A DNA stretch of 64,000 bases. It comes from Ralstonia pickettii (lineage in GTDB: Bacteria; Pseudomonadota; Gammaproteobacteria; Burkholderiales; Burkholderiaceae). A program made the position numbers and the translations under genes. The stretch spans positions 62,001-126,000 of the forward strand of contig NZ_MCGB01000092.1 of NCBI RefSeq assembly GCF_001699815.1, given 5' to 3'. Shown here piece by piece: positions 1 through 64,000 of this stretch (position 1 is its first letter; each line of letters starts with the position of its first letter). Below the pieces are notes generated by a model. It had not been told where the DNA came from. It worked only from the letters and a program-made list of their open reading frames with translations, and ran no database searches.

Positions 1-1401
1 CGCGCGGCCCGGTGCGGCCAGGATGAAGCCCCATTCACCAAAGGACGGCACCAGCGCGTGGTACGGCCACGTGCGGTAACCGGCTTCCTTCAGCGTCGCA
101 TCCACACACCAGTACGAACGCGGCGCGAAATAGGGCGACGTGGCTTGAATGACAACCAGGCCCGTATCCGCCACATGGCGCGACAGCAGTCGATAGAACG
201 GCACCGAATACAGCTTGCCGATGCTGAAGTTGGACGGGTCCGGAAAATCGACGATGGCCACATCGAACATGTCGGTGGCGGTCTGCATCCATTGCGCAGC
301 ATCGGCGTTGACCACCGTCACGCGCGGGTCACTGAACGCATGCTGATTGAGCGCAACCAATGCCTCGGCGTGCGAGAACAGGTTCGTCATGCGTGGGTCC
401 AGGTCGACCAGCGTGACGTGCTCGATTTGCGGGTACTTCAGGATCTGCCGCAGCGCGAGTCCGTCGCCGCCGCCCAGCACCAGCACGCGCCGCGCACCGC
501 GCACGGCTTCGAGCGCAGGCAGCACCAGCGCCTCGTGATAGCGGTATTCGTCGCGCGAGGAAAACTGCAGGTTGCCGTTGATGTACAGGCGCAGGTCGTC
601 TTTCCAGCGCGTGACGACCAGCCGCTGATACGGCGAGGAAATCGCGTGGATGATCTCGTCGCCAAAGAGCGCGCGCTCCGACCAGTGCGTGAGCTTGTCT
701 GACGCGCCAAAGCCCGCGAGCAATGCTGCCGCTACCGCGCCGGCGCGCCACGCCATCGCGGTACGCATGCGGGCCGAAAGCGCCAGCTCGGCGCGGAAGT
801 GCCAGAGCGTCCAGACCGCAATCGCGGTATTGAACAGGCCGAACAGGAAGCCGGTGCGCACCAGCCCCAGGCGCGGCGCCAGCACCAGCGGAAACAGCAG
901 CGACACCGCCAGCGCGCCAAGGTAATCGAACGTCAGCACGCGGCTGACGAGATCGGAGAACTTTGCCTGCCGCCGATGCAGCATGCGCATCACCAGCGGG
1001 ATCTCCATGCCGACCAGTACGCCGATCACCGTCACCAGCGCGTACAGCACCAGGCGGAACGGCGCCGATTCCAGCGCAAACAACGCAAACAGCGCCGCGG
1101 CAGACACGCCGCCAAACAGCCCGACCAGCAATTCCAGATCGACAAAGCGGGCAAGCAGCGCGTCATCGGCCACGTAGCGCGAGAGCCACGAGCCGATGCC
1201 CATCGCAAACAGATAGGCGCCGATGATGGAAGAGAACTGCAGGATGGAATCGCCCAGCAGGTACGAAGCCAATGCCCCGGCAATCAATTCGTAAGCGAGC
1301 CCGCACGAGGCCACCACAAAGACGGCGAGGACCAGCAAGGCATTGCCGCGGCCCGAAGGCTGCGTAGGTTCGTATGTGGCGTCAGGCTGCGGCGTCGACA
1401 T
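1..1401 (-). CDS. Spermidine synthase-like aminopropyltransferase with N-terminal membrane domain (partial, runs off left edge)
   Basis: The first 467 residues are visible and no stop is reached before the window edge. Residues about 20-230 form several hydrophobic helices, so the protein sits in the inner membrane. A soluble Rossmann methyltransferase-fold domain follows. It shows the SAM-site glycine motif GGGDG, the acidic end of beta-2 (VDLDP) and a DFPDPS motif equivalent to the catalytic D-x-x-D of aminopropyltransferases. Family knowledge: the enzyme would transfer aminopropyl from decarboxylated SAM to an amine. The divergent operon starting at 1579 encodes SpeD, the enzyme that makes that donor, which supports a shared pathway. 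The real acceptor is unknown; membrane-fused members need not make spermidine. Confidence 0.85.
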   Translation of the reverse strand, partial: MSTPQPDATYEPTQPSGRGNALLVLAVFVVASCGLAYELIAGALASYLLGDSILQFSSIIGAYLFAMGIGSWLSRYVADDALLARFVDLELLVGLFGGVSAAALFALFALESAPFRLVLYALVTVIGVLVGMEIPLVMRMLHRRQAKFSDLVSRVLTFDYLGALAVSLLFPLVLAPRLGLVRTGFLFGLFNTAIAVWTLWHFRAELALSARMRTAMAWRAGAVAAALLAGFGASDKLTHWSERALFGDEIIHAISSPYQRLVVTRWKDDLRLYINGNLQFSSRDEYRYHEALVLPALEAVRGARRVLVLGGGDGLALRQILKYPQIEHVTLVDLDPRMTNLFSHAEALVALNQHAFSDPRVTVVNADAAQWMQTATDMFDVAIVDFPDPSNFSIGKLYSVPFYRLLSRHVADTGLVVIQATSPYFAPRSYWCVDATLKEAGYRTWPYHALVPSFGEWGFILAAPGRA

Positions 1402-1578
1402 GCTGCGGGGGTGGAAAATGAAGGGGCGTTAACAAACGGCGGATGCCAAGGCGAGCGCGATTGTGCCGCCTTTTTTCCCGGCCTGCGAGCCGCCTGGTGC
1501 GGGGCTGCATCGGGGGGTACGCAAGCGGCGCATCAGCCGCTATAGTGGCGCCACCTATGTACTGCTCGGCCTCTACCC

Positions 1579-1977
1579 ATGCCCGACATGACCGCTCCCG
1601 TGATCGCCTATGCCTCGCACCTGCTGGCGGGCGCCGTGGTGTTCTCCGGCTTCTTTTTCGTCTATCTGCGCCTGACGCCGTATGACGAGTTCAAGCTGAT
1701 CCGCGAAGGCAATATTGCGGCGGCGCTGTCGCTGTCCGGTGCGCTGCTCGGCTTCGTGCTGACCATTGCGTCGAGCATCACGCATGCCGATGGCTTGGTG
1801 CCGTTCCTGTTCTGGGCGGTGATGGCGTCGGTGGTGCAGCTGATCGTCTTCCTGGTGCTCACGCGGCTGATGCCGGACTACCGGCTGCAGATCGAGCACA
1901 ACAACATCGCCGCCGGTATGCTGTTTGGCGTGAGCGCGCTGGCCGTTGGCGTGATCAACGCCGCGTGCCTGTCGTGA
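1579..1977 (+). CDS. DUF350 (YjfL-type) inner-membrane protein
   Basis: A 132-residue, strongly hydrophobic protein with about four membrane segments and short polar loops (YDEFKL, HADGL, PDYRLQIEHNN), typical of DUF350 proteins. It is the first gene of an operon with SPFH, DUF4178 and SpeD genes; the next start lies 49 bases downstream. A TATAGT -10-like hexamer at 1541-1546 is the best promoter candidate, but its -35 is weak. In E. coli the DUF350 protein YjfL sits beside a PspA homologue and a glutathionylspermidine-synthase-like ATP-grasp gene, so a link between membrane stress and polyamines recurs. Molecular function is unknown. Confidence 0.8.
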   Translation: MPDMTAPVIAYASHLLAGAVVFSGFFFVYLRLTPYDEFKLIREGNIAAALSLSGALLGFVLTIASSITHADGLVPFLFWAVMASVVQLIVFLVLTRLMPDYRLQIEHNNIAAGMLFGVSALAVGVINAACLS

Positions 1978-2026
1978 CCTTGTCCTGATTGTTCCTGCCC
2001 CGCGAGTCATCGCGAAGGAGTCTGCT

Positions 2027-3076
2027 GTGAGCCTGTCCAGTTTCATCAAGAAGCAGTTCATCGACATCCTGCAATGGACGGAGAGCGAAGACGGCGTGCT
2101 CGCCTGGCGCTATCCGATGCAGGACATGGAAATCCAGAACGGCGGCACCCTGGTCGTGCGCGACTCGCAGATGGCGATGTTCGTCAACGAAGGCCAGATC
2201 GCCGACGTATTTGGCGCCGGCACCTTCAAGCTGACCACGCAGACGCTGCCCGTTCTCACGTACCTGAAGAACTGGGACAAGCTGTTCGAGTCCCCCTTCA
2301 AGTCCGACGTCTACTACTTCAGCACGCGCCAGCAACTGGGCCGCCGCTGGGGTACGCCGCAGCCCGTGACGGTGCGCGACAAGGATTTCGGCATGATCCG
2401 CCTGCGCGCCTTTGGCGTGTACGCCTACCACGTGGCCGATCCGAAGCTCTTCTACCAGCAGGTGAGCGGCACACGCGACATCTACACCGTGGATGAAGTC
2501 GAGGCGCAACTCGCCCCCGTCATCATGGGTGCGATGGCGACGGCGTTTGGCGAATCCGGCGTGCCCTTCCTGGACCTGGCCGCCAACCAGATGCTGATGT
2601 CGAACAAGGTGCGCGAGGCGCTGCTGCCGCAGTTCACGCAGTACGGCCTGGCGCTCGACAGCTTCCAGGTGTCCAGCGTCACGCTGCCGGACGAACTGCA
2701 GGCCGCGCTGGACCGCCGGATCAGCATGGACATGACCGGCGACATGCAGCGCTTCACGCAATACCAGACGGCCGAATCGCTGCCGCTGGCGGCACGCAAC
2801 GAAGGCGGCATCGCCGGTACGGGTGCGGGTTTGGCGGCAGGGCTGGCAATGGGCCAGGCGATGGCCGACAGCCTGCGTACCGCTGTGCAGGGCAACGCTG
2901 GCGGTGCGGCTGCTCCTGCAGCGCAATCTGCCGCCGCCGTCCCAGCTGCTCCGGCAGCGGACGACCCCACCGCACGCCTGGCCAAGCTCAAGGAACTGCT
3001 CGACAAGGGCCTCATCACGCAAGCGGACTTCGATGCCGGCAAGGCTGCCGTGCTGAAGGCGCTGACCGGAGGCTGA
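2027..3076 (+). CDS. SPFH-domain protein with C-terminal SHOCT motif
   Basis: A 349-residue protein starting at GTG with AAGGAG at 2015-2020. Residues about 30-240 resemble the SPFH/band-7 family often named 'virion core protein-like'. They are followed by an Ala/Gly-rich linker and a short helical C-terminal SHOCT-like motif (LAKLKELLDKGLITQADFD, about 315-340). SPFH proteins scaffold membrane microdomains, while SHOCT motifs are small oligomerisation or tethering modules. No N-terminal membrane helix is evident, so association with the membrane would be peripheral, possibly through the DUF350 partner. It sits between DUF350 and DUF4178 genes. The exact role is inferred from context only. 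Confidence 0.8.
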   Translation: MSLSSFIKKQFIDILQWTESEDGVLAWRYPMQDMEIQNGGTLVVRDSQMAMFVNEGQIADVFGAGTFKLTTQTLPVLTYLKNWDKLFESPFKSDVYYFSTRQQLGRRWGTPQPVTVRDKDFGMIRLRAFGVYAYHVADPKLFYQQVSGTRDIYTVDEVEAQLAPVIMGAMATAFGESGVPFLDLAANQMLMSNKVREALLPQFTQYGLALDSFQVSSVTLPDELQAALDRRISMDMTGDMQRFTQYQTAESLPLAARNEGGIAGTGAGLAAGLAMGQAMADSLRTAVQGNAGGAAAPAAQSAAAVPAAPAADDPTARLAKLKELLDKGLITQADFDAGKAAVLKALTGG

Positions 3077-3163
3077 GCCCCGGCCCGCTGATCGGATGAC
3101 CGGGCGGCACCGCAAGCCGCCCGTTTTTCTGCGCCATTTTTCGCGCAATCGAACGACCTGACC

Positions 3164-4609
3164 ATGTTTCATGCCAACTGCCCGGCGTGTGGCGCGCCGG
3201 TGGAACTGAAGTCTGCAGCTGCCGTCATGGCGGTGTGCAGCTTCTGCAAGAGCACGTTGCTGCGCGACGGCGAGACGCTTTCCGACATCGGCAAGATGTC
3301 CGCCGTGCTGGAGGACTACGCACGCGTGCAGATCGGCACCACCGGGCGCTACAAGAACAAGGCGTTCACAATTGTCGGCCGCATCCAGCTGCGTTACGAC
3401 GCGGGTTTCTGGAACGAGTGGTACGTGCTGTTTGACGACGGCTCCGATGGCTGGCTGGCGGAAGCGTCCGGACAAGTCACGATGACCTTCGCGCGCGGTA
3501 CGCCTGCCAATGCGGTCGCGTTTGAGGGGCTGCGCCCGGGGCAGCTGTACGATGCCGAGGGCAAGCAGTTCACGCTGTCCGACGTGCGCGAAGCCGATTG
3601 CACCGGCGGCCAGGGCGAATTGCCGTTCCGCGTGGGCGAAGGCTGGCACGCGCGTGTGGCCGATGGCCGCCGCGAAGACGCTTTCATCACGCTGGACTAC
3701 TCCGATGGCACGGCGCCAGCGCTCTACGTGGGCGAAGCCACCACGCTCGATGTGCTCGAGTGCCAGCTTCTGCGCACCGACGCCGAGATCAAGGAAACCG
3801 CCGGCCGCATTCCGGGCAAGCTGACGAATCTCGATTGCCCGCAGTGCGGCACATCGATCCCATTCAGCCCCGGCGTAACGGGCCACGTGCTGTGCCCCGG
3901 CTGCGGCGCGGCCATCGATGCGGCCACGCCGCGCGGCGACATCATCGCGCGCGCACGGTCGGTGCCGCAGGTGGCCACCACGCTGGAGCTGGGCGACAAG
4001 GCGCTCATCGATGGCCTGCAATGGCAGGTGATCGGCGTGATGCGCCGCGCGGTGGTCGACGGCGGCGGCGAATGGTTCGAATACCTGCTGTACACGCCCA
4101 AGCGCGGTTTCAGCTGGATGGTCGAAACCGATGACGGCTGGTTCCGCGCCAACGTGCTCGACCGCTGGCCCACCCGGAACGACGGGCGCACCGCGGTGCT
4201 CGACGGCAAGGTCTACGCCCGCGACGAGGACTACACCTCGCGCGTGACCTACGCCGCCGGGGCCTTCAACTGGCGCGTGCAAACAGGTGACCAGACGCGC
4301 GTTGTTGAATACACCGCCGGCGGGGAAAGCTTGGCTGCGGAGAGCGACGCGCATGAGCTCACGTGGTCGAAGAGCACGCCCGTGAGTGCCGCGCAGATCA
4401 AGGCCTGGTTCGGCAAGGTTGTCGCCGAGCCGGCCAAGGCGTCGTCGAATTACATGACGGTGGCGGTGGTCGCCTGTGTGCTGCTCGGTCTGCTGAACCT
4501 CGTGCCGTTCTTCATGGCGCCGGGCTCGGTGTTTGGTATCACGTTCTTCGCGGCGTTGCTGTTGCTGGTGCCCGCGTGGCTGGTCGCCAAGATTGGGGGC
4601 GGGGAATGA
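3164..4609 (+). CDS. DUF4178 protein with zinc ribbons and C-terminal membrane helices
   Basis: A 481-residue protein. It opens with a zinc-ribbon pair (CPACG near residue 6 and CSFC near residue 27), continues with DUF4178-like beta-rich repeats containing W/Y-rich segments (NEWYVLFDDGSDGWLAEA), and carries a second ribbon in the middle (CPQCG and CPGCG, about residues 225-250). The last 45 residues hold two hydrophobic helices. The tandem ribbon-plus-DUF4178 layout suggests a cytoplasmic sensor or adaptor anchored to the membrane. Its stop overlaps the start of the next gene (ATGA), so the two are translationally coupled. No catalytic motif was recognised. Confidence 0.8.
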   Translation: MFHANCPACGAPVELKSAAAVMAVCSFCKSTLLRDGETLSDIGKMSAVLEDYARVQIGTTGRYKNKAFTIVGRIQLRYDAGFWNEWYVLFDDGSDGWLAEASGQVTMTFARGTPANAVAFEGLRPGQLYDAEGKQFTLSDVREADCTGGQGELPFRVGEGWHARVADGRREDAFITLDYSDGTAPALYVGEATTLDVLECQLLRTDAEIKETAGRIPGKLTNLDCPQCGTSIPFSPGVTGHVLCPGCGAAIDAATPRGDIIARARSVPQVATTLELGDKALIDGLQWQVIGVMRRAVVDGGGEWFEYLLYTPKRGFSWMVETDDGWFRANVLDRWPTRNDGRTAVLDGKVYARDEDYTSRVTYAAGAFNWRVQTGDQTRVVEYTAGGESLAAESDAHELTWSKSTPVSAAQIKAWFGKVVAEPAKASSNYMTVAVVACVLLGLLNLVPFFMAPGSVFGITFFAALLLLVPAWLVAKIGGGE

Positions 4610-4794
4610 AGAACTGGTTCGTTCTCTATGCCGTGGCCGTGGTGATTGGCGCCACCTATATGGACTGGAAGGCCGGCTTTGCCGCGCCGCGCACGCCGTC
4701 GTACGGCAGCAGCTCGGGCGGGTCGTCGTCTTACTGGGGCGGCTCATCGGGCGGCAGCGGTTATGGCGGTGGTTTTAGCGGGGGCCACAAGTGA
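4606..4794 (+). CDS. Small membrane-anchored protein with Gly/Ser/Tyr-rich tail
   Basis: A 62-residue protein. It has one N-terminal hydrophobic helix (NWFVLYAVAVVIGATYMDW) and a low-complexity tail of Ser, Gly and Tyr (SSSGGSSSYWGGSSGGSGYG) ending in GGHK. Its ATG overlaps the DUF4178 stop and its own TGA overlaps the GTG start of speD, so it is held inside a tightly coupled operon, which is the main argument that it is real. The single helix would place the flexible tail at the membrane surface. I do not recognise a family. The C-terminal His and Lys could matter if the tail is a substrate, but that is speculation. Confidence 0.7.
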   Translation: MKNWFVLYAVAVVIGATYMDWKAGFAAPRTPSYGSSSGGSSSYWGGSSGGSGYGGGFSGGHK

Positions 4795-5216
4795 CGCGCA
4801 CCGATGCAGCGCTTTCTGTGGAAGAAGCACCCGCCGCCGTGGGCGAGCATCTGCTGCTCGATCTGTATGGCGTTGCGCCTGTGCTGTTGCGCGATGCGGC
4901 CACACTGGAAACCGCACTGCGCGATGCTGCCAACGCACTGGGTGCGACCATCCTGCATGCACATCTGCATCGCTTCGATTCCGTGCGCGCCGGTTTGCCC
5001 GGTGGCGAGCAGGGCGGCGTGACCGGTGTGTTGCTGCTCGCCGAATCGCATCTTTCGATTCACACCTGGCCCGAGCACGGGTTTGCCGCCATCGACGCGT
5101 TCATGTGCGGCACCGGCACAACGCATGCCGCGCGCGCCGTGTTCGAGCGCGCGTTGGCGCCGGAACGGGTTGACGTGCGCGTCGCCCGCCGCGGCGGCGA
5201 GCCCGCGCCCCACTGA
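4791..5216 (+). CDS. speD: S-adenosylmethionine decarboxylase proenzyme, short SpeH-like form
   Basis: A 141-residue pyruvoyl enzyme precursor that makes decarboxylated SAM, the aminopropyl donor. The diagnostic self-cleavage motif is present (ESHLSIHTWPE, residues 85-95): cleavage is expected between Glu85 and Ser86, with Ser86 becoming the pyruvoyl group. His91 and Cys106 in the FMCGTG motif match the catalytic residues of the class 1B (Bacillus/Thermotoga) enzymes. The start is GTG, overlapping the previous stop, with no independent Shine-Dalgarno. Being last in the DUF350/SPFH/DUF4178 operon, and opposite a membrane aminopropyltransferase, it looks dedicated to that cluster rather than to bulk spermidine synthesis. 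Confidence 0.9.
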   Translation: MTRTDAALSVEEAPAAVGEHLLLDLYGVAPVLLRDAATLETALRDAANALGATILHAHLHRFDSVRAGLPGGEQGGVTGVLLLAESHLSIHTWPEHGFAAIDAFMCGTGTTHAARAVFERALAPERVDVRVARRGGEPAPH

Positions 5217-5217
5217 T

Positions 5218-6264
5218 CTACACCGGCTGTCCGTCGAATATCACGCGATTGCGCCCCAGCCGTTTGGCGGCCAGCAGGGCGGCATCGGCACGCATGATGA
5301 GGTCTGTCGGCGTGCACAGGTTCTTCTCCGGCTCGCAGCTTGCCAGGCCTACGCTGATGGAGCTGCGGATGTTGGCTTCCGGCGTGGCGATCTCCAGCGA
5401 CTCCACCGCGCTGCGTAGGCGTTCCGCAATGTCGCTGGCCTGCAGTGTGGTCGTATCGGGCAGAACCACCAGGAATTCCTCGCCGCCGTAGCGGCCCACT
5501 GCATCGATGGGGCGCGAATTCACCCGCAGCGTGCGAGCGATCTCAACCAAGACCGCATCGCCCACGGGGTGGCCGTAGGTATCGTTCACGCGCTTGAAGT
5601 GGTCAACATCCACCACCAGCAATGAAAGCGGCTGCCCGTACCGCATCGCGTGGCCGCACTCGCGCGTGAGCAGTTCCATCGCGGCGCGCCGGTTCCAGAT
5701 GCCCAGCATCGGATCCGTCAGGCTTTCGTGGCGCGCAATCTGCAGCTCGGTCAGGATGGAGCGCTGCGTTTCGCTCAGTTCGCGCTCGCGAAATCCCGAT
5801 TCCACCCAACTGGCCAGGTCATTGAGCAGCTCCCGCTCGGCCTGGTCAAACGACCGCGGCTTCTTGTCGAGCACGCAGAGCGTGCCCACGGCATAGCCAG
5901 ACAGATTCCTGACCGGCCGCCCAGCATAGAAGCGGATATGCGGCGCGCCCGTCACGAGCGGGTTGTCGGCAAAGCGCGGGTCGGCCTTGGTGTCTGGAAT
6001 GACGAGCATCTGGTCTTCGGCCACGGCATGGCCGCAGAACGAGATGTCGCGCCCGGTCTCGCGCACGTTCAAGCCGATACAGGATTTGAACCATTGACGC
6101 TGGGCGTCGATGAGCGACACGAGCACAATCGGGGCGTCGAACACGCGCTTGGTCGTGCGCGTGACGCGGTCGAACAACTCCTCGTCGGGTGTGGAGAGCA
6201 ACAGCATGTCTTGCAGCGAGGCAAGACGTTCGGGTTCGTTCGTGGGGATGGGAGCGGGTTTCAT
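5218..6264 (-). CDS. GAF-GGDEF diguanylate cyclase
   Basis: A 348-residue cytoplasmic protein. Residues 10-160 form a GAF sensor domain (FDAPIVLVSLIDAQRQWFKS and DISFCGHAV motifs). Residues 180-345 form a GGDEF domain with the active site GGEEF at 260-264, plus an RxxD inhibitory site (R251-D254) exactly five residues upstream. It should therefore be an active, product-inhibited c-di-GMP synthase. I chose the ATG at 6264 because MKPAPIPTNEPERLASL matches the usual start of this GAF family; an upstream ATG at 6354 would add 30 untypical residues. It lies downstream of fumC in the same direction, about 100 bases apart. The GAF ligand is unknown. Confidence 0.88.
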   Translation of the reverse strand: MKPAPIPTNEPERLASLQDMLLLSTPDEELFDRVTRTTKRVFDAPIVLVSLIDAQRQWFKSCIGLNVRETGRDISFCGHAVAEDQMLVIPDTKADPRFADNPLVTGAPHIRFYAGRPVRNLSGYAVGTLCVLDKKPRSFDQAERELLNDLASWVESGFRERELSETQRSILTELQIARHESLTDPMLGIWNRRAAMELLTRECGHAMRYGQPLSLLVVDVDHFKRVNDTYGHPVGDAVLVEIARTLRVNSRPIDAVGRYGGEEFLVVLPDTTTLQASDIAERLRSAVESLEIATPEANIRSSISVGLASCEPEKNLCTPTDLIMRADAALLAAKRLGRNRVIFDGQPV

Positions 6265-6364
6265 GCGCAAGGCGCACCGGCCGGGCCGGCGCTCTTGAAA
6301 CGGGCAATGGAAAAGGAAAAGGGATAGGCCGCGCATAGCAAGCCGCGGGCCCATGATAGTTTAC

Positions 6365-7750
6365 TTAGCGGCCAACCATGTTCTCCGGCCGCACCCACGC
6401 ATCGAACTGCTCGGAGGTGACATAGCCAAGCGCCAGCGCGGCCTCGCGCAGGCTGGTGCCTTCCTTGTGCGCCTTCTTGGCGATCTGCGCCGATTTGTCG
6501 TAGCCAATATGCGGGTTGAGCGCTGTCACCAGCATCAGCGAGCGTTGTACCAGCTCGTCGATACGGTCGCGGTTCGGCTCGATACCCGCGGCGCAGTGAT
6601 CGTTGAAGCTGCGCATGCCGTCGGCCAGCAGGCGCACGCTGTGCAGGAAGTTGTAGGCAATCATCGGGCGGAACACGTTCAGCTCGAAGTTGCCCGACGC
6701 ACCGCCCACGTTCACTGCGACGTCGTTACCGTAGACCTGCGCACACAGCATCGTCACCGCTTCGCTCTGCGTGGGGTTGACCTTGCCGGGCATGATCGAC
6801 GAGCCCGGCTCGTTCTCAGGGATAGAGATTTCTCCCAGCCCGCTGCGTGGTCCACTGGCCAGCCAACGGATGTCGTTGGCGATCTTGGTGAGGCTGGCTG
6901 CCAGCGTTTTCAGCGCGCCGTGCGCATGCACAAGGCCATCGGCCGACGCCATGGTCTCGAACTTGTTCGGCGAGGTGATGAAAGGCAGGCCGGTCAGTTG
7001 CGCCAGCTCTTCGGCCACCTGTTCAGCATAACCGGCCGGTGCGTTGAGGCCGGTGCCGACCGCCGTGCCACCCAGCGCGAGTTCGCACAGGTGTGGCAGG
7101 GCGGCGTTCAGGTGCGTTTCGTTGTGCTGCAACTGTGCAACGTAGCCGGAGAACTCCTGGCCCAGCGTGAGCGGCGTCGCATCCTGCAGGTGCGTACGGC
7201 CGATCTTGATGATGTCGTTGAAGTCGGCAGCTTTCTTGGCGAGGGTCTCCCGCAGCGTGCGCAGCGATGGAATCAGATGGTGCGTGATGGCCGTTACGGC
7301 AGCCACGTGCATCGCGGTCGGGAACACATCGTTGGACGACTGGCTGCGGTTCACATCATCGTTCGGATGCACGAGGCGTGCTTCTCCGCGTTCCCCGCCG
7401 AGCAGCTCGCTGGCGCGATTGGCGAGCACCTCGTTCATGTTCATGTTGGTCTGCGTGCCCGAACCCGTTTGCCAGACCACCAGCGGAAATTCGTTCGGGT
7501 GCTTGCCGGCGATGACTTCATCGGCGGCGCCCACGATGGCGTTGGCCTTGTCTGCGGACAGCAGCCCGAGCCGCTGGTTGACGGTGGCGCTGGCACGTTT
7601 GATGCGGGCGAGCGCGTCGATCAGCTCGCGGGGCATGCGGTCGCCTGCAATGTCGAAGTTCTGCAGCGAGCGTTGCGTTTGTGCGCCCCACAAGTGGTCG
7701 GCAGGGACTTCAATGGGGCCAAAGGTGTCGCGTTCGGTACGGGTGGTCAT
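6365..7750 (-). CDS. fumC: Class II fumarate hydratase
   Basis: A 461-residue cytosolic TCA-cycle enzyme interconverting fumarate and malate. It carries the fumarase/aspartase signature [11 protein letters not shown] with its catalytic Ser loop, the [14 protein letters not shown] substrate-binding segment and [14 protein letters not shown]. Length and full-length similarity match the heat-stable, oxygen-resistant FumC type rather than the Fe-S class I enzyme. The start is the ATG at 7750 ([24 protein letters not shown] is the typical beginning); open frame extends upstream but looks non-coding. It is divergent from the mdtD-like gene at 7928. Confidence 0.96.
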
Positions 7751-7927
7751 GGCAGGAGCGAGGGCACGAGGAGACTGAGATGAACGCTTCAGTATAGGCA
7801 GAGCGCAGTGCCCTTGTCGGCCGTAGGGCGGATACGCCTGTCGAGCGGGAATCAGCGTTTGCGGGCTCAGGCCAGGCACGCCACAATGACGGCTGCGTCG
7901 CACATCTGCCGGTTCTGCCCCCGCCCC

Positions 7928-9359
7928 ATGCCCACCACGCCCTCCGCCTCCCTCGACACCTCTCTGAAACCGTTGCTCTGGCTGGTGGCGATGGGACTGT
8001 TCATGCAGACGCTCGATTCCACGATCGTCAACACCGCGTTGCCGGCCATGGCACGCAGCCTGTCGGAAAGCCCGCTGAAGATGCAGTCGGTCATCATCGC
8101 CTACACGCTGACGACCGCCATGCTGATGCCTGCGTCGGGATGGCTGGCCGATCGCTTCGGCACGCGGAAGATGTTCTTTGCTGCCATCTTTCTCTTCACC
8201 ATTGGTTCCTTGCTCTGCGCGGAGTCCCGCAGCCTGACCATGCTGATTGCCTCGCGCGTGGTGCAGGGTGTGGGCGGCGCGCTGCTGATGCCCGTGGGGC
8301 GGCTGACGGTGCTGCGCGTGGTGCCGCGCGAGCAGTTCTTGCCGGCCATGAGTTTCGTCACCATCCCCGGGCTGATCGGCCCGCTGATCGGCCCGACGCT
8401 GGGGGGGCTGGCTGGTGGAAGCCGTGTCGTGGCACTGGATCTTCCTGATCAACATTCCCGTGGGCGTGATCGGCGCGCTGGTCACGCTCAAGGTGATGCC
8501 CGATGTGCACGCAGAAGACGACAGCCGCTTCGACTGGTCCGGCTATCTGATGCTGGCCTTCGGCATGGCGGCGGTATCGTTTTCGCTCGACGGGCTGTCG
8601 GAGCTCGGCTTCCAGCACGCGACGGTGCTGGTGCTGCTGGTCTTCGGTCTGGCCGCACTCACCGCCTATTGGCTGCACGCGGGGCGTGTGGCCGGGCCGC
8701 TGTTTCCGCGCACGCTGTTCGGTATTCCGAGCTTTTCCATTGGTGTGCTCGGCAACCTGTTTGCACGCATCGGCAGCGGCGGGATGCCGTTCCTCATTCC
8801 GCTGCTGCTGCAGGTGAGCCTGGGGTACACGCCGCTGCAGGCGGGGCTGATGATGGTGCCGGTGGCCGCAGCCGGCATGGCCGCCAAGCCACTGGGCACC
8901 TGGGCCATCAAGCGCTACGGCTATCGCCGCATGCTGTCCGTCAACACGGTCATGGTCGGCCTGATGATGGCCAGCTTTGCCGTGATGACGCCCAACGTGC
9001 CGGTGTGGCTGCGCATCGTGCAACTGGCGATCTTCGGCACGTTCAACTCGATGCAGTTCACGGCCATGAACACGCTCACGCTCAAGGACCTGACGGGCCC
9101 CCTGGCCAGCGCGGGCAACAGCATGCTCTCGATGGTGATGATGCTGTCGATGAGCCTGGGCGTGGCCGCAGCCGGCGCGTTGCTGACGGGCTTTACCGAC
9201 TTCACCGCCGGACCGGAAGGGCGCGACACGCTGGCGGCGTTCCACAAGACGTTTGTCTGCGTGGGCGTCATGACCTGCGCGGCTGCGTGGATCTTTGCCC
9301 AGCTCTCGCGCTTCGAGTCAACGCACGTCGTCAAGCGGCCCGAGATGGAAGTGCATTGA
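7928..9359 (+). pseudogene. mdtD: MdtD-like DHA2 MFS multidrug exporter, broken by +1 frameshift in a G7 run
   Basis: Two overlapping frames together encode one 14-helix MFS transporter close to E. coli MdtD (motifs [42 protein letters not shown]). The first frame runs from ATG 7928 and fails at the seven Gs at 8401-8407. The second frame resumes at once with [17 protein letters not shown] and continues to the stop at 9359. Six Gs would give [16 protein letters not shown] and an intact protein of about 476 residues. The rest of the gene shows no decay, so a sequencing error or phase-variable slippage is at least as likely as true loss. Substrates of MdtD-like pumps are not well established. 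Confidence 0.85.
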
Positions 9360-9384
9360 ACGCCCGCTTCGGCGACCGGGCTGA

Positions 9385-11535
9385 CTACTTTTTCCAGTAG
9401 CCGCGCATCTTCTTGCTCAGGTCGACCTTGGCCGCGGCACGCGCCTCGGCTGCGGGGTCTGCACCGGGCTCCGGTTCCGGCCATGCGCAGGCTTCGAACA
9501 GCGGCAGCAGCGCAGGCGGAATGAAGCGCGTGCGCGACGCGTAGATGTGCCGATCGCCATTGGGTGTTTGCTGGGTGACGTAGAAACGCTGGGGCACCAG
9601 GATGTCGAGGTGCTCACGCGCACGGGTCATCGCCACGTAGAGCAGCCGGCGTTCTTCTTCCAGTTCTTCGTGCGAGCCGGCGCCCAGATCGGCCGGCATG
9701 CAGCCGTCCACGGCATTCAGCACATACACCGCCTTCCATTCCTGACCTTTCGACGAATGGATCGTCGAGAGGATCAGGTAGTCCTCGTCGCGGTATGGGT
9801 CGCCCGATTCATCGCTGGTCAACTCGGGCGGGTCGAGCGTCATCTCGGTCAGGAAGCGCTCCCGGGTGGCGTACGTTGCGGCCATGCGGGCGAGCTGGTC
9901 GAGATCGCCCTGGCGCACGGCCGCGTCGTCGTGCAGGCGCTCCATGTGCGGCGAGTACCAAGCGCCTACGGCTTCGAGTTCGCCAGCCCATTCCAGGCTG
10001 TCTTTGGGCACGCGCAGGGTTTGCATGAGCGCCATCAGCGTAGACCAGTCGCCGGCCAGCCGCGCCGGTGGCTCGTAGGCGAGCAGCGCGGCAATCGGGT
10101 CCGCCGCTTCCGCCATGGCGTCGAGCACGCGTGCCGCCGTGGCGGGGCCTGCACCTGGCAGCAACTGGATCACGCGAAACCCGGCAATGCGGTTGCGCGG
10201 GTTCTCGGCCCAGCGCAGTACCGACAGCACATCCTTCACATGTGCCGCCTCCAGAAACTTGAGGCCGCCGTATTTCACGAACGGGATGTTGCGGCGCGTG
10301 AGTTCGATCTCCAGCGGCGCGCTGTGGCTCGCGGTGCGAAACAGCACCGCCTGCGATTTCAGCGTCAGCCCGCCTTCACGGTGATGCAGCACCTGCTCAG
10401 CCACGCAACGCGCCTGCTCGGCCTCGTCACGCACTGAAATCAAGCGCGGCCGATGCGTCGATGCGCGGTCCGTCCACAACGTCTTGGCAAAGCGCTCCGT
10501 GGCAAAACGCATCACGCCGTTGGAGGCATCCAGAATCGGTTGCGTTGACCGGTAATTGCGCTCCAGCAGCACCGTGTGCGCCGGCCGCGAGAAGTGGCGC
10601 GGAAAATCGAGGATGTTGCGTACCGTCGCCGCGCGAAATGCGTAGATCGATTGCGCGTCGTCGCCCACCACGGTCACACCGCGGCCGTCCGGGCGCAACG
10701 CACGCAGGATGGATGACTGCAACCGGTTGGTGTCCTGGTATTCGTCGACGAGGATGTGGTCGAAACGGGCGCCAATCTCGGCCGCCAGTTCGGCGTCGGA
10801 CACCATCGCGTGCCAGTAGAGCAGGAGGTCGTCGTAGTCGAGCACGTGCTGCGCTTGCTTGGCTTCGACATACGCATCGAACAGCGTGCGCAATTGCGTT
10901 TCCCACATCGCGCACCACGGAAAATGGTGCTTCAGCACGGCGTTCAGCGGGCTCTCGGCGTTGATGGCGCGCGAGTAGATCGCAATGCAGGTCTGCTTGA
11001 GCGGGAAGCGGCGTTCCTTGGTCGACAGGTTCAGCTCATGGCGCACGACGTTGAGCAGATCGGCCGAGTCGCTGCGGTCATGGATGGTGAAATCGGGGGC
11101 GAGGCCCACGCGCTCGGCATATTCGCGCAGCAGGCGCGCGCCGATGCCGTGGAAGGTGCCCGCCCAGGGCAGCGTGGTCTTGTACGACGTGCCGGCCGAA
11201 TTGAGGGCGTTGTTCGATCGCTCGCCCTGCATGGCTCGCGCCAGCAGGTGGCCGGCACGGTTCGACAGTTCGCTCGCCGCCCGGCGGGAAAACGTCAGCA
11301 GCAGGATGCGTTGCGGATCGGCGCCGTTGGCCACCAGATGCGCCACGCGCCAGCCCAGCGTGTGCGTCTTGCCGGACCCTGCGCCGGCCAGCACGAGCAG
11401 CGGCCCGGTTTCCGCCGCGTCCGCTCCAGAGATACCGAACTCGACTGCCTGGCGCTGCTGGTCGTTCAGCTGGGCCAGGTAACCCGGCGTGGCCGGCGCA
11501 TTGGCGGTGTCTGGGGTGGGGGAGGCGGCAAGCAC
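9385..11535 (-). CDS. UvrD/Rep-family superfamily 1A DNA helicase
   Basis: A 716-residue ATP-dependent 3'-5' helicase. The motifs appear in order: Q motif (LNDQQRQAV), Walker A (AGAGSGKT, 50-57), Ia ([10 protein letters not shown]), Walker B ([10 protein letters not shown]), motif III ([13 protein letters not shown]), IV (LERNYRST), V ([12 protein letters not shown]) and VI ([10 protein letters not shown]). It is slightly longer than Rep and lacks the extended UvrD C-terminus. It ends in a basic KKMRGYWKK tail. The start is GTG with no obvious Shine-Dalgarno. A near-perfect LexA-type box (11558-11573) lies 23 bases upstream of the start, suggesting SOS control and a DNA-repair role. It converges with the mdtD-like gene. 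Confidence 0.92.
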
Positions 11536-11557
11536 GGCAGGGCGTCACAAAAAATAA

Positions 11558-11573
11558 CTGTATGAATATACAG
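11558..11573 (-). promoter_or_regulatory. LexA/SOS box upstream of the helicase
   Basis: The sequence is CTGT-ATGAATAT-ACAG, with both conserved CTG/CAG ends and an AT-only core apart from one G. This matches the proteobacterial LexA operator (CTGT-N8-ACAG). It is placed 23 bases upstream of the helicase start, where repressor binding would block transcription. Confidence 0.7.
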
Positions 11574-11635
11574 CACTGTGATGCCTGCCTGCGGAAAGTG
11601 AGCGCGTCGGACGGAAGGCCGGCGACGGTGGCCGA

Positions 11636-11953
11636 TCAGATCCCGTCCCGCAGCTTTTTCGCGAAGTCCTGCGGGGATGCCCGCCGGTTGACCGCATCCA
11701 CCAGATCCGCCAGGAACCAGGGCAGCACGAGTTGCGTGCCCGGATCGCTCAGGCCGACGCGGAGCCGGTCATGAGACGCCGATTCGGTGGCTTTGGCCGG
11801 CTGGATCGGCTGCGGAGGCTGGCTGTGCGCAAGCATCCCTTGCAGGTCCTGATCGGTGAAGGTGAACGTTGACGTGGTGAGCGCCGAGGCGGTCATCGCT
11901 GCGGTCATCAGCATCGTGGCCACGACAAGGTGTTTGAGGGTGATGGCAGGCAT
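11636..11953 (-). CDS. Hypothetical secreted protein
   Basis: A 105-residue protein. It has a Sec-type signal peptide (basic start, hydrophobic VVATMLMTAAMTASA, cleavage near residue 25), then a polar region with a Pro/Gln-rich stretch (SQPPQPIQPAK). The C-terminus is amphipathic (LPWFLADLVDAVNRRASPQDFAKKLRDGI). It is predicted periplasmic. It sits alone between the helicase and YnfA genes. I recognise no family and no catalytic motif. Confidence 0.6.
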   Translation of the reverse strand: MPAITLKHLVVATMLMTAAMTASALTTSTFTFTDQDLQGMLAHSQPPQPIQPAKATESASHDRLRVGLSDPGTQLVLPWFLADLVDAVNRRASPQDFAKKLRDGI

Positions 11954-12099
11954 CGCGGCCTCCAGGACAAAAAAAGCGGTTGGGTGAGGGGCGACCGGCG
12001 CGTAGCGCGATGGCCGTAGCCATGATCCACCCTCCGATCGTGGCGGCGGCTTAGGGTTCCGTTTCGCTCAGGAAAACCTAAATATCGTGCGCAATCCGA

Positions 12100-12432
12100 T
12101 CAATTGGCCTGCGGTTGCAGGGCGATCACGGCCATCCCCGTCAACGCTATAGCCGCGCCGCCGACGTCCCAGCGGGTGAGCGCCACACCGTCGACCAGAC
12201 GCAGCCACACAAGCGCCACGGCGATATACACCCCGCCGTATGCCGCATAGGTGCGGCCGGCCGCAGCCGGGTGCAATGTCAGCAACCACGCAAACAGCGC
12301 GAGCGAGGCGGCCGCCGGCAGCAGGAGCCAGAACGGCTTGCCTTGCCGGAGCACGAGCCACGGCAGATAACAACCGACGATTTCCGCCACGGCGGTGAAG
12401 GCAAACAGCACGGCAATACGAAGCAGTTCCAA
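12100..12432 (-). CDS. YnfA family (UPF0060) inner-membrane protein
   Basis: A 110-residue protein with four transmembrane helices and the characteristic YnfA features: [17 protein letters not shown] near the N-terminus and [23 protein letters not shown] in the second half. The length matches the family (about 108). YnfA proteins resemble half of a small multidrug resistance transporter, and some members act as SMR-like efflux pumps. No partner gene lies nearby. Confidence 0.9.
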
Positions 12433-12514
12433 AACGGCCCCTCGAAGCGATCAAGACGCAGATGGCGCAGATTGTGGCATGCAGCGCCGCGCTGCCACGC
12501 GGTCTCAGGCGACC

Positions 12515-12934
12515 TCAGGCGGGCGAGGCGGCATGCGCCTGCAGCAACGCATCGATTTCGGCTTGCGTGCCCGCGAATGCGCCGGCACGCGTGGCGGTGA
12601 GGGCGGCCGCCGCAGCAGCTTGGCGCAGATGCGCCTGCACGGGCGCCCCGGGCGACTGCAGCTGGCTCGCCAGCCAGGCGCCCATCGCGGCATCGCCGCA
12701 GCCGACGGTGTCCGCCACCGGCACGGTAAAGGCCGGTTGGGTGATACGCGCATCGTCTTGCCCGCCGTGCGCCGCTGTCAGCCATTCCATGCCGTCGGCC
12801 CCGAGCGTGAGCAGGATGTCGGCTTGCGGCGCGAGGGTGCGCAGCGTGGTGAGCGGATCGGCATCACCGGGAAACAGTTGGCGCAAATCTTCATCCGATA
12901 CCTTGATGACCGATGTGATGGCGGCCATGCGCAC
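12515..12934 (-). pseudogene. C-terminal remnant of a PfkB-family sugar kinase (fructokinase-like)
   Basis: The 139 residues correspond to the second half of a PfkB/ribokinase-fold kinase. They contain VIKVSDEDLRQLFPG, the ATP-site loop (ILLTLGADGMEWL) and the catalytic anion-hole motif DTVGCGDAAMGAW with the base Asp. A normal family member has about 310 residues. The sugar-binding N-terminal half is missing: only about 120 bases separate this segment from the stop of the upstream TraB-like gene, and the in-frame codons there (ending HYAPLLVR) cover at most about 40 residues. A deletion has fused the end of this gene to its neighbour's 3' side. Activity is very unlikely. Confidence 0.75.
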
Positions 12935-13055
12935 CAGCAGCGGCGCGTAGTGGGGGGGCGCCCATCGCCGCGCGGACTTGGCCGCGCATGCCGAACTGGC
13001 AGCGGCTGTCGGATCGACGCCGCCGGAAAAGCGCTGACCGGAAAACGCGTACGCG

Positions 13056-14078
13056 CTAGCGCGGTGTGATCGCCGGCAACACCGGCGTGACCTTGTATCC
13101 GCGCGCCGCCAGCAGCGCAGGAATTCCTTTGGGCCCGATCATATGCAACGCGCCCACAGCGCCAAACACGCGCTGGCCGCTGTTGTGCACGCGCGCAATG
13201 TTCTCGGCCATGGCGCGGTTGCGGTGCGTCACCAAGCGTTGGAATGCGCGTTTATCCGACGCCGTCTTCAGGCAATCGCACCACTGCGGGTAGTGCTCGA
13301 GCGTGCTGAGGTCGCTGTCGGCCCAGGCATTGGCGAGCGTGAGCGTCTGCGTGCGCGCCTCGCCCGATTCAATCGCGTCGAGCACGGTATCGAATTGCTG
13401 CGCAACCTCGTTCTTCGGCACGATCTCGTTGAGCACGCGCACCTGCTGCGCCAGCGTTTCGAGCGGCACGATCGGCAGGTGCACGCTCTTGGCGTAGGTG
13501 GTGAGAAACAGGTCGATGCCGAAATCCGGATAGAGCCCGTCTGTGCGTACCCCCAGCACCGCCAGCGAGGCCAGTTGCATGGTCGGCTGGAACTTGCGGA
13601 TCTGCGTGAGGGCCGTGTCGGGCAGGCAAGCCGCGGAGAGCAGTTTGTTGAAGCGCTCGCCGCGACGGCCGGTCAGGAGCCGGCGGTCTTCTGCGCTGTT
13701 TTGCGCGGTTAGCGGCGTGCGGTCGGTGTCCTTGTCGAGCAGGTCGAGTTCGAGCGCGATGCTGTCAACCTGCTGAAGCGCGCTGCGCACGGTGGGGCCG
13801 GGCAGCATCCAGTCGGCCCGCGCAACGTGGATCGTGCCGTAGAGCCACGAGGTGTGACCGTTCTTTTCGATGCGCCAGAGCAGGCCGTGGTCGGTCGCGC
13901 GTTGCGCGGCGGCGGTCCAACCGTCTTTGGGGATGAAGCTTGAGGCGGGTGGCGGACAGTTCGGGGTCGGTGCCGGTGCCTGTACGGGTGTGGTGTCTTG
14001 CGCGGCAGCCGTGCCGACGCCCGTCAATAGGAAAAACGCGGCCGTGAGCGCGCGCCACGTGGTGCGATTGCGTGCCAT
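13056..14078 (-). CDS. TraB/GumN family secreted protein
   Basis: A 340-residue protein. A signal peptide comes first (MARNRTTWRALTAAFFLLTGVGTAAAQ), then a TraB/GumN domain with the diagnostic opening LLWRIEKNGHTSWLYGTIHVA and the C-terminal VFGAVGALHMIGPKGIPALL. The family belongs to the Tiki/TraB-like putative metalloprotease group; the GxxH near the end and the early H are the conserved putative metal ligands. I chose the ATG at 14078 because it follows GGGGAGC and begins a clean signal peptide; an upstream ATG at 14162 would hide it. It is predicted periplasmic. Substrate unknown. Confidence 0.85.
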   Translation of the reverse strand: MARNRTTWRALTAAFFLLTGVGTAAAQDTTPVQAPAPTPNCPPPASSFIPKDGWTAAAQRATDHGLLWRIEKNGHTSWLYGTIHVARADWMLPGPTVRSALQQVDSIALELDLLDKDTDRTPLTAQNSAEDRRLLTGRRGERFNKLLSAACLPDTALTQIRKFQPTMQLASLAVLGVRTDGLYPDFGIDLFLTTYAKSVHLPIVPLETLAQQVRVLNEIVPKNEVAQQFDTVLDAIESGEARTQTLTLANAWADSDLSTLEHYPQWCDCLKTASDKRAFQRLVTHRNRAMAENIARVHNSGQRVFGAVGALHMIGPKGIPALLAARGYKVTPVLPAITPR

Positions 14079-14161
14079 TTGGCTGCTCCCCGAATATTGT
14101 TGTGTCGTCTGTCCAGTGTAGCGGGCGCAAGCCATTGCGTCCCACGCGACGATCAGGCCCA

Positions 14162-15343
14162 CTACGTGCTCAATTTGGGCGGCACGGCATGCGCACCGCG
14201 CGTCTCGCTAAACCACAGTGCCAGGCTTTCGTCTTCCAGCGCGTAGGCGCCGCGCGACTCCTTCCAGATCAGGTTCTTGTCGCGCAGCGCGTCCAGCGCG
14301 GCCTGCACCGTGGCAGTGGAAAACTCGCTGTGGCCGAGCTTGGCCGCATATGCCTTCATCGAGTCTTCCGAAAACGGCGAATAGCCTTGTCCGCGCTCGA
14401 TCAGCACCGCCAGCACGGCACGCTGGATTTCCGTCAGCGCGCTGTAGTCGCTTTCGATCTCGCCCCAGATGCGGTCCCGAAAACCCTGCGCGCCGCGCTT
14501 GAGCAGCTCGCCCAGGCTGGCGGCTTCACCCAGCTCCAGGGCGATCTCGCTGACGATGCCCTTGAGCATCTCCGGCCGGTGCCCGACCAGTTGGAAGGCG
14601 GCAAACATGTCGTCTTCCTTGAACTGGTTGTCCGGCGCCAGATGCTGGTTGACCCACGCCGTGTACGCCGACACATACGGCCGCCCGAGCAGCGGGAAGT
14701 TGGTCACGCGCGAGCCGAAAAACGGCTGCGTGCGATTGAGCAGCAGGTTGGCGAGCTTGTCGCGGTTCGACCCCGTAAAGACGAGGAAGAGGCGCGGTTC
14801 GTCCACGCCCTGGTTCATCTGGTCCCGCGCGGCCTTGAGCGCGAACATGGCATTGGTGCCGGCCTCCGTGGACAGCGCGTGCTGCGCCTCGTCGATGATC
14901 AGCACGACCGGCCGCTGCACCGCCTTGTAGAGCACATCGAGCGCGTCGGCCAGGGTAATGCCCGGCGGCAGCCCGATCTTGCCGAGGTTGAACGTGAACG
15001 TGCGCAACACGTCGACCTTCTCCATGCCGGCCTGCTTGGCGAGCTTCGCGATCGGGCCGTCGAACTGCGCCAGCTTCGATTTGATGGCGTCGGCGATCAG
15101 CAGGCCGGGATCGCGTGCGCGGTCGGCCCATAAGTCCACGTAGATGGCGATCCACTTGCGGCGTTCGACCTCCGGCACCAGGTCTTCGCGCAGGAACGTG
15201 CTTTTGCCGGTGCGCCGGGGCGCCGCCAGGAACAGGCCTGAGCGCGCATCGGCCAGGCCCTTGCCTTCCAGGCTGTCGCACAGCGTGTTGGCGAGGTCCT
15301 GGCGGTGGAAGCTGAAGCGTCCGGTATCGGTGTCGGAATCCAT
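14162..15343 (-). CDS. AAA ATPase with C-terminal winged-helix-like region (Orc1/Cdc6-like)
   Basis: A 393-residue cytoplasmic ATPase. Walker A is APRRTGKST (41-49), Walker B is VVLIIDEAQHAL, and a sensor-1-like FTGSNRDKL follows. The C-terminal 110 residues look like a winged-helix DNA-binding region (LTEIQRAVLAVLIERG, FSTATVQAALDALRDKNLI). Archaeal-type Orc1/Cdc6-like ATPases of this build occur singly in many Proteobacteria with unknown roles. It has its own AT-rich promoter region on the right, with a TATAAT box on this strand. No mobile-element or defence gene lies beside it. Confidence 0.8.
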   Translation of the reverse strand: MDSDTDTGRFSFHRQDLANTLCDSLEGKGLADARSGLFLAAPRRTGKSTFLREDLVPEVERRKWIAIYVDLWADRARDPGLLIADAIKSKLAQFDGPIAKLAKQAGMEKVDVLRTFTFNLGKIGLPPGITLADALDVLYKAVQRPVVLIIDEAQHALSTEAGTNAMFALKAARDQMNQGVDEPRLFLVFTGSNRDKLANLLLNRTQPFFGSRVTNFPLLGRPYVSAYTAWVNQHLAPDNQFKEDDMFAAFQLVGHRPEMLKGIVSEIALELGEAASLGELLKRGAQGFRDRIWGEIESDYSALTEIQRAVLAVLIERGQGYSPFSEDSMKAYAAKLGHSEFSTATVQAALDALRDKNLIWKESRGAYALEDESLALWFSETRGAHAVPPKLST

Positions 15344-15384
15344 GGGAAGCCCTGTTTTAGACCTGATTATGGAAATCGGTATAA

Positions 15385-15413
15385 ATTATAGTCGATCCAA
15401 TAATTAAGGCTAA
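15385..15413 (-). promoter_or_regulatory. Probable sigma70 promoter of the AAA ATPase gene
   Basis: On the minus strand TTAGCC (15408-15413) and a perfect TATAAT (15385-15390) are separated by 17 bases. The start codon lies about 40 bases downstream. The surrounding 15355-15420 stretch is markedly AT-rich compared with its neighbours. Confidence 0.4.
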
Positions 15414-15530
15414 TTCCGATCGAAGTGCCAGTCGATTTCCGTCGATTTGCCGTTGCGCGGCACTGTGCCGCAGGCAATTCGGGGAACTGTGTGCAGCGCT
15501 ATACTCCACACATTCTGACGTTGCCCATCC

Positions 15531-15932
15531 ATGCTCCATCGCCGCTGGCTCTTCCTCGTCTGGCTTGCGATCGTACTGAACGTACTGTCGCCGGTGCTCG
15601 CTTCCGCACGCGCGGCGGCCACGGGCACGCTTGACGTCGAGCTGTGCAGCGCAACGGCACCGCATGGCAGCACCGTGCAGGTTGCTATCGATCTGCAAGG
15701 CGATGGCTCTGCCGACGATTCGACCGCCCACCACGGCGTGGCGCACTGCCTGTATTGCCCGGGGTTTGCAGCCGGGCTGGCGCTGGCCTCGGTTCCAGCG
15801 CTGGATGTTCCCTCTGCCCATTTCGTCTATCGCGTGCGGCAGCCGGCCACCCCGGCGCCCGTGTATGCGCGCAGTGCGCTGCGCGTGGCCGGGTCGCGCG
15901 CGCCTCCTGTTTCTCCGTCGTTGTCGATCTGA
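15531..15932 (+). CDS. DUF2946 protein
   Basis: A 133-residue protein with an N-terminal signal or anchor helix (RRWLFLVWLAIVLNVLSPVLA). A short conserved segment (HHGVAHCLYCPGF, about 62-75) contains the His/Cys pair typical of DUF2946, where HCxxC is the family mark, and a second hydrophobic stretch follows. DUF2946 genes are often found next to TonB-dependent copper receptors, and here the next gene, 82 bases on, is a TonB receptor. The HxxxxHCxxC arrangement could bind a metal. A -10-like TATACT lies at 15500-15505 without a clear -35. Confidence 0.75.
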   Translation: MLHRRWLFLVWLAIVLNVLSPVLASARAAATGTLDVELCSATAPHGSTVQVAIDLQGDGSADDSTAHHGVAHCLYCPGFAAGLALASVPALDVPSAHFVYRVRQPATPAPVYARSALRVAGSRAPPVSPSLSI

Positions 15933-16014
15933 CGCGCCTGCGGAGGTTGCTCCGTGGCGCCTTTGCGTTCGGCCCCGTTTGGGCCGACGCCATCGCAATC
16001 CGGAGACCTTTCCG

Positions 16015-18333
16015 ATGTCATTCCACAAGCGCGCTGGGGCCGCCGCCCTTAAGCGCACGCTCGTGTGCCGCGCTGCGCTCGCGCTGAGCGCAGCAGCACC
16101 ACTGTCTGCTTTCGCTGCCGAGGATGCGGCATCCGTGCCCGCGCCCGTCACGCAGGAACTTGCGCCCACCGTGGTGCGGGCCAACGCCAACCCCGCGCCG
16201 TTCGCCCGCAATACGCCGGCGGTCGTGCAAAGCGTCACAGCCGATCAACTGGCCGATCGCAACGTCGTCACTGCCGAAGACGCCGTCAAATACCAGCCCA
16301 ATGTGATGGTGCGCCGCCGCTTCATTGGCGACCGCAACTCCATCTTCGCCGGCCGCGACTTCAACGAGATCCAAAGCGCACGCGGTCTGCTGTATGCCGA
16401 CGGCATCCTGCTCTCGAACCTGCTTGGCTCCAGTTACAGCTACCCGCCGCGCTGGTCCATGGTCGGGCCGGATGAACTTGCGCGCGTCGATATTTTGTAT
16501 GGGCCGTTCTCGGCGCTGCTGCCTGGCAACTCGATGGGGACGACCATCGCGATGACCTTGCGCCGCCCAGAAAAATTCGAGGCCGCGGCGCAGACGCAGA
16601 TCATGAGCCAGCATTACAACGATGCCTACGGCTTTTCGCGCAACGTCACCGGAAACCACGAAAGCGCATCGCTGGGCGACCGCATCGGCAAGTTCTGGTA
16701 TGCGCTGTCAGTCGACCGGCTGGAGAACGACAGCCAACCGATGCAATACGCCACGCCCAACTCCCGGTTCACCGCAGGCGGCACGCCGGTGCCGGTCACG
16801 GGTGCGCGGCAGGATCTCGGCCCCAATGGCCAGCCGCGCGTGATTCTCGGGCCGCAGATGCTGGAGCGTACGCAGCAACTGCAAGAGACGCTGCGATTCG
16901 GCTACGTATTCAGCGACAGCCTGGAGGCGTCGCTCACGCTGGGCCACTGGGAGAACCACTTCAACGATCAGGCGCTCAGCTTCCTGCGCGATGCCGCCGG
17001 CAACACCGTCACGGGCGGCAATGTGCTGATCAACGGCACGCCGTACACGATCGCCCCGAACACCTTCGCCCCGCAAAACGGCGACCAGGAAAACTGGCTC
17101 TACGGCCTGGGCGTGAAGGGCAAGATCGGCGGCTGGAAGATCGACACCAACGCGTCGGCCTACAACGTCTCACGTGACATCCTGCGCGCGTCGAACACGG
17201 CGGCCGGCAATGGGCCCGGCACGGTGTTCTACGGCGACGGCACGGGCTGGTCCAACTTCGACATCAAGGCGACGTCGCCCACGGTGTCCGGCCATACCTT
17301 CACGACCGGCTACCACTACGACCAATACCACCTGCGCAACCAGACCTTCAACGCGAGCAACTGGTCAACGGAAACACTATCCACGCTCAAATCCAGCTAC
17401 CAGGGCGACACGCAAACGCAGGCCGTCTTCCTGCAGGACGCGTGGGCGTTTGCGCCGCGCTGGCTGGCCACACTGGGCCTGCGCTACGAAAGCTGGCGCG
17501 CCTACAACGGCCAGCTCGGCAACGGCACGAGCGCGTTGGGCTACGCCAGCCGTACCGAAGACGCGTTTTCGCCCAAGGCGGCCATTCAATGGCAGGCCAC
17601 GCAAGACACGCTGCTGCGCTTGTCGTATGGCTGCGCCGTGCGCTTTCCGACGGTGGCGGAGCTGTTCCAGGGCACGATCAGCGGCAACACGATCGTCAAC
17701 AACGACCCGAACCTCAAACCTGAGCGCGCCAATGATTTCGACTTCACCGTCGAGCAGGCTGTGCCCTACGGCGTATTGCGTACCAGCCTGTTCCAGAGCG
17801 ACGTGCGCGACAGCATCTACACGCAGACCAACATCACCGTTACGCCCAACGTGACGAACGTGCAGAACGTCGATCGCGTGCGCACGCGCGGCATCGAGTT
17901 GGCGTATTCGGGGCAGGAGGTTCTGCAGGATGCGGGTGTGCGCGGCGTGGACGTTGAAGCCAACGTCGCTTTCACGCAATCGAAGACGCTGGCCGACGCC
18001 GCCAACCCGACCTACGTCGACAAGACCTGGCCGCGCATGCCGCGGGTGCGCGCCAATCTCTTTGCGAGTTGGCATGCCACGCCTGACTGGACGGTGGGCG
18101 CGGGCGTGCGGTATTCCGGGCGGCAGTACGGCACGCTCGACAACACCGATGTGCTGCCGAACGTCTACGGTGGCACGAGCAGCTTCTTCACCGTGGACCT
18201 CAAGGCTAGCTACCGTATCGACAAGCACATCACGCTGGCGCTGGGCGTCGACAATCTGACCGACCGGCGGTACTTCGTGTACCACCCGTATCCGTCGCGC
18301 ACCTTCTATGGACAACTGAAATGGCGTCTGTAA
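16015..18333 (+). CDS. TonB-dependent outer-membrane receptor
   Basis: A 772-residue protein starting at ATG 16015 after GGAGA (16002-16006). A signal peptide ends near AFAAE (about residue 35). A TonB-box-like LAPTVV follows, then the plug domain (QSVTADQLADRNVVTAEDAVKYQPNV; LYADGILLSNLLG; DELARVDILYGPFSALLPGNSMGTTI), then a beta barrel with the family C-terminus DNLTDRRYFVYHPYPSRTFYGQLKWRL ending in a hydrophobic residue. It imports an unknown ligand across the outer membrane. The DUF2946 gene upstream and the Cys-rich protein downstream favour a metal such as copper, but the barrel sequence alone does not say. Genes 16015-20089 overlap or abut and form one operon. Confidence 0.92.
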   Translation: MSFHKRAGAAALKRTLVCRAALALSAAAPLSAFAAEDAASVPAPVTQELAPTVVRANANPAPFARNTPAVVQSVTADQLADRNVVTAEDAVKYQPNVMVRRRFIGDRNSIFAGRDFNEIQSARGLLYADGILLSNLLGSSYSYPPRWSMVGPDELARVDILYGPFSALLPGNSMGTTIAMTLRRPEKFEAAAQTQIMSQHYNDAYGFSRNVTGNHESASLGDRIGKFWYALSVDRLENDSQPMQYATPNSRFTAGGTPVPVTGARQDLGPNGQPRVILGPQMLERTQQLQETLRFGYVFSDSLEASLTLGHWENHFNDQALSFLRDAAGNTVTGGNVLINGTPYTIAPNTFAPQNGDQENWLYGLGVKGKIGGWKIDTNASAYNVSRDILRASNTAAGNGPGTVFYGDGTGWSNFDIKATSPTVSGHTFTTGYHYDQYHLRNQTFNASNWSTETLSTLKSSYQGDTQTQAVFLQDAWAFAPRWLATLGLRYESWRAYNGQLGNGTSALGYASRTEDAFSPKAAIQWQATQDTLLRLSYGCAVRFPTVAELFQGTISGNTIVNNDPNLKPERANDFDFTVEQAVPYGVLRTSLFQSDVRDSIYTQTNITVTPNVTNVQNVDRVRTRGIELAYSGQEVLQDAGVRGVDVEANVAFTQSKTLADAANPTYVDKTWPRMPRVRANLFASWHATPDWTVGAGVRYSGRQYGTLDNTDVLPNVYGGTSSFFTVDLKASYRIDKHITLALGVDNLTDRRYFVYHPYPSRTFYGQLKWRL

Positions 18334-19586
18334 TGCAGTCGATTCCTCGATTCGTTGCCGGTGCGCTGCTGACGCTCGCAGCAACGGTGGCGCCCGCGCA
18401 CGAAGGCCACGATCACGGTGCCATGGCAGCCAAGCCTGCCGCAAAACCGCAGCTCGCCACCACGGCCGCGTTCGACAAAGCTGGGCGTCTGTGGGTGACG
18501 TGGGCGGAAGGGCAGCACGTGGTGGTAGCGTCGTCCGGCGATCTCGGCAAGACACTGTCCGCGCCGCAGCGAGTGAACCCGCAACCCGAGCCGATCTACA
18601 CCGACGGCGAGAACCGCCCGAAGGTTATCGCCAGCCCGGACGGTGCGCTGTATGTGAGCTGGTCGCGCCCGCTCGACGCGCCCTATACGGGCTTCGTGCG
18701 TTTCTCGCGCTCGCTTGACGGCGGCAGGACGTGGAGTGCGCCGGTCACCGTCCACCACGACCGCCAGCCGATCACGCACCGCTTCGATTCGATCGCGGTC
18801 GACGGCGCAGGCCGCATCTTCGTCACGTGGATCGACAAGCGCGACCTGCTGCTTGCACAAGCGGCCAAACAGCCGTACGCCGGAGCGGCGGTCTACTACA
18901 CCGTTTCGACTGACCGCGGCGCCACCTTTGCGCCCGAGCGCAAGGTCATCGACCAGACCTGCGAATGCTGCCGCATTGCGCTTGCCCCCGATGCCGATGG
19001 CCACATGCTCGCACTGTGGCGCAATGTGTTTGCCGGGCAGATCCGCGACCACGCATTGGCAACATTACCCATTGGTAACACACCGCTTGCCATCACGCGC
19101 GCGACGTTTTCGGAGTGGCGCGTCGATGCGTGTCCGCACCATGGCCCCGCGTTGGCCGTTACGGCCGATGGTGTGCGGCACATGGCGTGGTTTTCGGTGC
19201 TGCAAGACAAGCCCGGCCTGTTCTACAGCCGGCTCTCGGCAGACGGCAAGCCAATCGGCGGCGCATGGGCCTTTGGCGGTTCGGCACAAGCCGGTGCACA
19301 GGCATCGCACCCAGCGATGCTCGCGGCAGACGGCGCCCTGTGGCTGGCGTGGAAACAGTTTGCCGACGACCGCATGCAGATCCTGCTGCGCAGATCGACC
19401 GACGGCGGCGCGCACTGGACAGCGCCCGCCAGCGCGGCAAACACCGATAGTGGGAGCGATCATCCGCAACTGCTCGCGCGCGATGGCCATGTTTACCTGT
19501 CGTGGCGCACGCAGGCCGAGGGCTATCGGCTGATCGATATCAGCAATGTCAGTCCGTCCAATCCATCATTGGAGGCATCGAAATGA
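18333..19586 (+). CDS. BNR/sialidase-fold secreted protein with CECC motif
   Basis: A 417-residue protein. Start ATG 18333 shares TAATG with the receptor stop; another in-frame ATG lies at 18321. A signal peptide ending APAHEG is followed by a His-rich patch (HEGHDHG). The body consists of beta-propeller repeats with Asp-box-like signatures (SRSLDGGRTWSAP, STDRGATFAPE, RSTDGGAHWTAP). Two unusual motifs stand out: QTCECCRIAL near residue 215 and DACPHHGPAL near residue 268. They suggest a metal or redox site rather than glycosidase activity, and no sialidase catalytic set is visible. It is predicted periplasmic or surface-exposed. It probably serves the same uptake system as the receptor. Confidence 0.8.
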   Translation: MQSIPRFVAGALLTLAATVAPAHEGHDHGAMAAKPAAKPQLATTAAFDKAGRLWVTWAEGQHVVVASSGDLGKTLSAPQRVNPQPEPIYTDGENRPKVIASPDGALYVSWSRPLDAPYTGFVRFSRSLDGGRTWSAPVTVHHDRQPITHRFDSIAVDGAGRIFVTWIDKRDLLLAQAAKQPYAGAAVYYTVSTDRGATFAPERKVIDQTCECCRIALAPDADGHMLALWRNVFAGQIRDHALATLPIGNTPLAITRATFSEWRVDACPHHGPALAVTADGVRHMAWFSVLQDKPGLFYSRLSADGKPIGGAWAFGGSAQAGAQASHPAMLAADGALWLAWKQFADDRMQILLRRSTDGGAHWTAPASAANTDSGSDHPQLLARDGHVYLSWRTQAEGYRLIDISNVSPSNPSLEASK

Positions 19587-20089
19587 ATACCCGATGGAAA
19601 TCCTTTGCGATGGGCTTGGCGCTATCTGCCGCCGCTTTTACCGCGCAGGCCGCAGGCGCGCTGCAGTTCCAGCCGCTGCATGCGCGCGATGTGCCGACCT
19701 TGCTTCAGACGCCACACGCGCGGCCGCTGATCGTCGAAATCTGGTCCTTGGAATGCAGCTACTGCCGCGAGAACATCGCGCGCATTGCGCAATGGCGGCG
19801 CACTGCCAAGCAGACTGTGGATGTGGTGATGGTGTCGATGGACGGCCCTGACCAGGCTGAGATGCTCAACCGCGCACTGGCGCCGCTGGCCCGCGACGGC
19901 AGGATCGGCCTCGCCCGCGTGCCGCAGTACACCAATGCCGAAGACATGCCGGAGCGCCTGCGCGCCGCGCTCGACCCCGGCTGGCAGGGCGAGATGCCGC
20001 GCACCATCATCCTGCGCCCCGACGGCAAGCGCCACGCGTCGAGCGGGTTGCTGACGCCGCAGGCACTGGATACAGCGCTCAGGGACTAA
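19583..20089 (+). CDS. TlpA-like periplasmic thioredoxin-fold protein
   Basis: A 168-residue protein whose ATG overlaps the previous stop (ATGA), with GGAGG at 19571-19575. A signal peptide (FAMGLALSAAAFTAQA) precedes a thioredoxin fold with the redox motif CSYC in IWSLECSYCRENIARI, later VVMVSMDGPDQ and the cis-Pro region EMPRTIILRPDG. This is the TlpA/ResA type of periplasmic thiol-disulfide protein. In this operon it could reduce the CECC cysteines of the preceding protein or handle a metal. Nothing else in the window needs it. Confidence 0.8.
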   Translation: MNTRWKSFAMGLALSAAAFTAQAAGALQFQPLHARDVPTLLQTPHARPLIVEIWSLECSYCRENIARIAQWRRTAKQTVDVVMVSMDGPDQAEMLNRALAPLARDGRIGLARVPQYTNAEDMPERLRAALDPGWQGEMPRTIILRPDGKRHASSGLLTPQALDTALRD

Positions 20090-20147
20090 TCGGAAAACGA
20101 CGCGGACCCCCCTCGTTGTTGGGGTATGGCGGGGGGCGTGCACTTTT

Positions 20148-20153
20148 TATAAT
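20148..20153 (+). promoter_or_regulatory. -10 element of the sRNA candidate
   Basis: A perfect TATAAT at 20148-20153 in otherwise GC-rich DNA. The -35 at the usual spacing is poor (TATGGC at 20125-20130). Transcription would begin near 20160, exactly at the first hairpin, and no protein start follows. Confidence 0.45.
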
Positions 20154-20159
20154 GGCCCC

Positions 20160-20270
20160 GCTTTGTGAATTCCGGCGCATTGCTCGTTCACAAAGCACAC
20201 CCGACCATCTTTCGTCGTCAAAGGCTGAAGATGTTAAGCCCGCCCGCCCCCCGGCCCGCGGGCTTTTTCT
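20160..20270 (+). ncRNA. Candidate small structured RNA (about 110 nt)
   Basis: Three consecutive hairpins follow a consensus -10 box: CTTTGTGAA (20161-20169) with TTCACAAAG (20187-20195); CATCTT (20206-20211) with AAGATG (20228-20233); and a terminator stem AAGCCCGC (20236-20243) with GCGGGCTT (20258-20265) running into TTTTTCTTT. It lies between the TlpA-like gene (plus) and a minus-strand gene, so it is not a leader of a downstream plus-strand gene. It is not 4.5S, 6S or tmRNA by inspection. It could alternatively be a processed 3' tail of the TonB operon. Confidence 0.55.
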
Positions 20271-20272
20271 TT
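20236..20272 (+). terminator. Rho-independent terminator of the sRNA or upstream operon
   Basis: An 8-bp perfect stem (AAGCCCGC/GCGGGCTT), a 14-base loop and a T-rich tail at 20264-20272. It would also stop read-through from the TonB-receptor operon. Confidence 0.75.
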
Positions 20273-20322
20273 GTCCGGTCGATACCGGTCTGTGCTGCGG
20301 CGGGGCGGATATTAGCGCGCCC

Positions 20323-20601
20323 TCAGCGCGTTGTCGCCTGCGAAGAAGAGGGGTATGCCGTGGACGGGCGTTCCGCGTCATTGGATGCGGCTCCCAGGCC
20401 CACGGCCACGGCGGCCAGCAAGACTGCAACACTGCGCGCGATGTAGAACACCGCTTGCGCGCCCGCTATTTCCGGTTCGGCAGATGGGGTCTCGGTAATG
20501 TGGGCGTGCCAGGCACTGAGCGTGGCGCGATGGGACAGCGGATAGCGATAGGCGCGCGGCGCGGGCGGGCGGCGTGTCGGATGAGGCTGCATGTGCGACA
20601 T
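20323..20601 (-). CDS. Small membrane protein, unknown
   Basis: A 92-residue protein. Its start at ATG 20601 is backed by GAGGAGA a few bases upstream and lies 17 bases after the TauE gene stop, so the two form an operon. The N-terminal 50 residues are polar (His/Arg/Pro-rich). Residues about 55-75 are hydrophobic (AVFYIARSVAVLLAAVAVGLGAA), and a Ser/Thr-rich tail follows. I recognise no family. Confidence 0.55.
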   Translation of the reverse strand: MSHMQPHPTRRPPAPRAYRYPLSHRATLSAWHAHITETPSAEPEIAGAQAVFYIARSVAVLLAAVAVGLGAASNDAERPSTAYPSSSQATTR

Positions 20602-20618
20602 GGCGTTTCTCCTCATGC

Positions 20619-21377
20619 TCAAGCGTGCGACCAGGCGCGCCAGAACAGCAGCGCCGTCATCGAAAAGCCGAAAGTGGAAATCAACGCCCGCACAACCGGC
20701 ACCGGCAAACGCTTGCCAACATGCGCGCCGAGATGACCGCCCAGTGCGGCGGCCACCAGCATGACCAGCGTCTGCGGCCACCACACCATGTTTGCCAGCG
20801 CAAAACAGGCCACCGCCACAAGGTTGGTCGCGCCCACCAGCAAGGTGCGTGAGGCGTTCAGTGCTTTGATGTCGTCGTGGCCGAACAGTGCCCAGACCGC
20901 CATCATCATGATCCCCACTGCGCCGCCAAAATAGCCGCCATAGATGGCCAGCGCACCTTGCGCCACCAGCAGCGTTGTCCGCCCGATCTGCACACGCTGG
21001 CGCAGCCATACACCGACCTGTTTGCCGAAGGTGAACGCCAGAGAGCCGACCAGCAGCAGCCACGGCACGATGAAATCGAACGCGCGAGACGACGTGTTCA
21101 TCAACAGCAGCGCGCCGAACAGCCCCCCCACAAGGCTGATCCCCACCATGGCGCGCATCGAGACGTGCCCGAACCCGCGATAGTCCGCGCGATACGCCCA
21201 CGCCGACGTGGCCGCGCCGGGTAGCAGCGCGACCGTGCTCGACGCATTGGCAAACACCGACGGAACCCCTGCGAACATGAGCGCGGGCAGGGTGACAAAC
21301 GAGCCGCCGCCCGCCAGGGCATTCATCATGCCGGCGAGCAGGCCCGCGCCAAAAAGCAGCAGCGTGGCAGATTCCAT
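20619..21377 (-). CDS. TauE/SafE family permease (sulfite/organosulfonate exporter type)
   Basis: A 252-residue, eight-helix membrane protein. It has the family's duplicated Gly-rich motifs (GLLAGMMNALAGGGSFVTLPAL in the first half; YGGYFGGAVGIMMMAVWALFG in the second). I chose ATG 21377 because the hydrophobic N-terminus begins there; an upstream start at 21464 would add a polar extension. It is divergent from a LysR regulator across a region with a perfect inverted repeat, so it is probably that regulator's target. The substrate is unproven: family members export sulfite, sulfoacetate or related anions. Confidence 0.85.
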   Translation of the reverse strand: MESATLLLFGAGLLAGMMNALAGGGSFVTLPALMFAGVPSVFANASSTVALLPGAATSAWAYRADYRGFGHVSMRAMVGISLVGGLFGALLLMNTSSRAFDFIVPWLLLVGSLAFTFGKQVGVWLRQRVQIGRTTLLVAQGALAIYGGYFGGAVGIMMMAVWALFGHDDIKALNASRTLLVGATNLVAVACFALANMVWWPQTLVMLVAAALGGHLGAHVGKRLPVPVVRALISTFGFSMTALLFWRAWSHA

Positions 21378-21464
21378 TGGGGGCGAAGTTGGGGATGTTG
21401 TGTTGTGAGATGCCTCAGTTTCGGACACTGGTTGCCACGCTGCAATCTGCGATACATTGACCAA

Positions 21465-21485
21465 GCCTCAGTGTGAGACTGAGGC
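21465..21485. promoter_or_regulatory. Perfect inverted repeat between TauE and LysR genes (probable LysR operator)
   Basis: GCCTCAGT (21465-21472) and ACTGAGGC (21478-21485) are perfect 8-base arms with a 5-base spacer. A further TGCCTCAGT half site lies about 55 bases to the left, near 21412-21420. This recognition-plus-activation spacing in a divergent intergenic region is typical of LysR autoregulation. Confidence 0.55.
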
Positions 21486-21507
21486 TCCTGCCACTTTGAG
21501 ATGTATC

Positions 21508-22392
21508 GTGCGCTTCGATCTGACCGACCTCCGACTCTTCCTCCATACCGCCGAAGCCGGCAGCATCACGGCGGGGGCAGAACGCGCGCACCTGACATTG
21601 GCATCGGCCAGCGCGCGCATCCGCGGCATGGAAGACGCACTGGGCGCGCCGTTGCTGACCCGCAATCGTCGCGGTGTGGAAACGACCGCTGCCGGCCGCA
21701 CGCTGGTTCACCACGCTCGCGTCGTCCTGCAGCAGATGGACCGCATGCGCGGTGAGCTGGGCGAATACGCGCGTGGCTTGAAGGGCTACGTGCGGCTGCT
21801 CTCCAACACCGCCGCCATGACCGAGTTCCTGCCGGAAACGCTCAGCGCTTTCCTGGCCGCTCATCCTGAGGTCGACGTCGACCTGGAAGAGCTGGTGAGC
21901 CACGAAATTGTGGAAGCGATTGCGCAGGGGCGCGCCGACATCGGTATCGTCAACGATGCGGTCGACTTGTCGGGGCTGGAGACCTTTCCGTTCCGCCACG
22001 ACCGCCTCGTGCTGGTGACCGCGCGCGAACACCCGCTGGCCGAGCGCCGTGAGCTGGCCTTCGTTGAAACCTTGCAGGAAGATTTTGTCGGCCTGACGGG
22101 CGACAACGCATTGCAGGCGTATCTGGCGGGGCATGCTGCACGCGCCGGCCATCGGCTCAAATACCGCGTGCGGTTACGCAGTTTCGACGCCGTCTGCCGC
22201 ATGGTGGAACGCAACGTGGGCGTGGGCGTCATTCCCGAGCATGCGGCGATCCGCCTGCAGCGCTCCATGGGCATCCGCCGGGTGCGCCTGACCGACGCCT
22301 GGGCGACGCGCCTGCTGCGGATCTGCGTGCGCCATTTCGATGACCTGCCCGTCTTCGCACGCCAGTTGATCGAGCATTTGCGCGAGGCCTGA
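21508..22392 (+). CDS. LysR-family transcriptional regulator
   Basis: A 294-residue regulator. The N-terminal winged helix-turn-helix is VRFDLTDLRLFLHTAEAGSITAGAERAHLTLASASARIRGME. A LysR substrate-binding domain follows (LPETLSAFLAAHPEVDVDLEE, GRADIGIVND). I prefer the GTG at 21508 because the family normally starts with xRFDLxDLRLF; an in-frame TTG at 21457 would run through the operator palindrome. It is divergent from the TauE/SafE gene, which it probably regulates. The inducer is unknown. Confidence 0.9.
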   Translation: MRFDLTDLRLFLHTAEAGSITAGAERAHLTLASASARIRGMEDALGAPLLTRNRRGVETTAAGRTLVHHARVVLQQMDRMRGELGEYARGLKGYVRLLSNTAAMTEFLPETLSAFLAAHPEVDVDLEELVSHEIVEAIAQGRADIGIVNDAVDLSGLETFPFRHDRLVLVTAREHPLAERRELAFVETLQEDFVGLTGDNALQAYLAGHAARAGHRLKYRVRLRSFDAVCRMVERNVGVGVIPEHAAIRLQRSMGIRRVRLTDAWATRLLRICVRHFDDLPVFARQLIEHLREA

Positions 22393-22536
22393 GCGCGGTG
22401 CGCGTCCGTCATTTGGCGGAAGGATGCTGTTTGAACTCGCGCCGGTGAAAACGCGTCGGTACACTGCAAGCAGTTGCGGGCTGCCCAGCTACAGGACGTG
22501 CGGCGCCGCACCAACCCTCCGCTCATGGAGCACATC

Positions 22537-23058
22537 ATGGCGTCTGCCGGTGTTCCCCCTGATGTTCCGCCGATCGGCCTGCTGCACGCGGCGCGTGCGC
22601 TGCGCATCTATCGGCGCCACGAGATCAATGCGCTGGCGTGGATCGCGCTGGGCGTGTGCCTGCGCAGCCCGGCGCCCATGGTGGCCATCAGCGTTGCGTT
22701 GCTCATCGTGTGCGCGTGGTCGCTCACGCGGCACATCCAATATATGAAGCCCCTGTATGAACTGCCGGTGTTCAGCCGCCTGCTGACACACAGCGGCATG
22801 GCATTCGCGGCCGTCAATGCGGCGCTGCTGGCGGTGGAACTCGCCACAGGTGCCGGACGCGGCGCATGGTTCGACGCCGACGGCTGGCTTGCGCCCGCCT
22901 GGCCGCAGATTCTGCCGGACATGGCCGGCACGATCGAGCTGATGCTCGTCAGCGCTCAATGGATCGTCGTGCTGGGCGTGGTCGTGGCTGCAACGGCCTG
23001 GGCGTGGCTAAGCCTGGGCGGTGGTCGCTCGCTGCGTTTTCCGCCGCGCTCGCAATGA
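22537..23058 (+). CDS. Conserved hypothetical membrane protein
   Basis: A 173-residue protein. Its start at ATG 22537 is preceded by GGAG at the right spacing; an in-frame ATG at 22525 is the alternative. It has four hydrophobic helices (around 38-70, 95-112 and 145-165). Polar segments include ALRIYRRHEINALAW and QYMKPLYELPVFSRLL. No known motif. It stands alone between LysR and the acyl-CoA synthetase. Confidence 0.65.
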   Translation: MASAGVPPDVPPIGLLHAARALRIYRRHEINALAWIALGVCLRSPAPMVAISVALLIVCAWSLTRHIQYMKPLYELPVFSRLLTHSGMAFAAVNAALLAVELATGAGRGAWFDADGWLAPAWPQILPDMAGTIELMLVSAQWIVVLGVVVAATAWAWLSLGGGRSLRFPPRSQ

Positions 23059-23207
23059 GTGCATGGCTCGGGAGAATCCGGGCTGGTCTGGCGGGCGAAT
23101 TCCTCCTATAAGTGGCGATGTCGGTTGCAGGTGCGTTTCCGTAGCGCCCGGACGAGGCGCGTGCTGTCAGAGCGTGCACGACACGCTCCAAACCTCAGGA
23201 GACAGGC

Positions 23208-24905
23208 ATGACATCGCTGGACGCCTTCCTGCGGTGCCGCGACTTTCTGCTCGCGCACCGTGAGGATTACGATACCGCTGTGCGCGATTTTGCATGGCCC
23301 CAGTTGGACCGCTTCAACTGGGCGCTGGATTATTTCGACGCCATGGCGCGCGGCAACGATGCCGTCGCCCTCTGGGTGGTCGACGATCAGGGCAACGAGA
23401 CGCGGCTGTCGTTTGCGCAGATGGCCGAGCGTTCGGCGCGCGTGGCCAACCACTTGCGGGCGCTTGGCGTGCAGCGCGGTGACCGCATCCTGCTCATGCT
23501 CGGCAACGTGCCCGGGCTATGGGACGTGATGCTCGCCAGCATCAAGATCGGCGCGGTCATCATCCCGGCCACGACGCTGCTCACCGCAGAAGACCTGCGC
23601 GAACGCATTGCCATGGGGGAGGTGAGCCACGTGGTGGTGGGCGGGGCAGATTGCGCCAAGCTCGACGCCGTATCGGGCACGTTCACACGCATTGCGGTCG
23701 GTACGGACAAGGCGCCGGCCGGCTGGCACCGCTTTGAAGACGCCTACGATGCCTCCGCCGAATTCACCCCCGACGCGCCCACGCAGGCGAGCGATCCGTT
23801 GCTGCTGTATTTCACGTCCGGCACCACGTCCAAACCCAAACTCGTGATGCATACGCATGCGAGCTATCCGGTCGGGCATTTGTCCACCCTGTACTGGATC
23901 GGCCTGCGCCCGGGGGATGTGCACTGGAACATCAGCTCGCCCGGCTGGGCCAAGCACGCGTGGAGCTGCTTCTTCGCGCCGTGGAATGCCGGCGCCACCG
24001 TCTTCATCTACAACTACGCGCGCTTCGAGCCCAAAGCAGTGCTGGATGTGCTCTGCCGGGCCAAGGTGACGACGCTGTGCGCACCGCCCACGGTGTGGCG
24101 CATGTTGATCCAGGAAGACTTGGCCGCGTGGAAGCCCGCCCTGCGCGAACTCGTGGGCGCGGGCGAACCGCTCAACCCGGAGGTGATCGAACGGGTGCGC
24201 GCGGCGTGGGGCATCACCATCCGCGACGGCTACGGTCAGACCGAAACGACCTGCCAGATCGGCAACAGCCCGGGGCAGCGCGTCCAGCCAGGCTCGATGG
24301 GTCGGCCGCTGCCGGGATATCGCATCACGCTGCGCGACCCCGACGGCCACGAAGCGGAAGAGGGCGAGATCTGCATCGAATTGAATTCACGCCCGACCGG
24401 CCTGATGGAAGGCTACGCCGGTAACGCCGACAAAACCGCCGAAGCCATGCGCGGCGGCGTGTATCACACCTCTGACATTGCCGCGCGCGATGCCAGCGGC
24501 TACCTGACCTACGTGGGCCGCGCCGATGACGTATTCAAGGCATCGGATTACCGTGTCAGCCCATTCGAGCTGGAGAGCGTGCTGATCGAACACCCTGCCA
24601 TCGCGGAGGCCGCCGTCGTGCCGAGCCCCGACCCGCTGCGCCTTGCCGTGCCGAAGGCTTTCTTGGTACTGCGTGCGGGGCACGAGGCCGGCCCGGAACT
24701 GGCGCGGGACATCCTCGGATTTTGCCGCAGCCGATTGGCTTCCTACAAACGCGTGCGCCGCATCGAATTTGCCGATCTGCCCAAAACCATCTCGGGCAAG
24801 ATCCGGCGAGTCGAACTGCGCATGCGTGAAGCCGCGCGCAGCGAGAACACCGCTGGCGTGCGCAACCTGCAGGAATATTGGGAAGAGGATTTCCCGGGCG
24901 ATTGA
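23208..24905 (+). CDS. Acyl-CoA synthetase (AMP-forming ligase, ACSM/acetyl-CoA-synthetase type)
   Basis: A 565-residue ANL-superfamily enzyme that activates a carboxylic acid to acyl-AMP and then acyl-CoA. Visible motifs are the P-loop YFTSGTTSKPKLVMHTHASY, the adenine-binding DGYGQTETTCQIGNSPG, the hinge YHTSDIAARDASGYLTYVGRADDVFKASDYRVSP and the catalytic lysine motif LPKTISGKIRRVELR. The layout matches medium-chain or acetyl/propionyl-type synthetases. GGAG lies a few bases upstream of the ATG. It is monocistronic. The true substrate cannot be read from the sequence. Confidence 0.88.
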   Translation: MTSLDAFLRCRDFLLAHREDYDTAVRDFAWPQLDRFNWALDYFDAMARGNDAVALWVVDDQGNETRLSFAQMAERSARVANHLRALGVQRGDRILLMLGNVPGLWDVMLASIKIGAVIIPATTLLTAEDLRERIAMGEVSHVVVGGADCAKLDAVSGTFTRIAVGTDKAPAGWHRFEDAYDASAEFTPDAPTQASDPLLLYFTSGTTSKPKLVMHTHASYPVGHLSTLYWIGLRPGDVHWNISSPGWAKHAWSCFFAPWNAGATVFIYNYARFEPKAVLDVLCRAKVTTLCAPPTVWRMLIQEDLAAWKPALRELVGAGEPLNPEVIERVRAAWGITIRDGYGQTETTCQIGNSPGQRVQPGSMGRPLPGYRITLRDPDGHEAEEGEICIELNSRPTGLMEGYAGNADKTAEAMRGGVYHTSDIAARDASGYLTYVGRADDVFKASDYRVSPFELESVLIEHPAIAEAAVVPSPDPLRLAVPKAFLVLRAGHEAGPELARDILGFCRSRLASYKRVRRIEFADLPKTISGKIRRVELRMREAARSENTAGVRNLQEYWEEDFPGD

Positions 24906-24929
24906 CCCGCGTTGAGCTTTGGCACCTAC

Positions 24930-24959
24930 GGAACGTGCGGCCCCCCGACCGCACGTTCC
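24930..24959. terminator. Hairpin between convergent acyl-CoA synthetase and DUF1488 genes
   Basis: GGAACGTGCGG (24930-24940) and CCGCACGTTCC (24949-24959) form a perfect 11-bp stem with an 8-base loop. There is no T-tract on either side, so it may block exonucleases or assist Rho rather than act as an intrinsic terminator. Confidence 0.5.
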
Positions 24960-24981
24960 GCTGCGCCAGCGCTGATTGATA

Positions 24982-25323
24982 TCAGCGCGACGAGCGAGGA
25001 ACCAGGCGCAATTGACGTGCGCGGTCCAGGTCGTAGGCCGGCACGCCACCGTGCGGCAACGATGCGCGTGAAGCGGCCAGGTCGCGGCCGCGCACAATGA
25101 CCGGCGCGAGCGAACCTGCACGGATCAGGTCCGATGCAGCCAACTCGATCCAGTCGCGGTAATTGCGATAGACCTCTTCGGCCGTGATCTTCTGATGCGC
25201 GCAATCGCAGAGCGACAGCGCTTCGGAGGTGACGAAACAGCTGACGACCTTGCCGTCGACGATGGCTTGGAAGAACAGGTCGCCTACGGACCTGAACGTC
25301 TTGCCGGTGAATGAAATATTCAT
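24982..25323 (-). CDS. DUF1488 family protein
   Basis: A 113-residue cytoplasmic protein. The opening resembles DUF1488 (MNISFTGKTFRSVGDLFFQAIVDGK, then VVSCFVTSEALSLC and a YRNYRDWIELAASDLI region), but it is longer than the usual 85-90 residues because of a basic C-terminal extension. The start at 25323 follows GGGGAGC. Function unknown. It converges with the acyl-CoA synthetase. Confidence 0.7.
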   Translation of the reverse strand: MNISFTGKTFRSVGDLFFQAIVDGKVVSCFVTSEALSLCDCAHQKITAEEVYRNYRDWIELAASDLIRAGSLAPVIVRGRDLAASRASLPHGGVPAYDLDRARQLRLVPRSSR

Positions 25324-25593
25324 GATGCTCCCCCCATTGATCAGGCGCGCCGGTTGAATGACGTGCCCCACATGCCGCTTTCGCGGCGCAATGGTCACAT
25401 GCAGGAGCGTGATTTCCGAATGGAGGGATGACGATGCTCCAGACGTTGAATCCGTCCGGATGCGATTGACCCAGTGAAGCGGGTCGGACTGTCCCTCGGT
25501 GCCGTTATGCCGGTCTGTCAATTCGGTGGTTGACTGCGTGTTCGCTCTAGCGCTGCGACCTTCCCCGTACAAAATTCCGTTATGTTTTTATGG

Positions 25594-25794
25594 CTACCAC
25601 AATCGATGCAGCAGTCCGACACCTACGGTAATCGAGATGGCCAGCAGCCAGAGCAGAATGGTGGAGGCGCGCGTCGCCGGAAGACGTGTTTGAAAAAGGC
25701 GCCGACGCGTAGGAATCATCTGCCAATTGGCAGGGTGACGTTCCCACCCCAGCCGGGCAGTCAAGCCCGCTGTTTCCCGTTTGATTGTTCCCAT
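25594..25794 (-). CDS. Small tail-anchored membrane protein
   Basis: A 66-residue protein. A basic, polar N-terminal half is followed by one C-terminal hydrophobic helix (ASTILLWLLAISITVGVGLLHRLW). The start at 25794 is preceded by GGGAGC at good spacing. No family recognised. The single helix and the clean Shine-Dalgarno are the only support. Confidence 0.45.
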   Translation of the reverse strand: MGTIKRETAGLTARLGWERHPANWQMIPTRRRLFQTRLPATRASTILLWLLAISITVGVGLLHRLW

Positions 25795-26212
25795 GGCCGC
25801 TCCCGAAAGCTCGCCGCTGCCGCGTATTTACTTTTATTTAAATCTACTTTTCTTCGGTTGCATTCTAGGACACTCTCTGCAGACCGCCAGCGCCCCTTGG
25901 CATGATTCTTATCCTCCATTTGGCTCATAAACGGTAGGTTTAGGACATATTGGGGGTTCAAATAGGAAGTGATATTCATCACCTGCGAAGATGATTAATC
26001 GATGCGCAAACGCTTACGTTTGAAACGCATGACGATGGCGCCCCGCAACCTGCCTGCAAGGTGCCACCGATACAGTCACGCGCGTTTCGTGGATGACTTG
26101 TTGCAAGACTGCACAGCAACAAGCGCCCGAGCGTAAAACAGCGAAATGCCACGCACCTGCGTTACAGTGCCGCCGGGCTAGCAAGGCAACACAGAAAGAG
26201 CAGGACATCGAC
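25795..26212. other. Intergenic region, AT-rich in part, with small palindromes
   Basis: No gene seen in 418 bases. The part from 25825 to 26000 is clearly more AT-rich than its surroundings. Two short palindromes occur: GTGAT-ATTC-ATCAC near 25969-25982 and CAAACG-CTTA-CGTTTG at 26007-26022. They may be regulator sites for the flanking genes; I cannot assign them. Confidence 0.4.
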
Positions 26213-27271
26213 ATGACGCAAGCAAGACGCGCCCGGAGCAACAGGGCGTTCGCAGAGTTCGGGCAAGGGGGGCGTGCCGTTCTGGTGGCATGGGCTGCAT
26301 TGGTGGCAGGGGCCGCCGCCCACGCCGCTGCGCCGAGTCTGGCAGCGCGCCGTGCCGCGGTGCAATCAACACTGGCGCATGCCGGCAGTTGTCAGCGTCT
26401 AGGCGATTACTACTGGGAAATCGGTGACGCCCACGGCGAGCTGATTCACGGGCAGCAGGGCCAGCGCATCGGCGCCAACAAGACGGTGCGGTTGGCATCG
26501 GCCTCCAAATGGATATTTGGCGCCTACGTGGTCGAGCGTGCGCAAGGCAAGCCCACACCCGCCGAAATCGACGCGCTCACCATGCGCTCGGGCTACGACG
26601 GGCTCAATCCATTGCTGTGCAATCGCAATGACACCGTGCAAAGCTGCTTTGCGCGCGGTCGCAACGCGACCTTCACGCCCGGGCATGTCGGGCGTTTCAG
26701 CTACAACGGCGGTCATGATCAGAAGCTGCTGATCGATCTCGGCCTGGGCCGCGCCGATGCCGAAGCGCTCAACAATGACCTCGACCACCAGCTTGCCAAT
26801 GCACCGGGCCTGCGCGATGCCGGCAAGCCGCTCGGCATCCGTTATCTCGCGCCCGAACCGGGTGGCGGAATGATCGCCACGCCGGCTGCTTACGGCCAGT
26901 TCCTGCGTCGTCTCATCCGCGGCGAATACCAGCTCGGCAGGATGCTCGGCCAGCATGCCGTCTGCACCGAGCCCGGCACATGCCCAACTGCCGTCAGCAC
27001 GCCCGCCGCGCTGCCATGGCATTACGCGCTCAATTACTGGATCGAGGATCAGCCCGGCGGCGACGGCGCGTTCAGTTCGGCCGGGGCGTTCGGCTTCTAT
27101 CCGTGGATCACCGCTGACAAGCGGTACTACGGCATGCTCGTGCGCGAGACCCTTGGCCCACGCGCCTATGTGCGCAGCGCGGCATGCGGCGCGCTGATTC
27201 GCCGTGCCTTTGCCGAAGGCAAGCCGCAGCATTCCGCAGAAGGCGCTGGCAGCGCCGATTTCGCCGACTGA
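26213..27271 (+). CDS. Serine hydrolase of the beta-lactamase/DD-peptidase fold
   Basis: A 352-residue secreted protein. A signal peptide (VLVAWAALVAGAAAHAA) ends near residue 39. The nucleophile motif SxxK is S96-A-S-K99 (RLASASKWIFGAYVVE) and the second motif is Y164-N165 in FSYNGGHDQKLL, both expected for penicillin-recognising enzymes. The third K/H-[ST]-G motif is not obvious. Six cysteines in the mature part suggest disulfides. It may be an esterase or peptidase rather than a true beta-lactamase, as it lies alone with no AmpR-type regulator. The ATG at 26213 was chosen because a signal peptide begins there. Confidence 0.75.
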   Translation: MTQARRARSNRAFAEFGQGGRAVLVAWAALVAGAAAHAAAPSLAARRAAVQSTLAHAGSCQRLGDYYWEIGDAHGELIHGQQGQRIGANKTVRLASASKWIFGAYVVERAQGKPTPAEIDALTMRSGYDGLNPLLCNRNDTVQSCFARGRNATFTPGHVGRFSYNGGHDQKLLIDLGLGRADAEALNNDLDHQLANAPGLRDAGKPLGIRYLAPEPGGGMIATPAAYGQFLRRLIRGEYQLGRMLGQHAVCTEPGTCPTAVSTPAALPWHYALNYWIEDQPGGDGAFSSAGAFGFYPWITADKRYYGMLVRETLGPRAYVRSAACGALIRRAFAEGKPQHSAEGAGSADFAD

Positions 27272-27390
27272 CGAACCCCGCAGATCAAGCGGACAAGCCA
27301 TCGCCTAACGTGGTGGGAGGTGGCGCCGCATCCTGCCGGCACCCTCAGCGCCGCGGCACGCCGGTTGCGACGCACGGGCCACCTACCTAC

Positions 27391-28530
27391 ATGGAGATGG
27401 CCCACGGTCCGGCACCCCCTGCGCGGCAGCGAGCGCACGATTTCTGAAGACGAACGCATCCTCGGCGATGCGCACCCGGCGGAGCAGATCCGGGCGCTTG
27501 TGCAATTGCGCCGGCCGAACGAGGCTGAACTCGATGCGCGCCTGTCGGGCTTTGTTCACGCGCATGCCGCCGGGACGCCGCCGCCCACACCGCTGGCCCG
27601 CGAAGAATGGGCTGCTCAGTTTGGCGCCACTTCGGACGACATCGATGCCGTCCGCACCTTTGCTCGCGAACACAGTCTGCAAGTGGTTGAAGTGAACGTG
27701 GCCGCCGCCACCGTCACGCTCGAGGGCTCCGTCGAACAGTTCTGCCGCGCGTTCGATACGCACCTGCACCGCGTGGCACATGGCGATTGCGAATACCGCG
27801 GGCGTTCCGGCCCGCTGCGGTTGCCGGAGTCATTGCAGGACGTGGTTGTTGCCGCACTGGGGCTCGACTCGCGCCCACAGGCGCAGCCGCATTGCCGCTT
27901 CGTGCCGCTGCCTGCCGGGTCGACTGAGCCGGGAGGCATCCGGCCCGCGCGTGCGGTCCCCACCGCGTCGTACACACCGATGCAGCTCGCGCAGCTCTAC
28001 GGCTTTCCGCAGGGCGACGGCGCGGGCCAGTGCATTGCGTTTATCGAACGCGGCGGCGGCTACCGGGAAGACGGTCTGCGTGCGTACTTCCAGGAGCTGG
28101 GCGTGCCCGTGCCGACGGTGACGGCCGTGCCCGTCGGGCAGGGCGCAAACCGCCCAACCGGCGACCCGAGCGGGCCCGACGGCGAAGTCGTGCTCGACCT
28201 GGAGGTGGGAGGCGCAACTGCGCCGGGCGCCACGCTGGCCGTGTACTTCACGGTCAATACCGACGCCGGTTTCGTGCAGGCCATCAACGCCGCCATCCAT
28301 GAAACCAAGCTGCGGCCTTCGGTGGTGTCCATCAGTTTGGGGGCGCCCCCGAAAGCGCCTGGACGCCGCAGGCCATGCACGCCGCGCTGCAGAGCGCCGC
28401 AACGATGGGTGTGACGGTGTGTACTGCGTCGGGCGACAGCGGCTCCACCGACGGTCAGCCCGATCGCGTGGACCACGCGGACTTCCCTGCCTCCAGCCCG
28501 TACGCGCTGGCATGCGGCGGCGCCAGCGCC
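27391..28530 (+). pseudogene. Sedolisin/kumamolisin (S53) peptidase, frameshifted and truncated
   Basis: The frame from about 27400 shows an S53 pro-domain (HPLRGSERTISEDERILGDA) and the start of the catalytic domain with the acid pair in GEVVLDLEVGG. Translation then slips at the G-run 28339-28343: one extra base would give [19 protein letters not shown]. The shifted frame carries the nucleophile motif [10 protein letters not shown] and [11 protein letters not shown], after which similarity stops. No good start codon lies in the pro-domain frame; ATG 27391 is out of frame, implying a second lesion. The C-terminal calcium-binding third is missing. The three catalytic residues survive, so inactivation is probably recent. 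Confidence 0.8.
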
Positions 28531-28531
28531 G

Positions 28532-28885
28532 ACCGGCGCGCAGAAAGGGCTCGATGCCAACGGCAACGTCGCGCTCTACACGGCCGGCAACCTGGCCGCC
28601 ACGATGAGCCTGAACGTGGATCTGAAAGTCTTCTCCGCCAACGGCTACTACGACTTCGTCACGCCGTTCTACCAGACCATGCTTGACCTGAAGGCGATGC
28701 CCTTGCTGGATGCCGATGTGCGGAAGAACCTGTCGGCGGGGTTCTATCCGTCGGGGCACATGGTGTACCTGGACGGCGGTTCGCGCACGGCACTGAAGGC
28801 CGACCTGGCGCGCCTTTATGACGCCGCCACGACCGACCACCAGGCCGTCGCGCGCATCCGCATGCTGCAGGCGCGCAAGGCCTGA
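28532..28885 (+). pseudogene. C-terminal fragment of an S10 (serine carboxypeptidase-type) peptidase
   Basis: About 115 residues match the end of bacterial S10 peptidases. The catalytic Asp region is [21 protein letters not shown], the catalytic His region is SAGFYPSGHMVYL, and ALKADLARLYDAA follows. The nucleophile-containing first three quarters are absent. The fragment is joined within about 10 bases to the S53 remnant and in a different frame, so one deletion probably removed the end of one gene and the beginning of the other. Confidence 0.75.
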
Positions 28886-28922
28886 GGGGCGGACATGCCG
28901 GCCGCGCCACGCAGTTTGCGGA

Positions 28923-29054
28923 TCAATAGCCGCGGTAGTACGGGTGGTAGTAATGCGGGCGATCGTAATAACCGCCGGCCGGCACCACCACACACGCACT
29001 CAGCGCAGAGGTAGCGGCAGCAGCAAGGATGAGCAGGGCGATGGTGCGTTTCAT
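28923..29054 (-). CDS. Small lipoprotein, Tyr/His-rich
   Basis: A 43-residue protein. It has a lipoprotein signal (MKRTIALLILAAAATSALSAC) with lipobox LSAC at 18-21, and a short mature part made mostly of Tyr, Pro, His and Arg (GYYDRPHYYHPYYRGY). Many Burkholderiaceae genomes carry such tiny YYxxPYY lipoproteins; function unknown. It is supported by the clean lipobox and a full-length signal. Confidence 0.65.
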   Translation of the reverse strand: MKRTIALLILAAAATSALSACVVVPAGGYYDRPHYYHPYYRGY

Positions 29055-29479
29055 GATGAGGCTCCGTGGTGATCGTTGGACTTGGCCTCACTGTATGGAA
29101 ACGCTTCGCAACCGCGCTTTACCGTTTGTAAGAAAAACTGTGACGCCAAGGCCGGTAGTCGACGGCCCGCCCCACGTTGGCCACGGGTGTGCCGGGGCCA
29201 CCGTAATTTGCCGTTACCTTTGCGATCAGACTGTGGAGCAGCATCGGCGCGCTCGGGCACTGTCAGTGCAGCGCCACAATGTTCCACGAACTTATCGCCC
29301 CACTATTGACAGATCGTCGAGACTGGCGGGAAATACACCAAACGGCAAACGTTGGGCTTCAGGTTTGAACGCACAGCGCCGATAGCCGTCCATATAGATG
29401 TCAGGGCCAAAGCCCTGCGGGGACCACGCGATGCGCGCCACCCAACAGCGCGCATCGGCAACACATCGGGGGGCGCATC
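29055..29479. other. Intergenic region, no gene recognised
   Basis: 425 bases with no convincing coding frame. It contains a TTGACA hexamer at 29306-29311, but the -10 is weak (AAATAC at 29331-29336), and a GC-rich segment before the small gene at 29480. Confidence 0.4.
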
Positions 29480-29626
29480 ATGACCAATGTTCTGGAATCC
29501 ACCATCGCTTGGGCTGCTCCGTGCCTGATCGCCACTGCGATCGTCGTGCCGGTCATGTGGAACAAGCTGCGTACGCGCCGTCTGCTCGAAGCCATGCACC
29601 AGGCACGCGAACACCGCGACGAGTGA
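29480..29626 (+). CDS. Very small single-helix membrane protein
   Basis: A 48-residue protein. It has one hydrophobic helix (IAWAAPCLIATAIVVPVMW, about 9-27) and a basic then acidic tail (NKLRTRRLLEAMHQAREHRDE). It starts at ATG 29480, with only a weak GGGGGG-type ribosome site upstream. It ends just before the azoR terminator. No family recognised. Confidence 0.45.
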   Translation: MTNVLESTIAWAAPCLIATAIVVPVMWNKLRTRRLLEAMHQAREHRDE

Positions 29627-29682
29627 TTTGCCGATCGGCCATCTGCGCCGATCCAACCTTCTTGCCACGCCAGTAAAAACGA

Positions 29683-29715
29683 AAACGGGCGCCGCATTGC
29701 TGCTGGCGCCCGTTT
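29683..29715 (-). terminator. Rho-independent terminator of azoR
   Basis: A perfect 11-bp stem, AAACGGGCGCC (29683-29693) with GGCGCCCGTTT (29705-29715) and an 11-base loop. On the minus strand the stem runs into TTTCGTTTTT, giving a good T-tract 55 bases past the azoR stop. Confidence 0.85.
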
Positions 29716-29769
29716 GGCATTGTGCGAGGCCGGTTGCGGCGCGTCCCGTTGCGCCGCAACCGTGTTCGC

Positions 29770-30396
29770 TCAGGCTGCCACGGCCTGGCTCACAACGTCG
29801 CGCATGGCGGCGTGTGCGGCTTCCAGGGCTTGTGCGCGGGCGTCCGGGCCCATCGCCAGGCGTTCTGCACGCACGAACTGCACATCGGTGATACCGAAGA
29901 AGCCGAACACGGTCTTCAGATAGGCCTCTTGGAAATCCATGGCGGCGGCCGGGCCGGCGGAGTACATGCCGCCGCGCGTCGACGCAACGATCACCTTCTT
30001 GCCACCGGCCAGTCCGACCGGGCCCGTTTCCGTGTACTTGAACGTACGGCCGGCTTGCGCCACGCGGTCAATCCAGGCCTTGAGCTGGCTGGGCACCGAA
30101 AAGTTGTACATCGGCGCGCCGACCACGATCACGTCGCTGGCGAGCAGTTCATTCACGAGCGTTTCTGAGCGTGCATGCTCTGCGCGGGTCGCGTCGTCAA
30201 AATCATCGGCGCCCGTGGCGCGGAAGCCGGCGGCAATGGCGCCGTCCAGGTGGGGGATCGCTTCGACCGACAGATCACGGTGGACGACGGTGGCGCTGGG
30301 GTTTTCGCGGCGCAGCTCGTCAACAATGGCGGCGCTCAGCAGGCGCGAAGCCGAGGCGTCACCGAGGATGCTGGAATCAATGTGAAGGACTTGCAT
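29770..30396 (-). CDS. azoR: FMN-dependent NADH-azoreductase
   Basis: A 208-residue flavodoxin-fold enzyme that reduces azo bonds and quinones with NADH. Typical AzoR segments are present: MQVLHIDSSILGDASASRLLS (FMN phosphate loop), APMYNFSVPSQLKAWIDRV and KKVIVASTRGGMYSAGP, with the length of the family (about 200). The start is ATG 30396; open frame upstream is unlike AzoR. It is divergent from a LysR gene 127 bases away, the usual arrangement for a regulator controlling azoR. Its own terminator follows. Confidence 0.95.
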   Translation of the reverse strand: MQVLHIDSSILGDASASRLLSAAIVDELRRENPSATVVHRDLSVEAIPHLDGAIAAGFRATGADDFDDATRAEHARSETLVNELLASDVIVVGAPMYNFSVPSQLKAWIDRVAQAGRTFKYTETGPVGLAGGKKVIVASTRGGMYSAGPAAAMDFQEAYLKTVFGFFGITDVQFVRAERLAMGPDARAQALEAAHAAMRDVVSQAVAA

Positions 30397-30523
30397 GGTG
30401 TCTCTCCAGGAAAAAGGTGGGTTGCTGCAAAGATAGTGCGATGCAGCGAGTTCCAGTAGTGGGTCCAATCGACACACATCGTTCTATGAGTGGGACAATG
30501 CGCGGGTGCTTTGGAGAACCGCC

Positions 30524-31471
30524 ATGGAAGACCTGAACGACCTCGTCCTGTTTGCCAGCGTGGTGACGCACGGCAGTTTTTCCGGCGCCGCCAGGGCGCT
30601 GGGGATTCCGAAATCGCGCGTGAGCCGCCGCGTGGCGGATCTGGAAACACGTCTGGGGGTGCGGCTCCTGCAGCGCTCAACGCGTGCCGTGCATGTCACG
30701 GACGTGGGCTCGGCGTTCTTTACGCATTGCGAATCGATGACCCAGGCCGCCCGCGCTGCCTTCGAGGTGGCCGAGCACGCCGGCGAAAAACCTTCCGGCC
30801 GCCTGCGCGTGAGCTGTCCGGTGGGCGTGGCGCATGTGTTCATCGCGCCCGTGCTGTCGAAATTCCTGCGCGCGCAGCCCGATGTGCGCCTTGAGCTGGA
30901 CGTGACAAACCGCCGTGTCGACGTGATCGGCGACGGCTACGACGTGGCGCTGCGCGTGCGCTCGACGCTGGACGATTCCAACCTCGTCGTGCGCAGCTTT
31001 GGCGTGAGCGACCAGGTGCTGGTGGCCAGCCCGTCGTTTGTCGCCGAGCATGGGCCCTTCGAGACGCCGGAGTCGATGCGCGGCGTGATGGGCGTGGGCG
31101 TCGACGGCGCGGCCGGTGAGCGGACGCGCTGGCGCCTGACCGCTCCCGAAGGCGGTGCGGTCGATATCGAATACACCCCCGCGCTGGTGACGGACGACCT
31201 GTATCTGATGGGGCAGACGGCGCTGGCCGGCATTGGCGTTGCGCAACTGCCGTTCAACCTCTGCGCGGAGCCGGTTCGTGATGGCCGGCTTGTCGTGCTG
31301 TTGCCGGAATACCGCTTGCCGGTGCACCAGTTTCACGCGGTGTTTCCGTCACGCCGGGGCTTGGTGCCGGCGGTGCGTGTGTTTATCGAATTCCTGGCAG
31401 AAGAGTTGCCCGGCATGACGGCAAATGTCAGTCGCTGCTATGAGGACATCGTTCGGCAGCCCGATCGTTGA
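30524..31471 (+). CDS. LysR-family regulator divergent from azoR
   Basis: A 315-residue regulator starting at ATG 30524 after GGAGA. The helix-turn-helix is NDLVLFASVVTHGSFSGAARALGIPKSRVSRRVADLE, and an effector domain of the CrgA-like subgroup follows (GDGYDVALRVRSTLDDSNLVVRSFG). This subgroup often controls adjacent oxidoreductases or exporters in response to quinones or aromatics, so azoR, the downstream DHA2 exporter, or both may be targets. Between azoR and this gene two AGTGGG(T/A)C elements occur near 30456 and 30489, possible binding half-sites. Confidence 0.9.
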   Translation: MEDLNDLVLFASVVTHGSFSGAARALGIPKSRVSRRVADLETRLGVRLLQRSTRAVHVTDVGSAFFTHCESMTQAARAAFEVAEHAGEKPSGRLRVSCPVGVAHVFIAPVLSKFLRAQPDVRLELDVTNRRVDVIGDGYDVALRVRSTLDDSNLVVRSFGVSDQVLVASPSFVAEHGPFETPESMRGVMGVGVDGAAGERTRWRLTAPEGGAVDIEYTPALVTDDLYLMGQTALAGIGVAQLPFNLCAEPVRDGRLVVLLPEYRLPVHQFHAVFPSRRGLVPAVRVFIEFLAEELPGMTANVSRCYEDIVRQPDR

Positions 31472-31561
31472 CTCTGCAACGATTGCGAATCGGCAGTATC
31501 ATCAACGGCTTCGCTTCTCCCATTGGCGCGGATGCCTTGAGCGGCATGCGCGCACGTTCCC

Positions 31562-33142
31562 ATGTCCTCCCGCCCGAGCATTGAACCGCCCAAGCCAGAC
31601 ACGCCTACTGCGCCCATCGCGTCGGCATCCAGCCCGCTGGATGCGCTACCCGTGCCTGAAATTCCGGTGATGGCAGTGATGGGCGGGCTGATGCTCGCCA
31701 TCTTGCTGGGCGCGCTGGAGCAAACCATCGTTGCGGTGGCCTTGCCCGTGATCGCGGGCGAATTCAACGGCTTTGCGCTGATGGCCTGGTTGGTGTCGGC
31801 GTATCTGGTGGCGTCCACGGTGGTGACGCCCATCTACGGCAAATTGAGTGACCTCTACGGCCGCCGCGCCATGCTGACGACGGCCATCGTGCTGTTCGTG
31901 CTGGCGTCGGTGGCGTGTGCGGTGGCGACCAGCATGCCGATGCTGTTGTTTGCACGCGTGCTGCAGGGGCTGGGCGGCGGCGGTCTGATCTCGGTATCGC
32001 AGGCCACGATCGCCGATGTGGTGCCGCTGCGCGAGCGTGGCCGCTACCAGGGCTACGTGAGCGGCATGTGGGCCATGGCCAGCCTCGCCGGACCGGTGAT
32101 CGGTGGCTATCTGACGCATTACCTCTCGTGGCGCTGGATTTTCTGGATCAACCTGCCCCTGGGCATCGTCGCGCTGTTCGTCGTGCGCCGCACGCTTCGG
32201 CATCTGCCGGTGGCGCATCAGCGCCGCCCCATCGACGTGCCCGGCGTGGTGCTGTTTGCCGGAGGCCTGACAGCGCTGTTGCTGATGATCACCCGCGTGG
32301 GGCAGGGCACGCCGCTCACGCAGCCCGAAAACCTTGGCCTGCTGGCGGCGGCGGTGGTGCTGCTGGGCGCGTTTGTCTGGCAAGAGAACCGCGCCGTCGA
32401 GCCGATCATTCCGCTGTCGATGTTCCGGGTCCGTACCGTCACGATCTGCTGCCTGGCGCTGTTCCTGTGCTTCTTCCAGCTGATCGCCACGTCGGTGCTG
32501 ATGCCCCTGCGCTTCCAGATGGTGGCGGGTGCCAGCCCCGATGCCGCCGCGCTGCGCCTCGTGCCGCTCACGCTGTCGATTCCGCTTGGCGCCTTCATTG
32601 CCGGCAAATGGATGACGCACAGCGGTCGCTACAAGCCCCTGATGCTGGGTGGCGCATGCGTGGTGCCGTTTGCCGTGGCATCGCTGGGTCTGCTGGACCC
32701 GCACAGCGTGTTGGCGCTGACCCTGGCGATGATCGTGCTTGGCCTGTCGATTGGCGTGCAGTTCCCGACCGGCCTGGTGGCCACGCAAAATGCGGTGTCG
32801 CCGCAGACGGTGGGTCTGGCCACGGCACTGACCGCCTTCTCGCGCCTGCTGGGTGGCGCGGTGGGTGTGGCGGTGCTGACGTCCGTGCTGATTGCGCTGC
32901 TGCGTCAGGCTGCGCCCGAAGCGCAGGTAGCGGCCGGTGGCGACGTGCTGATGGACCTTTTCCATGCCGCGCTTGCCAGCAGCGGTGCCGATGCCCAGGC
33001 CCTGCAGCGCGCAGGCGAGAGCGCGTTCCGGCATCTGTTCTTCTTTGCCGCTGCGGTGTCGGTTATTTCGCCGCTGTTGGTCATGCGGCTGGAAGAGAAG
33101 GCGCTGCGCGGCAAGGTGTCGCTTGCCGAGGCTGTCGAGTAA
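31562..33142 (+). CDS. DHA2-family MFS drug exporter (EmrB/QacA type, 14 helices)
   Basis: A 526-residue inner-membrane transporter. Motif D1 is ALEQTIVAVALPVIAGEF, motif A is GKLSDLYGRRAML, and the antiporter motif C is GMWAMASLAGPVIGGYL, followed by SWRWIFWINLPLG. It therefore exports substrates by proton antiport. It lies 90 bases after the LysR gene in the same direction and may be co-transcribed with it. No EmrA-type membrane fusion partner is adjacent, so it probably works alone. Substrate unknown. Confidence 0.9.
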   Translation: MSSRPSIEPPKPDTPTAPIASASSPLDALPVPEIPVMAVMGGLMLAILLGALEQTIVAVALPVIAGEFNGFALMAWLVSAYLVASTVVTPIYGKLSDLYGRRAMLTTAIVLFVLASVACAVATSMPMLLFARVLQGLGGGGLISVSQATIADVVPLRERGRYQGYVSGMWAMASLAGPVIGGYLTHYLSWRWIFWINLPLGIVALFVVRRTLRHLPVAHQRRPIDVPGVVLFAGGLTALLLMITRVGQGTPLTQPENLGLLAAAVVLLGAFVWQENRAVEPIIPLSMFRVRTVTICCLALFLCFFQLIATSVLMPLRFQMVAGASPDAAALRLVPLTLSIPLGAFIAGKWMTHSGRYKPLMLGGACVVPFAVASLGLLDPHSVLALTLAMIVLGLSIGVQFPTGLVATQNAVSPQTVGLATALTAFSRLLGGAVGVAVLTSVLIALLRQAAPEAQVAAGGDVLMDLFHAALASSGADAQALQRAGESAFRHLFFFAAAVSVISPLLVMRLEEKALRGKVSLAEAVE

Positions 33143-33153
33143 GGCTGGCCGCG

Positions 33154-34050
33154 CTAGCTTGTGGCAGGCGTCAGCGCCCGCCGTCGAGCGCGGCGCGCCA
33201 CGCTGCCCTCGTAGAGTGCCCAACGCAGCGTCGGCGCCACGGTGCGCATGGCCGCCGACGCAAACGCCGCCTGCAGCGGCGGCCGCTTGAGATCAAGCAT
33301 TTGTATTGCCCACGGCGGCAGCAACTGGATGCCCGCATCCAGGAAGAGGCGGACCGCCGGGCGCAACCCCGGGCGCGGCGCCTGCCACGTCATCAAGACT
33401 TCCACCACCGTGCGCGTACGATCGCTGGCCACCAGCTCGGCGCGCATCGCATGCAGATAGGTCTGGACCGCCGCCCGCGATTTCGGCACGTCCTGCGCGC
33501 CGAGCATTTCGGCCACCAGCGCGGTCTCTTCAAAGTAACGATCCTGCTGCGCGCCGCTCAGGCTGGCATCCGCGTAGCGCAGATAGCCCGCCAGGAAGCT
33601 CGACATCTCGGCCACGTGTACCCAGGTGAGCAGGTCGGGGTCGTTGGCCGAGTACGGCCGGCCATCGGGCGCGATGCCTTGCACGCGGTCGTGGATGGTC
33701 TTTACGCGGTCGATGAGCGCCAGCGCATCGTGTCGGCTGCCATACGTGGTGCCGGCCACAAACTGTGCGGTCCGGCCCAGGCGTCCTTGCAGGTCTTCGC
33801 GAAAGTTCGAGTGGTCCCACACGCCGGCTAGCGCGCGCGGGTGCAGCGCTTGCAACAACAGCGCGCTGATCCCGCCGGCCATCATCGCCGGAAAATCGGC
33901 ATGGACCTTCCAGCAGACCGCGTCGGGGCCGAACAGGCCCGGGTCGCCCGGCGGCGAGGCAATGTCGAGGGTGAGGCTGCCGGTGGCGCGCGTCAGGCCG
34001 CGGACCTGGTTGGCGATGCGTTCGCGAATGGCGACGAGTGGCGAGGGCAT
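33154..34050 (-). CDS. MpaB/DUF2236-type oxygenase family protein
   Basis: A 298-residue protein with the DUF2236 core: WKVHADFPAMMAGGISALLLQALHPRALAGVWDHSNF, the YGSRHDALALIDRVKTIHDRVQG segment and PDLLTWVHVAEMSSFLAGY. His residues in QALHP, the TIHD region and WVHV fit the predicted haem/metal-binding set of this latex-clearing-protein-related family. The substrate is unknown; mycophenolic acid MpaB is the fungal namesake. The ATG at 34050 is preferred over 34074. It converges with the DHA2 exporter. Confidence 0.82.
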   Translation of the reverse strand: MPSPLVAIRERIANQVRGLTRATGSLTLDIASPPGDPGLFGPDAVCWKVHADFPAMMAGGISALLLQALHPRALAGVWDHSNFREDLQGRLGRTAQFVAGTTYGSRHDALALIDRVKTIHDRVQGIAPDGRPYSANDPDLLTWVHVAEMSSFLAGYLRYADASLSGAQQDRYFEETALVAEMLGAQDVPKSRAAVQTYLHAMRAELVASDRTRTVVEVLMTWQAPRPGLRPAVRLFLDAGIQLLPPWAIQMLDLKRPPLQAAFASAAMRTVAPTLRWALYEGSVARRARRRALTPATS

Positions 34051-34234
34051 GGTGCCGAAAGTGCTGGGAAGCACGAGGCGAAGAAGTATTTATTCTACCG
34101 ACCCGCACCGGAGCACCCGGTGCCCGCCGTGATGACAGAACGCCGCATGGCCGATGTGCGTGTGCAGGACCATTTGTTGCGACGGCATGTTTATCCGCCC
34201 CTCCTAGAATGGAGAACAGTCCCACGAGAACGCG

Positions 34235-35164
34235 ATGCCTATGACCCCCCACCGACATACCGCCTGGTTGGACTGGCTTGTCCTGAGTGCGCTGCTGGTC
34301 GGCTTATGCCTGAGCCTCCCCGGGCGCGCGGCAGACAACGCGCAAGGTTTGCGCGACAAATACCAGAGCGTGGCGCCACAGTTGGCCGATAACGTGTTCC
34401 ATCGCCCGCTGGTACTGGAATCCACCGAAGCCCCCGACCGGCTCAAGAGCGACATCTATAGCGTGCTCGACTACCCGTTTGCCACCGTCAAGGGCGCGTT
34501 GGGCGACCCGGAGCACGGTGCTGCCAACTGGTGCGACGTGCTCATCCTGCATCTGAATATCAAGTACTGCCACGCCACGCACGGCGCAGACAGCAGCGTG
34601 CTCAACGTGAACCTCGGCCGCAAGGTAGAAGACTCGCTTTCCGCCAGCTATCGCCTTGAGTTTGGTTATCACCCTGTTGTCAGCAGTGCGGATTACTTTC
34701 GCGTTGAACTCAGCGCGGCTTCCGGCCCGCTCAGCACCCGCGACTACCACATCATGCTGGAGGCCATTCCCGCGCCGGGCACTGGCAACCACACGTTTCT
34801 GCACCTGACCTACGCTTATGGTTACGGCGCGGCCGGTCGACTGGCGATGCGCACGTACCTTGCAACCGTGGGCAGCGGCAAGGTCGGGTTCACCAAGACG
34901 GCGGAATCGTCGCCGGGTGCGGAGCCCGAATTCGTGGGCGGCGTGCGCGGCCTGCTTGAGCGCAACACGATGCGCTACTACCTCGCCATCGATGCGTATC
35001 TGAAGTCGCTGTCTGCGCCGCCGGACAAGCGTTTGCAGCAGCGGCTGAACACGTGGTTCAACGCCACCGAGCAGTACGCACGCCAGTTGCACGAAGTGGA
35101 GCGGCAGGACTACCTGCAGATGAAGCACCACGAAGTCGAGCGCCAGCAGCAGGCGGCGCAGTAG
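34235..35164 (+). CDS. Hypothetical exported protein
   Basis: A 309-residue protein. Its signal peptide (LDWLVLSALLVGLCLSLPGRA) ends near residue 33. The mature part is mixed alpha/beta with YSVLDYPFATVKGALGD, NWCDVLILHLNIKYCHA (two Cys about 12 apart, a likely disulfide) and LEFGYHPVVSSADYFRVELSAASGPLSTRDYHI. The sequence ends in a charged coiled-coil-like helix with many Glu, Gln and His. It may have a START/SRPBCC-like shape, but I cannot confirm that. It is predicted periplasmic and converges with the PGDYG gene. Confidence 0.65.
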   Translation: MPMTPHRHTAWLDWLVLSALLVGLCLSLPGRAADNAQGLRDKYQSVAPQLADNVFHRPLVLESTEAPDRLKSDIYSVLDYPFATVKGALGDPEHGAANWCDVLILHLNIKYCHATHGADSSVLNVNLGRKVEDSLSASYRLEFGYHPVVSSADYFRVELSAASGPLSTRDYHIMLEAIPAPGTGNHTFLHLTYAYGYGAAGRLAMRTYLATVGSGKVGFTKTAESSPGAEPEFVGGVRGLLERNTMRYYLAIDAYLKSLSAPPDKRLQQRLNTWFNATEQYARQLHEVERQDYLQMKHHEVERQQQAAQ

Positions 35165-35168
35165 CGCT

Positions 35169-35600
35169 TCAGGCCGGGCGGTAGACCTTGGCGAAGCGCT
35201 GCGCCTGCACGACGCCGTAGTCGCCGGGGGCGTACTGGAGCACCCAGTCGCCGGGGTGGCCATGCAGTACGTCACCGGCTTCGGACCGCGCCAACGAGAA
35301 CGCTTCACGCATCTGCTTGGCCAGCACCACGCTGGGGCGGTTGCGGTAAGCGCCAGCCTGACCATGCGCGAACGATGCATCGGCGGGAACGTACTTCGCA
35401 TCGAAACGCTCGCGCGAAACGACCCAGCGGTCGCCGGTTGAGCCGGTGATCAGTGCATCTCCAGGGGCGTAGCGGTTCGGGCCTTCCAGGCTCATCAGCT
35501 CGCCGGCTTGGGCGGCAAAGTCGACGTGGACGGTCTCGTCTTTCACAAAAGGGCGGGCGGCGGGGTCCGTGCGCAGGTCGACGTGTTGCAGGGTAGGCAT
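35169..35600 (-). CDS. PGDYG-domain protein
   Basis: A 143-residue cytoplasmic protein with the PGDYG motif near its C-terminus (WVLQYAPGDYGVVQAQRFAKVY) and a second copy of the same pattern earlier (NRYAPGDALITGSTGDRWVVSRERFDAKYVP). It therefore looks like two tandem repeats of one small fold. The family is small, betaproteobacterial and of unknown function. The start is ATG 35600; the open upstream extension lacks family similarity. Confidence 0.75.
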   Translation of the reverse strand: MPTLQHVDLRTDPAARPFVKDETVHVDFAAQAGELMSLEGPNRYAPGDALITGSTGDRWVVSRERFDAKYVPADASFAHGQAGAYRNRPSVVLAKQMREAFSLARSEAGDVLHGHPGDWVLQYAPGDYGVVQAQRFAKVYRPA

Positions 35601-35860
35601 GAGGTGACGCAGAAGGCAATGAAGGCGAGGTCGGGCGAAAGGTCGTAAGCGTAGCGCAAATGGTCGCCTATCGGCAGACGATGATCTACCGCTTCGGTCG
35701 TCTGTACGCTGGCAACTGCGAGCCATGTTTGAAAAGACTTGCACGCGCTCGCAGGCGGAAGCCGTGGGCGCGATGTTGTGGGTGCTGCCGCAGCGCCGGC
35801 CGCAAGGCTAGTCGAGCGTCAAGACAGCACCGGGCGGAAGTATCTGCGCTCGTAGCTGAC

Positions 35861-36892
35861 TCAGTAGTACCGCAACTCCGTCGCCTTGCCGTGGAACACC
35901 TTGTACGAGTAGATCGTGTAGCCGACGATGGTCGGCAGCACTATGGCCACGCCCACCAGCATGAACTCGAGCGATTCCGGCGCGCTGGCCGCTTGCCAGA
36001 TGTCGAGCCGGTCCACCACGAGATACGGGAAGAGGCTGTAGGCCAGGCCGTTGAAGGCCAGCAGAAAGATGGCGCCGGTGCCGACGAACGGCGCCCAGAC
36101 GAGGTGTTCATCGCCCTTCGCAATCTGCTGCGGCAGGCGGCGCAGTACCCAGTCGATCAGCAGGAACAGCACGATTGTCACCAGCGGCACGGGCGCCAGC
36201 AGGATGATGTTCGGCAGCGCAAACCATTTGTCGAATACGCGAGTGCTGACCCACGGCGTCGCCAGCGACACGGCGGCCACGCCCAACGCGGTAAACCAGA
36301 GGCTGCCGCGTGCCCACAGCACCGCGCGCAGCTGCAGCGCGCCTTCCGTCTTCATGATGAGCCACGTGGCGCCCAGCAGCAGGTAGCCGGCAATCAGGCC
36401 GCCTGCCGTGCAGATCGCAAAGATGACGTTGGCCGCGTCGTACTGGAAGCCGGTGATGTACAGCCCGAGCATCAGGCCCTGCGCTGCGGTGGCAATGACA
36501 GAGCCGGCATAGAACGCGCGATTCCACCACGGCTTGTGGTGCGCGCGTGCCTTGACGCGAAAGTCGAATGCCACGCCACGCAGGATGAGCCCGAACAGCA
36601 TCAGCGCCACCGGCAGATACAGCGCGCCCAGGATCTCGCCATGCGCGGCCGGAAACGCCACCAGCAACAGCCCGACCCCGAGCACGAGCCAGGTTTCGTT
36701 GGCGTCCCAGAACGGGCCGATGGAGGCGATCATGGTGTCCTTCTCGGCGTCGTCGGCGCGGCGCAGCAGGATGCCGACGCCCAGGTCGTAGCCGTCCAGG
36801 ACGACGTAGGCCAGCACGGCGATCCCCATCAGGGCCATGAAGACCACCGGCAGCCAGCCGGCGGGTTGGGTGAGGTCAGGAATGGTGCTCAT
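35861..36892 (-). CDS. cydB: Cytochrome bd-type ubiquinol oxidase subunit II
   Basis: A 343-residue inner-membrane protein with eight or nine helices. CydB hallmarks are DGYDLGVGILLRRADDAEKDTMIASIGPFWDANETWLVLGVG, AFPAAHGEILGALYLPVALMLFGLILRGVAFDFR and the C-terminal YTIYSYKVFHGKATELRYY. It pairs with CydA in a quinol oxidase. Its start overlaps the cydA stop (ATGA at 36889-36892), so the two are coupled. I see no CydX/DUF2474-type third subunit in the 260 bases before the PGDYG gene. Confidence 0.95.
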   Translation of the reverse strand: MSTIPDLTQPAGWLPVVFMALMGIAVLAYVVLDGYDLGVGILLRRADDAEKDTMIASIGPFWDANETWLVLGVGLLLVAFPAAHGEILGALYLPVALMLFGLILRGVAFDFRVKARAHHKPWWNRAFYAGSVIATAAQGLMLGLYITGFQYDAANVIFAICTAGGLIAGYLLLGATWLIMKTEGALQLRAVLWARGSLWFTALGVAAVSLATPWVSTRVFDKWFALPNIILLAPVPLVTIVLFLLIDWVLRRLPQQIAKGDEHLVWAPFVGTGAIFLLAFNGLAYSLFPYLVVDRLDIWQAASAPESLEFMLVGVAIVLPTIVGYTIYSYKVFHGKATELRYY

Positions 36893-38262
36893 GCGTGGCT
36901 CGCGACGGGCGCGGAAAGTTCAGAGGTGTGCTTGCCGGGGATGTCGGCATCGGTCGGGTCGATGGCGCCGCCGGCCTTGCGGGCCAGATAGAACACCACG
37001 CCAATGTAGGAGGCGATGAGGAACGCGTACAGCGCGAGATACATCGCCAGCGTGCTGCCGATCATCCGCGCGGGCACGGATGAGGCGGCCTGCGCGGTGG
37101 TCAGCACGCCGTAGACAAGCCACGGTTGCCGGCCGATCTCGGTCACGTACCAGCCGGCCACCACCGCCACCCAGCCGGAGAACGTCATGGCGACGAGGGT
37201 GCGCGCCAGCCAGCGCGGCAGTTCACCATTGCGGCGAAGGCGCCAGGCGCTGGTCCACGACACCGCCAGCATCAGCAAGCCAACGCCCACCATCAGGCGG
37301 AAGGCGAAGAACACGGGCAGCACGGGCGGATGCTGATCGAACTGATCGAGCCCCCGCACTTCGCCGTCGAGCGAGTGCGTGAGATACAGCGATGCCACCT
37401 TCGGCACCGCGATCTCGTGGCGATTGCTGCGCGTTGCTGCATCGGGAATGCCGAACAGCACGGCCGGCACACCGCGTTCGGTTTGCCAGATGCCTTCGAT
37501 CGCGGCCAGCTTGGCAGGCTGATGCTCCAGCGTATTCAGGCCGTGCGCATCTCCGGCGGCAATCTGCAACGGGATGAGCATGGCGGCAAGCACCACGCCG
37601 GTCTTGTGCGCCGCACGCACGTCGCCACCGCGGTCGTTGCGCAGCCAGCGGTAAGCGGACAACCCCGCCAGCAGGAACGACACCGTCAGCCCCGAAGCCA
37701 GCAGCATGTGCGTGAACCGGTAGGGAAACGACGGGTTGAAGATGATCGCCAGCCAGCTTTGCGGATGCGCGCGGCCGTCGATCATCACGTAGCCGGCGGG
37801 TGTCTGCATCCACGAATTGAGCGCGATGATCCAGAACACTGAGATGGTCGTGCCCAACGCGACAAGGAATGTCGCGAATGTGTGGATGCGCGGGCTCACA
37901 CGGCCCGTGCCGAACAGCATGATCCCGAGAAAGCTGGCTTCCAGAAAGAACGCGGTCAGCACTTCATACGCCAGCAGCGGCCCGGCGATATTGCCGACGG
38001 TATTCATATAGCCAGGCCAGTTCGTGCCGAACTGAAAGCTCATCGTCACGCCGGATACCACGCCCAGCGCGAACGTCAATGCGAAGACCTTCACCCAAAG
38101 GCGATAGGCGGCCATCCAGGCCTCGTCACCGGTCTTGCGATAGCGCAGCTTGAAGAACAGAAGCACCCACGCCAGCGCAATGCTGATGGTGGGAAAGAGG
38201 ATGTGGAAGGTGATGTTGGCGCCAAACTGGATGCGCGCCAGGACAACGGGATCGAGTGACAT
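36889..38262 (-). CDS. cydA: Cytochrome bd-type ubiquinol oxidase subunit I (CioA type)
   Basis: A 457-residue integral membrane protein with the CydA N-terminus (LARIQFGANITFHILFPTISIALAW, containing a haem-ligand His). The GRQPWLVYGVLTTAQAAS motif and a short Q loop place it with the cyanide-insensitive CioA branch rather than long-loop E. coli CydA. The subunit oxidises ubiquinol and reduces oxygen without proton pumping, serving under low oxygen or respiratory inhibition. The start at 38262 is 15 bases after the upstream regulator's stop, so gbsR-cydA-cydB form one operon. Confidence 0.95.
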   Translation of the reverse strand: MSLDPVVLARIQFGANITFHILFPTISIALAWVLLFFKLRYRKTGDEAWMAAYRLWVKVFALTFALGVVSGVTMSFQFGTNWPGYMNTVGNIAGPLLAYEVLTAFFLEASFLGIMLFGTGRVSPRIHTFATFLVALGTTISVFWIIALNSWMQTPAGYVMIDGRAHPQSWLAIIFNPSFPYRFTHMLLASGLTVSFLLAGLSAYRWLRNDRGGDVRAAHKTGVVLAAMLIPLQIAAGDAHGLNTLEHQPAKLAAIEGIWQTERGVPAVLFGIPDAATRSNRHEIAVPKVASLYLTHSLDGEVRGLDQFDQHPPVLPVFFAFRLMVGVGLLMLAVSWTSAWRLRRNGELPRWLARTLVAMTFSGWVAVVAGWYVTEIGRQPWLVYGVLTTAQAASSVPARMIGSTLAMYLALYAFLIASYIGVVFYLARKAGGAIDPTDADIPGKHTSELSAPVASHA

Positions 38263-38277
38263 GGGCTTTCTCGGGGG

Positions 38278-38838
38278 CTACTTGGACTTGCCGCCAACGA
38301 CAACGGCAAGCTTGTTCTTCATTTCCAGCAACTTATGCACCTTGGCGCCCATCTTCATGAGTTGCTGCAGCGATTCGGCGTCGAGCTTCTGCACGTCGTC
38401 AAACCAGTTGGTCATGAGCGTGATGAGCTCGTACATCTGTTTCATGCGCGCTTGCGCGTGGCGGTCATCCGGATCCGTGGGGGATTCGAGCATCACGTCG
38501 CGCAGCAGCGAAAGCGTGGGGTCGATCTCCCGCTTGCGGCGTTCTTCCGCCAGCGTGCGGAAGATGGTCCAGATGTCGTCAGGGGCCGAAAAGTATTCGC
38601 GCCGGTCGCCCGGTTTGTGCGACAGCCGCACCAGCTTCCACGACTCCAGCTCCTTGAGCCCGATGCTCACGTTCGAGCGGGAGAAGCCCAGCGACTCGGC
38701 GATCTCGTCCGCGTTGATCGGCTCGCGCGCAGCATAGAGCAGCGCGTAGATCTGCCCGACGGTGCGGTTGATGCCCCAGCGGCTGCCCATCTCGCCGAAA
38801 TGCAGGACGAAGCGCTGTTTCAAGGGAGAGAGTTGCAT
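38278..38838 (-). CDS. GbsR/MarR-type transcriptional regulator of the cyd operon
   Basis: A 186-residue regulator with a winged helix near the N-terminus (NRTVGQIYALLYAAREPINADEIAESLGFSRSNVSIGLKELESWKLV) and a long helical C-terminal half for dimerisation, as in GbsR. It is the first gene of the operon with cydA and cydB, so it probably controls the oxidase and itself. I chose ATG 38838 over an in-frame TTG at 38856 because MQLSPLKQRFVLHFGEMGSRWG matches the family start. A perfect palindrome lies 20-37 bases upstream. The signal is unknown. Confidence 0.88.
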   Translation of the reverse strand: MQLSPLKQRFVLHFGEMGSRWGINRTVGQIYALLYAAREPINADEIAESLGFSRSNVSIGLKELESWKLVRLSHKPGDRREYFSAPDDIWTIFRTLAEERRKREIDPTLSLLRDVMLESPTDPDDRHAQARMKQMYELITLMTNWFDDVQKLDAESLQQLMKMGAKVHKLLEMKNKLAVVVGGKSK

Positions 38839-38842
38839 TGTT

Positions 38843-38856
38843 TTGATCTTTCTCAA
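38843..38856 (-). promoter_or_regulatory. FNR/ANR-like half-perfect box upstream of the GbsR gene
   Basis: TTGAT-CTTT-CTCAA differs at one position from the FNR consensus TTGAT-N4-ATCAA. It is only five bases from the start codon, so if used it would more likely repress than activate. Low confidence, though an oxygen-dependent site fits a bd oxidase operon. Confidence 0.25.
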
Positions 38857-38857
38857 T

Positions 38858-38875
38858 TTTCAGGAATTTCTGAAA
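38858..38875. promoter_or_regulatory. Palindromic operator candidate for GbsR autoregulation
   Basis: TTTCAG-GAATTT-CTGAAA is a perfect dyad with 6-base arms in an AT-rich patch inside GC-rich DNA. It lies immediately upstream of the regulator gene and on the side shared with the divergent GlsB-like gene. Confidence 0.55.
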
Positions 38876-39046
38876 TTTTAGGCGTCCTGCCCTGCAGTGC
38901 AATGTGGCGCGCTGTCGCGGGATGCTCAGATTGAGCCCGACGCAATTGCAAAAACCCCGTCGAACGCACATCGCGATTGTGCTGTCTTCGCCTACTATGC
39001 CTATGCGGTAACGTCCCTCAAAACGCACATTCTCTGGAGCGCAAAC

Positions 39047-39301
39047 ATGGCCTCACATGGTTTGATTGCCTGGTTGATCATTGGCGCGGTGGCGGGCTGG
39101 CTGGCCGGCATCCTGGTCAAGGGCGGCGGTTTCGGCATCTTCGTCGACATCGTGGTCGGCATCGTCGGTGCGTTCATCAGCGGATGGCTGGCGGGGGTGC
39201 TCGGCATCTCGCTGGGCGGCGGGTGGATCGGCTCGATCATCACGGCGGTGATCGGCGCGGTGATCCTGCTGTTCATCATCCGGCTAATCAAGCGCGCATA
39301 G
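39047..39301 (+). CDS. GlsB/YeaQ/YmgE family stress-response membrane protein
   Basis: An 84-residue protein with three helices and the family's Gly-rich pattern (LIAWLIIGAVAGWLAGILVKGGGFGIFVDIVVGIVGAFISGWLAG, then GWIGSIITAVIGAVILLFIIRLIKR). GGAG lies 7-10 bases upstream of the ATG. This is the transglycosylase-associated protein family, induced by acid or stationary stress in other bacteria; biochemical role unknown. It is divergent from gbsR-cydAB. Confidence 0.9.
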   Translation: MASHGLIAWLIIGAVAGWLAGILVKGGGFGIFVDIVVGIVGAFISGWLAGVLGISLGGGWIGSIITAVIGAVILLFIIRLIKRA

Positions 39302-39462
39302 CGCGAGCCGGCACCGGCGCCAAGAACGGCGGTGGATGCGCATGTCATCCAACCGCCGGATTTCAACATGCACCGCATCACCTAGACTGGTTGAACCAAG
39401 GGCAGCCGCGCCGCGCCACAAGCGCCGGCGGGGCCGGTACACGCTAACCCGGCGAGGCCACC

Positions 39463-39756
39463 ATGTCTGACCAGCTCACCACCGCACCGCAAGAACTCTA
39501 CGAAGGGTTCGAAATTCACGTTGTTCCAAGCCCGACACGGGCAAACTCCTTGCGCTACACCTACACCGGCTACGTGTGCCACCCCGGCGCCGATCCACAG
39601 TTGCCCGGTCATGTCGTGCCCTTTCACGCAGATGGCGACGATACCTTCCGCAGCCCCGAAGAGGCCATGGAGGAAGCCGTACACGTGGCGCGCAGCATTG
39701 TCGACGGCACGCATCCGGATCTCTCGGTGCTGTCGATCGTGACGCACGGCTACTGA
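39463..39756 (+). CDS. Conserved small cytoplasmic protein, unknown
   Basis: A 97-residue soluble, acidic protein (YEGFEIHVVPSPT, YTYTGYVCHPGADPQLPGHVVPFHADGDDTFRSPEEAMEEAVHVARSIVDG). The pattern of a beta-strand pair followed by an EEAxxxAVxxARxxVD helix is common in small proteins of Ralstonia and Cupriavidus. The ATG follows a gene-free stretch of 161 bases. No function can be assigned. Confidence 0.65.
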   Translation: MSDQLTTAPQELYEGFEIHVVPSPTRANSLRYTYTGYVCHPGADPQLPGHVVPFHADGDDTFRSPEEAMEEAVHVARSIVDGTHPDLSVLSIVTHGY

Positions 39757-39869
39757 CGCCGAAACCTGATCCGGCAGCTTCCCTTCCTATCGGTCATGCA
39801 CGAGATGCGCCGGTCGCCCTTGGCGGCGGCCGACGCATTTGCTGTGCCGCACCATCCCGAATCGTGTCT

Positions 39870-39884
39870 GCACCGAAAGCGTGC
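39870..39884 (+). promoter_or_regulatory. NtrC-like enhancer site
   Basis: GCAC (39870-39873) and GTGC (39881-39884) with a 7-base spacer match the core of NtrC sites (TGCACC-N5-GGTGCA). The site is about 100 bases upstream of a sigma54 promoter, the usual enhancer distance. Confidence 0.5.
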
Positions 39885-39971
39885 GGTGCGGTGCCCGTGT
39901 GTGAGGCACGCGCCCTGGCCGGTGTCTGGCCAATTTCCTGTAAACCGCGATAGGACAAGGCTTTGTGAGCC

Positions 39972-39987
39972 TGGCATACCTGTTGCG
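39972..39987 (+). promoter_or_regulatory. Sigma54 promoter of the nitrate-assimilation operon
   Basis: TGGCATA-CCTG-TTGCG fits the -24/-12 consensus TGGCACG-N4-TTGCW with exact spacing and only one mismatch in each half. Transcription would begin near 39998, giving a leader of about 140 bases before narK. Confidence 0.75.
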
Positions 39988-39997
39988 TAGCACCATT

Positions 39998-40140
39998 GCG
40001 CGAATCAAAGGCGATCCGTGCTCTTCGTGGTGAAGGCCCTGGTGCTCAGGGCTACTTGGACAACGGCGTCCCAGACCCTGGCTAGTGCAGCCGGGCTCTC
40101 GGACGCCTTTCTTTTTTTTGGCCCCTGATTGGGATTCAAC
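39998..40140 (+). promoter_or_regulatory. Leader with two hairpins ending in an attenuator
   Basis: Between the sigma54 promoter and narK there is a first hairpin GCCCTG-GTGCT-CAGGGC (40036-40052) and then a long terminator stem. In Klebsiella nas and related operons such leaders are read by nitrate-responsive ANTAR proteins (NasR, or NasT/NasS), which prevent termination. The second loop can be drawn as AGTGCA, fitting the A-x-x-G rule for ANTAR loops; the first does not fit well. No nasR/nasT gene is in this window. Confidence 0.55.
40065..40119 (+). terminator. Strong Rho-independent terminator in the nas leader
   Basis: GGCGTCC (40065-40071) pairs with GGACGCC (40101-40107). An inner stem is built from CCCTGGCT and AGCCGGG around an AGTGC loop, and the hairpin is followed by TTTCTTTTTTTT. 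It lies after the sigma54 promoter and 21 bases before the narK ATG, so it must be bypassed for expression. Confidence 0.85.
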
Positions 40141-41463
40141 ATGACCGGCAAAGCCACCCGAATCGACCTGTTCAGCCTGCGTACGCCGCAGATGCGCGCC
40201 TTCCATCTGACGTGGCTCGCGTTCTTCGTGTGTTTCTACGCGTGGTTCGCCTGCGCGCCGCTCATGCCGGTGCTCAAGGGCGAGTTCCACCTCACGCCGG
40301 GGCAGATCGCCAACATCAACATCGCGGCGGTGGCGGTGACGATCCTGGTGCGGCTGATCGTCGGCCCGCTGTGCGACCGCTTCGGCCCGCGCAAGACCTA
40401 TACCGGTTTGCTGCTGCTGGGGGCCATCCCCGTGCTGGGCGTGGCACTTGCGCAAAGCTACGAGACCTTCCTGTTCTTCCGCCTGGCGATCGGCGCGATT
40501 GGCGCGAGCTTCGTCATCACGCAGTACCACACGTCGGTCATGTTCGCGCCAAACGTGGTGGGCACCGCCAACGCGGCGGCGGCCGGCTGGGGCAACGCAG
40601 GCGGCGGTGTGGCGCAAGGCACGATGCCGCTGCTGCTGACCGCCATCGTGATGATGGGCGTGACGCAGAGCATGGGCTGGCGCCTGGCCATGGTGGTGCC
40701 GGGCGTGGCGATGCTGCTCGTCGCGGCGCTGTACTGGCGCTATACGCAGGACTGCCCGGAAGGCAACTTCAGCGCACTGCGCGCCGCCGGCAAGACCATC
40801 GAAGGCGGCAAGAAGGGCGGCTGGGGCAGCTTTGTGGCCGCCGCCGGCAACTACCGGGTGTGGCTGCTGTTCATTACCTACGGCGCGTGCTTTGGCGTGG
40901 AGATCTTCATCCATAACATCGCCGCCACCTACTACGTCGATCACTTCGGCCTGTCGCTCTCGGCTGCCGGCATGGCCGCGGCCAGCTTCGGCCTGCTGGC
41001 GCTGTTTGCCCGCGCGCTGGGCGGCATCGTGTCGGACCGCGTGGCCGCCAAGCGTGGCCTGGATGCGCGCACCCAACTGCTGTGCGTGCTGATGATGGGC
41101 GAGGGCCTGGGCCTGTTCGGCTTTGCCCATGCAGGCAGCGTGCCGGTGGCCATTCTTGCGATGCTGGGCTTCGGCCTGTTCACGCATATGGCATGCGGTG
41201 CCACGTATGCGCTGGTGCCGTTCATTGACCGCCGTGCGCTCGGCGGTGTGGCCGGCATCATCGGTGCGGGCGGCAACGCCGGCGCGGTGGCGGCGGGCTT
41301 CCTGCTCAAGGGCATGGCCGATACGCAGGCCACGCTGTCCATCCTCGGCGTGCTGGTGGCGCTGTCAGCTATCTGCGCCATTGCCGTGCGTTTCTCGGCA
41401 GAACACAAGGCACGCGAACAAGCGCTGTACGACAACACGCTGGCCGCCGCCGGCAACGCCTGA
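40141..41463 (+). CDS. narK: Nitrate/nitrite transporter, NNP family of the MFS
   Basis: A 440-residue, 12-helix inner-membrane protein. It has the MFS motif A (GPLCDRFGPRKTYTG) and the two nitrate-signature Gly-rich helices (AAAGWGNAGGGVAQGTMPLL and GGVAGIIGAGGNAGAVAAGFLL). It imports nitrate for the reductases encoded downstream. It is the first gene of narK-nirB-nirD-NasB-like-nasA; 14 bases separate it from nirB. I chose ATG 40141 over the in-frame start at 40129. In assimilatory operons the same type of gene is also called nasA or nrtP, so the symbol is a family label. Confidence 0.93.
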   Translation: MTGKATRIDLFSLRTPQMRAFHLTWLAFFVCFYAWFACAPLMPVLKGEFHLTPGQIANINIAAVAVTILVRLIVGPLCDRFGPRKTYTGLLLLGAIPVLGVALAQSYETFLFFRLAIGAIGASFVITQYHTSVMFAPNVVGTANAAAAGWGNAGGGVAQGTMPLLLTAIVMMGVTQSMGWRLAMVVPGVAMLLVAALYWRYTQDCPEGNFSALRAAGKTIEGGKKGGWGSFVAAAGNYRVWLLFITYGACFGVEIFIHNIAATYYVDHFGLSLSAAGMAAASFGLLALFARALGGIVSDRVAAKRGLDARTQLLCVLMMGEGLGLFGFAHAGSVPVAILAMLGFGLFTHMACGATYALVPFIDRRALGGVAGIIGAGGNAGAVAAGFLLKGMADTQATLSILGVLVALSAICAIAVRFSAEHKAREQALYDNTLAAAGNA

Positions 41464-41477
41464 AAGAGGACATCACC

Positions 41478-44033
41478 ATGACCATGAAGATCGTCGTCAT
41501 TGGCCACGGAATGGTGGGCCACAAGTTTCTGGAAAGCCTGCTGCATGCTCCGGGCCATCACCTCCAGGTGACGGTGCTGTGCGAAGAGCCGCGCCCCGCC
41601 TACGACCGCGTGCACCTGTCGGAATTCTTCACGGGCAAGACGGCGGAAGAGCTCTCGCTCGTGGCGCCGGGCTTCTTTGACCGCGACGACGTGGTGCTCA
41701 AGCTCAACGCCCGCGCCACGGCCATCGACATCACCGCCAAAACGGTGACGGCCTCGACCGGCGAGGTGCTGCCGTACGACAAGCTTGTCCTCGCTTCGGG
41801 CTCGTCGCCGTTCGTGCCGCCCGTACCGGGCCGCGACCGCAAGGACTGCTTCGTCTATCGCACCATCGAAGACCTCGAAGCGATGGCCGAATGCGGCCAG
41901 CGCGCCAAGACCGGCGTCGTGATCGGCGGCGGGCTGCTGGGGCTGGAATGCGCCAAGGCGCTGCGCGACATGAACCTGCAAACGCATGTGGTCGAGTTTG
42001 CCGGTCGCCTGATGGCGATGCAGGTGGATGACGGCGGCGGCCGCATGCTGCGCCGGAAGATCGAAGACCTCGGCGTGACCGTCCACACGCAGAAGAACAC
42101 GTCGGAGATCGTTGATGGCGAAACCGCGACGCACCGCCTGAACTTTGCCGACGGCACGCACCTGGAAGCGGACATGGTCGTCTTCTCGGCCGGCATCCGC
42201 CCGCGCGACGAACTGGCGCGCGCTTGCGGGCTGGAAGTGGGCGAGCGCGGCGGCATCGTGATCGACTCCGAATGCCGTACCTCGGCGCCGGACGTCTACG
42301 CGATTGGCGAATGCGCGCTGTGGGGCGGCAAAATCTACGGCCTGGTTGCGCCCGGCTACGAGATGGCGCGCATCACCGCCAAGCAGATCCTGGCCGCCGA
42401 CGATGCGTCGGAGTTCAGCGGCGCCGACATGAGCACCAAGCTCAAGCTGATGGGCGTGGATGTCGCCAGCCTGGGCGATGCGCAGGGCGTGACGCCGGGC
42501 AGCCGCAGCGTGCAGTTCACCGACGAGCGCAAGCAGATCTACAAGAAGCTGGTGGTGTCGGAAGACGGCAAGTACCTGCTGGGCGGCGTGCTGGTGGGCG
42601 ATGCGGCGGAATACGGCACGCTGCTGCAGATGATGCTCAACCGCATCGAGCTGCCCGAGGCGCCGGAATTCCTGATCCTGCCGCAGGCCGATGGCAATGC
42701 GCGCCCCGCATTGGGCGTGGATGCGCTGCCCGATAGCGCGCAGATCTGTTCGTGCAACGACGTATCGAAAGGCGCGCTGTGCCAGGCGGTGTGCGCCGGC
42801 GCCACCACCGTGGGCGCGCTCAAGGATGCCACCAAGGCCGGCACCTCGTGTGGCGGATGTGTGCCGCTCATGACGCAGGTGATGAAAGCCGAGATGAAGA
42901 AGCAAGGCCTGGCCGTCAACAACCACATCTGCGAGCACTTTCCGTATTCGCGTCAGGAGCTGTATCACCTGGTGCGCGTGGGCCGCATCCAGTCGTTCGA
43001 GGCGCTGCTGGAAGCGCATGGCAGCGGCATGGGCTGCGACATTTGCAAGCCCGCCGTCGCGAGCATCCTTGCTTCGTGCTGGAACGACTTCGTCCTCAAG
43101 AAAGAGCACGCCAGCCTGCAGGATTCCAACGACTACTTTCTCGCCAACATCCAGAAGGACGGGACGTACTCCGTGGTGCCGCGCATGCCCGGCGGCGAGG
43201 TGACGGCAGACGGCCTGATCGCCGTGGGCCAGGTCGCCAAGAAATACGACCTGTACACCAAGATCACGGGCGGCCAGCGTGTCGATCTGTTCGGGGCGCG
43301 GCTGGAGCAGTTGCCGCTGATCTGGGAAGAGCTGATCGCGGCCGGCTTCGAGTCGGGTCACGCGTACGGCAAATCGCTGCGCACGGTGAAGTCGTGCGTG
43401 GGCTCGACGTGGTGCCGCTATGGCGTGGGCGATTCAGTGGGTTTTGCGATTGCGCTGGAGAACCGCTACAAGGGCCTGCGCTCGCCGCACAAGATCAAGT
43501 TTGGCGTCTCCGGCTGCACGCGGGAATGCGCCGAAGCGCAGGGCAAGGACGTCGGCATCATCGCCACCGAGAAAGGCTGGAACCTGTATGTGTGCGGCAA
43601 CGGCGGCATGAAACCCCGCCATGCCGAACTGCTGGCGGCCGACCTCGATCAGGAAACGCTCATCAAGTATGTCGACCGCTTCCTGATGTTCTACGTGCGC
43701 ACGGCCGACCGCCTGCAACGCACCAGCACATGGCGCGACAACCTCGAAGGCGGTCTCGACTATCTGAAGGATGTGGTGATCAACGACAAGCTGGGCATCG
43801 TGGCCGAACTCGAAGCCGAGATGCAGCACGTGGTCGATACCTACCAGGACGAATGGAAGACGGCCGTGACGAACCCTGACGTGCGCAAGCGCTTCCGCCA
43901 CTTCGTCAACAGCGAAGCCAAGGATGCGAATGTCGTCTTCGTCGAGGAGCGTGGCCAGATCCGCCCTGCCACGGTCGAGGAGCGTGCCAAGACGCGGCCC
44001 GTGCGCATTCCTGTTGTTGCTGAGGCCGCTTGA
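41478..44033 (+). CDS. nirB: Assimilatory NAD(P)H nitrite reductase, large subunit
   Basis: An 851-residue cytoplasmic enzyme reducing nitrite to ammonium with six electrons. Domain order: FAD/NAD-binding reductase (residues about 1-320; IVVIGHGMVGHKFLESL, GVVIGGGLLGLEC), BFD-like [2Fe-2S] domain (CSCNDV to SCGGC, about 423-455) plus a second CDIC motif near 520, ferredoxin-like half-domain, and the sirohaem/[4Fe-4S] domain with C640, C646, C680 and C684 (CVGSTWC; GCTREC). AAAGAGGACATCACC precedes the ATG, giving a GAGG ribosome site. It works with NirD. Confidence 0.97.
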   Translation: MTMKIVVIGHGMVGHKFLESLLHAPGHHLQVTVLCEEPRPAYDRVHLSEFFTGKTAEELSLVAPGFFDRDDVVLKLNARATAIDITAKTVTASTGEVLPYDKLVLASGSSPFVPPVPGRDRKDCFVYRTIEDLEAMAECGQRAKTGVVIGGGLLGLECAKALRDMNLQTHVVEFAGRLMAMQVDDGGGRMLRRKIEDLGVTVHTQKNTSEIVDGETATHRLNFADGTHLEADMVVFSAGIRPRDELARACGLEVGERGGIVIDSECRTSAPDVYAIGECALWGGKIYGLVAPGYEMARITAKQILAADDASEFSGADMSTKLKLMGVDVASLGDAQGVTPGSRSVQFTDERKQIYKKLVVSEDGKYLLGGVLVGDAAEYGTLLQMMLNRIELPEAPEFLILPQADGNARPALGVDALPDSAQICSCNDVSKGALCQAVCAGATTVGALKDATKAGTSCGGCVPLMTQVMKAEMKKQGLAVNNHICEHFPYSRQELYHLVRVGRIQSFEALLEAHGSGMGCDICKPAVASILASCWNDFVLKKEHASLQDSNDYFLANIQKDGTYSVVPRMPGGEVTADGLIAVGQVAKKYDLYTKITGGQRVDLFGARLEQLPLIWEELIAAGFESGHAYGKSLRTVKSCVGSTWCRYGVGDSVGFAIALENRYKGLRSPHKIKFGVSGCTRECAEAQGKDVGIIATEKGWNLYVCGNGGMKPRHAELLAADLDQETLIKYVDRFLMFYVRTADRLQRTSTWRDNLEGGLDYLKDVVINDKLGIVAELEAEMQHVVDTYQDEWKTAVTNPDVRKRFRHFVNSEAKDANVVFVEERGQIRPATVEERAKTRPVRIPVVAEAA

Positions 44034-44059
44034 GCCTGATAGAGGAAGAGGAGGACGCC

Positions 44060-44398
44060 ATGCAAGCATCCCGTTGGACCCCGATCTGTGCCCTGGACGA
44101 CATCGTTCCCAACACCGGCGTCTGCGCGCTGGTGGAAGGTGACCAGGTTGCGGTGTTCCGTGTCGGCGGCAACACGACGCAAGGCGTGTACGCCATCGGC
44201 AACTACGATCCGAACTCCGACGCCGCCGTGCTCTCGCGCGGCTTGGTCGGCAACCTGGGTGAGCGCATCGTCGTCGCATCGCCGATCTACAAGCAGCATT
44301 TCGATCTGACCACGGGCGAGTGCCTGGAAGCGCCGGCCAACTCCGTGCACGCCTACGCGACCAAGGTGGAAGACGGCAAGGTGTGGGTAGCGGCATGA
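44060..44398 (+). CDS. nirD: Nitrite reductase small subunit (Rieske-like)
   Basis: A 112-residue protein with the NirD beta-sandwich pattern (WTPICALDDIVPNTGVCALVEGDQVAVFRV; YAIGNYDPNSDAAVLSRGLVGN; ASPIYKQHFDLTTGECLE). The Rieske ligands are replaced, as in all NirD proteins, so no iron-sulfur cluster is expected. GAGGAGG lies upstream of the ATG at 44060. It assists NirB; 26 bases separate the two genes. Confidence 0.95.
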   Translation: MQASRWTPICALDDIVPNTGVCALVEGDQVAVFRVGGNTTQGVYAIGNYDPNSDAAVLSRGLVGNLGERIVVASPIYKQHFDLTTGECLEAPANSVHAYATKVEDGKVWVAA

Positions 44399-44437
44399 GC
44401 CGATTCCAATGACCGACAACCTTCAGGAGAGGGCAGC

Positions 44438-45670
44438 ATGAACGCCAAGACCGTACGCCCCAAGCTGGTCGTGATCGGCAATGGCATGGCCGGCATGCGC
44501 ACGGTCGAAGAATTGCTCAAGCTCGCGCCGGACCTGTACGACATCACCGTGTTTGGCGAAGAGCCGCACGGCAACTACAACCGCATCCTGCTCTCGCCTG
44601 TGCTGGCCGGCGAAAAGCAGGTTGACGACATCATGCTCAACACGCGCGAGTGGTACGACCAGAACCACATCACGCTGCACGCCGGCGACCCGGTCGTCGC
44701 CATCGACCGCCCCCGCCGCACGCTGCGCTCGCGAGACGGCGTGGAGATGCGCTATGACCGCCTGCTGATCGCCACCGGCTCGCGTCCGTTCATCCTGCCG
44801 GTGCCGGGGCATCTGCTGCCTGGCGTGATCGCCTTCCGCGACATCCAGGACGTGGAGACGATGCTGGAAGCCGCGCGCAATCATCGGCATGCAGTCGTCA
44901 TCGGCGGTGGGCTGCTGGGGCTCGAAGCCGCCAATGGCCTCATGCGCCAGGGCATGGACGTGACCGTGGTGCACCTGCCCGACAGCCTGATGGAGCGCCA
45001 GCTCGACAAGCCGGCCGCCCTTCTGTTGCAGAAGGCGCTGGAGGCCAAGGGCCTGCGCTTCCTGCTGGGCGCCCACACGGCGGAGCTGCTGGGCACCGAC
45101 CGCGTGAGCGCCGTGCGCTTCAAGGATGGCACCGAGATCCCCGCCGACCTCGTCGTCATGACGGCCGGCGTGCGCCCGAACATCGAGCTTGCCAAGGCGG
45201 CCGGCCTGCATTGCGAACGCGCCATCATCGTTGACGACACGCTGCAGACCTACGACCCGCGCATCTACGCCGTGGGCGAATGCGTGCAGCACCGCAGCGC
45301 AACGTTCGGCCTCGTTGCACCCATCTGGGACCAGGCCCGCGTGTGTGCCGCACATTTGGCCGGCGCAGGGCACCGCCGCTATGTCCAGCAGGCCACGGCC
45401 ACCAAGTTGAAGGTCACCGGCGTGGACTTGTATTCGGCAGGCGATTTCATCGGCGGCGACGGCACCGAAGACATCGTGCTCCGCGACCCGCGCCGCGGCG
45501 TCTACAAGCGCCTGGTGCTGAAGGAAGACCGTATCGTCGGCGCAGTCCTCTACGGCGATGTAGCCGACGGCCCGTGGTACTTCGACCTGATCCAACGCGA
45601 GGTGCCCATCACGTCGATCCGCCAGCGCCTGTTGTTTGGCCGCGCGCTCTGCGAAGCGGAGGCGGCGTAA
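44438..45670 (+). CDS. NasB-like FAD/NAD(P)H electron-transfer subunit of assimilatory nitrate reductase
   Basis: A 410-residue FAD-dependent pyridine nucleotide-disulfide-type oxidoreductase. FAD motif: LVVIGNGMAGMRTVEELL. NAD(P) motif: AVVIGGGLLGLEAANGL. FAD-closing motif: DPRIYAVGECVQHRSATFGLVAP. It matches the N-terminal half of NirB but lacks the [2Fe-2S] and sirohaem domains. In Klebsiella and Bacillus the nitrate reductase partner is a similar flavoprotein (NasB/NasC). Here the [2Fe-2S] module is instead on the NasA C-terminus, so the two proteins together form a complete chain from NAD(P)H to nitrate. Shine-Dalgarno AGGAGAG upstream. Confidence 0.85.
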   Translation: MNAKTVRPKLVVIGNGMAGMRTVEELLKLAPDLYDITVFGEEPHGNYNRILLSPVLAGEKQVDDIMLNTREWYDQNHITLHAGDPVVAIDRPRRTLRSRDGVEMRYDRLLIATGSRPFILPVPGHLLPGVIAFRDIQDVETMLEAARNHRHAVVIGGGLLGLEAANGLMRQGMDVTVVHLPDSLMERQLDKPAALLLQKALEAKGLRFLLGAHTAELLGTDRVSAVRFKDGTEIPADLVVMTAGVRPNIELAKAAGLHCERAIIVDDTLQTYDPRIYAVGECVQHRSATFGLVAPIWDQARVCAAHLAGAGHRRYVQQATATKLKVTGVDLYSAGDFIGGDGTEDIVLRDPRRGVYKRLVLKEDRIVGAVLYGDVADGPWYFDLIQREVPITSIRQRLLFGRALCEAEAA

Positions 45671-45762
45671 TGAACACCTACAAGACACGAAACCGGCAAC
45701 ACCGCTTGCACGCAGCCGGTTTGGCCGTTCCTGCCCTAGATGGCGCCTTGAATTTCTGTAAG

Positions 45763-45922
45763 CGGGCGGAAAAAGGAAGGAGGCTTGTCTGAGCGAAGCG
45801 AGTTTGCCTCCTTCCCCGCCCGGTTACAAAAATCCAAGGGGAAGTCGCCATCTCGGGCGCGCCTTTCTTTTGCTTACTTTTCTTTGGCAAGACAAAGAAA
45901 AGTGAGTCAGCCCCGGCAGGGG
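45763..45922. repeat. Interspersed palindromic repeat element (Burkholderiales-type) inside the nas operon
   Basis: Three hairpins in a row: GGAAGGAGGC (45775-45784) with GCCTCCTTCC (45806-45815), flanked by CGGGCGG/CCGCCCG; ACTTTTCTTTG (45876-45886) with CAAAGAAAAGT (45893-45903); and CCCC-GGCA-GGGG (45911-45922). The second hairpin with the following GTGAGTCAGCCCCGGCAGGGG block is a motif I recognise as recurring between genes in Burkholderiales genomes. It creates spurious open frames on both strands. It separates the NasB-like gene from nasA by 293 bases. Confidence 0.75.
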
Positions 45923-45963
45923 ATGAAACAAGGGATGTACTCCATACGCACAGCAATACAGAG

Positions 45964-48717
45964 ATGACGATGACGACCATCCCCATTCACCCAGTAACGG
46001 ACGCCGTGCGCACCACCTGCCCATACTGCGGCGTCGGCTGCGGCGTGCTCGCGACCCCGCAAGCGGATGGCAGTGTCAGCATTCAAGGCGATCCGACGCA
46101 CCCAGCCAACGCAGGGCGCCTGTGCGTAAAGGGCTCCGCGCTGGGCGAGACCGTGAGCCTGGACGGCCGGTTGCTTTACCCGGCCATGCGCGAGCGCTCG
46201 CGTGACGTGGACGCTCCGGAGTTCACCAAGCCGGCGCCATTACAGCGCGTCTCGTGGGACACCGCGCTCGACGCCGTCGCGCAAGGCTTTCGCCGCATCG
46301 CCGAAGAGCACGGTCCGGATTCCGTCGCGCTCTACGTTTCCGGCCAGTTGCTGACCGAGGACTACTACGTCGCCAACAAGCTGATGAAGGGCTTCATCGG
46401 CACCGCCAACATCGATACGAACTCTCGACTATGCATGTCGTCGGCCGTGGCGGGGCATAAGCGCGCGTTTGGCGAAGACCTCGTGCCCGTCTGCTATGAC
46501 GATCTGGAAACGGCGGACCTCATCGTGCTGGTGGGCTCGAACACGGCGTGGTGTCACCCGATCCTGTTCCAGCGCATCATGCGCGCCAAGGAAGCGCGGC
46601 CCGAGATGAAAGTGGTGGTGGTTGACCCGCGCCACACGGCCACCTGCGAGCTGGCCGATCTGCATCTGCCCATCAAGCCCGGCACCGATGTGTCGCTGTT
46701 CAACGGCCTGCTGTCGTTTCTCTCGCGGCGCGGCGTGGTCGACAGGAACTTCGTCACGCTGCACACCAACGGCCCGGACGCCGCGCTGGAAGCTGCCGGC
46801 ACCGAGAGCGACGACGTCGAAGCCGTCGCCAAGGCCTGCAAGCTCAAGCTCGACGATCTGCTCACCTTCTACAGCTGGTTTGCCGATACCGAGCGCACCA
46901 TCACCGCCTTCTCGATGGGCGTCAATCAGTCGACGGCGGGCACGGACAAGGTCAACAGCATCATCAACTGCCACTTGCTCACCGGCCGCATCGGCCGCGC
47001 GGGCATGGGGCCGTTTTCGATTACCGGACAGCCGAATGCGATGGGTGGCCGCGAAGTGGGCGGTCTGGCCAACATGCTGGCCGCGCATATGGAGCTGAAT
47101 GATCCGTCGCATCGCGACCTCGTGCAGACGTTCTGGGCGTCGCCGCGCATGGCCGACAAGATGGGCCTCAAGGCGGTCGACCTGTTCAAGGCCATTGAAG
47201 ACGGGCGCGTCAAGGCCGTGTGGATCATGGGCACCAACCCCGTGGTCAGCCTGCCCGATGCGGACCAGGCGCGCCGCGCCCTGGCCAAGTGCGAACTCGT
47301 CGTCGCTTCCGACATCGTTGAAGCCACCGACACCACCGTGCTGGCCGACATCCTGCTGCCCGCGCTCGGCTGGGGCGAGAAAGACGGCACGGTGACGAAC
47401 TCCGAGCGCCGCATCTCGCGCCAGCGCGCCTTTCTGCAGGCCCCCGGCGAGGCACGTGCGGACTGGGACATCATCGCCGACGTTGCACGCCGCATGGGTT
47501 ACGACGGCTTTGACTTCAAGAGCCCGCGCGATGTGTTCGACGAGCACGCGCGCCTGTCCGCTTACGCCAACGATGCGAGCGGCGTCCGCCGCGCCTTCCA
47601 CCTCGGCGGCCTGGCCGGGCTCGACGCCGGGGCATACGACGGCATGTCGCCGGTGCAATGGCCCGTCGCAACGTCGGGCAACGGCGAAGCGCGGCTCTTC
47701 AGCGATGGCCGCTTCGCCCACGCCGATGGTCGCGCGCGTTTCGTGCCGACGCCTGCCCGTGCGCCCGCGCATGCGGCAGATGGTGAATATCCGCTCATTC
47801 TCAACACCGGCCGCGTGCGCGACCAATGGCACACCATGACGCGCACCGGCCGCGCGCCCAGGCTGGCCGATCACGTGCCCGAACCGTTCGTCGATCTGCA
47901 CCCGCACGATGCGCTGCTGGCCGGCGTGCGCGAAGGCGGCCTGGCGCGCGTGTCGTCGCGCTGGGGCAGTGTGGTGGCGCGTGTGCGCATGACGGGCGGT
48001 ATCGCGCGCGGCAGCGTGTTCGTACCGATCCACTGGAACGGCCAGTTTGCTTCCGATGCGCGCGTGGGTGCGGTCGTCAATCCGGTGGTCGACCCGGTGT
48101 CCGGCGAGCCGGAGTTCAAGCACACGCCGGTGATGGTCGAGCCGTTTGATGTGGCGTGGCACGGTTTTGTGCTCTCGCGGCGCGCACTGGACACCGACGA
48201 TGCAACCTGGTGGACGCGGATTCAGGGCAAGCAGTTCCTGCGCTATGAGCTGGCCGGCCGCCAGCACCTTGGCTCCGTACACGATTGGGCGCGCACGCTG
48301 CTCGGCGTGACTGACCCGCACGCCGACTGGCTCGAATACGAAGACGCGACCGCGCGTGTCTACCGCGCCGTGCACGTGGTGGACGATCGCATCGAAGCCT
48401 GCGTGTTTCTCTCACCGCGCCCGGATCTGCCGTCGCGCAACTGGCTGGCTGGCCTGTTCGCACAAGAGCGCCTGGAAGACCTCGATCGTGCGGGCGTGCT
48501 GCTTGGCCAGCCGATCGAAGCCGGCGTCGACGTGGGGCCAACCGTTTGCTCGTGCTTTGGCGTGGGCCGTAACACCATCTGCGATGCCATCCGCACCAAG
48601 GGCCTGCAATCCACCGGCGAGATCACGGCCTGCCTGAAGGCGGGCGGCAATTGCGGCTCGTGCGTGCCGGAACTCAAGCGGTTGCTGGTGGAGGCGCGCG
48701 TTCAGCAGGCGGCATGA
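45964..48717 (+). CDS. nasA: Assimilatory nitrate reductase catalytic subunit with C-terminal [2Fe-2S] domain
   Basis: A 917-residue cytoplasmic molybdoenzyme reducing nitrate to nitrite. The N-terminal [4Fe-4S] cluster uses C19, C22, C26 and C54 (CPYCGVGC). The molybdenum ligand is probably C157 in SRLCMSSAVAGHKRAFGED. The bis-MGD domains follow (GTNPVVSLPDADQ; RISRQRAFLQAPGEARADWDI; LNTGRVRDQWHTMTRTG). A BFD-like [2Fe-2S] domain ends the protein (CSCFGVG to CGSC). There is no signal peptide, as expected for Nas rather than Nap. Electrons probably come from the NasB-like flavoprotein encoded upstream. Confidence 0.96.
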   Translation: MTMTTIPIHPVTDAVRTTCPYCGVGCGVLATPQADGSVSIQGDPTHPANAGRLCVKGSALGETVSLDGRLLYPAMRERSRDVDAPEFTKPAPLQRVSWDTALDAVAQGFRRIAEEHGPDSVALYVSGQLLTEDYYVANKLMKGFIGTANIDTNSRLCMSSAVAGHKRAFGEDLVPVCYDDLETADLIVLVGSNTAWCHPILFQRIMRAKEARPEMKVVVVDPRHTATCELADLHLPIKPGTDVSLFNGLLSFLSRRGVVDRNFVTLHTNGPDAALEAAGTESDDVEAVAKACKLKLDDLLTFYSWFADTERTITAFSMGVNQSTAGTDKVNSIINCHLLTGRIGRAGMGPFSITGQPNAMGGREVGGLANMLAAHMELNDPSHRDLVQTFWASPRMADKMGLKAVDLFKAIEDGRVKAVWIMGTNPVVSLPDADQARRALAKCELVVASDIVEATDTTVLADILLPALGWGEKDGTVTNSERRISRQRAFLQAPGEARADWDIIADVARRMGYDGFDFKSPRDVFDEHARLSAYANDASGVRRAFHLGGLAGLDAGAYDGMSPVQWPVATSGNGEARLFSDGRFAHADGRARFVPTPARAPAHAADGEYPLILNTGRVRDQWHTMTRTGRAPRLADHVPEPFVDLHPHDALLAGVREGGLARVSSRWGSVVARVRMTGGIARGSVFVPIHWNGQFASDARVGAVVNPVVDPVSGEPEFKHTPVMVEPFDVAWHGFVLSRRALDTDDATWWTRIQGKQFLRYELAGRQHLGSVHDWARTLLGVTDPHADWLEYEDATARVYRAVHVVDDRIEACVFLSPRPDLPSRNWLAGLFAQERLEDLDRAGVLLGQPIEAGVDVGPTVCSCFGVGRNTICDAIRTKGLQSTGEITACLKAGGNCGSCVPELKRLLVEARVQQAA

Positions 48718-48753
48718 CGCTTGCGTCACGTTGCGCGCGACAGTTGCTTTCTG

Positions 48754-48792
48754 CCCGGGTAATATTGACACTCAATTAAACCCGGGTAGAAT
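48754..48792 (+). promoter_or_regulatory. Sigma70 promoter with CCCGGGTA direct repeats, ahead of DUF2239-MATE
   Basis: TTGACA (48765-48770) and TAGAAT (48787-48792) with 16-base spacing form a strong promoter. Two copies of CCCGGGTA (48754-48761 and 48781-48788) flank and overlap it, centred 27 bases apart, as an operator would. Confidence 0.65.
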
Positions 48793-48797
48793 TTGTT

Positions 48798-48819
48798 CCT
48801 GTTGAAACTTCAGCAGGAG
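48798..48819 (+). promoter_or_regulatory. Hairpin overlapping the DUF2239 ribosome-binding site
   Basis: CCTG-TTGAA and TTCA-GCAGG form an imperfect stem of about eight pairs. It ends in AGGAG (48815-48819), the Shine-Dalgarno of the ATG at 48828, so folding would hide it. It may only be fortuitous. Confidence 0.3.
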
Positions 48820-48827
48820 CGTTTCTC

Positions 48828-49442
48828 ATGGTTGCCGCAGCAATCCACGCGTGCACGGCATTTGCCGGCACCCGGCGCTTGGCCGCTGGGCCCGTCCGCG
48901 ACGTCGCCCGGGTCGTCAAGATCCACGTCGATGCACACCCTGAATCGCAGGTGCTGGTGTTCGACCACACCACCGCACAGCCGGTGGAATTCGACTTGCG
49001 CGGCACGGTAGGAGACGTGCTTGCCCGTCTCGATTCAACCGCGCCGTCTGCCACGCAACCCGCTGAGTCGGAAAGTCGCCCGCGTGGCCCTGGCCGCCCC
49101 AAGCTGGGCGTGATTGCCCGCGAGGTCACCTTGCTGCCGCGCCACTGGGATTGGCTGGCCGCGCAGCCGGGCGGGGCGTCGGTCACGCTGCGCAAGCTCG
49201 TGGAAGACGCGCGCCGCGCTGCCGAAGGCGCCGACCGCCGCCGCGTTGCGCAGGAGGCGGCGTACCGTTTCATGTCGGCCATGGCGGGCGATGCCGCGGG
49301 CTTTGAAGAGGCCACGCGCGCCCTGTTTGCCGCAGATGCCGTCGCGTTCGAATCCCTCACACATTCCTGGCCTGCCGACGTGCGCGACTTTGCGCGCGAG
49401 CTGGCGAGCCGGGCCTTCAATCCCCAACAGGAGGCTGCATGA
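48828..49442 (+). CDS. DUF2239 family protein
   Basis: A 204-residue cytoplasmic protein. It has the DUF2239 layout: a beta-rich N-terminus with LVFDHTTAQPVEFDLRGT, a basic linker SRPRGPGRPKLGVIAREVTLLPRHWDWLAAQPGGASVTLRKLVEDARR, and a helical C-terminus FMSAMAGDAAGFEEATRALFAAD. The GRPKLGV segment resembles an AT-hook-like start of a DNA-binding region, so a regulatory role is possible. It overlaps the MATE gene by four bases (ATGA). Confidence 0.8.
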   Translation: MVAAAIHACTAFAGTRRLAAGPVRDVARVVKIHVDAHPESQVLVFDHTTAQPVEFDLRGTVGDVLARLDSTAPSATQPAESESRPRGPGRPKLGVIAREVTLLPRHWDWLAAQPGGASVTLRKLVEDARRAAEGADRRRVAQEAAYRFMSAMAGDAAGFEEATRALFAADAVAFESLTHSWPADVRDFARELASRAFNPQQEAA

Positions 49443-50806
49443 CAGCGCCTGCTGCTCGCCCGTTGTGGCGAACATTCATTGCATTCCTCGGCCCGCTGAT
49501 CCTGGCCAACATCCTGCAATCGTTGTCGGGCACGCTCAACAACGTCTATGTGGGCCACATGCTGGGCGTGAAGGCGCTGGCTGCGGTGTCAGCGTTCTTC
49601 CCGATCCTGTTCTTCTTCATCGCCTTCATCATCGGGCTGGGGTCGGGAGCGGCGGTGTTGATCGGGCAGGCGTGGGGCGCCAAGAAGCCCGAGGCGGTCA
49701 AGACCGTTGCGGGCACCACGCTCTCCGTGGGTTTCATCGTGGGCCTGGCGGTGGCGCTGCTGGGAGGCCCGTTCGCAAACGCGCTGCTGGGTTGGCTCGG
49801 CACGCCGGCCGATATCCTGCAGGACGCCACGCTCTACGCCAGCGTCATGCTCTATGCCATGCCGGGCCTGTTCGTCTACCTGCTTGCCACGGCGATGATG
49901 CGCGGCGTGGGCGATACGCGCACGCCGCTGCGCACCCTCGCGCTGTCGACGTCGATCGGGCTGGTGCTGACGCCGACCTTCATTCGCGGCTGGTTCGGCC
50001 TGCCGCAACTGGGCGTGGCAAGCGGCGCCGCGGCGACCATCATTTCGTTCACGATCGCGCTGGTGTGGCTCGCATTCTTCCTGCGCCGCCGCAACCATCC
50101 GCTCGCGCCCGATGCCGTGCTGGCCCGGCACTTGTGGGTCGATTTTGGTGTGCTCAAGACCGTGCTGAAGATCGGTGTGCCGACGGGCTTGCAGCTTGTG
50201 GTCATCTCGATTGCCGAGCTGGCGCTGCTGTCATTCGTCAACGGCTTCGGCTCCGACGCGACGGCCGCCTACGGCGCCGGCACGCAGATCATCAGCTACG
50301 TGCAGTTTCCCGCCATGTCGATTGCGATCACGGCGTCCATCCTCGGTGCGCAAGCCATCGGCTCGGGCAATACGGAGCGGCTCGATGCCATCACGCGCAC
50401 CGGGCTGTGGCTCAACGTTGCGATTACCGGTGTGCTGGTGCTGATGGCGTTGCTGTTTTCGCGCGCGGTCATCGGCTGGTTCACCACCAGCGCAGAAGTG
50501 ATGAGCCTTGCCCAGAGCCTGCTGCATATCTCGCTGTGGAGTTCGGTCATCTTTGGCATGGCGAGCGTCTTCTCGGGCGTGATGCGCTCAAGCGGCACGG
50601 TGATGGCGCCCACGGCCATTTCCATCCTCGCCATCGCGGCGGTGGAAGTGCCGGTGGCCTGGGTGCTGAGCCGGCATATCGGCACCGACGGCATCTGGGC
50701 TGCATATCCGGCCGCCTTCCTTGCCATGTTCGTGATGCAGGGGCTGTACTACGCGCTCGTGTGGCGCCGCCGCGCGCAGCGGTTCGGTATCCGCCGCATG
50801 GTTTGA
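49439..50806 (+). CDS. MATE family efflux transporter
   Basis: A 455-residue, 12-helix inner-membrane exporter with the MATE repeat architecture (GPLILANILQSLSGTLNNVYVGHMLG at the N-terminus and the equivalent VLKIGVPTGLQLVVISIAELALLSFVNGFG in the second half). It exports cationic drugs or metabolites by Na+ or H+ antiport. It is translationally coupled to the DUF2239 gene, which may regulate it. It converges with the MFS gene at 50863. Confidence 0.92.
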   Translation: MTAPAARPLWRTFIAFLGPLILANILQSLSGTLNNVYVGHMLGVKALAAVSAFFPILFFFIAFIIGLGSGAAVLIGQAWGAKKPEAVKTVAGTTLSVGFIVGLAVALLGGPFANALLGWLGTPADILQDATLYASVMLYAMPGLFVYLLATAMMRGVGDTRTPLRTLALSTSIGLVLTPTFIRGWFGLPQLGVASGAAATIISFTIALVWLAFFLRRRNHPLAPDAVLARHLWVDFGVLKTVLKIGVPTGLQLVVISIAELALLSFVNGFGSDATAAYGAGTQIISYVQFPAMSIAITASILGAQAIGSGNTERLDAITRTGLWLNVAITGVLVLMALLFSRAVIGWFTTSAEVMSLAQSLLHISLWSSVIFGMASVFSGVMRSSGTVMAPTAISILAIAAVEVPVAWVLSRHIGTDGIWAAYPAAFLAMFVMQGLYYALVWRRRAQRFGIRRMV

Positions 50807-50862
50807 CGACACCGCCGCTGGCTGCCCAAGGCGCGGCGTGGTGGTCGCGATGCCGATGCGGC

Positions 50863-52125
50863 TCAGGCAGGTTCAAGCCCGGCCGACGCATCGTCCGCGC
50901 GCGGTTGACGCACCAACCGCACTGCGGGCGATTGCACGATGCACAGCAACTGCAGGGCAAAGCCCGCCACCGCCACCACCAGGCACGCCCCCACACCGGC
51001 GTGTGCGGCGAGCCACGCCGCCATTGCCGCGCCGACCGGCCGAGCGCCATACGACATCACATTGACTGCGGATACGCGTGCCAGCAGCGCGGGCGGCGTC
51101 ACCGTCTGCCGCAGCGTTGTTGTGCTCACCACCCAAAGAATCGGCCCGCAACCGAGCAGAAAGAAGCCGGCTTGTGCCAGTGCGGGCCAGGGCTGCCACA
51201 GCGTGGCCGCAAGCAGCACACCGCCGGCCAGTCCGCACACGGGGCCCGTCGCCACCACATGGCCGAAGCGCCAGCGCGCGAGAATCCGCGCGGCCAGCAG
51301 CGCGCCGACCACCATGCCCGCGCCGTACATGCCGAGCGTCAGCCCGATCGCCTGCGCAGTGAGGTTCAACCGCTGCGCCGCATACGGGACGAAGATGGCC
51401 GACACCATGAAGAAGGCCATGGTGAAGACAAACTGCGTGATGAACACCGGCCGCAGCAGCGGATGCTGAAACACGAAGCGCGCGCCTTCGGCAATGTCTC
51501 GCAGCGGGTGCGCCGCACGCCGTGCCACGGGCTCCTGAGCGGTCACGCCAGCCAACATTGCCGAAGCCATGGTGGACAACGCCGCCGCCAGCACGAACGC
51601 CGCCATCGCGCCTGTCCAGCCGATCAACGCGCCGCCGATGGCCGGCCCGCAGGCAAATGCAACCGTGCGCGCCAACTCGATGCGGCCGTTTGCGCGCGCG
51701 AGCATTGCTGCCGGCACGAGCGACGGCACCAGCGCGGGCGCCGCCACGCTGAACACCACCGTGCCGCACACCGCAACGAAGCCCAACACGCCCAGCGCAG
51801 CCAGGTTCAGCCGCCCGGCCGCCAACAGGCCCGCTACAACAAACAAGGCCAGCGCGCGCATGGCCTCCGCGTCGGCCATCAATGCGCGCTTGGGCCAACG
51901 GTCCGCCAGCATGCCGATGGGAATGGCAAACAGCACGAACGGCAGCGTGAGCGCCACTTGTAGCCAGCTCGCTGTGCTGGCGTCGGCATGCAGGGTGAGC
52001 ACCGCCACCATTGGCATGGCGGCCAGCGCAATCTGTTCGGCAGACTGCGCGGCCAGGTTGGAATCCGCCAGCCGGTTGAAGCCCGGCGGCAGATGGTCGA
52101 CAGCAGGGTCATGGGGATCGGACAT
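50863..52125 (-). CDS. MFS exporter (EntS/MFS_3-like)
   Basis: A 420-residue, 12-helix transporter. It has the N-terminal FNRLADSNLAAQSAEQIALAAMPMVAV, motif A-like GMLADRWPKRALM and ADAEAMRALALFVVAGLLAAGR. The RLADxxLAxxxxxxALPLxxxxL start is typical of the MFS_3/enterobactin-exporter group. No siderophore or biosynthesis gene is adjacent, so the substrate is unknown. Its start is about 90 bases before the cardiolipin synthase stop on the same strand, so the two may share a transcript. Confidence 0.85.
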   Translation of the reverse strand: MSDPHDPAVDHLPPGFNRLADSNLAAQSAEQIALAAMPMVAVLTLHADASTASWLQVALTLPFVLFAIPIGMLADRWPKRALMADAEAMRALALFVVAGLLAAGRLNLAALGVLGFVAVCGTVVFSVAAPALVPSLVPAAMLARANGRIELARTVAFACGPAIGGALIGWTGAMAAFVLAAALSTMASAMLAGVTAQEPVARRAAHPLRDIAEGARFVFQHPLLRPVFITQFVFTMAFFMVSAIFVPYAAQRLNLTAQAIGLTLGMYGAGMVVGALLAARILARWRFGHVVATGPVCGLAGGVLLAATLWQPWPALAQAGFFLLGCGPILWVVSTTTLRQTVTPPALLARVSAVNVMSYGARPVGAAMAAWLAAHAGVGACLVVAVAGFALQLLCIVQSPAVRLVRQPRADDASAGLEPA

Positions 52126-52217
52126 CGCACACTCCTGAAGAGGTCCGCTTCAGGGTAGGGATGGCGATCTCTGGATGCGCTCCGCTTCTTGCGGGCAAAT
52201 TCGGAGCGCGACCGTGT

Positions 52218-53651
52218 CTACAGGATGGGCGCGAACAGCTTGGCCACGTGCATGATCACGCGGCGCAGCGGGTGTGCATGTTCGTATTCGTCACGGCCAA
52301 CGCGGGCGGCTTCGGCAAAATCGACTTCGAGCATCTGCGCGACGTCGTTGGCGAAGCGCGAGTCGGCGGTCATGATCATCAGTTCGAAGTTCAGGCGGAA
52401 CGAACGGTTGTCGAGGTTGGCACTGCCCACGGCGGCGGCCTCGTCGTCGATCAGCACGACCTTCTGGTGCAGGAAGCCGGGCAGGTAGCGGTAGATCTTC
52501 ACGCCCGCGCGGATCGCCTGATACGCATACAACGTGGACGCCAGGAACACCATGTGATGGTCCGGCCGCGACGGGATCAGGATGCGCACGTCCACCCCGC
52601 GCAGCACGGCCAGGCGCAGCGCGGCAAACACCGCTTCGTCCGGAATGAAGTACGGCGACGTGATCCACAGCCGCTTGCGCGCCGACTGAATGGCCTCCAT
52701 GAAGAACAGCGAGCAGGTTTCCTGCTTGTCGGCTGGGCCGCTGGCGACCACCTGGCAGACCATGTCTTCTTCCGGCCGCAGTTCGGGCACGATCAGCTGC
52801 GGCACTTCGCGGGCAGCCCAGTACCAGTCTTCGGCAAAGGTGAGCTGCAGGTCCATCACGGCGGCACCGACGATCTCGATATGCGTGTCGCGCCACGGTG
52901 CAAGCGGCGGCTTTTCGCCCATGTATTCGTTGCCGACGTTGTGGCCGCCCACGTAAGCGCGCTCGCCGTCCACCACCACGAGCTTGCGGTGGTTGCGGAA
53001 ATTGAGTTGGAAGCGGTTGACGAACCCGGCATGGGTGGAGAACGGCTTGGCGTGTACGCCGCCTTCAATGAGCCGCTGCACATAGCGGCGAGGCAGCGCG
53101 TGGCAGCCGATGCTGTCGAAAAGAAAGTAGACGCGCACCCCGGCCCGCGCGCGATCGAGCAGCAGTTCGGCGAGTCGGCGGCCAAGCGTGTCGTCGTGCA
53201 CGATGAAGAACTGCACGATCAGCACCCGGCGCGCCTGCGCAATGGCCGCAAAGATGGCCTCGAAGGTTTCCGCGCCGTTGACGAGCAACCGTACGCGGTT
53301 GCGTGCCAGGCACGGTGTGCCGGTCAGGCGCGGCAAAGCCTGCATGCAGGTGTGCTGCGGCGCGACCACGCTCGATTCATGGTCGCGCAGGCGGCGCCAG
53401 TCGTCGGACAGGGTGATTTCTCGCAGGCGGGCGTTGTGAAAGCGGCGCGCGTCCACATAACCGGCAAAGGTGCTGCGCCCGAAGATCAGATAGGGGATCA
53501 GCGTGAACTCAGGCAGCGTAACCAGTGAGATGGCCCAGGCGATGGCGCCCTGGGACGTACGCACGGTCAGCACGGCATGCATGGCCGCGAGCACGCCCAC
53601 GGAGTGCACAAGAAAGAGAAAGGCGGCAAATGCGGTGGTGTTGGTCAGCAT
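52218..53651 (-). CDS. cls: Cardiolipin synthase (ClsA-type, two PLD motifs)
   Basis: A 477-residue membrane enzyme condensing two phosphatidylglycerols. Two N-terminal transmembrane helices (FAAFLFLVHSVGVLAAMHAVL; AIAWAISLVTLPEFTLIPYLIFGR) precede two HxK phospholipase-D motifs: H221-R-K223 (HRKLVVVDGERAYVGGHN) and H396-Q-K398 (HQKVVLIDDEAAAVGSANLDNRSF). Length and layout match ClsA. It is divergent from a second PLD-type gene at 53837, so two lipid-synthesis enzymes sit back to back. Confidence 0.92.
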   Translation of the reverse strand: MLTNTTAFAAFLFLVHSVGVLAAMHAVLTVRTSQGAIAWAISLVTLPEFTLIPYLIFGRSTFAGYVDARRFHNARLREITLSDDWRRLRDHESSVVAPQHTCMQALPRLTGTPCLARNRVRLLVNGAETFEAIFAAIAQARRVLIVQFFIVHDDTLGRRLAELLLDRARAGVRVYFLFDSIGCHALPRRYVQRLIEGGVHAKPFSTHAGFVNRFQLNFRNHRKLVVVDGERAYVGGHNVGNEYMGEKPPLAPWRDTHIEIVGAAVMDLQLTFAEDWYWAAREVPQLIVPELRPEEDMVCQVVASGPADKQETCSLFFMEAIQSARKRLWITSPYFIPDEAVFAALRLAVLRGVDVRILIPSRPDHHMVFLASTLYAYQAIRAGVKIYRYLPGFLHQKVVLIDDEAAAVGSANLDNRSFRLNFELMIMTADSRFANDVAQMLEVDFAEAARVGRDEYEHAHPLRRVIMHVAKLFAPIL

Positions 53652-53836
53652 CGAACGCAGCGGGAAGAGGGCGCACCGTGGGCCATTTTGACACGCTCCA
53701 GGTGGCGTCGGACAAACACGGATACTGCCTCGGCTGATATCTCGCGTAGTCTAACCGTGCAGTGTGTCCAGGCACGCCGCATGCTGGTGTGAAGTGGACG
53801 TCCTCTCGACTTGCCGTACCCAACACGACATCGAAC

Positions 53837-55531
53837 ATGCAAGGGCACCCGAGGAACCACCCGACCGCGTCTCTGCGCGCCTGGTTCACCTGCTTGGCCA
53901 TCGCGCTGCTGAGCGGCTGCGTCAGCCTGCCGGAGCACGTGGATCGCCCTGTCACGACGGCGCTGCCGAACGCCGAGTCGGCCACGTCGCTTGGGCGGCT
54001 TGCGCAGTCAAATGCGCCGTCGGCGGATGTGTCGGGCTTCCGGCTGATTCCGTCGGGCGAAGAAGCCTATGCCACATTGCTCACACTGGCCGACCGGGCA
54101 GAACGCACGCTGGACTTGCAGTACTTCATCATTGAAAGCGACAACAGCGTGCGCGAGTTGATGCGTCATGTGTTGGCGGCTGCCGAGCGCGGCGTGCGTG
54201 TGCGCATGCTGGTTGACGACCTGCATAGCGACGGGCGTGATCTCGCGTTCCTCAAGTTCTCGTCGCACAAGAACATCGATGTACGCCTGTTCAACCCGTT
54301 TCCGGGCGGGCGGATGTCGAATCTGACACGGTATCTGAGCGGCGCGGCCGAGTTCCGCCGCGTCAACCGGCGCATGCACAACAAGGCCTTCATTGCCGAC
54401 AACGCGCTGGCCGTGACAGGCGGGCGCAATCTGGGCGCCGAATATTTCACGCAAAATCAGACCACCAACTTTGTGGATCTCGACGTGCTGGCCGCGGGGC
54501 CGGCGGTGCGCCAGTTATCGTCGGCATTCGATGCGTACTGGAACAGCGAATTCGCCTATCCGGTGCAGGCGCTGGCGCCCGAGCCGAGCACGGCGCATCC
54601 ACCCGAGCCGAAGGACGGCAACTATCCGCCGCCGGTGACGATGCCGCATCGGCCGGAAGGGCCGCCGCAGCAGATCGACGTGCCGACCCGGCCGGTCGAC
54701 ATGGGGTCCGGTTCTGCCAAGCCGGCATCCGACCAGACCGATCTCGCCAGCCCGGCGCCGGAGCAGCGCCTGCCGCTCAAGCCTGCCCCGCGCGACTGGT
54801 TCCTGGCCGACCAGATCGCCCGTGGCCGCCTGCGCCTGGAGTGGGCGCCCGCGCAGGTGATCGTCGATCGTCCGGCCAAGGTGTCGGGTGATGACGTGGA
54901 ACCTGGTGGCGAGCGCCTTGCCCAGACGCTCCTGCGTCTGATTGACGAGGCCGAGCGCGAGGTGGTGCTGATCTCGCCGTACTTCGTGCCCGGCAAGCGC
55001 GGCGTCGAGGTGGCCAAGCGCATGCAGGATCGCGGCGTGCGCCTGCGTGTGCTGACCAACTCGCTGGCGGCGACCGACGCACCCATCGTGCATGTGGGCT
55101 ATGCGAAATATCGTGGCGAGCTGGTCGACGACGGTGTTGAACTGTACGAGCTGCGCCCGACCCTGGGCGATCGCCCGAAGATGATCGGCACTTTTCGTTC
55201 GTCGCAGGCGAGCCTGCATGTGAAATCGATCGTGGTGGACCGCAGCACGCTGTTTGTCGGCTCGATGAACATCGACCCGCGCTCTATCGGACTGAACACG
55301 GAAACCGGGTTGATCATCCGCAGTCCGGTGCTGTCGGAGGCGGTAGCCCGGCTGTTTGACGACTCGGTGCGCGACAGTGCCTACCGGGTGACCAAGGATG
55401 ATGGCCACTTGCGCTGGACCACGCACGAGAACGGCAAGGAGGTCGTCGTCGATCACGAGCCGGAGGTGGGCCTGGGCCGCCGGACGTGGATCCAGATGCT
55501 GGCGCCATTGACTCCGGAAGAACTGCTGTAA
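53837..55531 (+). CDS. PLD-superfamily lipoprotein, ClsC-like, with Pro-rich linker
   Basis: A 564-residue protein with a lipoprotein signal (AWFTCLAIALLSGC, lipobox LSGC), so it is membrane-anchored with the enzyme in the periplasm. The two PLD motifs are H181-N-K183 (HNKAFIADNALAVTGGRNLG) and H461-V-K463 (HVKSIVVDRSTLFVGSMNID). Between them, residues about 246-318 form a Pro/Glu-rich, probably disordered linker (HPPEPKDGNYPPPV; PHRPEGPPQQIDVPTRPVD) that ordinary ClsC lacks. Probable role: phospholipid transfer or cardiolipin synthesis from PG and PE. The ATG at 53837 gives the lipoprotein signal; it is followed by a good terminator. Confidence 0.85.
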   Translation: MQGHPRNHPTASLRAWFTCLAIALLSGCVSLPEHVDRPVTTALPNAESATSLGRLAQSNAPSADVSGFRLIPSGEEAYATLLTLADRAERTLDLQYFIIESDNSVRELMRHVLAAAERGVRVRMLVDDLHSDGRDLAFLKFSSHKNIDVRLFNPFPGGRMSNLTRYLSGAAEFRRVNRRMHNKAFIADNALAVTGGRNLGAEYFTQNQTTNFVDLDVLAAGPAVRQLSSAFDAYWNSEFAYPVQALAPEPSTAHPPEPKDGNYPPPVTMPHRPEGPPQQIDVPTRPVDMGSGSAKPASDQTDLASPAPEQRLPLKPAPRDWFLADQIARGRLRLEWAPAQVIVDRPAKVSGDDVEPGGERLAQTLLRLIDEAEREVVLISPYFVPGKRGVEVAKRMQDRGVRLRVLTNSLAATDAPIVHVGYAKYRGELVDDGVELYELRPTLGDRPKMIGTFRSSQASLHVKSIVVDRSTLFVGSMNIDPRSIGLNTETGLIIRSPVLSEAVARLFDDSVRDSAYRVTKDDGHLRWTTHENGKEVVVDHEPEVGLGRRTWIQMLAPLTPEELL

Positions 55532-55546
55532 GCGGCTCCAAAAGAA

Positions 55547-55570
55547 AAACGCCGCGAAGTTGCGGCGTTT
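55547..55570. terminator. Bidirectional Rho-independent terminator
   Basis: AAACGCCGC (55547-55555) and GCGGCGTTT (55562-55570) pair perfectly around a 6-base loop. The A-rich left flank supplies a U-tract for the minus-strand entericidin gene, while TTT on the right serves the PLD gene. Confidence 0.8.
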
Positions 55571-55607
55571 CCTGACTCAGGCCAGGGTTTTCCCGGCCCT
55601 CGCTTCA

Positions 55608-55748
55608 TTACATCTTCTGCTTGGTGTTGTCAGCCGCGTTTTCCAGCTTCTGGCCACCGGTCTGGAGGTCCTTGCCCATGCCCGCCATCGTGTTGCAGCC
55701 AGCCAGAACGGCGCAGCCCAGGGCCAGCAGTGCGATCAGTTTCTTCAT
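55608..55748 (-). CDS. Entericidin family small lipoprotein
   Basis: A 46-residue protein. Its signal LIALLALGCAVLAGC ends in lipobox LAGC, followed by NTMAGMGKDLQTGGQKLENAADN, the hallmark of EcnA/EcnB. AAGGGGATCGAG precedes the start. Entericidins are envelope lipoproteins of a proposed antidote/toxin pair; only one member is present here. Confidence 0.92.
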   Translation of the reverse strand: MKKLIALLALGCAVLAGCNTMAGMGKDLQTGGQKLENAADNTKQKM

Positions 55749-55924
55749 CTCGATCCCCTTGTGAGCCGTGCGGTATCCCGCACGATGTTCGCGTGATTGC
55801 CACCCCAGCGGTGGCGCAATCCGCATTTTAGTGCGACCCCGCGCACCGGGGGTGCGTCGGCCGCATCTTTTTTGCCTTCTTGCATATCACTTGCGGCGCA
55901 TCCCGGACATTCGGGGCGCAGCCC

Positions 55925-55951
55925 TCTACTTCTGCCGTCCGCTGCCGTTAG
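55925..55951 (+). promoter_or_regulatory. Possible sigma28 promoter of the MCP gene
   Basis: TCTACTTC-N11-GCCGTTAG compares with TAAAGTTT-N11-GCCGATAA: the spacing is exact, the -10 matches 6 of 8 and the -35 only 4 of 8. It lies about 90 bases upstream of the start. Biological sense (an MCP under flagellar control) adds support. Confidence 0.35.
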
Positions 55952-56039
55952 CACCTTTGGGAGTGAACAGGGTGCCTGAAGAGGGGCGCAGGGACGGGAT
56001 CTCGGCGCCGCACGGCCCAACCATGCAGGAGAAAAACAC

Positions 56040-57608
56040 ATGTGGAAGTGGATGGACACAAGCATTCGCACGCGGCTGACGTTTCTGGTCGCGGTATTTG
56101 CAGTGATGATTGCCGTGGTGGGCTTCGCGGGCATCACCACCGGCCGGGCGACCAATGACGATTTGCGCGCAGTGTATCTGGAAGACGCCAAGGGGTTGGA
56201 CCTGCTGGCCAAAGACACCATCAACCTGCTGTGGGCGCGCATCCACCTGACCAATTTCGATTCGGTCTCGTCGCCGGAAGAACTCAAGAAGCTGCTGGCC
56301 GATGCGCACACCATGGTCAACTCGGCCAACGATGCCTGGGCCCAGTTCATGAAGCTGCCCATTCCGGAGGCCGACCGCGCCCAGCTGCAAGCCGCCGACG
56401 CTGCACGCACCAAGTTCGTCAAGACAGCGCTGGAGCCGGCCATCGCCGCACTGGAACGCAGCGACCTCACCACGTACCGTGAGCTGAACACGAACCTGGT
56501 GCCGAAGCTCTTCGTCGATTACGACACGGCGCTCGGGCCGCTGGTCGGGGCGCGCTTCAAGTACGGCCAGCAACGCTTTGACCATTCCCAATCGCGCTAT
56601 GCGATGAGCATCTGGATTTCGGGTGGCTTGCTGGCCGCTGCGCTGGTGCTGTCGATCGTGGCGCGCGGCGTGCTCGGTCGCACCGTGGTGCGTCCGCTGG
56701 AGCGCGCCATTCAGGTGTTTGAGCGTATGGCCTCCGGCGACCTTGCCACCCGAATGGAAGGCCAGACCACCGCTGGCCGCCGCGATGAGACCGCTCGCCT
56801 CATGCACGCGGTGTCGTCCATGCAGACGAGCCTGCAGCAGATCATCGGGCAGGTGCGCACCGGTTCGGATTCGATCGCCAGCGCCACCAAGCAGATTGCA
56901 GCCGGCAATGCGGACCTCTCGCAGCGCACGGAGCAGCAGGCCTCGTCGCTGGAAGAAACGGCGTCGAGCATGGAAGAGCTGACCAGCATCGTGAAGCAGA
57001 ACGCCGACAACGCGCGTCAGGCGAGCACGCTGGCAGTCAGCGCGTCGGACATCGCCGTCAAAGGCGGAGAAGTCGTCGGCCGCGTGGTGGACACGATGGC
57101 CGGCATCAACGAAAGCAGCCGCAAGATTGCGGACATCATTGGCGTGATTGAAGGCATCGCCTTTCAGACGAACATCCTGGCGCTGAATGCGGCGGTGGAA
57201 GCTGCCCGTGCAGGTGAGCAGGGCCGTGGCTTTGCCGTGGTGGCAGGTGAAGTGCGCAGCCTGGCACAGCGCAGCGCCACGGCGGCCAAGGAGATCAAGG
57301 AGCTGATCGGCGATTCGGTGGGCCGCGTGCAGAACGGGTCGACCCTGGTGGCCGAAGCCGGCACGGTGATCGACGAGGTGGTGGTGGCCGTGCGCCGCGT
57401 GACCGACATCATGGGCGAGATCAGCGCTGCGTCGGAAGAACAGAGCAGCGGCATCGAGCAGGTCAACCAGGCCGTCACGCAGATGGATCAGGTGACGCAG
57501 CAGAATGCGGCGTTGGTCGAACAGGCCGCTGCGGCGGCGGAATCGCTGGAAGAACAGGCGGAGGCGCTGCGCAGCGCGGTGGCGGTCTTCCGCGTCGAGC
57601 ACGCATAA
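56040..57608 (+). CDS. Methyl-accepting chemotaxis protein
   Basis: A 522-residue receptor. It has TM1 ([20 protein letters not shown]), a periplasmic four-helix-bundle domain (about 35-185), TM2 ([20 protein letters not shown]), HAMP ([23 protein letters not shown]) and a cytoplasmic signalling hairpin with the conserved hub [42 protein letters not shown]. Methylation-helix residues flank it. No C-terminal NWETF-like CheR tether is present. Ligand unknown. Upstream sequence shows a possible sigma28 promoter, and a perfect terminator follows. Confidence 0.95.
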
Positions 57609-57629
57609 GAAGCACGCGCCAACACCAAT

Positions 57630-57662
57630 GCCCTTCCGCCTGACAGGCGGGAGGGCGTTTTC
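57630..57662 (+). terminator. Rho-independent terminator of the MCP gene
   Basis: GCCCTTCCGCC (57630-57640) pairs with GGCGGGAGGGC (57646-57656) through one G-U pair. The stem is followed by GTTTT and comes 21 bases after the stop. Confidence 0.85.
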
Positions 57663-57664
57663 CT

Positions 57665-59080
57665 TTACGGCATCAGATCGCGCGCCCGCTCGGCAATCAC
57701 GTCTTGTGTGTCGTCGATCCAGCGGGCAGGAAACGGTTGCGAGAGCAAATAGCCCTGGATCACGTCGCACCGGCAGGCCCGCAAGGCATGGAGCTGTGCG
57801 GCGGTTTCCACGCGCGTGGCGATGACGGGCACGCCCGCACCATGCGCGGCAGTCACCAGGCGTTGCAGCACCGCGTGATCGCTCGCGTTGGTCACTGCGT
57901 TGACGATCGCCTGGTCGAGCTTGACCTGATCGGGCCGGAACGTTGCCAGGCAATCGAGGCTGTGCGCGGTGGCTCCAAAGTCTTCCACCGCCACGCGCGC
58001 GCCGCACGCGTGCAGGGCTTCCACCGCTTTCTGCGCCGAGCCGTTGGCACGGTGCAGCGTGTGTTCCGATATCTCGAAGACAAGCCGGGTGGTCGGCACC
58101 GCGTGGCGCGCGGCAATGTCGCGCACGACGTCGCTCAATTGCGGATCGAGCAGCTGCGCAACCGACAGGTTGACGGCTGCATGCACGCCCGGCTGATGCC
58201 GGCTGTTGCGTCCTGCGCGCTCGGATTCTTCGCGCAGCAGTCCGGCCAGCATCTGGGCGGCGCTGTCGAGCACCCAGTGGCCAACCTCGCGAATGTCGCC
58301 GGTCTGCTCCAGGATCGGCAGAAATTCCGCCGGTGCCACGCCTCCCAGCTCGGGTGAGCTCCAGCGCAGCAAGAATTCGTAGCCGACGATCCGTCCGTCG
58401 GTCAGGCTCAGTTGTGGCTGCAGGTTCAGGCTGAACTGGCGGCGTGCAAGCGCGTGGCGCAGTTGGGCGGCCAGGCGCGGGTGCTCGGCGATGGCGTCGT
58501 ATCCGTCGGCGCGGGCGACGTTGGTGCCCGTGCCTGGGGGCATGGCCGCCGGGGCATACAGCGCGGGGCTGGGTTCGGCACCGTGCTGAACACCATAGAG
58601 CGCCCGGTCGGCCTGTTCAATCAGCCGTGCCGCATCGGAGGGCATGCCCTCGAAAAGCGTCATGCCGATACTGCAAGAGCAGACCAGCTCGTAACCATGC
58701 GTGATGAAAGGTCGCGTGAGTGCCGCAGAAATCCGCCGCGCCAGATCGTGTACATCCTGTGCCGAGACGAAGTCTGCGCAGGCAACGGCAAAAGTCTCGG
58801 GGCCGATGCGCCCGACGATGGGTGCGTTGCCATCCGCGGCGGGCACGCTCAGTGCCTCAAGCCGCGATGCACATTCGGCGATGACCTCCCGTGCTGCCAA
58901 GGGCCCGAGCGTGTTGGTCGCCTCGGCAAAATGGTCGAAGCCGATCAGCAGCAGGGCGCCGATTGCATCCTGGCGTGCGGGCTGAGGCATGGCAGCCAGC
59001 AGTTGGACGAATCGCCCGCGGTCGGGCAATCCGGAGATGGGATCCAGACTCGATGGCGCGGCAGACCTTGCGCGGCTCAT
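57665..59080 (-). CDS. Degenerate GGDEF-EAL protein (probable c-di-GMP effector or weak phosphodiesterase)
   Basis: A 471-residue cytoplasmic protein. The GGDEF-like domain (1-165) has IGPETF in place of GGDEF, so it cannot be a cyclase. The EAL domain (about 200-465) keeps the metal Asn (AVNLS), Glu (FEISEH), Lys (VKLDQ), Glu (RVETA) and Gln (IQGYLLSQP), but EAL is EFL and DDFG has become EDFG. Loss of one metal-ligating Asp suggests reduced or absent hydrolysis, and it may bind c-di-GMP as a sensor. The minus strand just past the MCP terminator holds its stop. It belongs to the motility region with YcgR and two cyclases. Confidence 0.82.
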   Translation of the reverse strand: MSRARSAAPSSLDPISGLPDRGRFVQLLAAMPQPARQDAIGALLLIGFDHFAEATNTLGPLAAREVIAECASRLEALSVPAADGNAPIVGRIGPETFAVACADFVSAQDVHDLARRISAALTRPFITHGYELVCSCSIGMTLFEGMPSDAARLIEQADRALYGVQHGAEPSPALYAPAAMPPGTGTNVARADGYDAIAEHPRLAAQLRHALARRQFSLNLQPQLSLTDGRIVGYEFLLRWSSPELGGVAPAEFLPILEQTGDIREVGHWVLDSAAQMLAGLLREESERAGRNSRHQPGVHAAVNLSVAQLLDPQLSDVVRDIAARHAVPTTRLVFEISEHTLHRANGSAQKAVEALHACGARVAVEDFGATAHSLDCLATFRPDQVKLDQAIVNAVTNASDHAVLQRLVTAAHGAGVPVIATRVETAAQLHALRACRCDVIQGYLLSQPFPARWIDDTQDVIAERARDLMP

Positions 59081-59304
59081 AAATGGGGATCGTCCTGCAA
59101 ATACCTTTAAAACGGAAATGCGTGCGCTCGGGGCGCCGTCAATTGTAATGCTTTGTCACAGGTAAGCCTGCGGCATCATAAGCCTAAAGGCAGCCATGAT
59201 GGCCGTTTCCCAGCATCTTTTCGCGTGGACCAGGCGAACGCCTTTAACGTTTAACGGTAATTAATTCTGATAAAAAAGATACGAATATCAGTTCTGTTTC
59301 CACG

Positions 59305-60210
59305 TTACACCATGCGCTGCCCACCCCAAAGCAACTGTTCATAGATAAAGCACTGCAGCAGCATCTTTTGGGCGGCGACCAACTCGACGAATTCCACGCC
59401 ATATTGATACACGTTGGGCAGGTCGGCCGGTTTTTCACTGCGCACCAGCGCAGCAGCCACCAGTTCGGAATGGTAGTCGCGCGTTTTCACCCGGAAGCGC
59501 AGACGCGCCGGTGCGCCGCTCACTTCCAGCCGATGCGCCGAGCGGAACGACGCGCCCGTGGTGCTGATGTCGGAGATATGGATCATGCGTGGCGGGTCGC
59601 CGCTCACCAGCATCTTGCCGACCACGTTGGCGCGCACGCGCAGCGATTTGCGCAACGCGCGGTTCTTGATCCGCCGCGGCGGCGACAACACGACGTATTC
59701 GAACGGGATGCGGCACACCGCCATCACCGTGCATTCGAAGCTGGCGATGCCCTCGCCCGAGAAAGCGTGGACTTCCACCAGTTCGTCCTTGACCGGCATG
59801 ACCGTGCGGCCGCTGTCGGTGGGCATGGTGATGAGCAGATGGCGCTGCGGGCTGTAGCCCATCACGCGCGCGGCACCCTTGGTCTGGCCGGCGCCTGCGG
59901 TCAGGCGCACGGTCAGCATGCCGCCGGGGCGCAGGCCCAGCAGTTCCATGGCGATCGTGCGTTCACCGTCAGGGTCGTCGCCCATGTCCGGGAACATCGT
60001 GTTCGGGAACTGCGTGTTTGCAAACGCCGGTGCAGGCGCGGGCGTGCCGTCCGCCAGCCGATGCGGGCGGTGCAGCGTGCACAGCAGGTCGATCTCCTCC
60101 GGCGAGTGGATGACGTCGCCCTTCGGGACGAGCAACTGCCCGTCGGCGTCAAGCATCGGCCACGGCAGGGGAATCGCAAGCGGAATGTCGAGAGGTTGAA
60201 GTTCGAGCAT
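59305..60210 (-). CDS. ycgR: YcgR-type PilZ flagellar brake protein
   Basis: A 301-residue cytoplasmic protein with a YcgR-N-like domain (about 85-175) and a C-terminal PilZ domain. The c-di-GMP site residues are intact: R187-x3-R191 (RKSLR) and D214-I-S216-x2-G219 (DISTTG). In enterobacteria YcgR binds c-di-GMP and slows the flagellar motor. Its N-terminal 80 residues are an extra Pro-rich segment found in the Burkholderiaceae form. A good sigma28 promoter lies upstream (60251-60277), tying it to the flagellar regulon. Confidence 0.85.
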   Translation of the reverse strand: MLELQPLDIPLAIPLPWPMLDADGQLLVPKGDVIHSPEEIDLLCTLHRPHRLADGTPAPAPAFANTQFPNTMFPDMGDDPDGERTIAMELLGLRPGGMLTVRLTAGAGQTKGAARVMGYSPQRHLLITMPTDSGRTVMPVKDELVEVHAFSGEGIASFECTVMAVCRIPFEYVVLSPPRRIKNRALRKSLRVRANVVGKMLVSGDPPRMIHISDISTTGASFRSAHRLEVSGAPARLRFRVKTRDYHSELVAAALVRSEKPADLPNVYQYGVEFVELVAAQKMLLQCFIYEQLLWGGQRMV

Positions 60211-60250
60211 GGCAATGGGGAGCCAACAGCCGCGCAGGACCCCACGTTTC

Positions 60251-60277
60251 TATACGGCCAAATGTTGCACAACTTTA
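60251..60277 (-). promoter_or_regulatory. Sigma28 (FliA) promoter of ycgR
   Basis: On the minus strand TAAAGTTG-N11-GCCGTATA matches the consensus TAAAGTTT-N11-GCCGATAA with 7 of 8 at -35, GCCG intact at -10 and exact spacing. It ends about 40 bases upstream of the ycgR ATG at 60210. Confidence 0.7.
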
Positions 60278-60329
60278 AGCGCACTTTATTGTGCAGGGTC
60301 GGTGGCACGCGAGTTGCAGCCCGGGAGCC

Positions 60330-60842
60330 ATGATCGAGCACAATGTCGGTTCCAAAGTGGATGGGGTGGGCACGCGCATGACGTCTCGGCGGCATTTCTG
60401 GGCGGCGGTGGAGCAGTTTGCTCGCTATGTCGTCATCGGCGGCGGCGCAACGCTGGCGCACTATGTGGTGCTGTTCGGGCTCGTGCAGGTGGGGGTCTCG
60501 CCGTGGCGGGCGTCGGTGGCGGGCAGTGTGATCGGTGCAACGCTCAATTACTTCATCAGCCGGCAGGCCGTCTTCAACAGCACACGTGGGCATATCGGCG
60601 CGATGGTGCGCTTCGGCCTGGTGGCCTTTCTCGCGTTGGGGTGCAATGCGACCATCATGGCCGCCGGCCTGGGGATCGGTTTGTATTACCTGATTGCGCA
60701 GGTGTTCGCCTCGTCCATCACGGCCATCTTCAACTTCCTGGTGCACCGGTACTGGACGTTTCGTGACGCCGATGCCGTCGGCGCGCCAACGGAGCCGCAA
60801 CCGACCATCGTGCCGGCACGGCCCACGCACAACGGGCCCTGA
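60330..60842 (+). CDS. GtrA family membrane protein
   Basis: A 170-residue protein with four transmembrane helices and the GtrA pattern (QFARYVVIGGGATLAHYVVLFGLVQVG; GSVIGATLNYFISRQAVF; ITAIFNFLVHRYWTFRDA, the typical NFxxxRxxVF end). GtrA proteins flip or handle polyprenyl-linked sugars for O-antigen, teichoic acid or exopolysaccharide modification. An alternative start at 60378 (GGGGTGGG upstream) would trim 16 residues. No glycosyltransferase partner is adjacent. It is divergent from ycgR. Confidence 0.85.
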   Translation: MIEHNVGSKVDGVGTRMTSRRHFWAAVEQFARYVVIGGGATLAHYVVLFGLVQVGVSPWRASVAGSVIGATLNYFISRQAVFNSTRGHIGAMVRFGLVAFLALGCNATIMAAGLGIGLYYLIAQVFASSITAIFNFLVHRYWTFRDADAVGAPTEPQPTIVPARPTHNGP

Positions 60843-60858
60843 GGCGCTGCCGTGCGCG

Positions 60859-61341
60859 TTAATGCCGGCTGGCCGGGCTCTGCACGCCGGCGCCAGTTTC
60901 CGTAGCGAAGGTCACGTCGCCAATGCCGTCAGCGGGCGGGACGGGGGCATCGTCCCGCAGGCGCTCCACCACCAGGTGAATGTCGATCACATCGGCCACG
61001 CCGGACGCCTCCAGCGAGACAAGTGCCGCCAGTTGCGCAATCGCAAACGTATCCGCGAGCAGCGGCGTATCGTCGTGGAGATCGCCGGCAACGCGGGCAG
61101 TTGGGGTCTTGCCGGCCGTGCGCGTGGGCTGCTGCGCCGTTTCACGTGCGCGATAGGCGAAATAGGCGTCGGCAAAGTGCACGCGGTGCGCGTCGAACAC
61201 GCGCACTGCGGCGGTAAGGGCATCGTCCACCCAAGCTGGATCGACTGGCGTCGTTCCGGGCTCGGTACCTTCGGGCAGGCCCGCTAGCTTGAGCGCATAC
61301 CGATGCGTCTGCGTGCCGGGGGCGACAAAGCTCAATTCCAT
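60859..61341 (-). CDS. Hypothetical protein
   Basis: A 160-residue soluble, acidic, Ala-rich protein (MELSFVAPGTQTHRYALKLAGLPEGTEPG; VFDAHRVHFADAYFAYRARET; TFAIAQLAALVSLEASGVADVIDIHLVVERL). GGGAGG precedes the ATG at 61341. No signal peptide or membrane helix. I recognise no family. Its 3' end converges with GtrA. Confidence 0.6.
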   Translation of the reverse strand: MELSFVAPGTQTHRYALKLAGLPEGTEPGTTPVDPAWVDDALTAAVRVFDAHRVHFADAYFAYRARETAQQPTRTAGKTPTARVAGDLHDDTPLLADTFAIAQLAALVSLEASGVADVIDIHLVVERLRDDAPVPPADGIGDVTFATETGAGVQSPASRH

Positions 61342-61993
61342 ACGACCTCCCACAACCGCGTGCGTTGTTGCCGCGGCTCGCCGTGTTTGAATTCGCCCCC
61401 CTGAAGCGATATTGAAGAATAGTAACGGAGCCGCCCGTTTTCGCGTTTCGTCCTTCCGGATGAGGTTGGGGCCTTGTTTTCACCTTAAGACATTCACAAT
61501 GTGGAAATTGCGGCCCGCCGGCGTGGCAAACGGTTGCGTGTTGGCAGTGTCTACTCGACCTAACCGAACGGCTAGCTGCTTCGCGGCGGGGGGACGGTGT
61601 ACAGTTGTGAAGTGTCCGGCGACGCTGGGCAAGAGTCGACAATCGACGTCGACAAACGCAGACGGGAATGACGCGGGGCGCGTTTCCTTCGCGTCATCTC
61701 GCGCACGAGGGGACCCAAAGCGCGCTCGCGGTCCATGTCCCCTCGCGGGAAGGGATTGCCCCGTTAACTCGCGGCTTCTATAGTCCGCCTCGATTCGTGC
61801 GCTTGCAACGCACCAAGGTCTGTCAGTGCCAGCTGCCAACTGGTCCACGCAGACCACGAGACCGGTTACGGGGATCACGCCAACGGCCACCGCGCGCCCC
61901 CGACGCGACCATTGCGTCATAGGGTTCCCGGCGGCGCGATGGCCACCACATCAACCACCCCCGGGACTGCCGCATTCGCGAAACAGCATCGCC
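61342..61993. other. Long intergenic region upstream of the PAS-GGDEF gene
   Basis: 652 bases without a convincing gene. It holds the divergent control regions of the hypothetical protein and the cyclase, and one good promoter (61756-61784). Short open frames here have no family similarity. Confidence 0.5.
61756..61784 (+). promoter_or_regulatory. Sigma70 promoter candidate of the PAS-GGDEF gene
   Basis: TTGCCC (61756-61761) and TATAGT (61779-61784) with 17-base spacing. It predicts an untranslated leader of about 200 bases before the ATG at 61994. Confidence 0.45.
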
Positions 61994-63334
61994 ATGCTTG
62001 AGGACGACCACTTGTACAAGGCTGCGATCGAACATTCGCCGATAGGAATCGGCCTGTGCGCGCCGGAGGGTCGCTTCCTCGACGTGAACCGAGCGCTGTG
62101 CGCGCTGACCGGTCACGAAGCACAGGCGCTGCGCACGCGCGATCTGTTCGACCTGTGCCACCCCGATCACACTGAACGCACGCGACACGGCATCGAGTCG
62201 CTGCTCACCGGCCAGCGCGATGCGCTGTCGATGGAAACGCGCCTGGTCCGTCAAGACGGCACCACCGTCTGGGTGCAGACCGACGTGGCGGTGGCGCACG
62301 ATCACGGCAACCAGCACCTCGTCGTGCAGATGCAGGATGTGACCGCGCGGCGCCTGGCGCTGGAATCGCTGCGCGCGTCGGAGCAACGGCTGGCCTATGT
62401 GCTGGACGGTGCCGGGCTGGGTACGTTCGACTGGTCCACGCGTGCGCGGCATGTGTCGTTCAACCGCCGGACGGCCGACATGCTCGGCTACGAGCCGACC
62501 GATCTGTCCAACGATCCGGATGCGTGGTTCGCCATGGTGCATCCGCAGGACGCCGCATTGAGCGCGCGGCGCATCTATCGCCATATGCGCGGTGATGCCG
62601 ACAGCTTTGAAATCGAGCAGCGCATGCGCGCGCGCCATGGCCAATGGATCTGGGTGGCTGCGCGCGGGCGCGTGACCGAGCGTGATGCCCGCGGCATGGC
62701 CACGCGCGTGAGCGGCACGCTGCTCGACGTGACAAAGCGGCGCACGGCGCTGGACCAGGCGCACCACCTTGCGTTGCATGATCCGCTGACGGACTTGCCC
62801 AACGCACGTTTGCTTCGCGATCGCCTGTTCGTCGCCATTCAAGCGGCGCGTCGCGCGCGCGGTCAGGTCGCCGTCGTGTTCATTGATCTCGATCGCTTCA
62901 AGCCCGTCAACGATGAGTACGGCCACGCGGTGGGTGATCTCGTCCTGAAGGCCACGGCGATGCGGTTGCGTAGCGGGCTGCGCGCCTCCGACACGGTGGC
63001 GCGCCTGGGCGGCGATGAATTTGTCGCCGTCCTCACGCATTGCGCCACGCGCGACGATGTGACGCAAACCGTGGAGCGCCTGATCGAGCAATTGCAGACG
63101 CCGTTCCGTGTGGAAGGCCATGTGCTGTCGATGGGCGTGAGTGCCGGCGTGGCGCTGTATCCGACCGACGGGCGTGATGCGCAGACGCTCATCCGCAATG
63201 CCGACGCTGCGATGTATGAAGTCAAGCGTGCCGGTGGCAACGGCCTGGGTTTCCATGCATCGCTCAACTACGAGCGGCTGATGGGCATGCGATCGCGCGA
63301 TCGTGATCTCGACGGCGAAGCCGACGCCCGCTAG
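61994..63334 (+). CDS. PAS-PAS-GGDEF diguanylate cyclase
   Basis: A 446-residue cytoplasmic protein. PAS 1 spans about 5-125 (LYKAAIEHSPIGIGLCAPEGRFLDVNRALCALTG). PAS 2 with a PAC motif spans about 130-255 (LAYVLDGAGLGTFDWSTRARHVSFNRRTADMLGY). The GGDEF domain spans about 270-435 with intact GGDEF (ARLGGDEFVAV) and an RxxD inhibitory site (RASD) five residues upstream, so it is an active, product-inhibited cyclase. I chose ATG 61994 because the PAS fold begins there. It is probably one of the c-di-GMP sources acting on YcgR. Ligands of the PAS domains are unknown. Confidence 0.9.
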   Translation: MLEDDHLYKAAIEHSPIGIGLCAPEGRFLDVNRALCALTGHEAQALRTRDLFDLCHPDHTERTRHGIESLLTGQRDALSMETRLVRQDGTTVWVQTDVAVAHDHGNQHLVVQMQDVTARRLALESLRASEQRLAYVLDGAGLGTFDWSTRARHVSFNRRTADMLGYEPTDLSNDPDAWFAMVHPQDAALSARRIYRHMRGDADSFEIEQRMRARHGQWIWVAARGRVTERDARGMATRVSGTLLDVTKRRTALDQAHHLALHDPLTDLPNARLLRDRLFVAIQAARRARGQVAVVFIDLDRFKPVNDEYGHAVGDLVLKATAMRLRSGLRASDTVARLGGDEFVAVLTHCATRDDVTQTVERLIEQLQTPFRVEGHVLSMGVSAGVALYPTDGRDAQTLIRNADAAMYEVKRAGGNGLGFHASLNYERLMGMRSRDRDLDGEADAR

Positions 63335-63358
63335 TCCATTACTGCGCGCTAAAACGAA

Positions 63359-63387
63359 ACGGCCCGCCGCAAGGCAGGCCGTCTTTC
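63359..63387. terminator. Bidirectional terminator between PAS-GGDEF and pagL
   Basis: ACGGCC (63359-63364) pairs with GGCCGT (63377-63382), with extra inner pairing. CTTTCTT follows on the plus side, and TTTCGTTTT on the minus side. Confidence 0.7.
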
Positions 63388-63412
63388 TTCAAGCGTTGCA
63401 AACGCTCAGGTC

Positions 63413-63976
63413 TTAGAACGTGTACCGCAAGTACAGCTCGTTCAGATCGGTGCCGGGGTTCGGGCGCTTGATCGACGCGTTCGACAGGTGTTCGAAGCGG
63501 TAGCCCATCTGGAATTGCTGCTTGCTGCCAAAGGCCACGCCCACGCCAATCATGTCGGAGAACTGGAAGGCCGTGCTGAAATAGTGTTCATTGGACGTGC
63601 TGACGTGCGACAGCAAGCGCGGGCCGACACCAGCTTCGATGAACGGTACCCACGAACCGCCGCGCTTTTCAAGGCGGAATAGCGGCGTCACGCCGAATTC
63701 GGTGATGTTTTGGCGGTTGGTGCCCTTGGTCGAGCGCCATTGGCCCAGCGCGACTTCCCAATCCAGATTCACGAACCAGCCTTCCGGGTTGCCCCAGTGG
63801 AAGCCCGAGTCGAAATCCAGGTCGACGCCGTATTTCTCGATGCCGTGCTTGTTGTCTTTGCCGTAGATGGCGCGCACGGACGGGTCAGCCTGAGCGGGCA
63901 GGGCAGCAAACAGCGTGGCGGCGCCCAGGGCGGCGGCCAGCAGCTTGGCGGAACGGGGAAGCGCGGATCGGATCAT
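63413..63976 (-). CDS. pagL: Lipid A 3-O-deacylase PagL
   Basis: A 187-residue outer-membrane protein. The signal peptide ends at AQADP. An eight-strand barrel follows with the PagL core GVTPLFRLEKRGGSWVPFIEAGVGPRLLS and the active-site segment YRFEHLSNASIKRPNPGTDL, containing the catalytic H163 and S165 (H-x-S) and the conserved Asn. It ends in Phe, as barrel proteins do. It removes the 3-O acyl chain of lipid A, lowering endotoxicity. It is monocistronic. Confidence 0.94.
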   Translation of the reverse strand: MIRSALPRSAKLLAAALGAATLFAALPAQADPSVRAIYGKDNKHGIEKYGVDLDFDSGFHWGNPEGWFVNLDWEVALGQWRSTKGTNRQNITEFGVTPLFRLEKRGGSWVPFIEAGVGPRLLSHVSTSNEHYFSTAFQFSDMIGVGVAFGSKQQFQMGYRFEHLSNASIKRPNPGTDLNELYLRYTF

Positions 63977-64000
63977 CAGAGAGAACAGAATCAGTTGAGC

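Follow-up and report, generated by a model that had tools for sequence, protein, structure and literature searches.

A conserved lysine-ended peptide as candidate acceptor of a membrane aminopropyltransferase cluster in Ralstonia pickettii

Clusters in which a membrane-fused spermidine-synthase-like protein (MFS-SpdSyn fusion) is encoded with AdoMetDC and DUF350 were reportedly described by Li and co-workers in 2019, who are said to have proposed an aminopropyl acceptor other than putrescine. The substrate of many of these proteins was reportedly left open and is said to have stayed so since 2019. The locus of Ralstonia pickettii presented here has the same aminopropyltransferase fusion, SpeD and DUF350, and differs in that a conserved lysine-ended tail is proposed as the acceptor. 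The cluster type as such was already described by Ravi et al. (2024; PMC11237479). The PspA-CesT/Tir operon group 2 outlined there contains PspA and CesT/Tir (DUF2170), neither of which was found by Pfam among the seven proteins scanned here, while SpeD, SPFH-SHOCT, a flavin oxidase and the lysine-ended peptide are present in R. pickettii. What is new is the peptide, not the type of cluster. No description of such a peptide, nor of an aminopropylated protein or lysine, was found in the open-access literature, with a single search aimed at the modification itself.

The window, i.e. the whole stretch of DNA that was analysed, comprises 64,000 nucleotides (contig NZ_MCGB01000092.1, positions 62,001 to 126,000). 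Open reading frames and a Pfam scan confirmed all six genes where a sequence-only reading had placed them, five of them together and the membrane aminopropyltransferase (APT) divergent (Table 1). The window holds 467 residues of the APT, and the whole gene encodes 525 residues (L002:7824-9401, minus strand; G000:C92:61824-63401). A seventh gene, located outside the window directly downstream of the APT (L002:6202-7824, minus strand), encodes a flavin amine oxidase with a Tat signal, for which no solved chain matched at E 0.01. The stop codon of the DUF4178 gene is overlapped by the ATG of the peptide gene (4606), and the last codon and stop of the latter by the GTG of speD (4791). The DUF4178 protein matches zinc ribbons weakly and is hydrophobic towards its C-terminus. 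Only weak matches to solved chains were obtained for DUF350 and DUF4178 (best E 0.32 and 0.54), and the short peptide matched no Pfam or NCBIfam family.

Table 1. Features of the aminopropyltransferase cluster, with positions in the window
Feature	Position	Strand	Evidence
Membrane APT (PRK03612 type: seven hydrophobic segments and Spermine_synth domain), clipped by window edge	1..1401	-	Spermine_synth PF01564, E 2.3e-32
DUF350 (YjfL-like) membrane protein, 132 aa	1579..1977	+	PF03994, E 4.7e-35
SPFH (Band_7_1) protein with C-terminal SHOCT, 349 aa	2027..3076	+	PF13421, E 6.2e-73; SHOCT, E 4.4e-07
DUF4178 protein, 481 aa	3164..4609	+	PF13785 in two stretches, E 5.4e-28
Peptide of 62 aa: N-terminal hydrophobic helix, Gly/Ser linker, C-terminal His-Lys	4606..4794	+	
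CAC AAG codons of the peptide's terminal His and Lys; Lys is the predicted aminopropyl acceptor	4786..4791	+	Sequence, conservation
SpeD, S-adenosylmethionine decarboxylase (SAM_DCase_Bsu type)	4791..5216	+	AdoMet_dc PF02675, E 5.3e-33

Family tests assigned the APT to PRK03612 (NF002956; 709.9 bits, cut-off 472, residues 10-522 of 525), while its score against the SpeE equivalog TIGR00417 remained far below the cut-off (112.5 versus 249.55 bits). The motifs GGGDG, DE..YHE and D..DP are common to the APT and seven canonical SpeE proteins, other positions being consistently different. SpeD belongs to TIGR03330 (112.2 bits, cut-off 75.65); the signature of such enzymes is ESH..H[TS]WP, and the window protein contains ESHLSIHTWPE. 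One conceivable function for this pair of enzymes would be an ordinary spermidine synthase route bound to the membrane, the only one of the organism. A single AdoMet_dc and a single Spermine_synth match were detected in the genome, NspC was not found in it, and the NCBI family name of the APT is polyamine aminopropyltransferase. Such fusions reportedly do not replace SpeE, as Li and co-workers are said to have obtained no complementation of a speE mutant. Against this route also stand the missed SpeE cut-off and the fact that three genomes (G224, G378 and G476) have, beside SpeD, an additional SpeE-like gene whose Spermine_synth score is higher. Furthermore, R. pickettii is reported to produce putrescine and 2-hydroxyputrescine (PMC7857480). 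On these grounds bulk spermidine synthesis was rejected as the main role, as the sequence-only reading had expected, and the membrane-bound spermidine route is considered highly improbable, even if the gene content would still allow the cluster to be the sole source of spermidine, a case that the sequence-only reading had named as refuting it.

The association of the genes was analysed across 300 genomes from the order. In 48 of them PRK03612 exceeded its cut-off, and DUF4178 was present in the identical 48, which shows that the six-gene set is not a chance assembly. SpeD was detected in 47 of these 48 genomes and in 57 of the 252 others, DUF350 in 47 and 32, and Band_7_1 in 48 and 56, respectively (E 0.001). 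Using the window proteins as queries in about 16 kb around DUF4178, the APT was found in 41 of the 48 genomes, DUF350 in 37, SPFH in 35 and SpeD in 32, two contigs being shorter and DUF350 of half length being liable to be missed. SPFH and SpeD are thus often encoded away from DUF4178. Adjacency in this lineage only, which the sequence-only reading had named as fatal to it, is contradicted by the presence of the cluster in several phyla.

The strongest conservation was found at the end of the short peptide. A free peptide with terminal lysine accompanies DUF4178 in 101 of 115 loci, with 86 ending in -HK and 15 in -GK. In ten further loci the DUF4178 protein itself ends in -HK; one locus has both a free peptide and a fused copy, giving 11 fused tails in all. 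In the remaining loci, three tails were missed by the picking rule and found by hand, and one contig was incomplete. The 101 free peptides display a median identity of 22%, and the terminal lysine is their sole invariant column. The window peptide (FSGGHK at the C-terminus) fits this proposed family. In several relatives most of the Gly/Ser linker is gone and the lysine is kept, so that Gly/Ser richness was rejected as the functional feature. The earlier proposal, a putative envelope-stress system that transfers aminopropyl groups at the membrane either to lipids or to the Gly/Ser-rich peptide, is supported in part: comparison points to the peptide, with the C-terminal lysine replacing the Gly/Ser residues as the suggested target.

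Trivial origins of the lysine were considered as well. A by-product of the overlap with the next start codon (AAATGA or AAGTGA) was ruled out, since 44 of the 101 genes end in TAA or TAG without any overlapping start and the overlap thus does not force a lysine; the codon itself is AAA in 53 cases and AAG in 48. The picking rule prefers a lysine-ending frame if several qualify, so the fair yardstick is the background in comparable open reading frames, where 129 of 2376 (5.4%) end in lysine. Only 12 end in HK or GK, three of which are true extra copies of the tail, and chance was rejected as the source of the terminal lysine. As a modest negative control, no lysine-ended peptide was detected in 11 SpeD loci without adjoining DUF4178, six of which cover only 3.3 kb, two (L063 and L133) come from one genome and one (L128) from a genome with the cluster elsewhere. 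The named loci are the best 80 of 580 by score, hence near relatives are over-represented, and actinobacterial relatives lay outside the survey. Seven of the 15 named loci lacking a flanking DUF4178 were traced in their genomes: DUF4178 was found in all seven and the lysine-ended tail in six, the seventh locus being an incomplete contig.

That the peptide is lysine-ended wherever it was found suggests, from sequence comparison, that this residue is what the cluster chemically modifies. On balance it seems probable that SpeD provides decarboxylated SAM and that the APT aminopropylates a membrane-anchored tail at its C-terminal lysine. SpeD, whose family membership is clear, would deliver the donor, and the APT would transfer the aminopropyl group to the invariant last lysine, at the amine of its side chain; this arm, with four carbons and an amine, is similar to putrescine, which is the usual acceptor. 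The role of the tail would fall to the short peptide, or to the C-terminal end of the DUF4178 protein in certain lineages, and the charge and lipobox-like motifs of the tail predict an orientation with the N-terminus inside and the C-terminus outside. In the weakest step, the exported flavin amine oxidase, where present, may follow the aminopropylation, with the modified or the free amine as its substrate and an aldehyde, for instance, as product. DUF350, SPFH-SHOCT and DUF4178 would keep the modified tail in the membrane or assemble it there.

Besides the terminal lysine of free and fused tails, the formation of aminopropyl-lysine is supported by the joint occurrence of APT and DUF4178, by the SpeE motifs that the APT retains, by the E. 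coli parallel given below and by the displaced tails. In one locus (L085) the tail lies about 1.7 kb from DUF4178 and in one genome (G304) on another contig than DUF4178, in both cases directly before SpeD. Several observations count against it. SpeD lies beside DUF4178 in only 32 of the 48 loci of the order, though all but one of the genomes have one, and the oxidase adjoins the APT in only 77 of 123 loci, some misses being due to contig ends or the ORF rule. A divergent APT locus (L132 in G139; 31% identity) also counts against it, as in its 16 kb the other five window proteins were unmatched and no lysine-ended tail was recognised. The terminal His-Lys or Gly-Lys could instead be a recognition signal for a chaperone, a protease or a membrane partner and never be covalently modified. 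C-terminal signals are common, and the tail adjoins or is fused to DUF4178 more constantly than it adjoins SpeD. A signal gives no reason to expect, however, APT and DUF4178 in the same genomes or displaced tails in front of SpeD, and the penultimate residue switches between histidine and glycine across phyla while the lysine is constant; a pure signal is thus judged quite unlikely.

The membrane domain of the APT is polar and strongly conserved, E38, D51, Q55, E133, R139 and D159 being invariant in an alignment of 46 sequences. Such a domain would fit a substrate bound in the membrane, so that the APT might act on the head group of a membrane lipid or on some other molecule of the envelope, with the lysine-ended tail as adaptor or regulator. 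Aminopropylation of other substrates is mentioned by Ravi et al. (2024; PMC11237479). This alternative appears rather unlikely, as it leaves the very last lysine unexplained in free peptides and fused tails that are otherwise divergent. An AlphaFold2 model of an APT relative with 99% identity (L137) has a mean pLDDT of 87.3. Topology is a further difficulty for aminopropyl-lysine. Charge counts suggest that the catalytic domain of the APT lies outside, in which case decarboxylated SAM would need to cross the membrane; with the domain inside, modification of the tail would have to precede its export. A combined scheme is put forward tentatively, being doubtful as a whole. The periplasmic catalytic domain of the APT would form N6-(3-aminopropyl)lysine at the C-terminus of the anchored tail, on the outer side of the inner membrane, using decarboxylated SAM that the 7-TM domain or DUF350 would carry across; the Tat-exported flavin amine oxidase would then oxidise the product. 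In DUF350 systems in general, a small envelope protein would receive a polyamine-type arm at its C-terminus, and the type of enzyme would correspond to the last residue (aminopropyl transfer for lysine, ligation for glycine).

With a lysine-ended tail beside a donor-making enzyme, the question of the substrate becomes a single mass-spectrometry experiment. An aminopropyl group on lysine adds 57.058 Da, and carbamidomethylation or an added glycine 57.021 Da. Routine proteomics could have missed the mark because these values are close and trypsin has few sites in the tail. If aminopropyl-lysine is indeed formed, aminopropyl transfer would be added to the known kinds of protein modification, and the DUF350, DUF4178 and SPFH-SHOCT genes would be explained as parts of one envelope system.

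The proposed chemistry has counterparts in known systems. In deoxyhypusine on eIF5A, a polyamine-derived amine arm is likewise attached to a protein lysine side chain, in that case by a different enzyme, from spermidine as donor, at an internal lysine and on a cytosolic target. The yjfIJKLMC and ygiBC genes of E. coli, like the cluster described here, combine a Gly-rich-tailed protein with a neighbouring enzyme that transfers polyamines, and yjf also includes DUF350. Both YjfC and YgiC bear the name peptide--spermidine ligase and adjoin DUF1190 proteins ending in -GG; DUF1190 was matched in only 2 of 143 genomes, so that five proteins form the basis of the -GG parallel. No ATP-grasp ligase of the YjfC/YgiC type was found among the seven proteins scanned: E. 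coli pairs a ligase with a -GG tail, whereas R. pickettii pairs an aminopropyltransferase with a lysine-ended one.

The divergent gene cluster described by the sequence-only reading is present at the start of the window, which spans G000:C92:62001-126000, with the membrane aminopropyltransferase (APT, PRK03612 type) diverging from the genes for DUF350, a Band_7_1 protein with C-terminal SHOCT (SPFH), DUF4178, a short peptide and S-adenosylmethionine decarboxylase (SpeD). Start and stop codon overlaps join DUF4178, peptide and SpeD. Among the best 80 of 580 matches, the nearest named relatives of the APT are those of Burkholderiaceae bacterium 26 (99% identity) and Ralstonia soli (98%). A flavin amine oxidase, in which a twin-arginine motif was recognised by eye, lies directly downstream of the APT and probably belongs to the system. 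The GAF-GGDEF gene, convergent with speD, appeared unrelated.

Positions of the cluster genes and of variant loci (L, loci cut from individual genomes; L002, window genome)
Feature	Position	Strand	Description
APT	window 1-1401, cut by window edge	minus	membrane aminopropyltransferase; full length 525 aa
DUF350, SPFH-SHOCT, DUF4178, 62-aa peptide, SpeD	window start	plus	
GAF-GGDEF protein	window 5218-6354	minus	putative diguanylate cyclase
Flavin amine oxidase	L002:6202-7824 (G000:C92 about 60202-61824, outside window)	minus	PF01593, E 7.5e-08
Related APT (genome G139)	L132:5503-9587		31% identity; neighbours DUF2170-like, PspA-like, short DUF4178-like, ribbon-helix-helix-like (names by eye)
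Half-length DUF350	L084:9201-9413; L096:6374-6589		70-75 aa
Tandem DUF4178 and peptide copies	L210:5485-8707		Solitalea agri
Operon with Gly-ended frame	L136:7899-11213		SpeD, SpeE-like, frame ending SSGGG, ATP-grasp-like, DUF350 (names by eye)

In a sample of 300 Burkholderiales genomes (135 genera), DUF4178 was detected in 48 genomes of 29 genera, and comparison of the lists showed that PRK03612 above the cut-off (48/300) occurs in the identical set. AdoMet_dc was found in 47/48 of these genomes against 57/252 of the remaining ones, DUF350 in 47/48 against 32/252, and Band_7_1 (E 0.001) in 48/48 against 56/252. The sole DUF4178 genome without SpeD and DUF350 (G385) is an assembly in 680 contigs. 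The genes stand side by side less often than they co-occur: a stretch of about 16 kb around DUF4178 held APT in 41 of the 48 genomes, DUF350 in 37, SPFH in 35 and SpeD in 32, counted with the window proteins as queries, on a set where two contigs are shorter than 16 kb and half-length DUF350 may escape detection. The cluster is a genuine unit, though loosely linked. In the wider class, DUF4178 occurs in only 5/229 genomes (one of the five below the cut-off); it was detected in 12/12 genomes picked from those carrying named APT loci.

According to Li and colleagues in 2019, fusions of the APT kind reportedly do not replace spermidine synthase, and a non-polyamine substrate was proposed. Ravi et al. 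(2024; PMC11237479) describe one operon in which a 7TM-spermidine-synthase-like protein and a novel lipoprotein occur with DUF350 and DUF4178, and suggest monitoring of either polyamine level or the aminopropylation of other substrates. With these two proposals, the earlier idea of aminopropyl or polyamine attachment at the membrane stands close to published thinking. The gene cluster is already known; its likely substrate, a Lys-ended tail, is the new part. The cluster would aminopropylate the C-terminal lysine of this tail, a prediction from sequence that is slightly favoured.

At most loci, a short ORF after DUF4178 encodes a peptide some 45 to 65 aa long that begins with a hydrophobic helix; His-Lys is the end of nearly all of them. 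The tail was surveyed at 132 loci (52 plus 80 named ones), in which near relatives are over-represented because the named loci are the 80 that scored best among the 580 matches confirmed in a single scan. DUF4178 scored above 25 bits in the flank at 115/132 loci and did not at 17. A free Lys-ended peptide alone was found at 100 of the 115 and together with a fused tail at L118, while DUF4178 itself ends in -HK at ten more. One remaining locus (L108) lies on a truncated contig, and three were missed by the selection rule and resolved by hand: the L204 peptide ends in -TGK, and a Lys-ended peptide directly precedes SpeD both at L085, about 1.7 kb from DUF4178, and for L091 (G304), on a different contig (L129). 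At genome level, the tail is present in 47 of the 48 DUF4178 genomes of the order; in the 48th, G385, the contig is truncated.

The 101 free peptides end in -HK (86) or -GK (15). The -GK ends belong to L131, whose genome falls within the same class, and to 14 named loci that by title are from Acidobacteria, Gemmatimonadetes and Myxococcota, including Roseisolibacter, Bryobacterales and Corallococcus. Those in -HK come from Proteobacteria, Solitalea (Bacteroidetes), one Acidobacteria bin (L201) and a Fibrobacteres-labelled bin (L193). As read by eye, an extra hydrophobic stretch with the tail lies behind the DUF4178 hairpin in L112, L118, L173 and L174, a single stretch with the tail closes DUF4178 in L092, L101, L109, L113, L124 and L211, and L196 likewise carries a fused tail. 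No free peptide was found at fused-tail loci, L118 excepted. Solitalea agri has two tandem DUF4178 and Lys-ended peptide copies. DUF350 measures about 130 aa in divergent clusters against 70-75 aa in co-directional ones (L084, L096 and others), where it lies between peptide and APT. In the Acidobacteria and Gemmatimonadetes loci L194, L198-L200, L204-L206, L208, L209, L213 and L214, two separate frames make up DUF4178, immediately preceded by SpeD, which in most comes behind SPFH.

The free peptides align with a median pairwise identity of 22%, and no column of the alignment other than the final Lys is invariant. Since the selection rule prefers a Lys-ending ORF among several candidates, the background rate is a fair yardstick: 129/2376 other helix-bearing short ORFs of the same loci (all frames) end in Lys and 12/2376 in HK or GK, of which three (L085, L129, L210) are true additional copies of the peptide. 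Lys is the last residue in 1/123 APT, 0/66 DUF350, 1/92 SPFH and 3/95 SpeD proteins, and in 16/131 DUF4178, 11 of them with fused -HK tails. The terminal codon is AAA in 53 free peptides and AAG in 48. An overlapping start could fix the last codon as Lys, as the stop is a TGA overlapping a start codon in 57 peptides; this was ruled out by the 44 with TAA or TAG, which still end in Lys. Judged from these sequences, the conserved terminal Lys is not due to chance.

Among solved structures, the APT hits spermidine synthases and polyamine aminopropyltransferases (top match 7xif, E 2.7e-29). Compared with seven canonical SpeE, 46 fusion sequences keep GGGDG, DE..YHE and D..DP in the catalytic domain and differ consistently elsewhere, e.g. 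at N275, Q279, F280, R287, Q419 and F454. This pattern suggests a working aminopropyltransferase with an altered acceptor site. The lysine side chain carries a terminal four-carbon amine arm like that of putrescine, which makes a Lys at a flexible chain terminus a reasonable acceptor in chemical terms, and the terminal Lys would suit this APT. The NCBI family name for PRK03612, polyamine aminopropyltransferase, may mislead readers toward assuming spermidine synthesis. The genome carries a single SpeD and a single Spermine_synth, both within the cluster, so gene content leaves room for a spermidine role. Aminopropylation of a Lys tail is also countered by L132, where an APT occurs and no Lys-ended tail was recognised; its DUF4178 is weak and short (E 1e-4, below the cut-off), and its neighbours were named by eye and from Ravi et al. 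(2024). This APT variant may act on a different substrate.

Positive charge is greater before than after the helix in 65/101 free peptides (reverse in 7, the rest equal), and 11 have a lipobox-like motif; together, charge bias and motifs make an outward-facing tail most likely. A strict distance rule places a flavin oxidase next to the APT at 77/123 APT loci, with a twin-arginine-like start in 64 and a lipobox-like Cys in 27 of the 77. The hydrophobic segments in the APT alignment were taken as seven transmembrane helices. From its positive loops, the APT reads as having its N-terminus inside; its catalytic domain would lie outside, provided that the weak seventh segment is membrane-spanning. 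An AlphaFold2 model of the L137 APT (46 sequences; mean pLDDT 87.3, pTM 0.70) has a separate helix, 210-232, preceding the catalytic domain. Were the active site periplasmic, decarboxylated SAM would be required outside, for which we know of no precedent; with a cytosolic one, the tail would be modified before export. That the tail Lys is aminopropylated outside the membrane and then oxidised is predicted only as an improbable course.

Known DUF350 systems offer a parallel. In the E. coli K-12 yjf operon (where DUF350 is YjfL) and ygiBC, the enzymes are named peptide--spermidine ligases by RefSeq, and -GG is the end of the DUF1190 proteins encoded beside them, YgiB and YjfM, as it is of two homologues in other genomes. 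The L136 operon is perhaps a DUF350 system of the polyamine-ligase type with its own spermidine supply; at L217, where the contig ends, a ligase gene was not seen. Gly-ended tails thus accompany ligase-type systems in the few cases where the neighbour is readable, and Lys-ended tails accompany aminopropyltransferase systems. In this small sample, the match of tail end to enzyme type is a lead, not proof.
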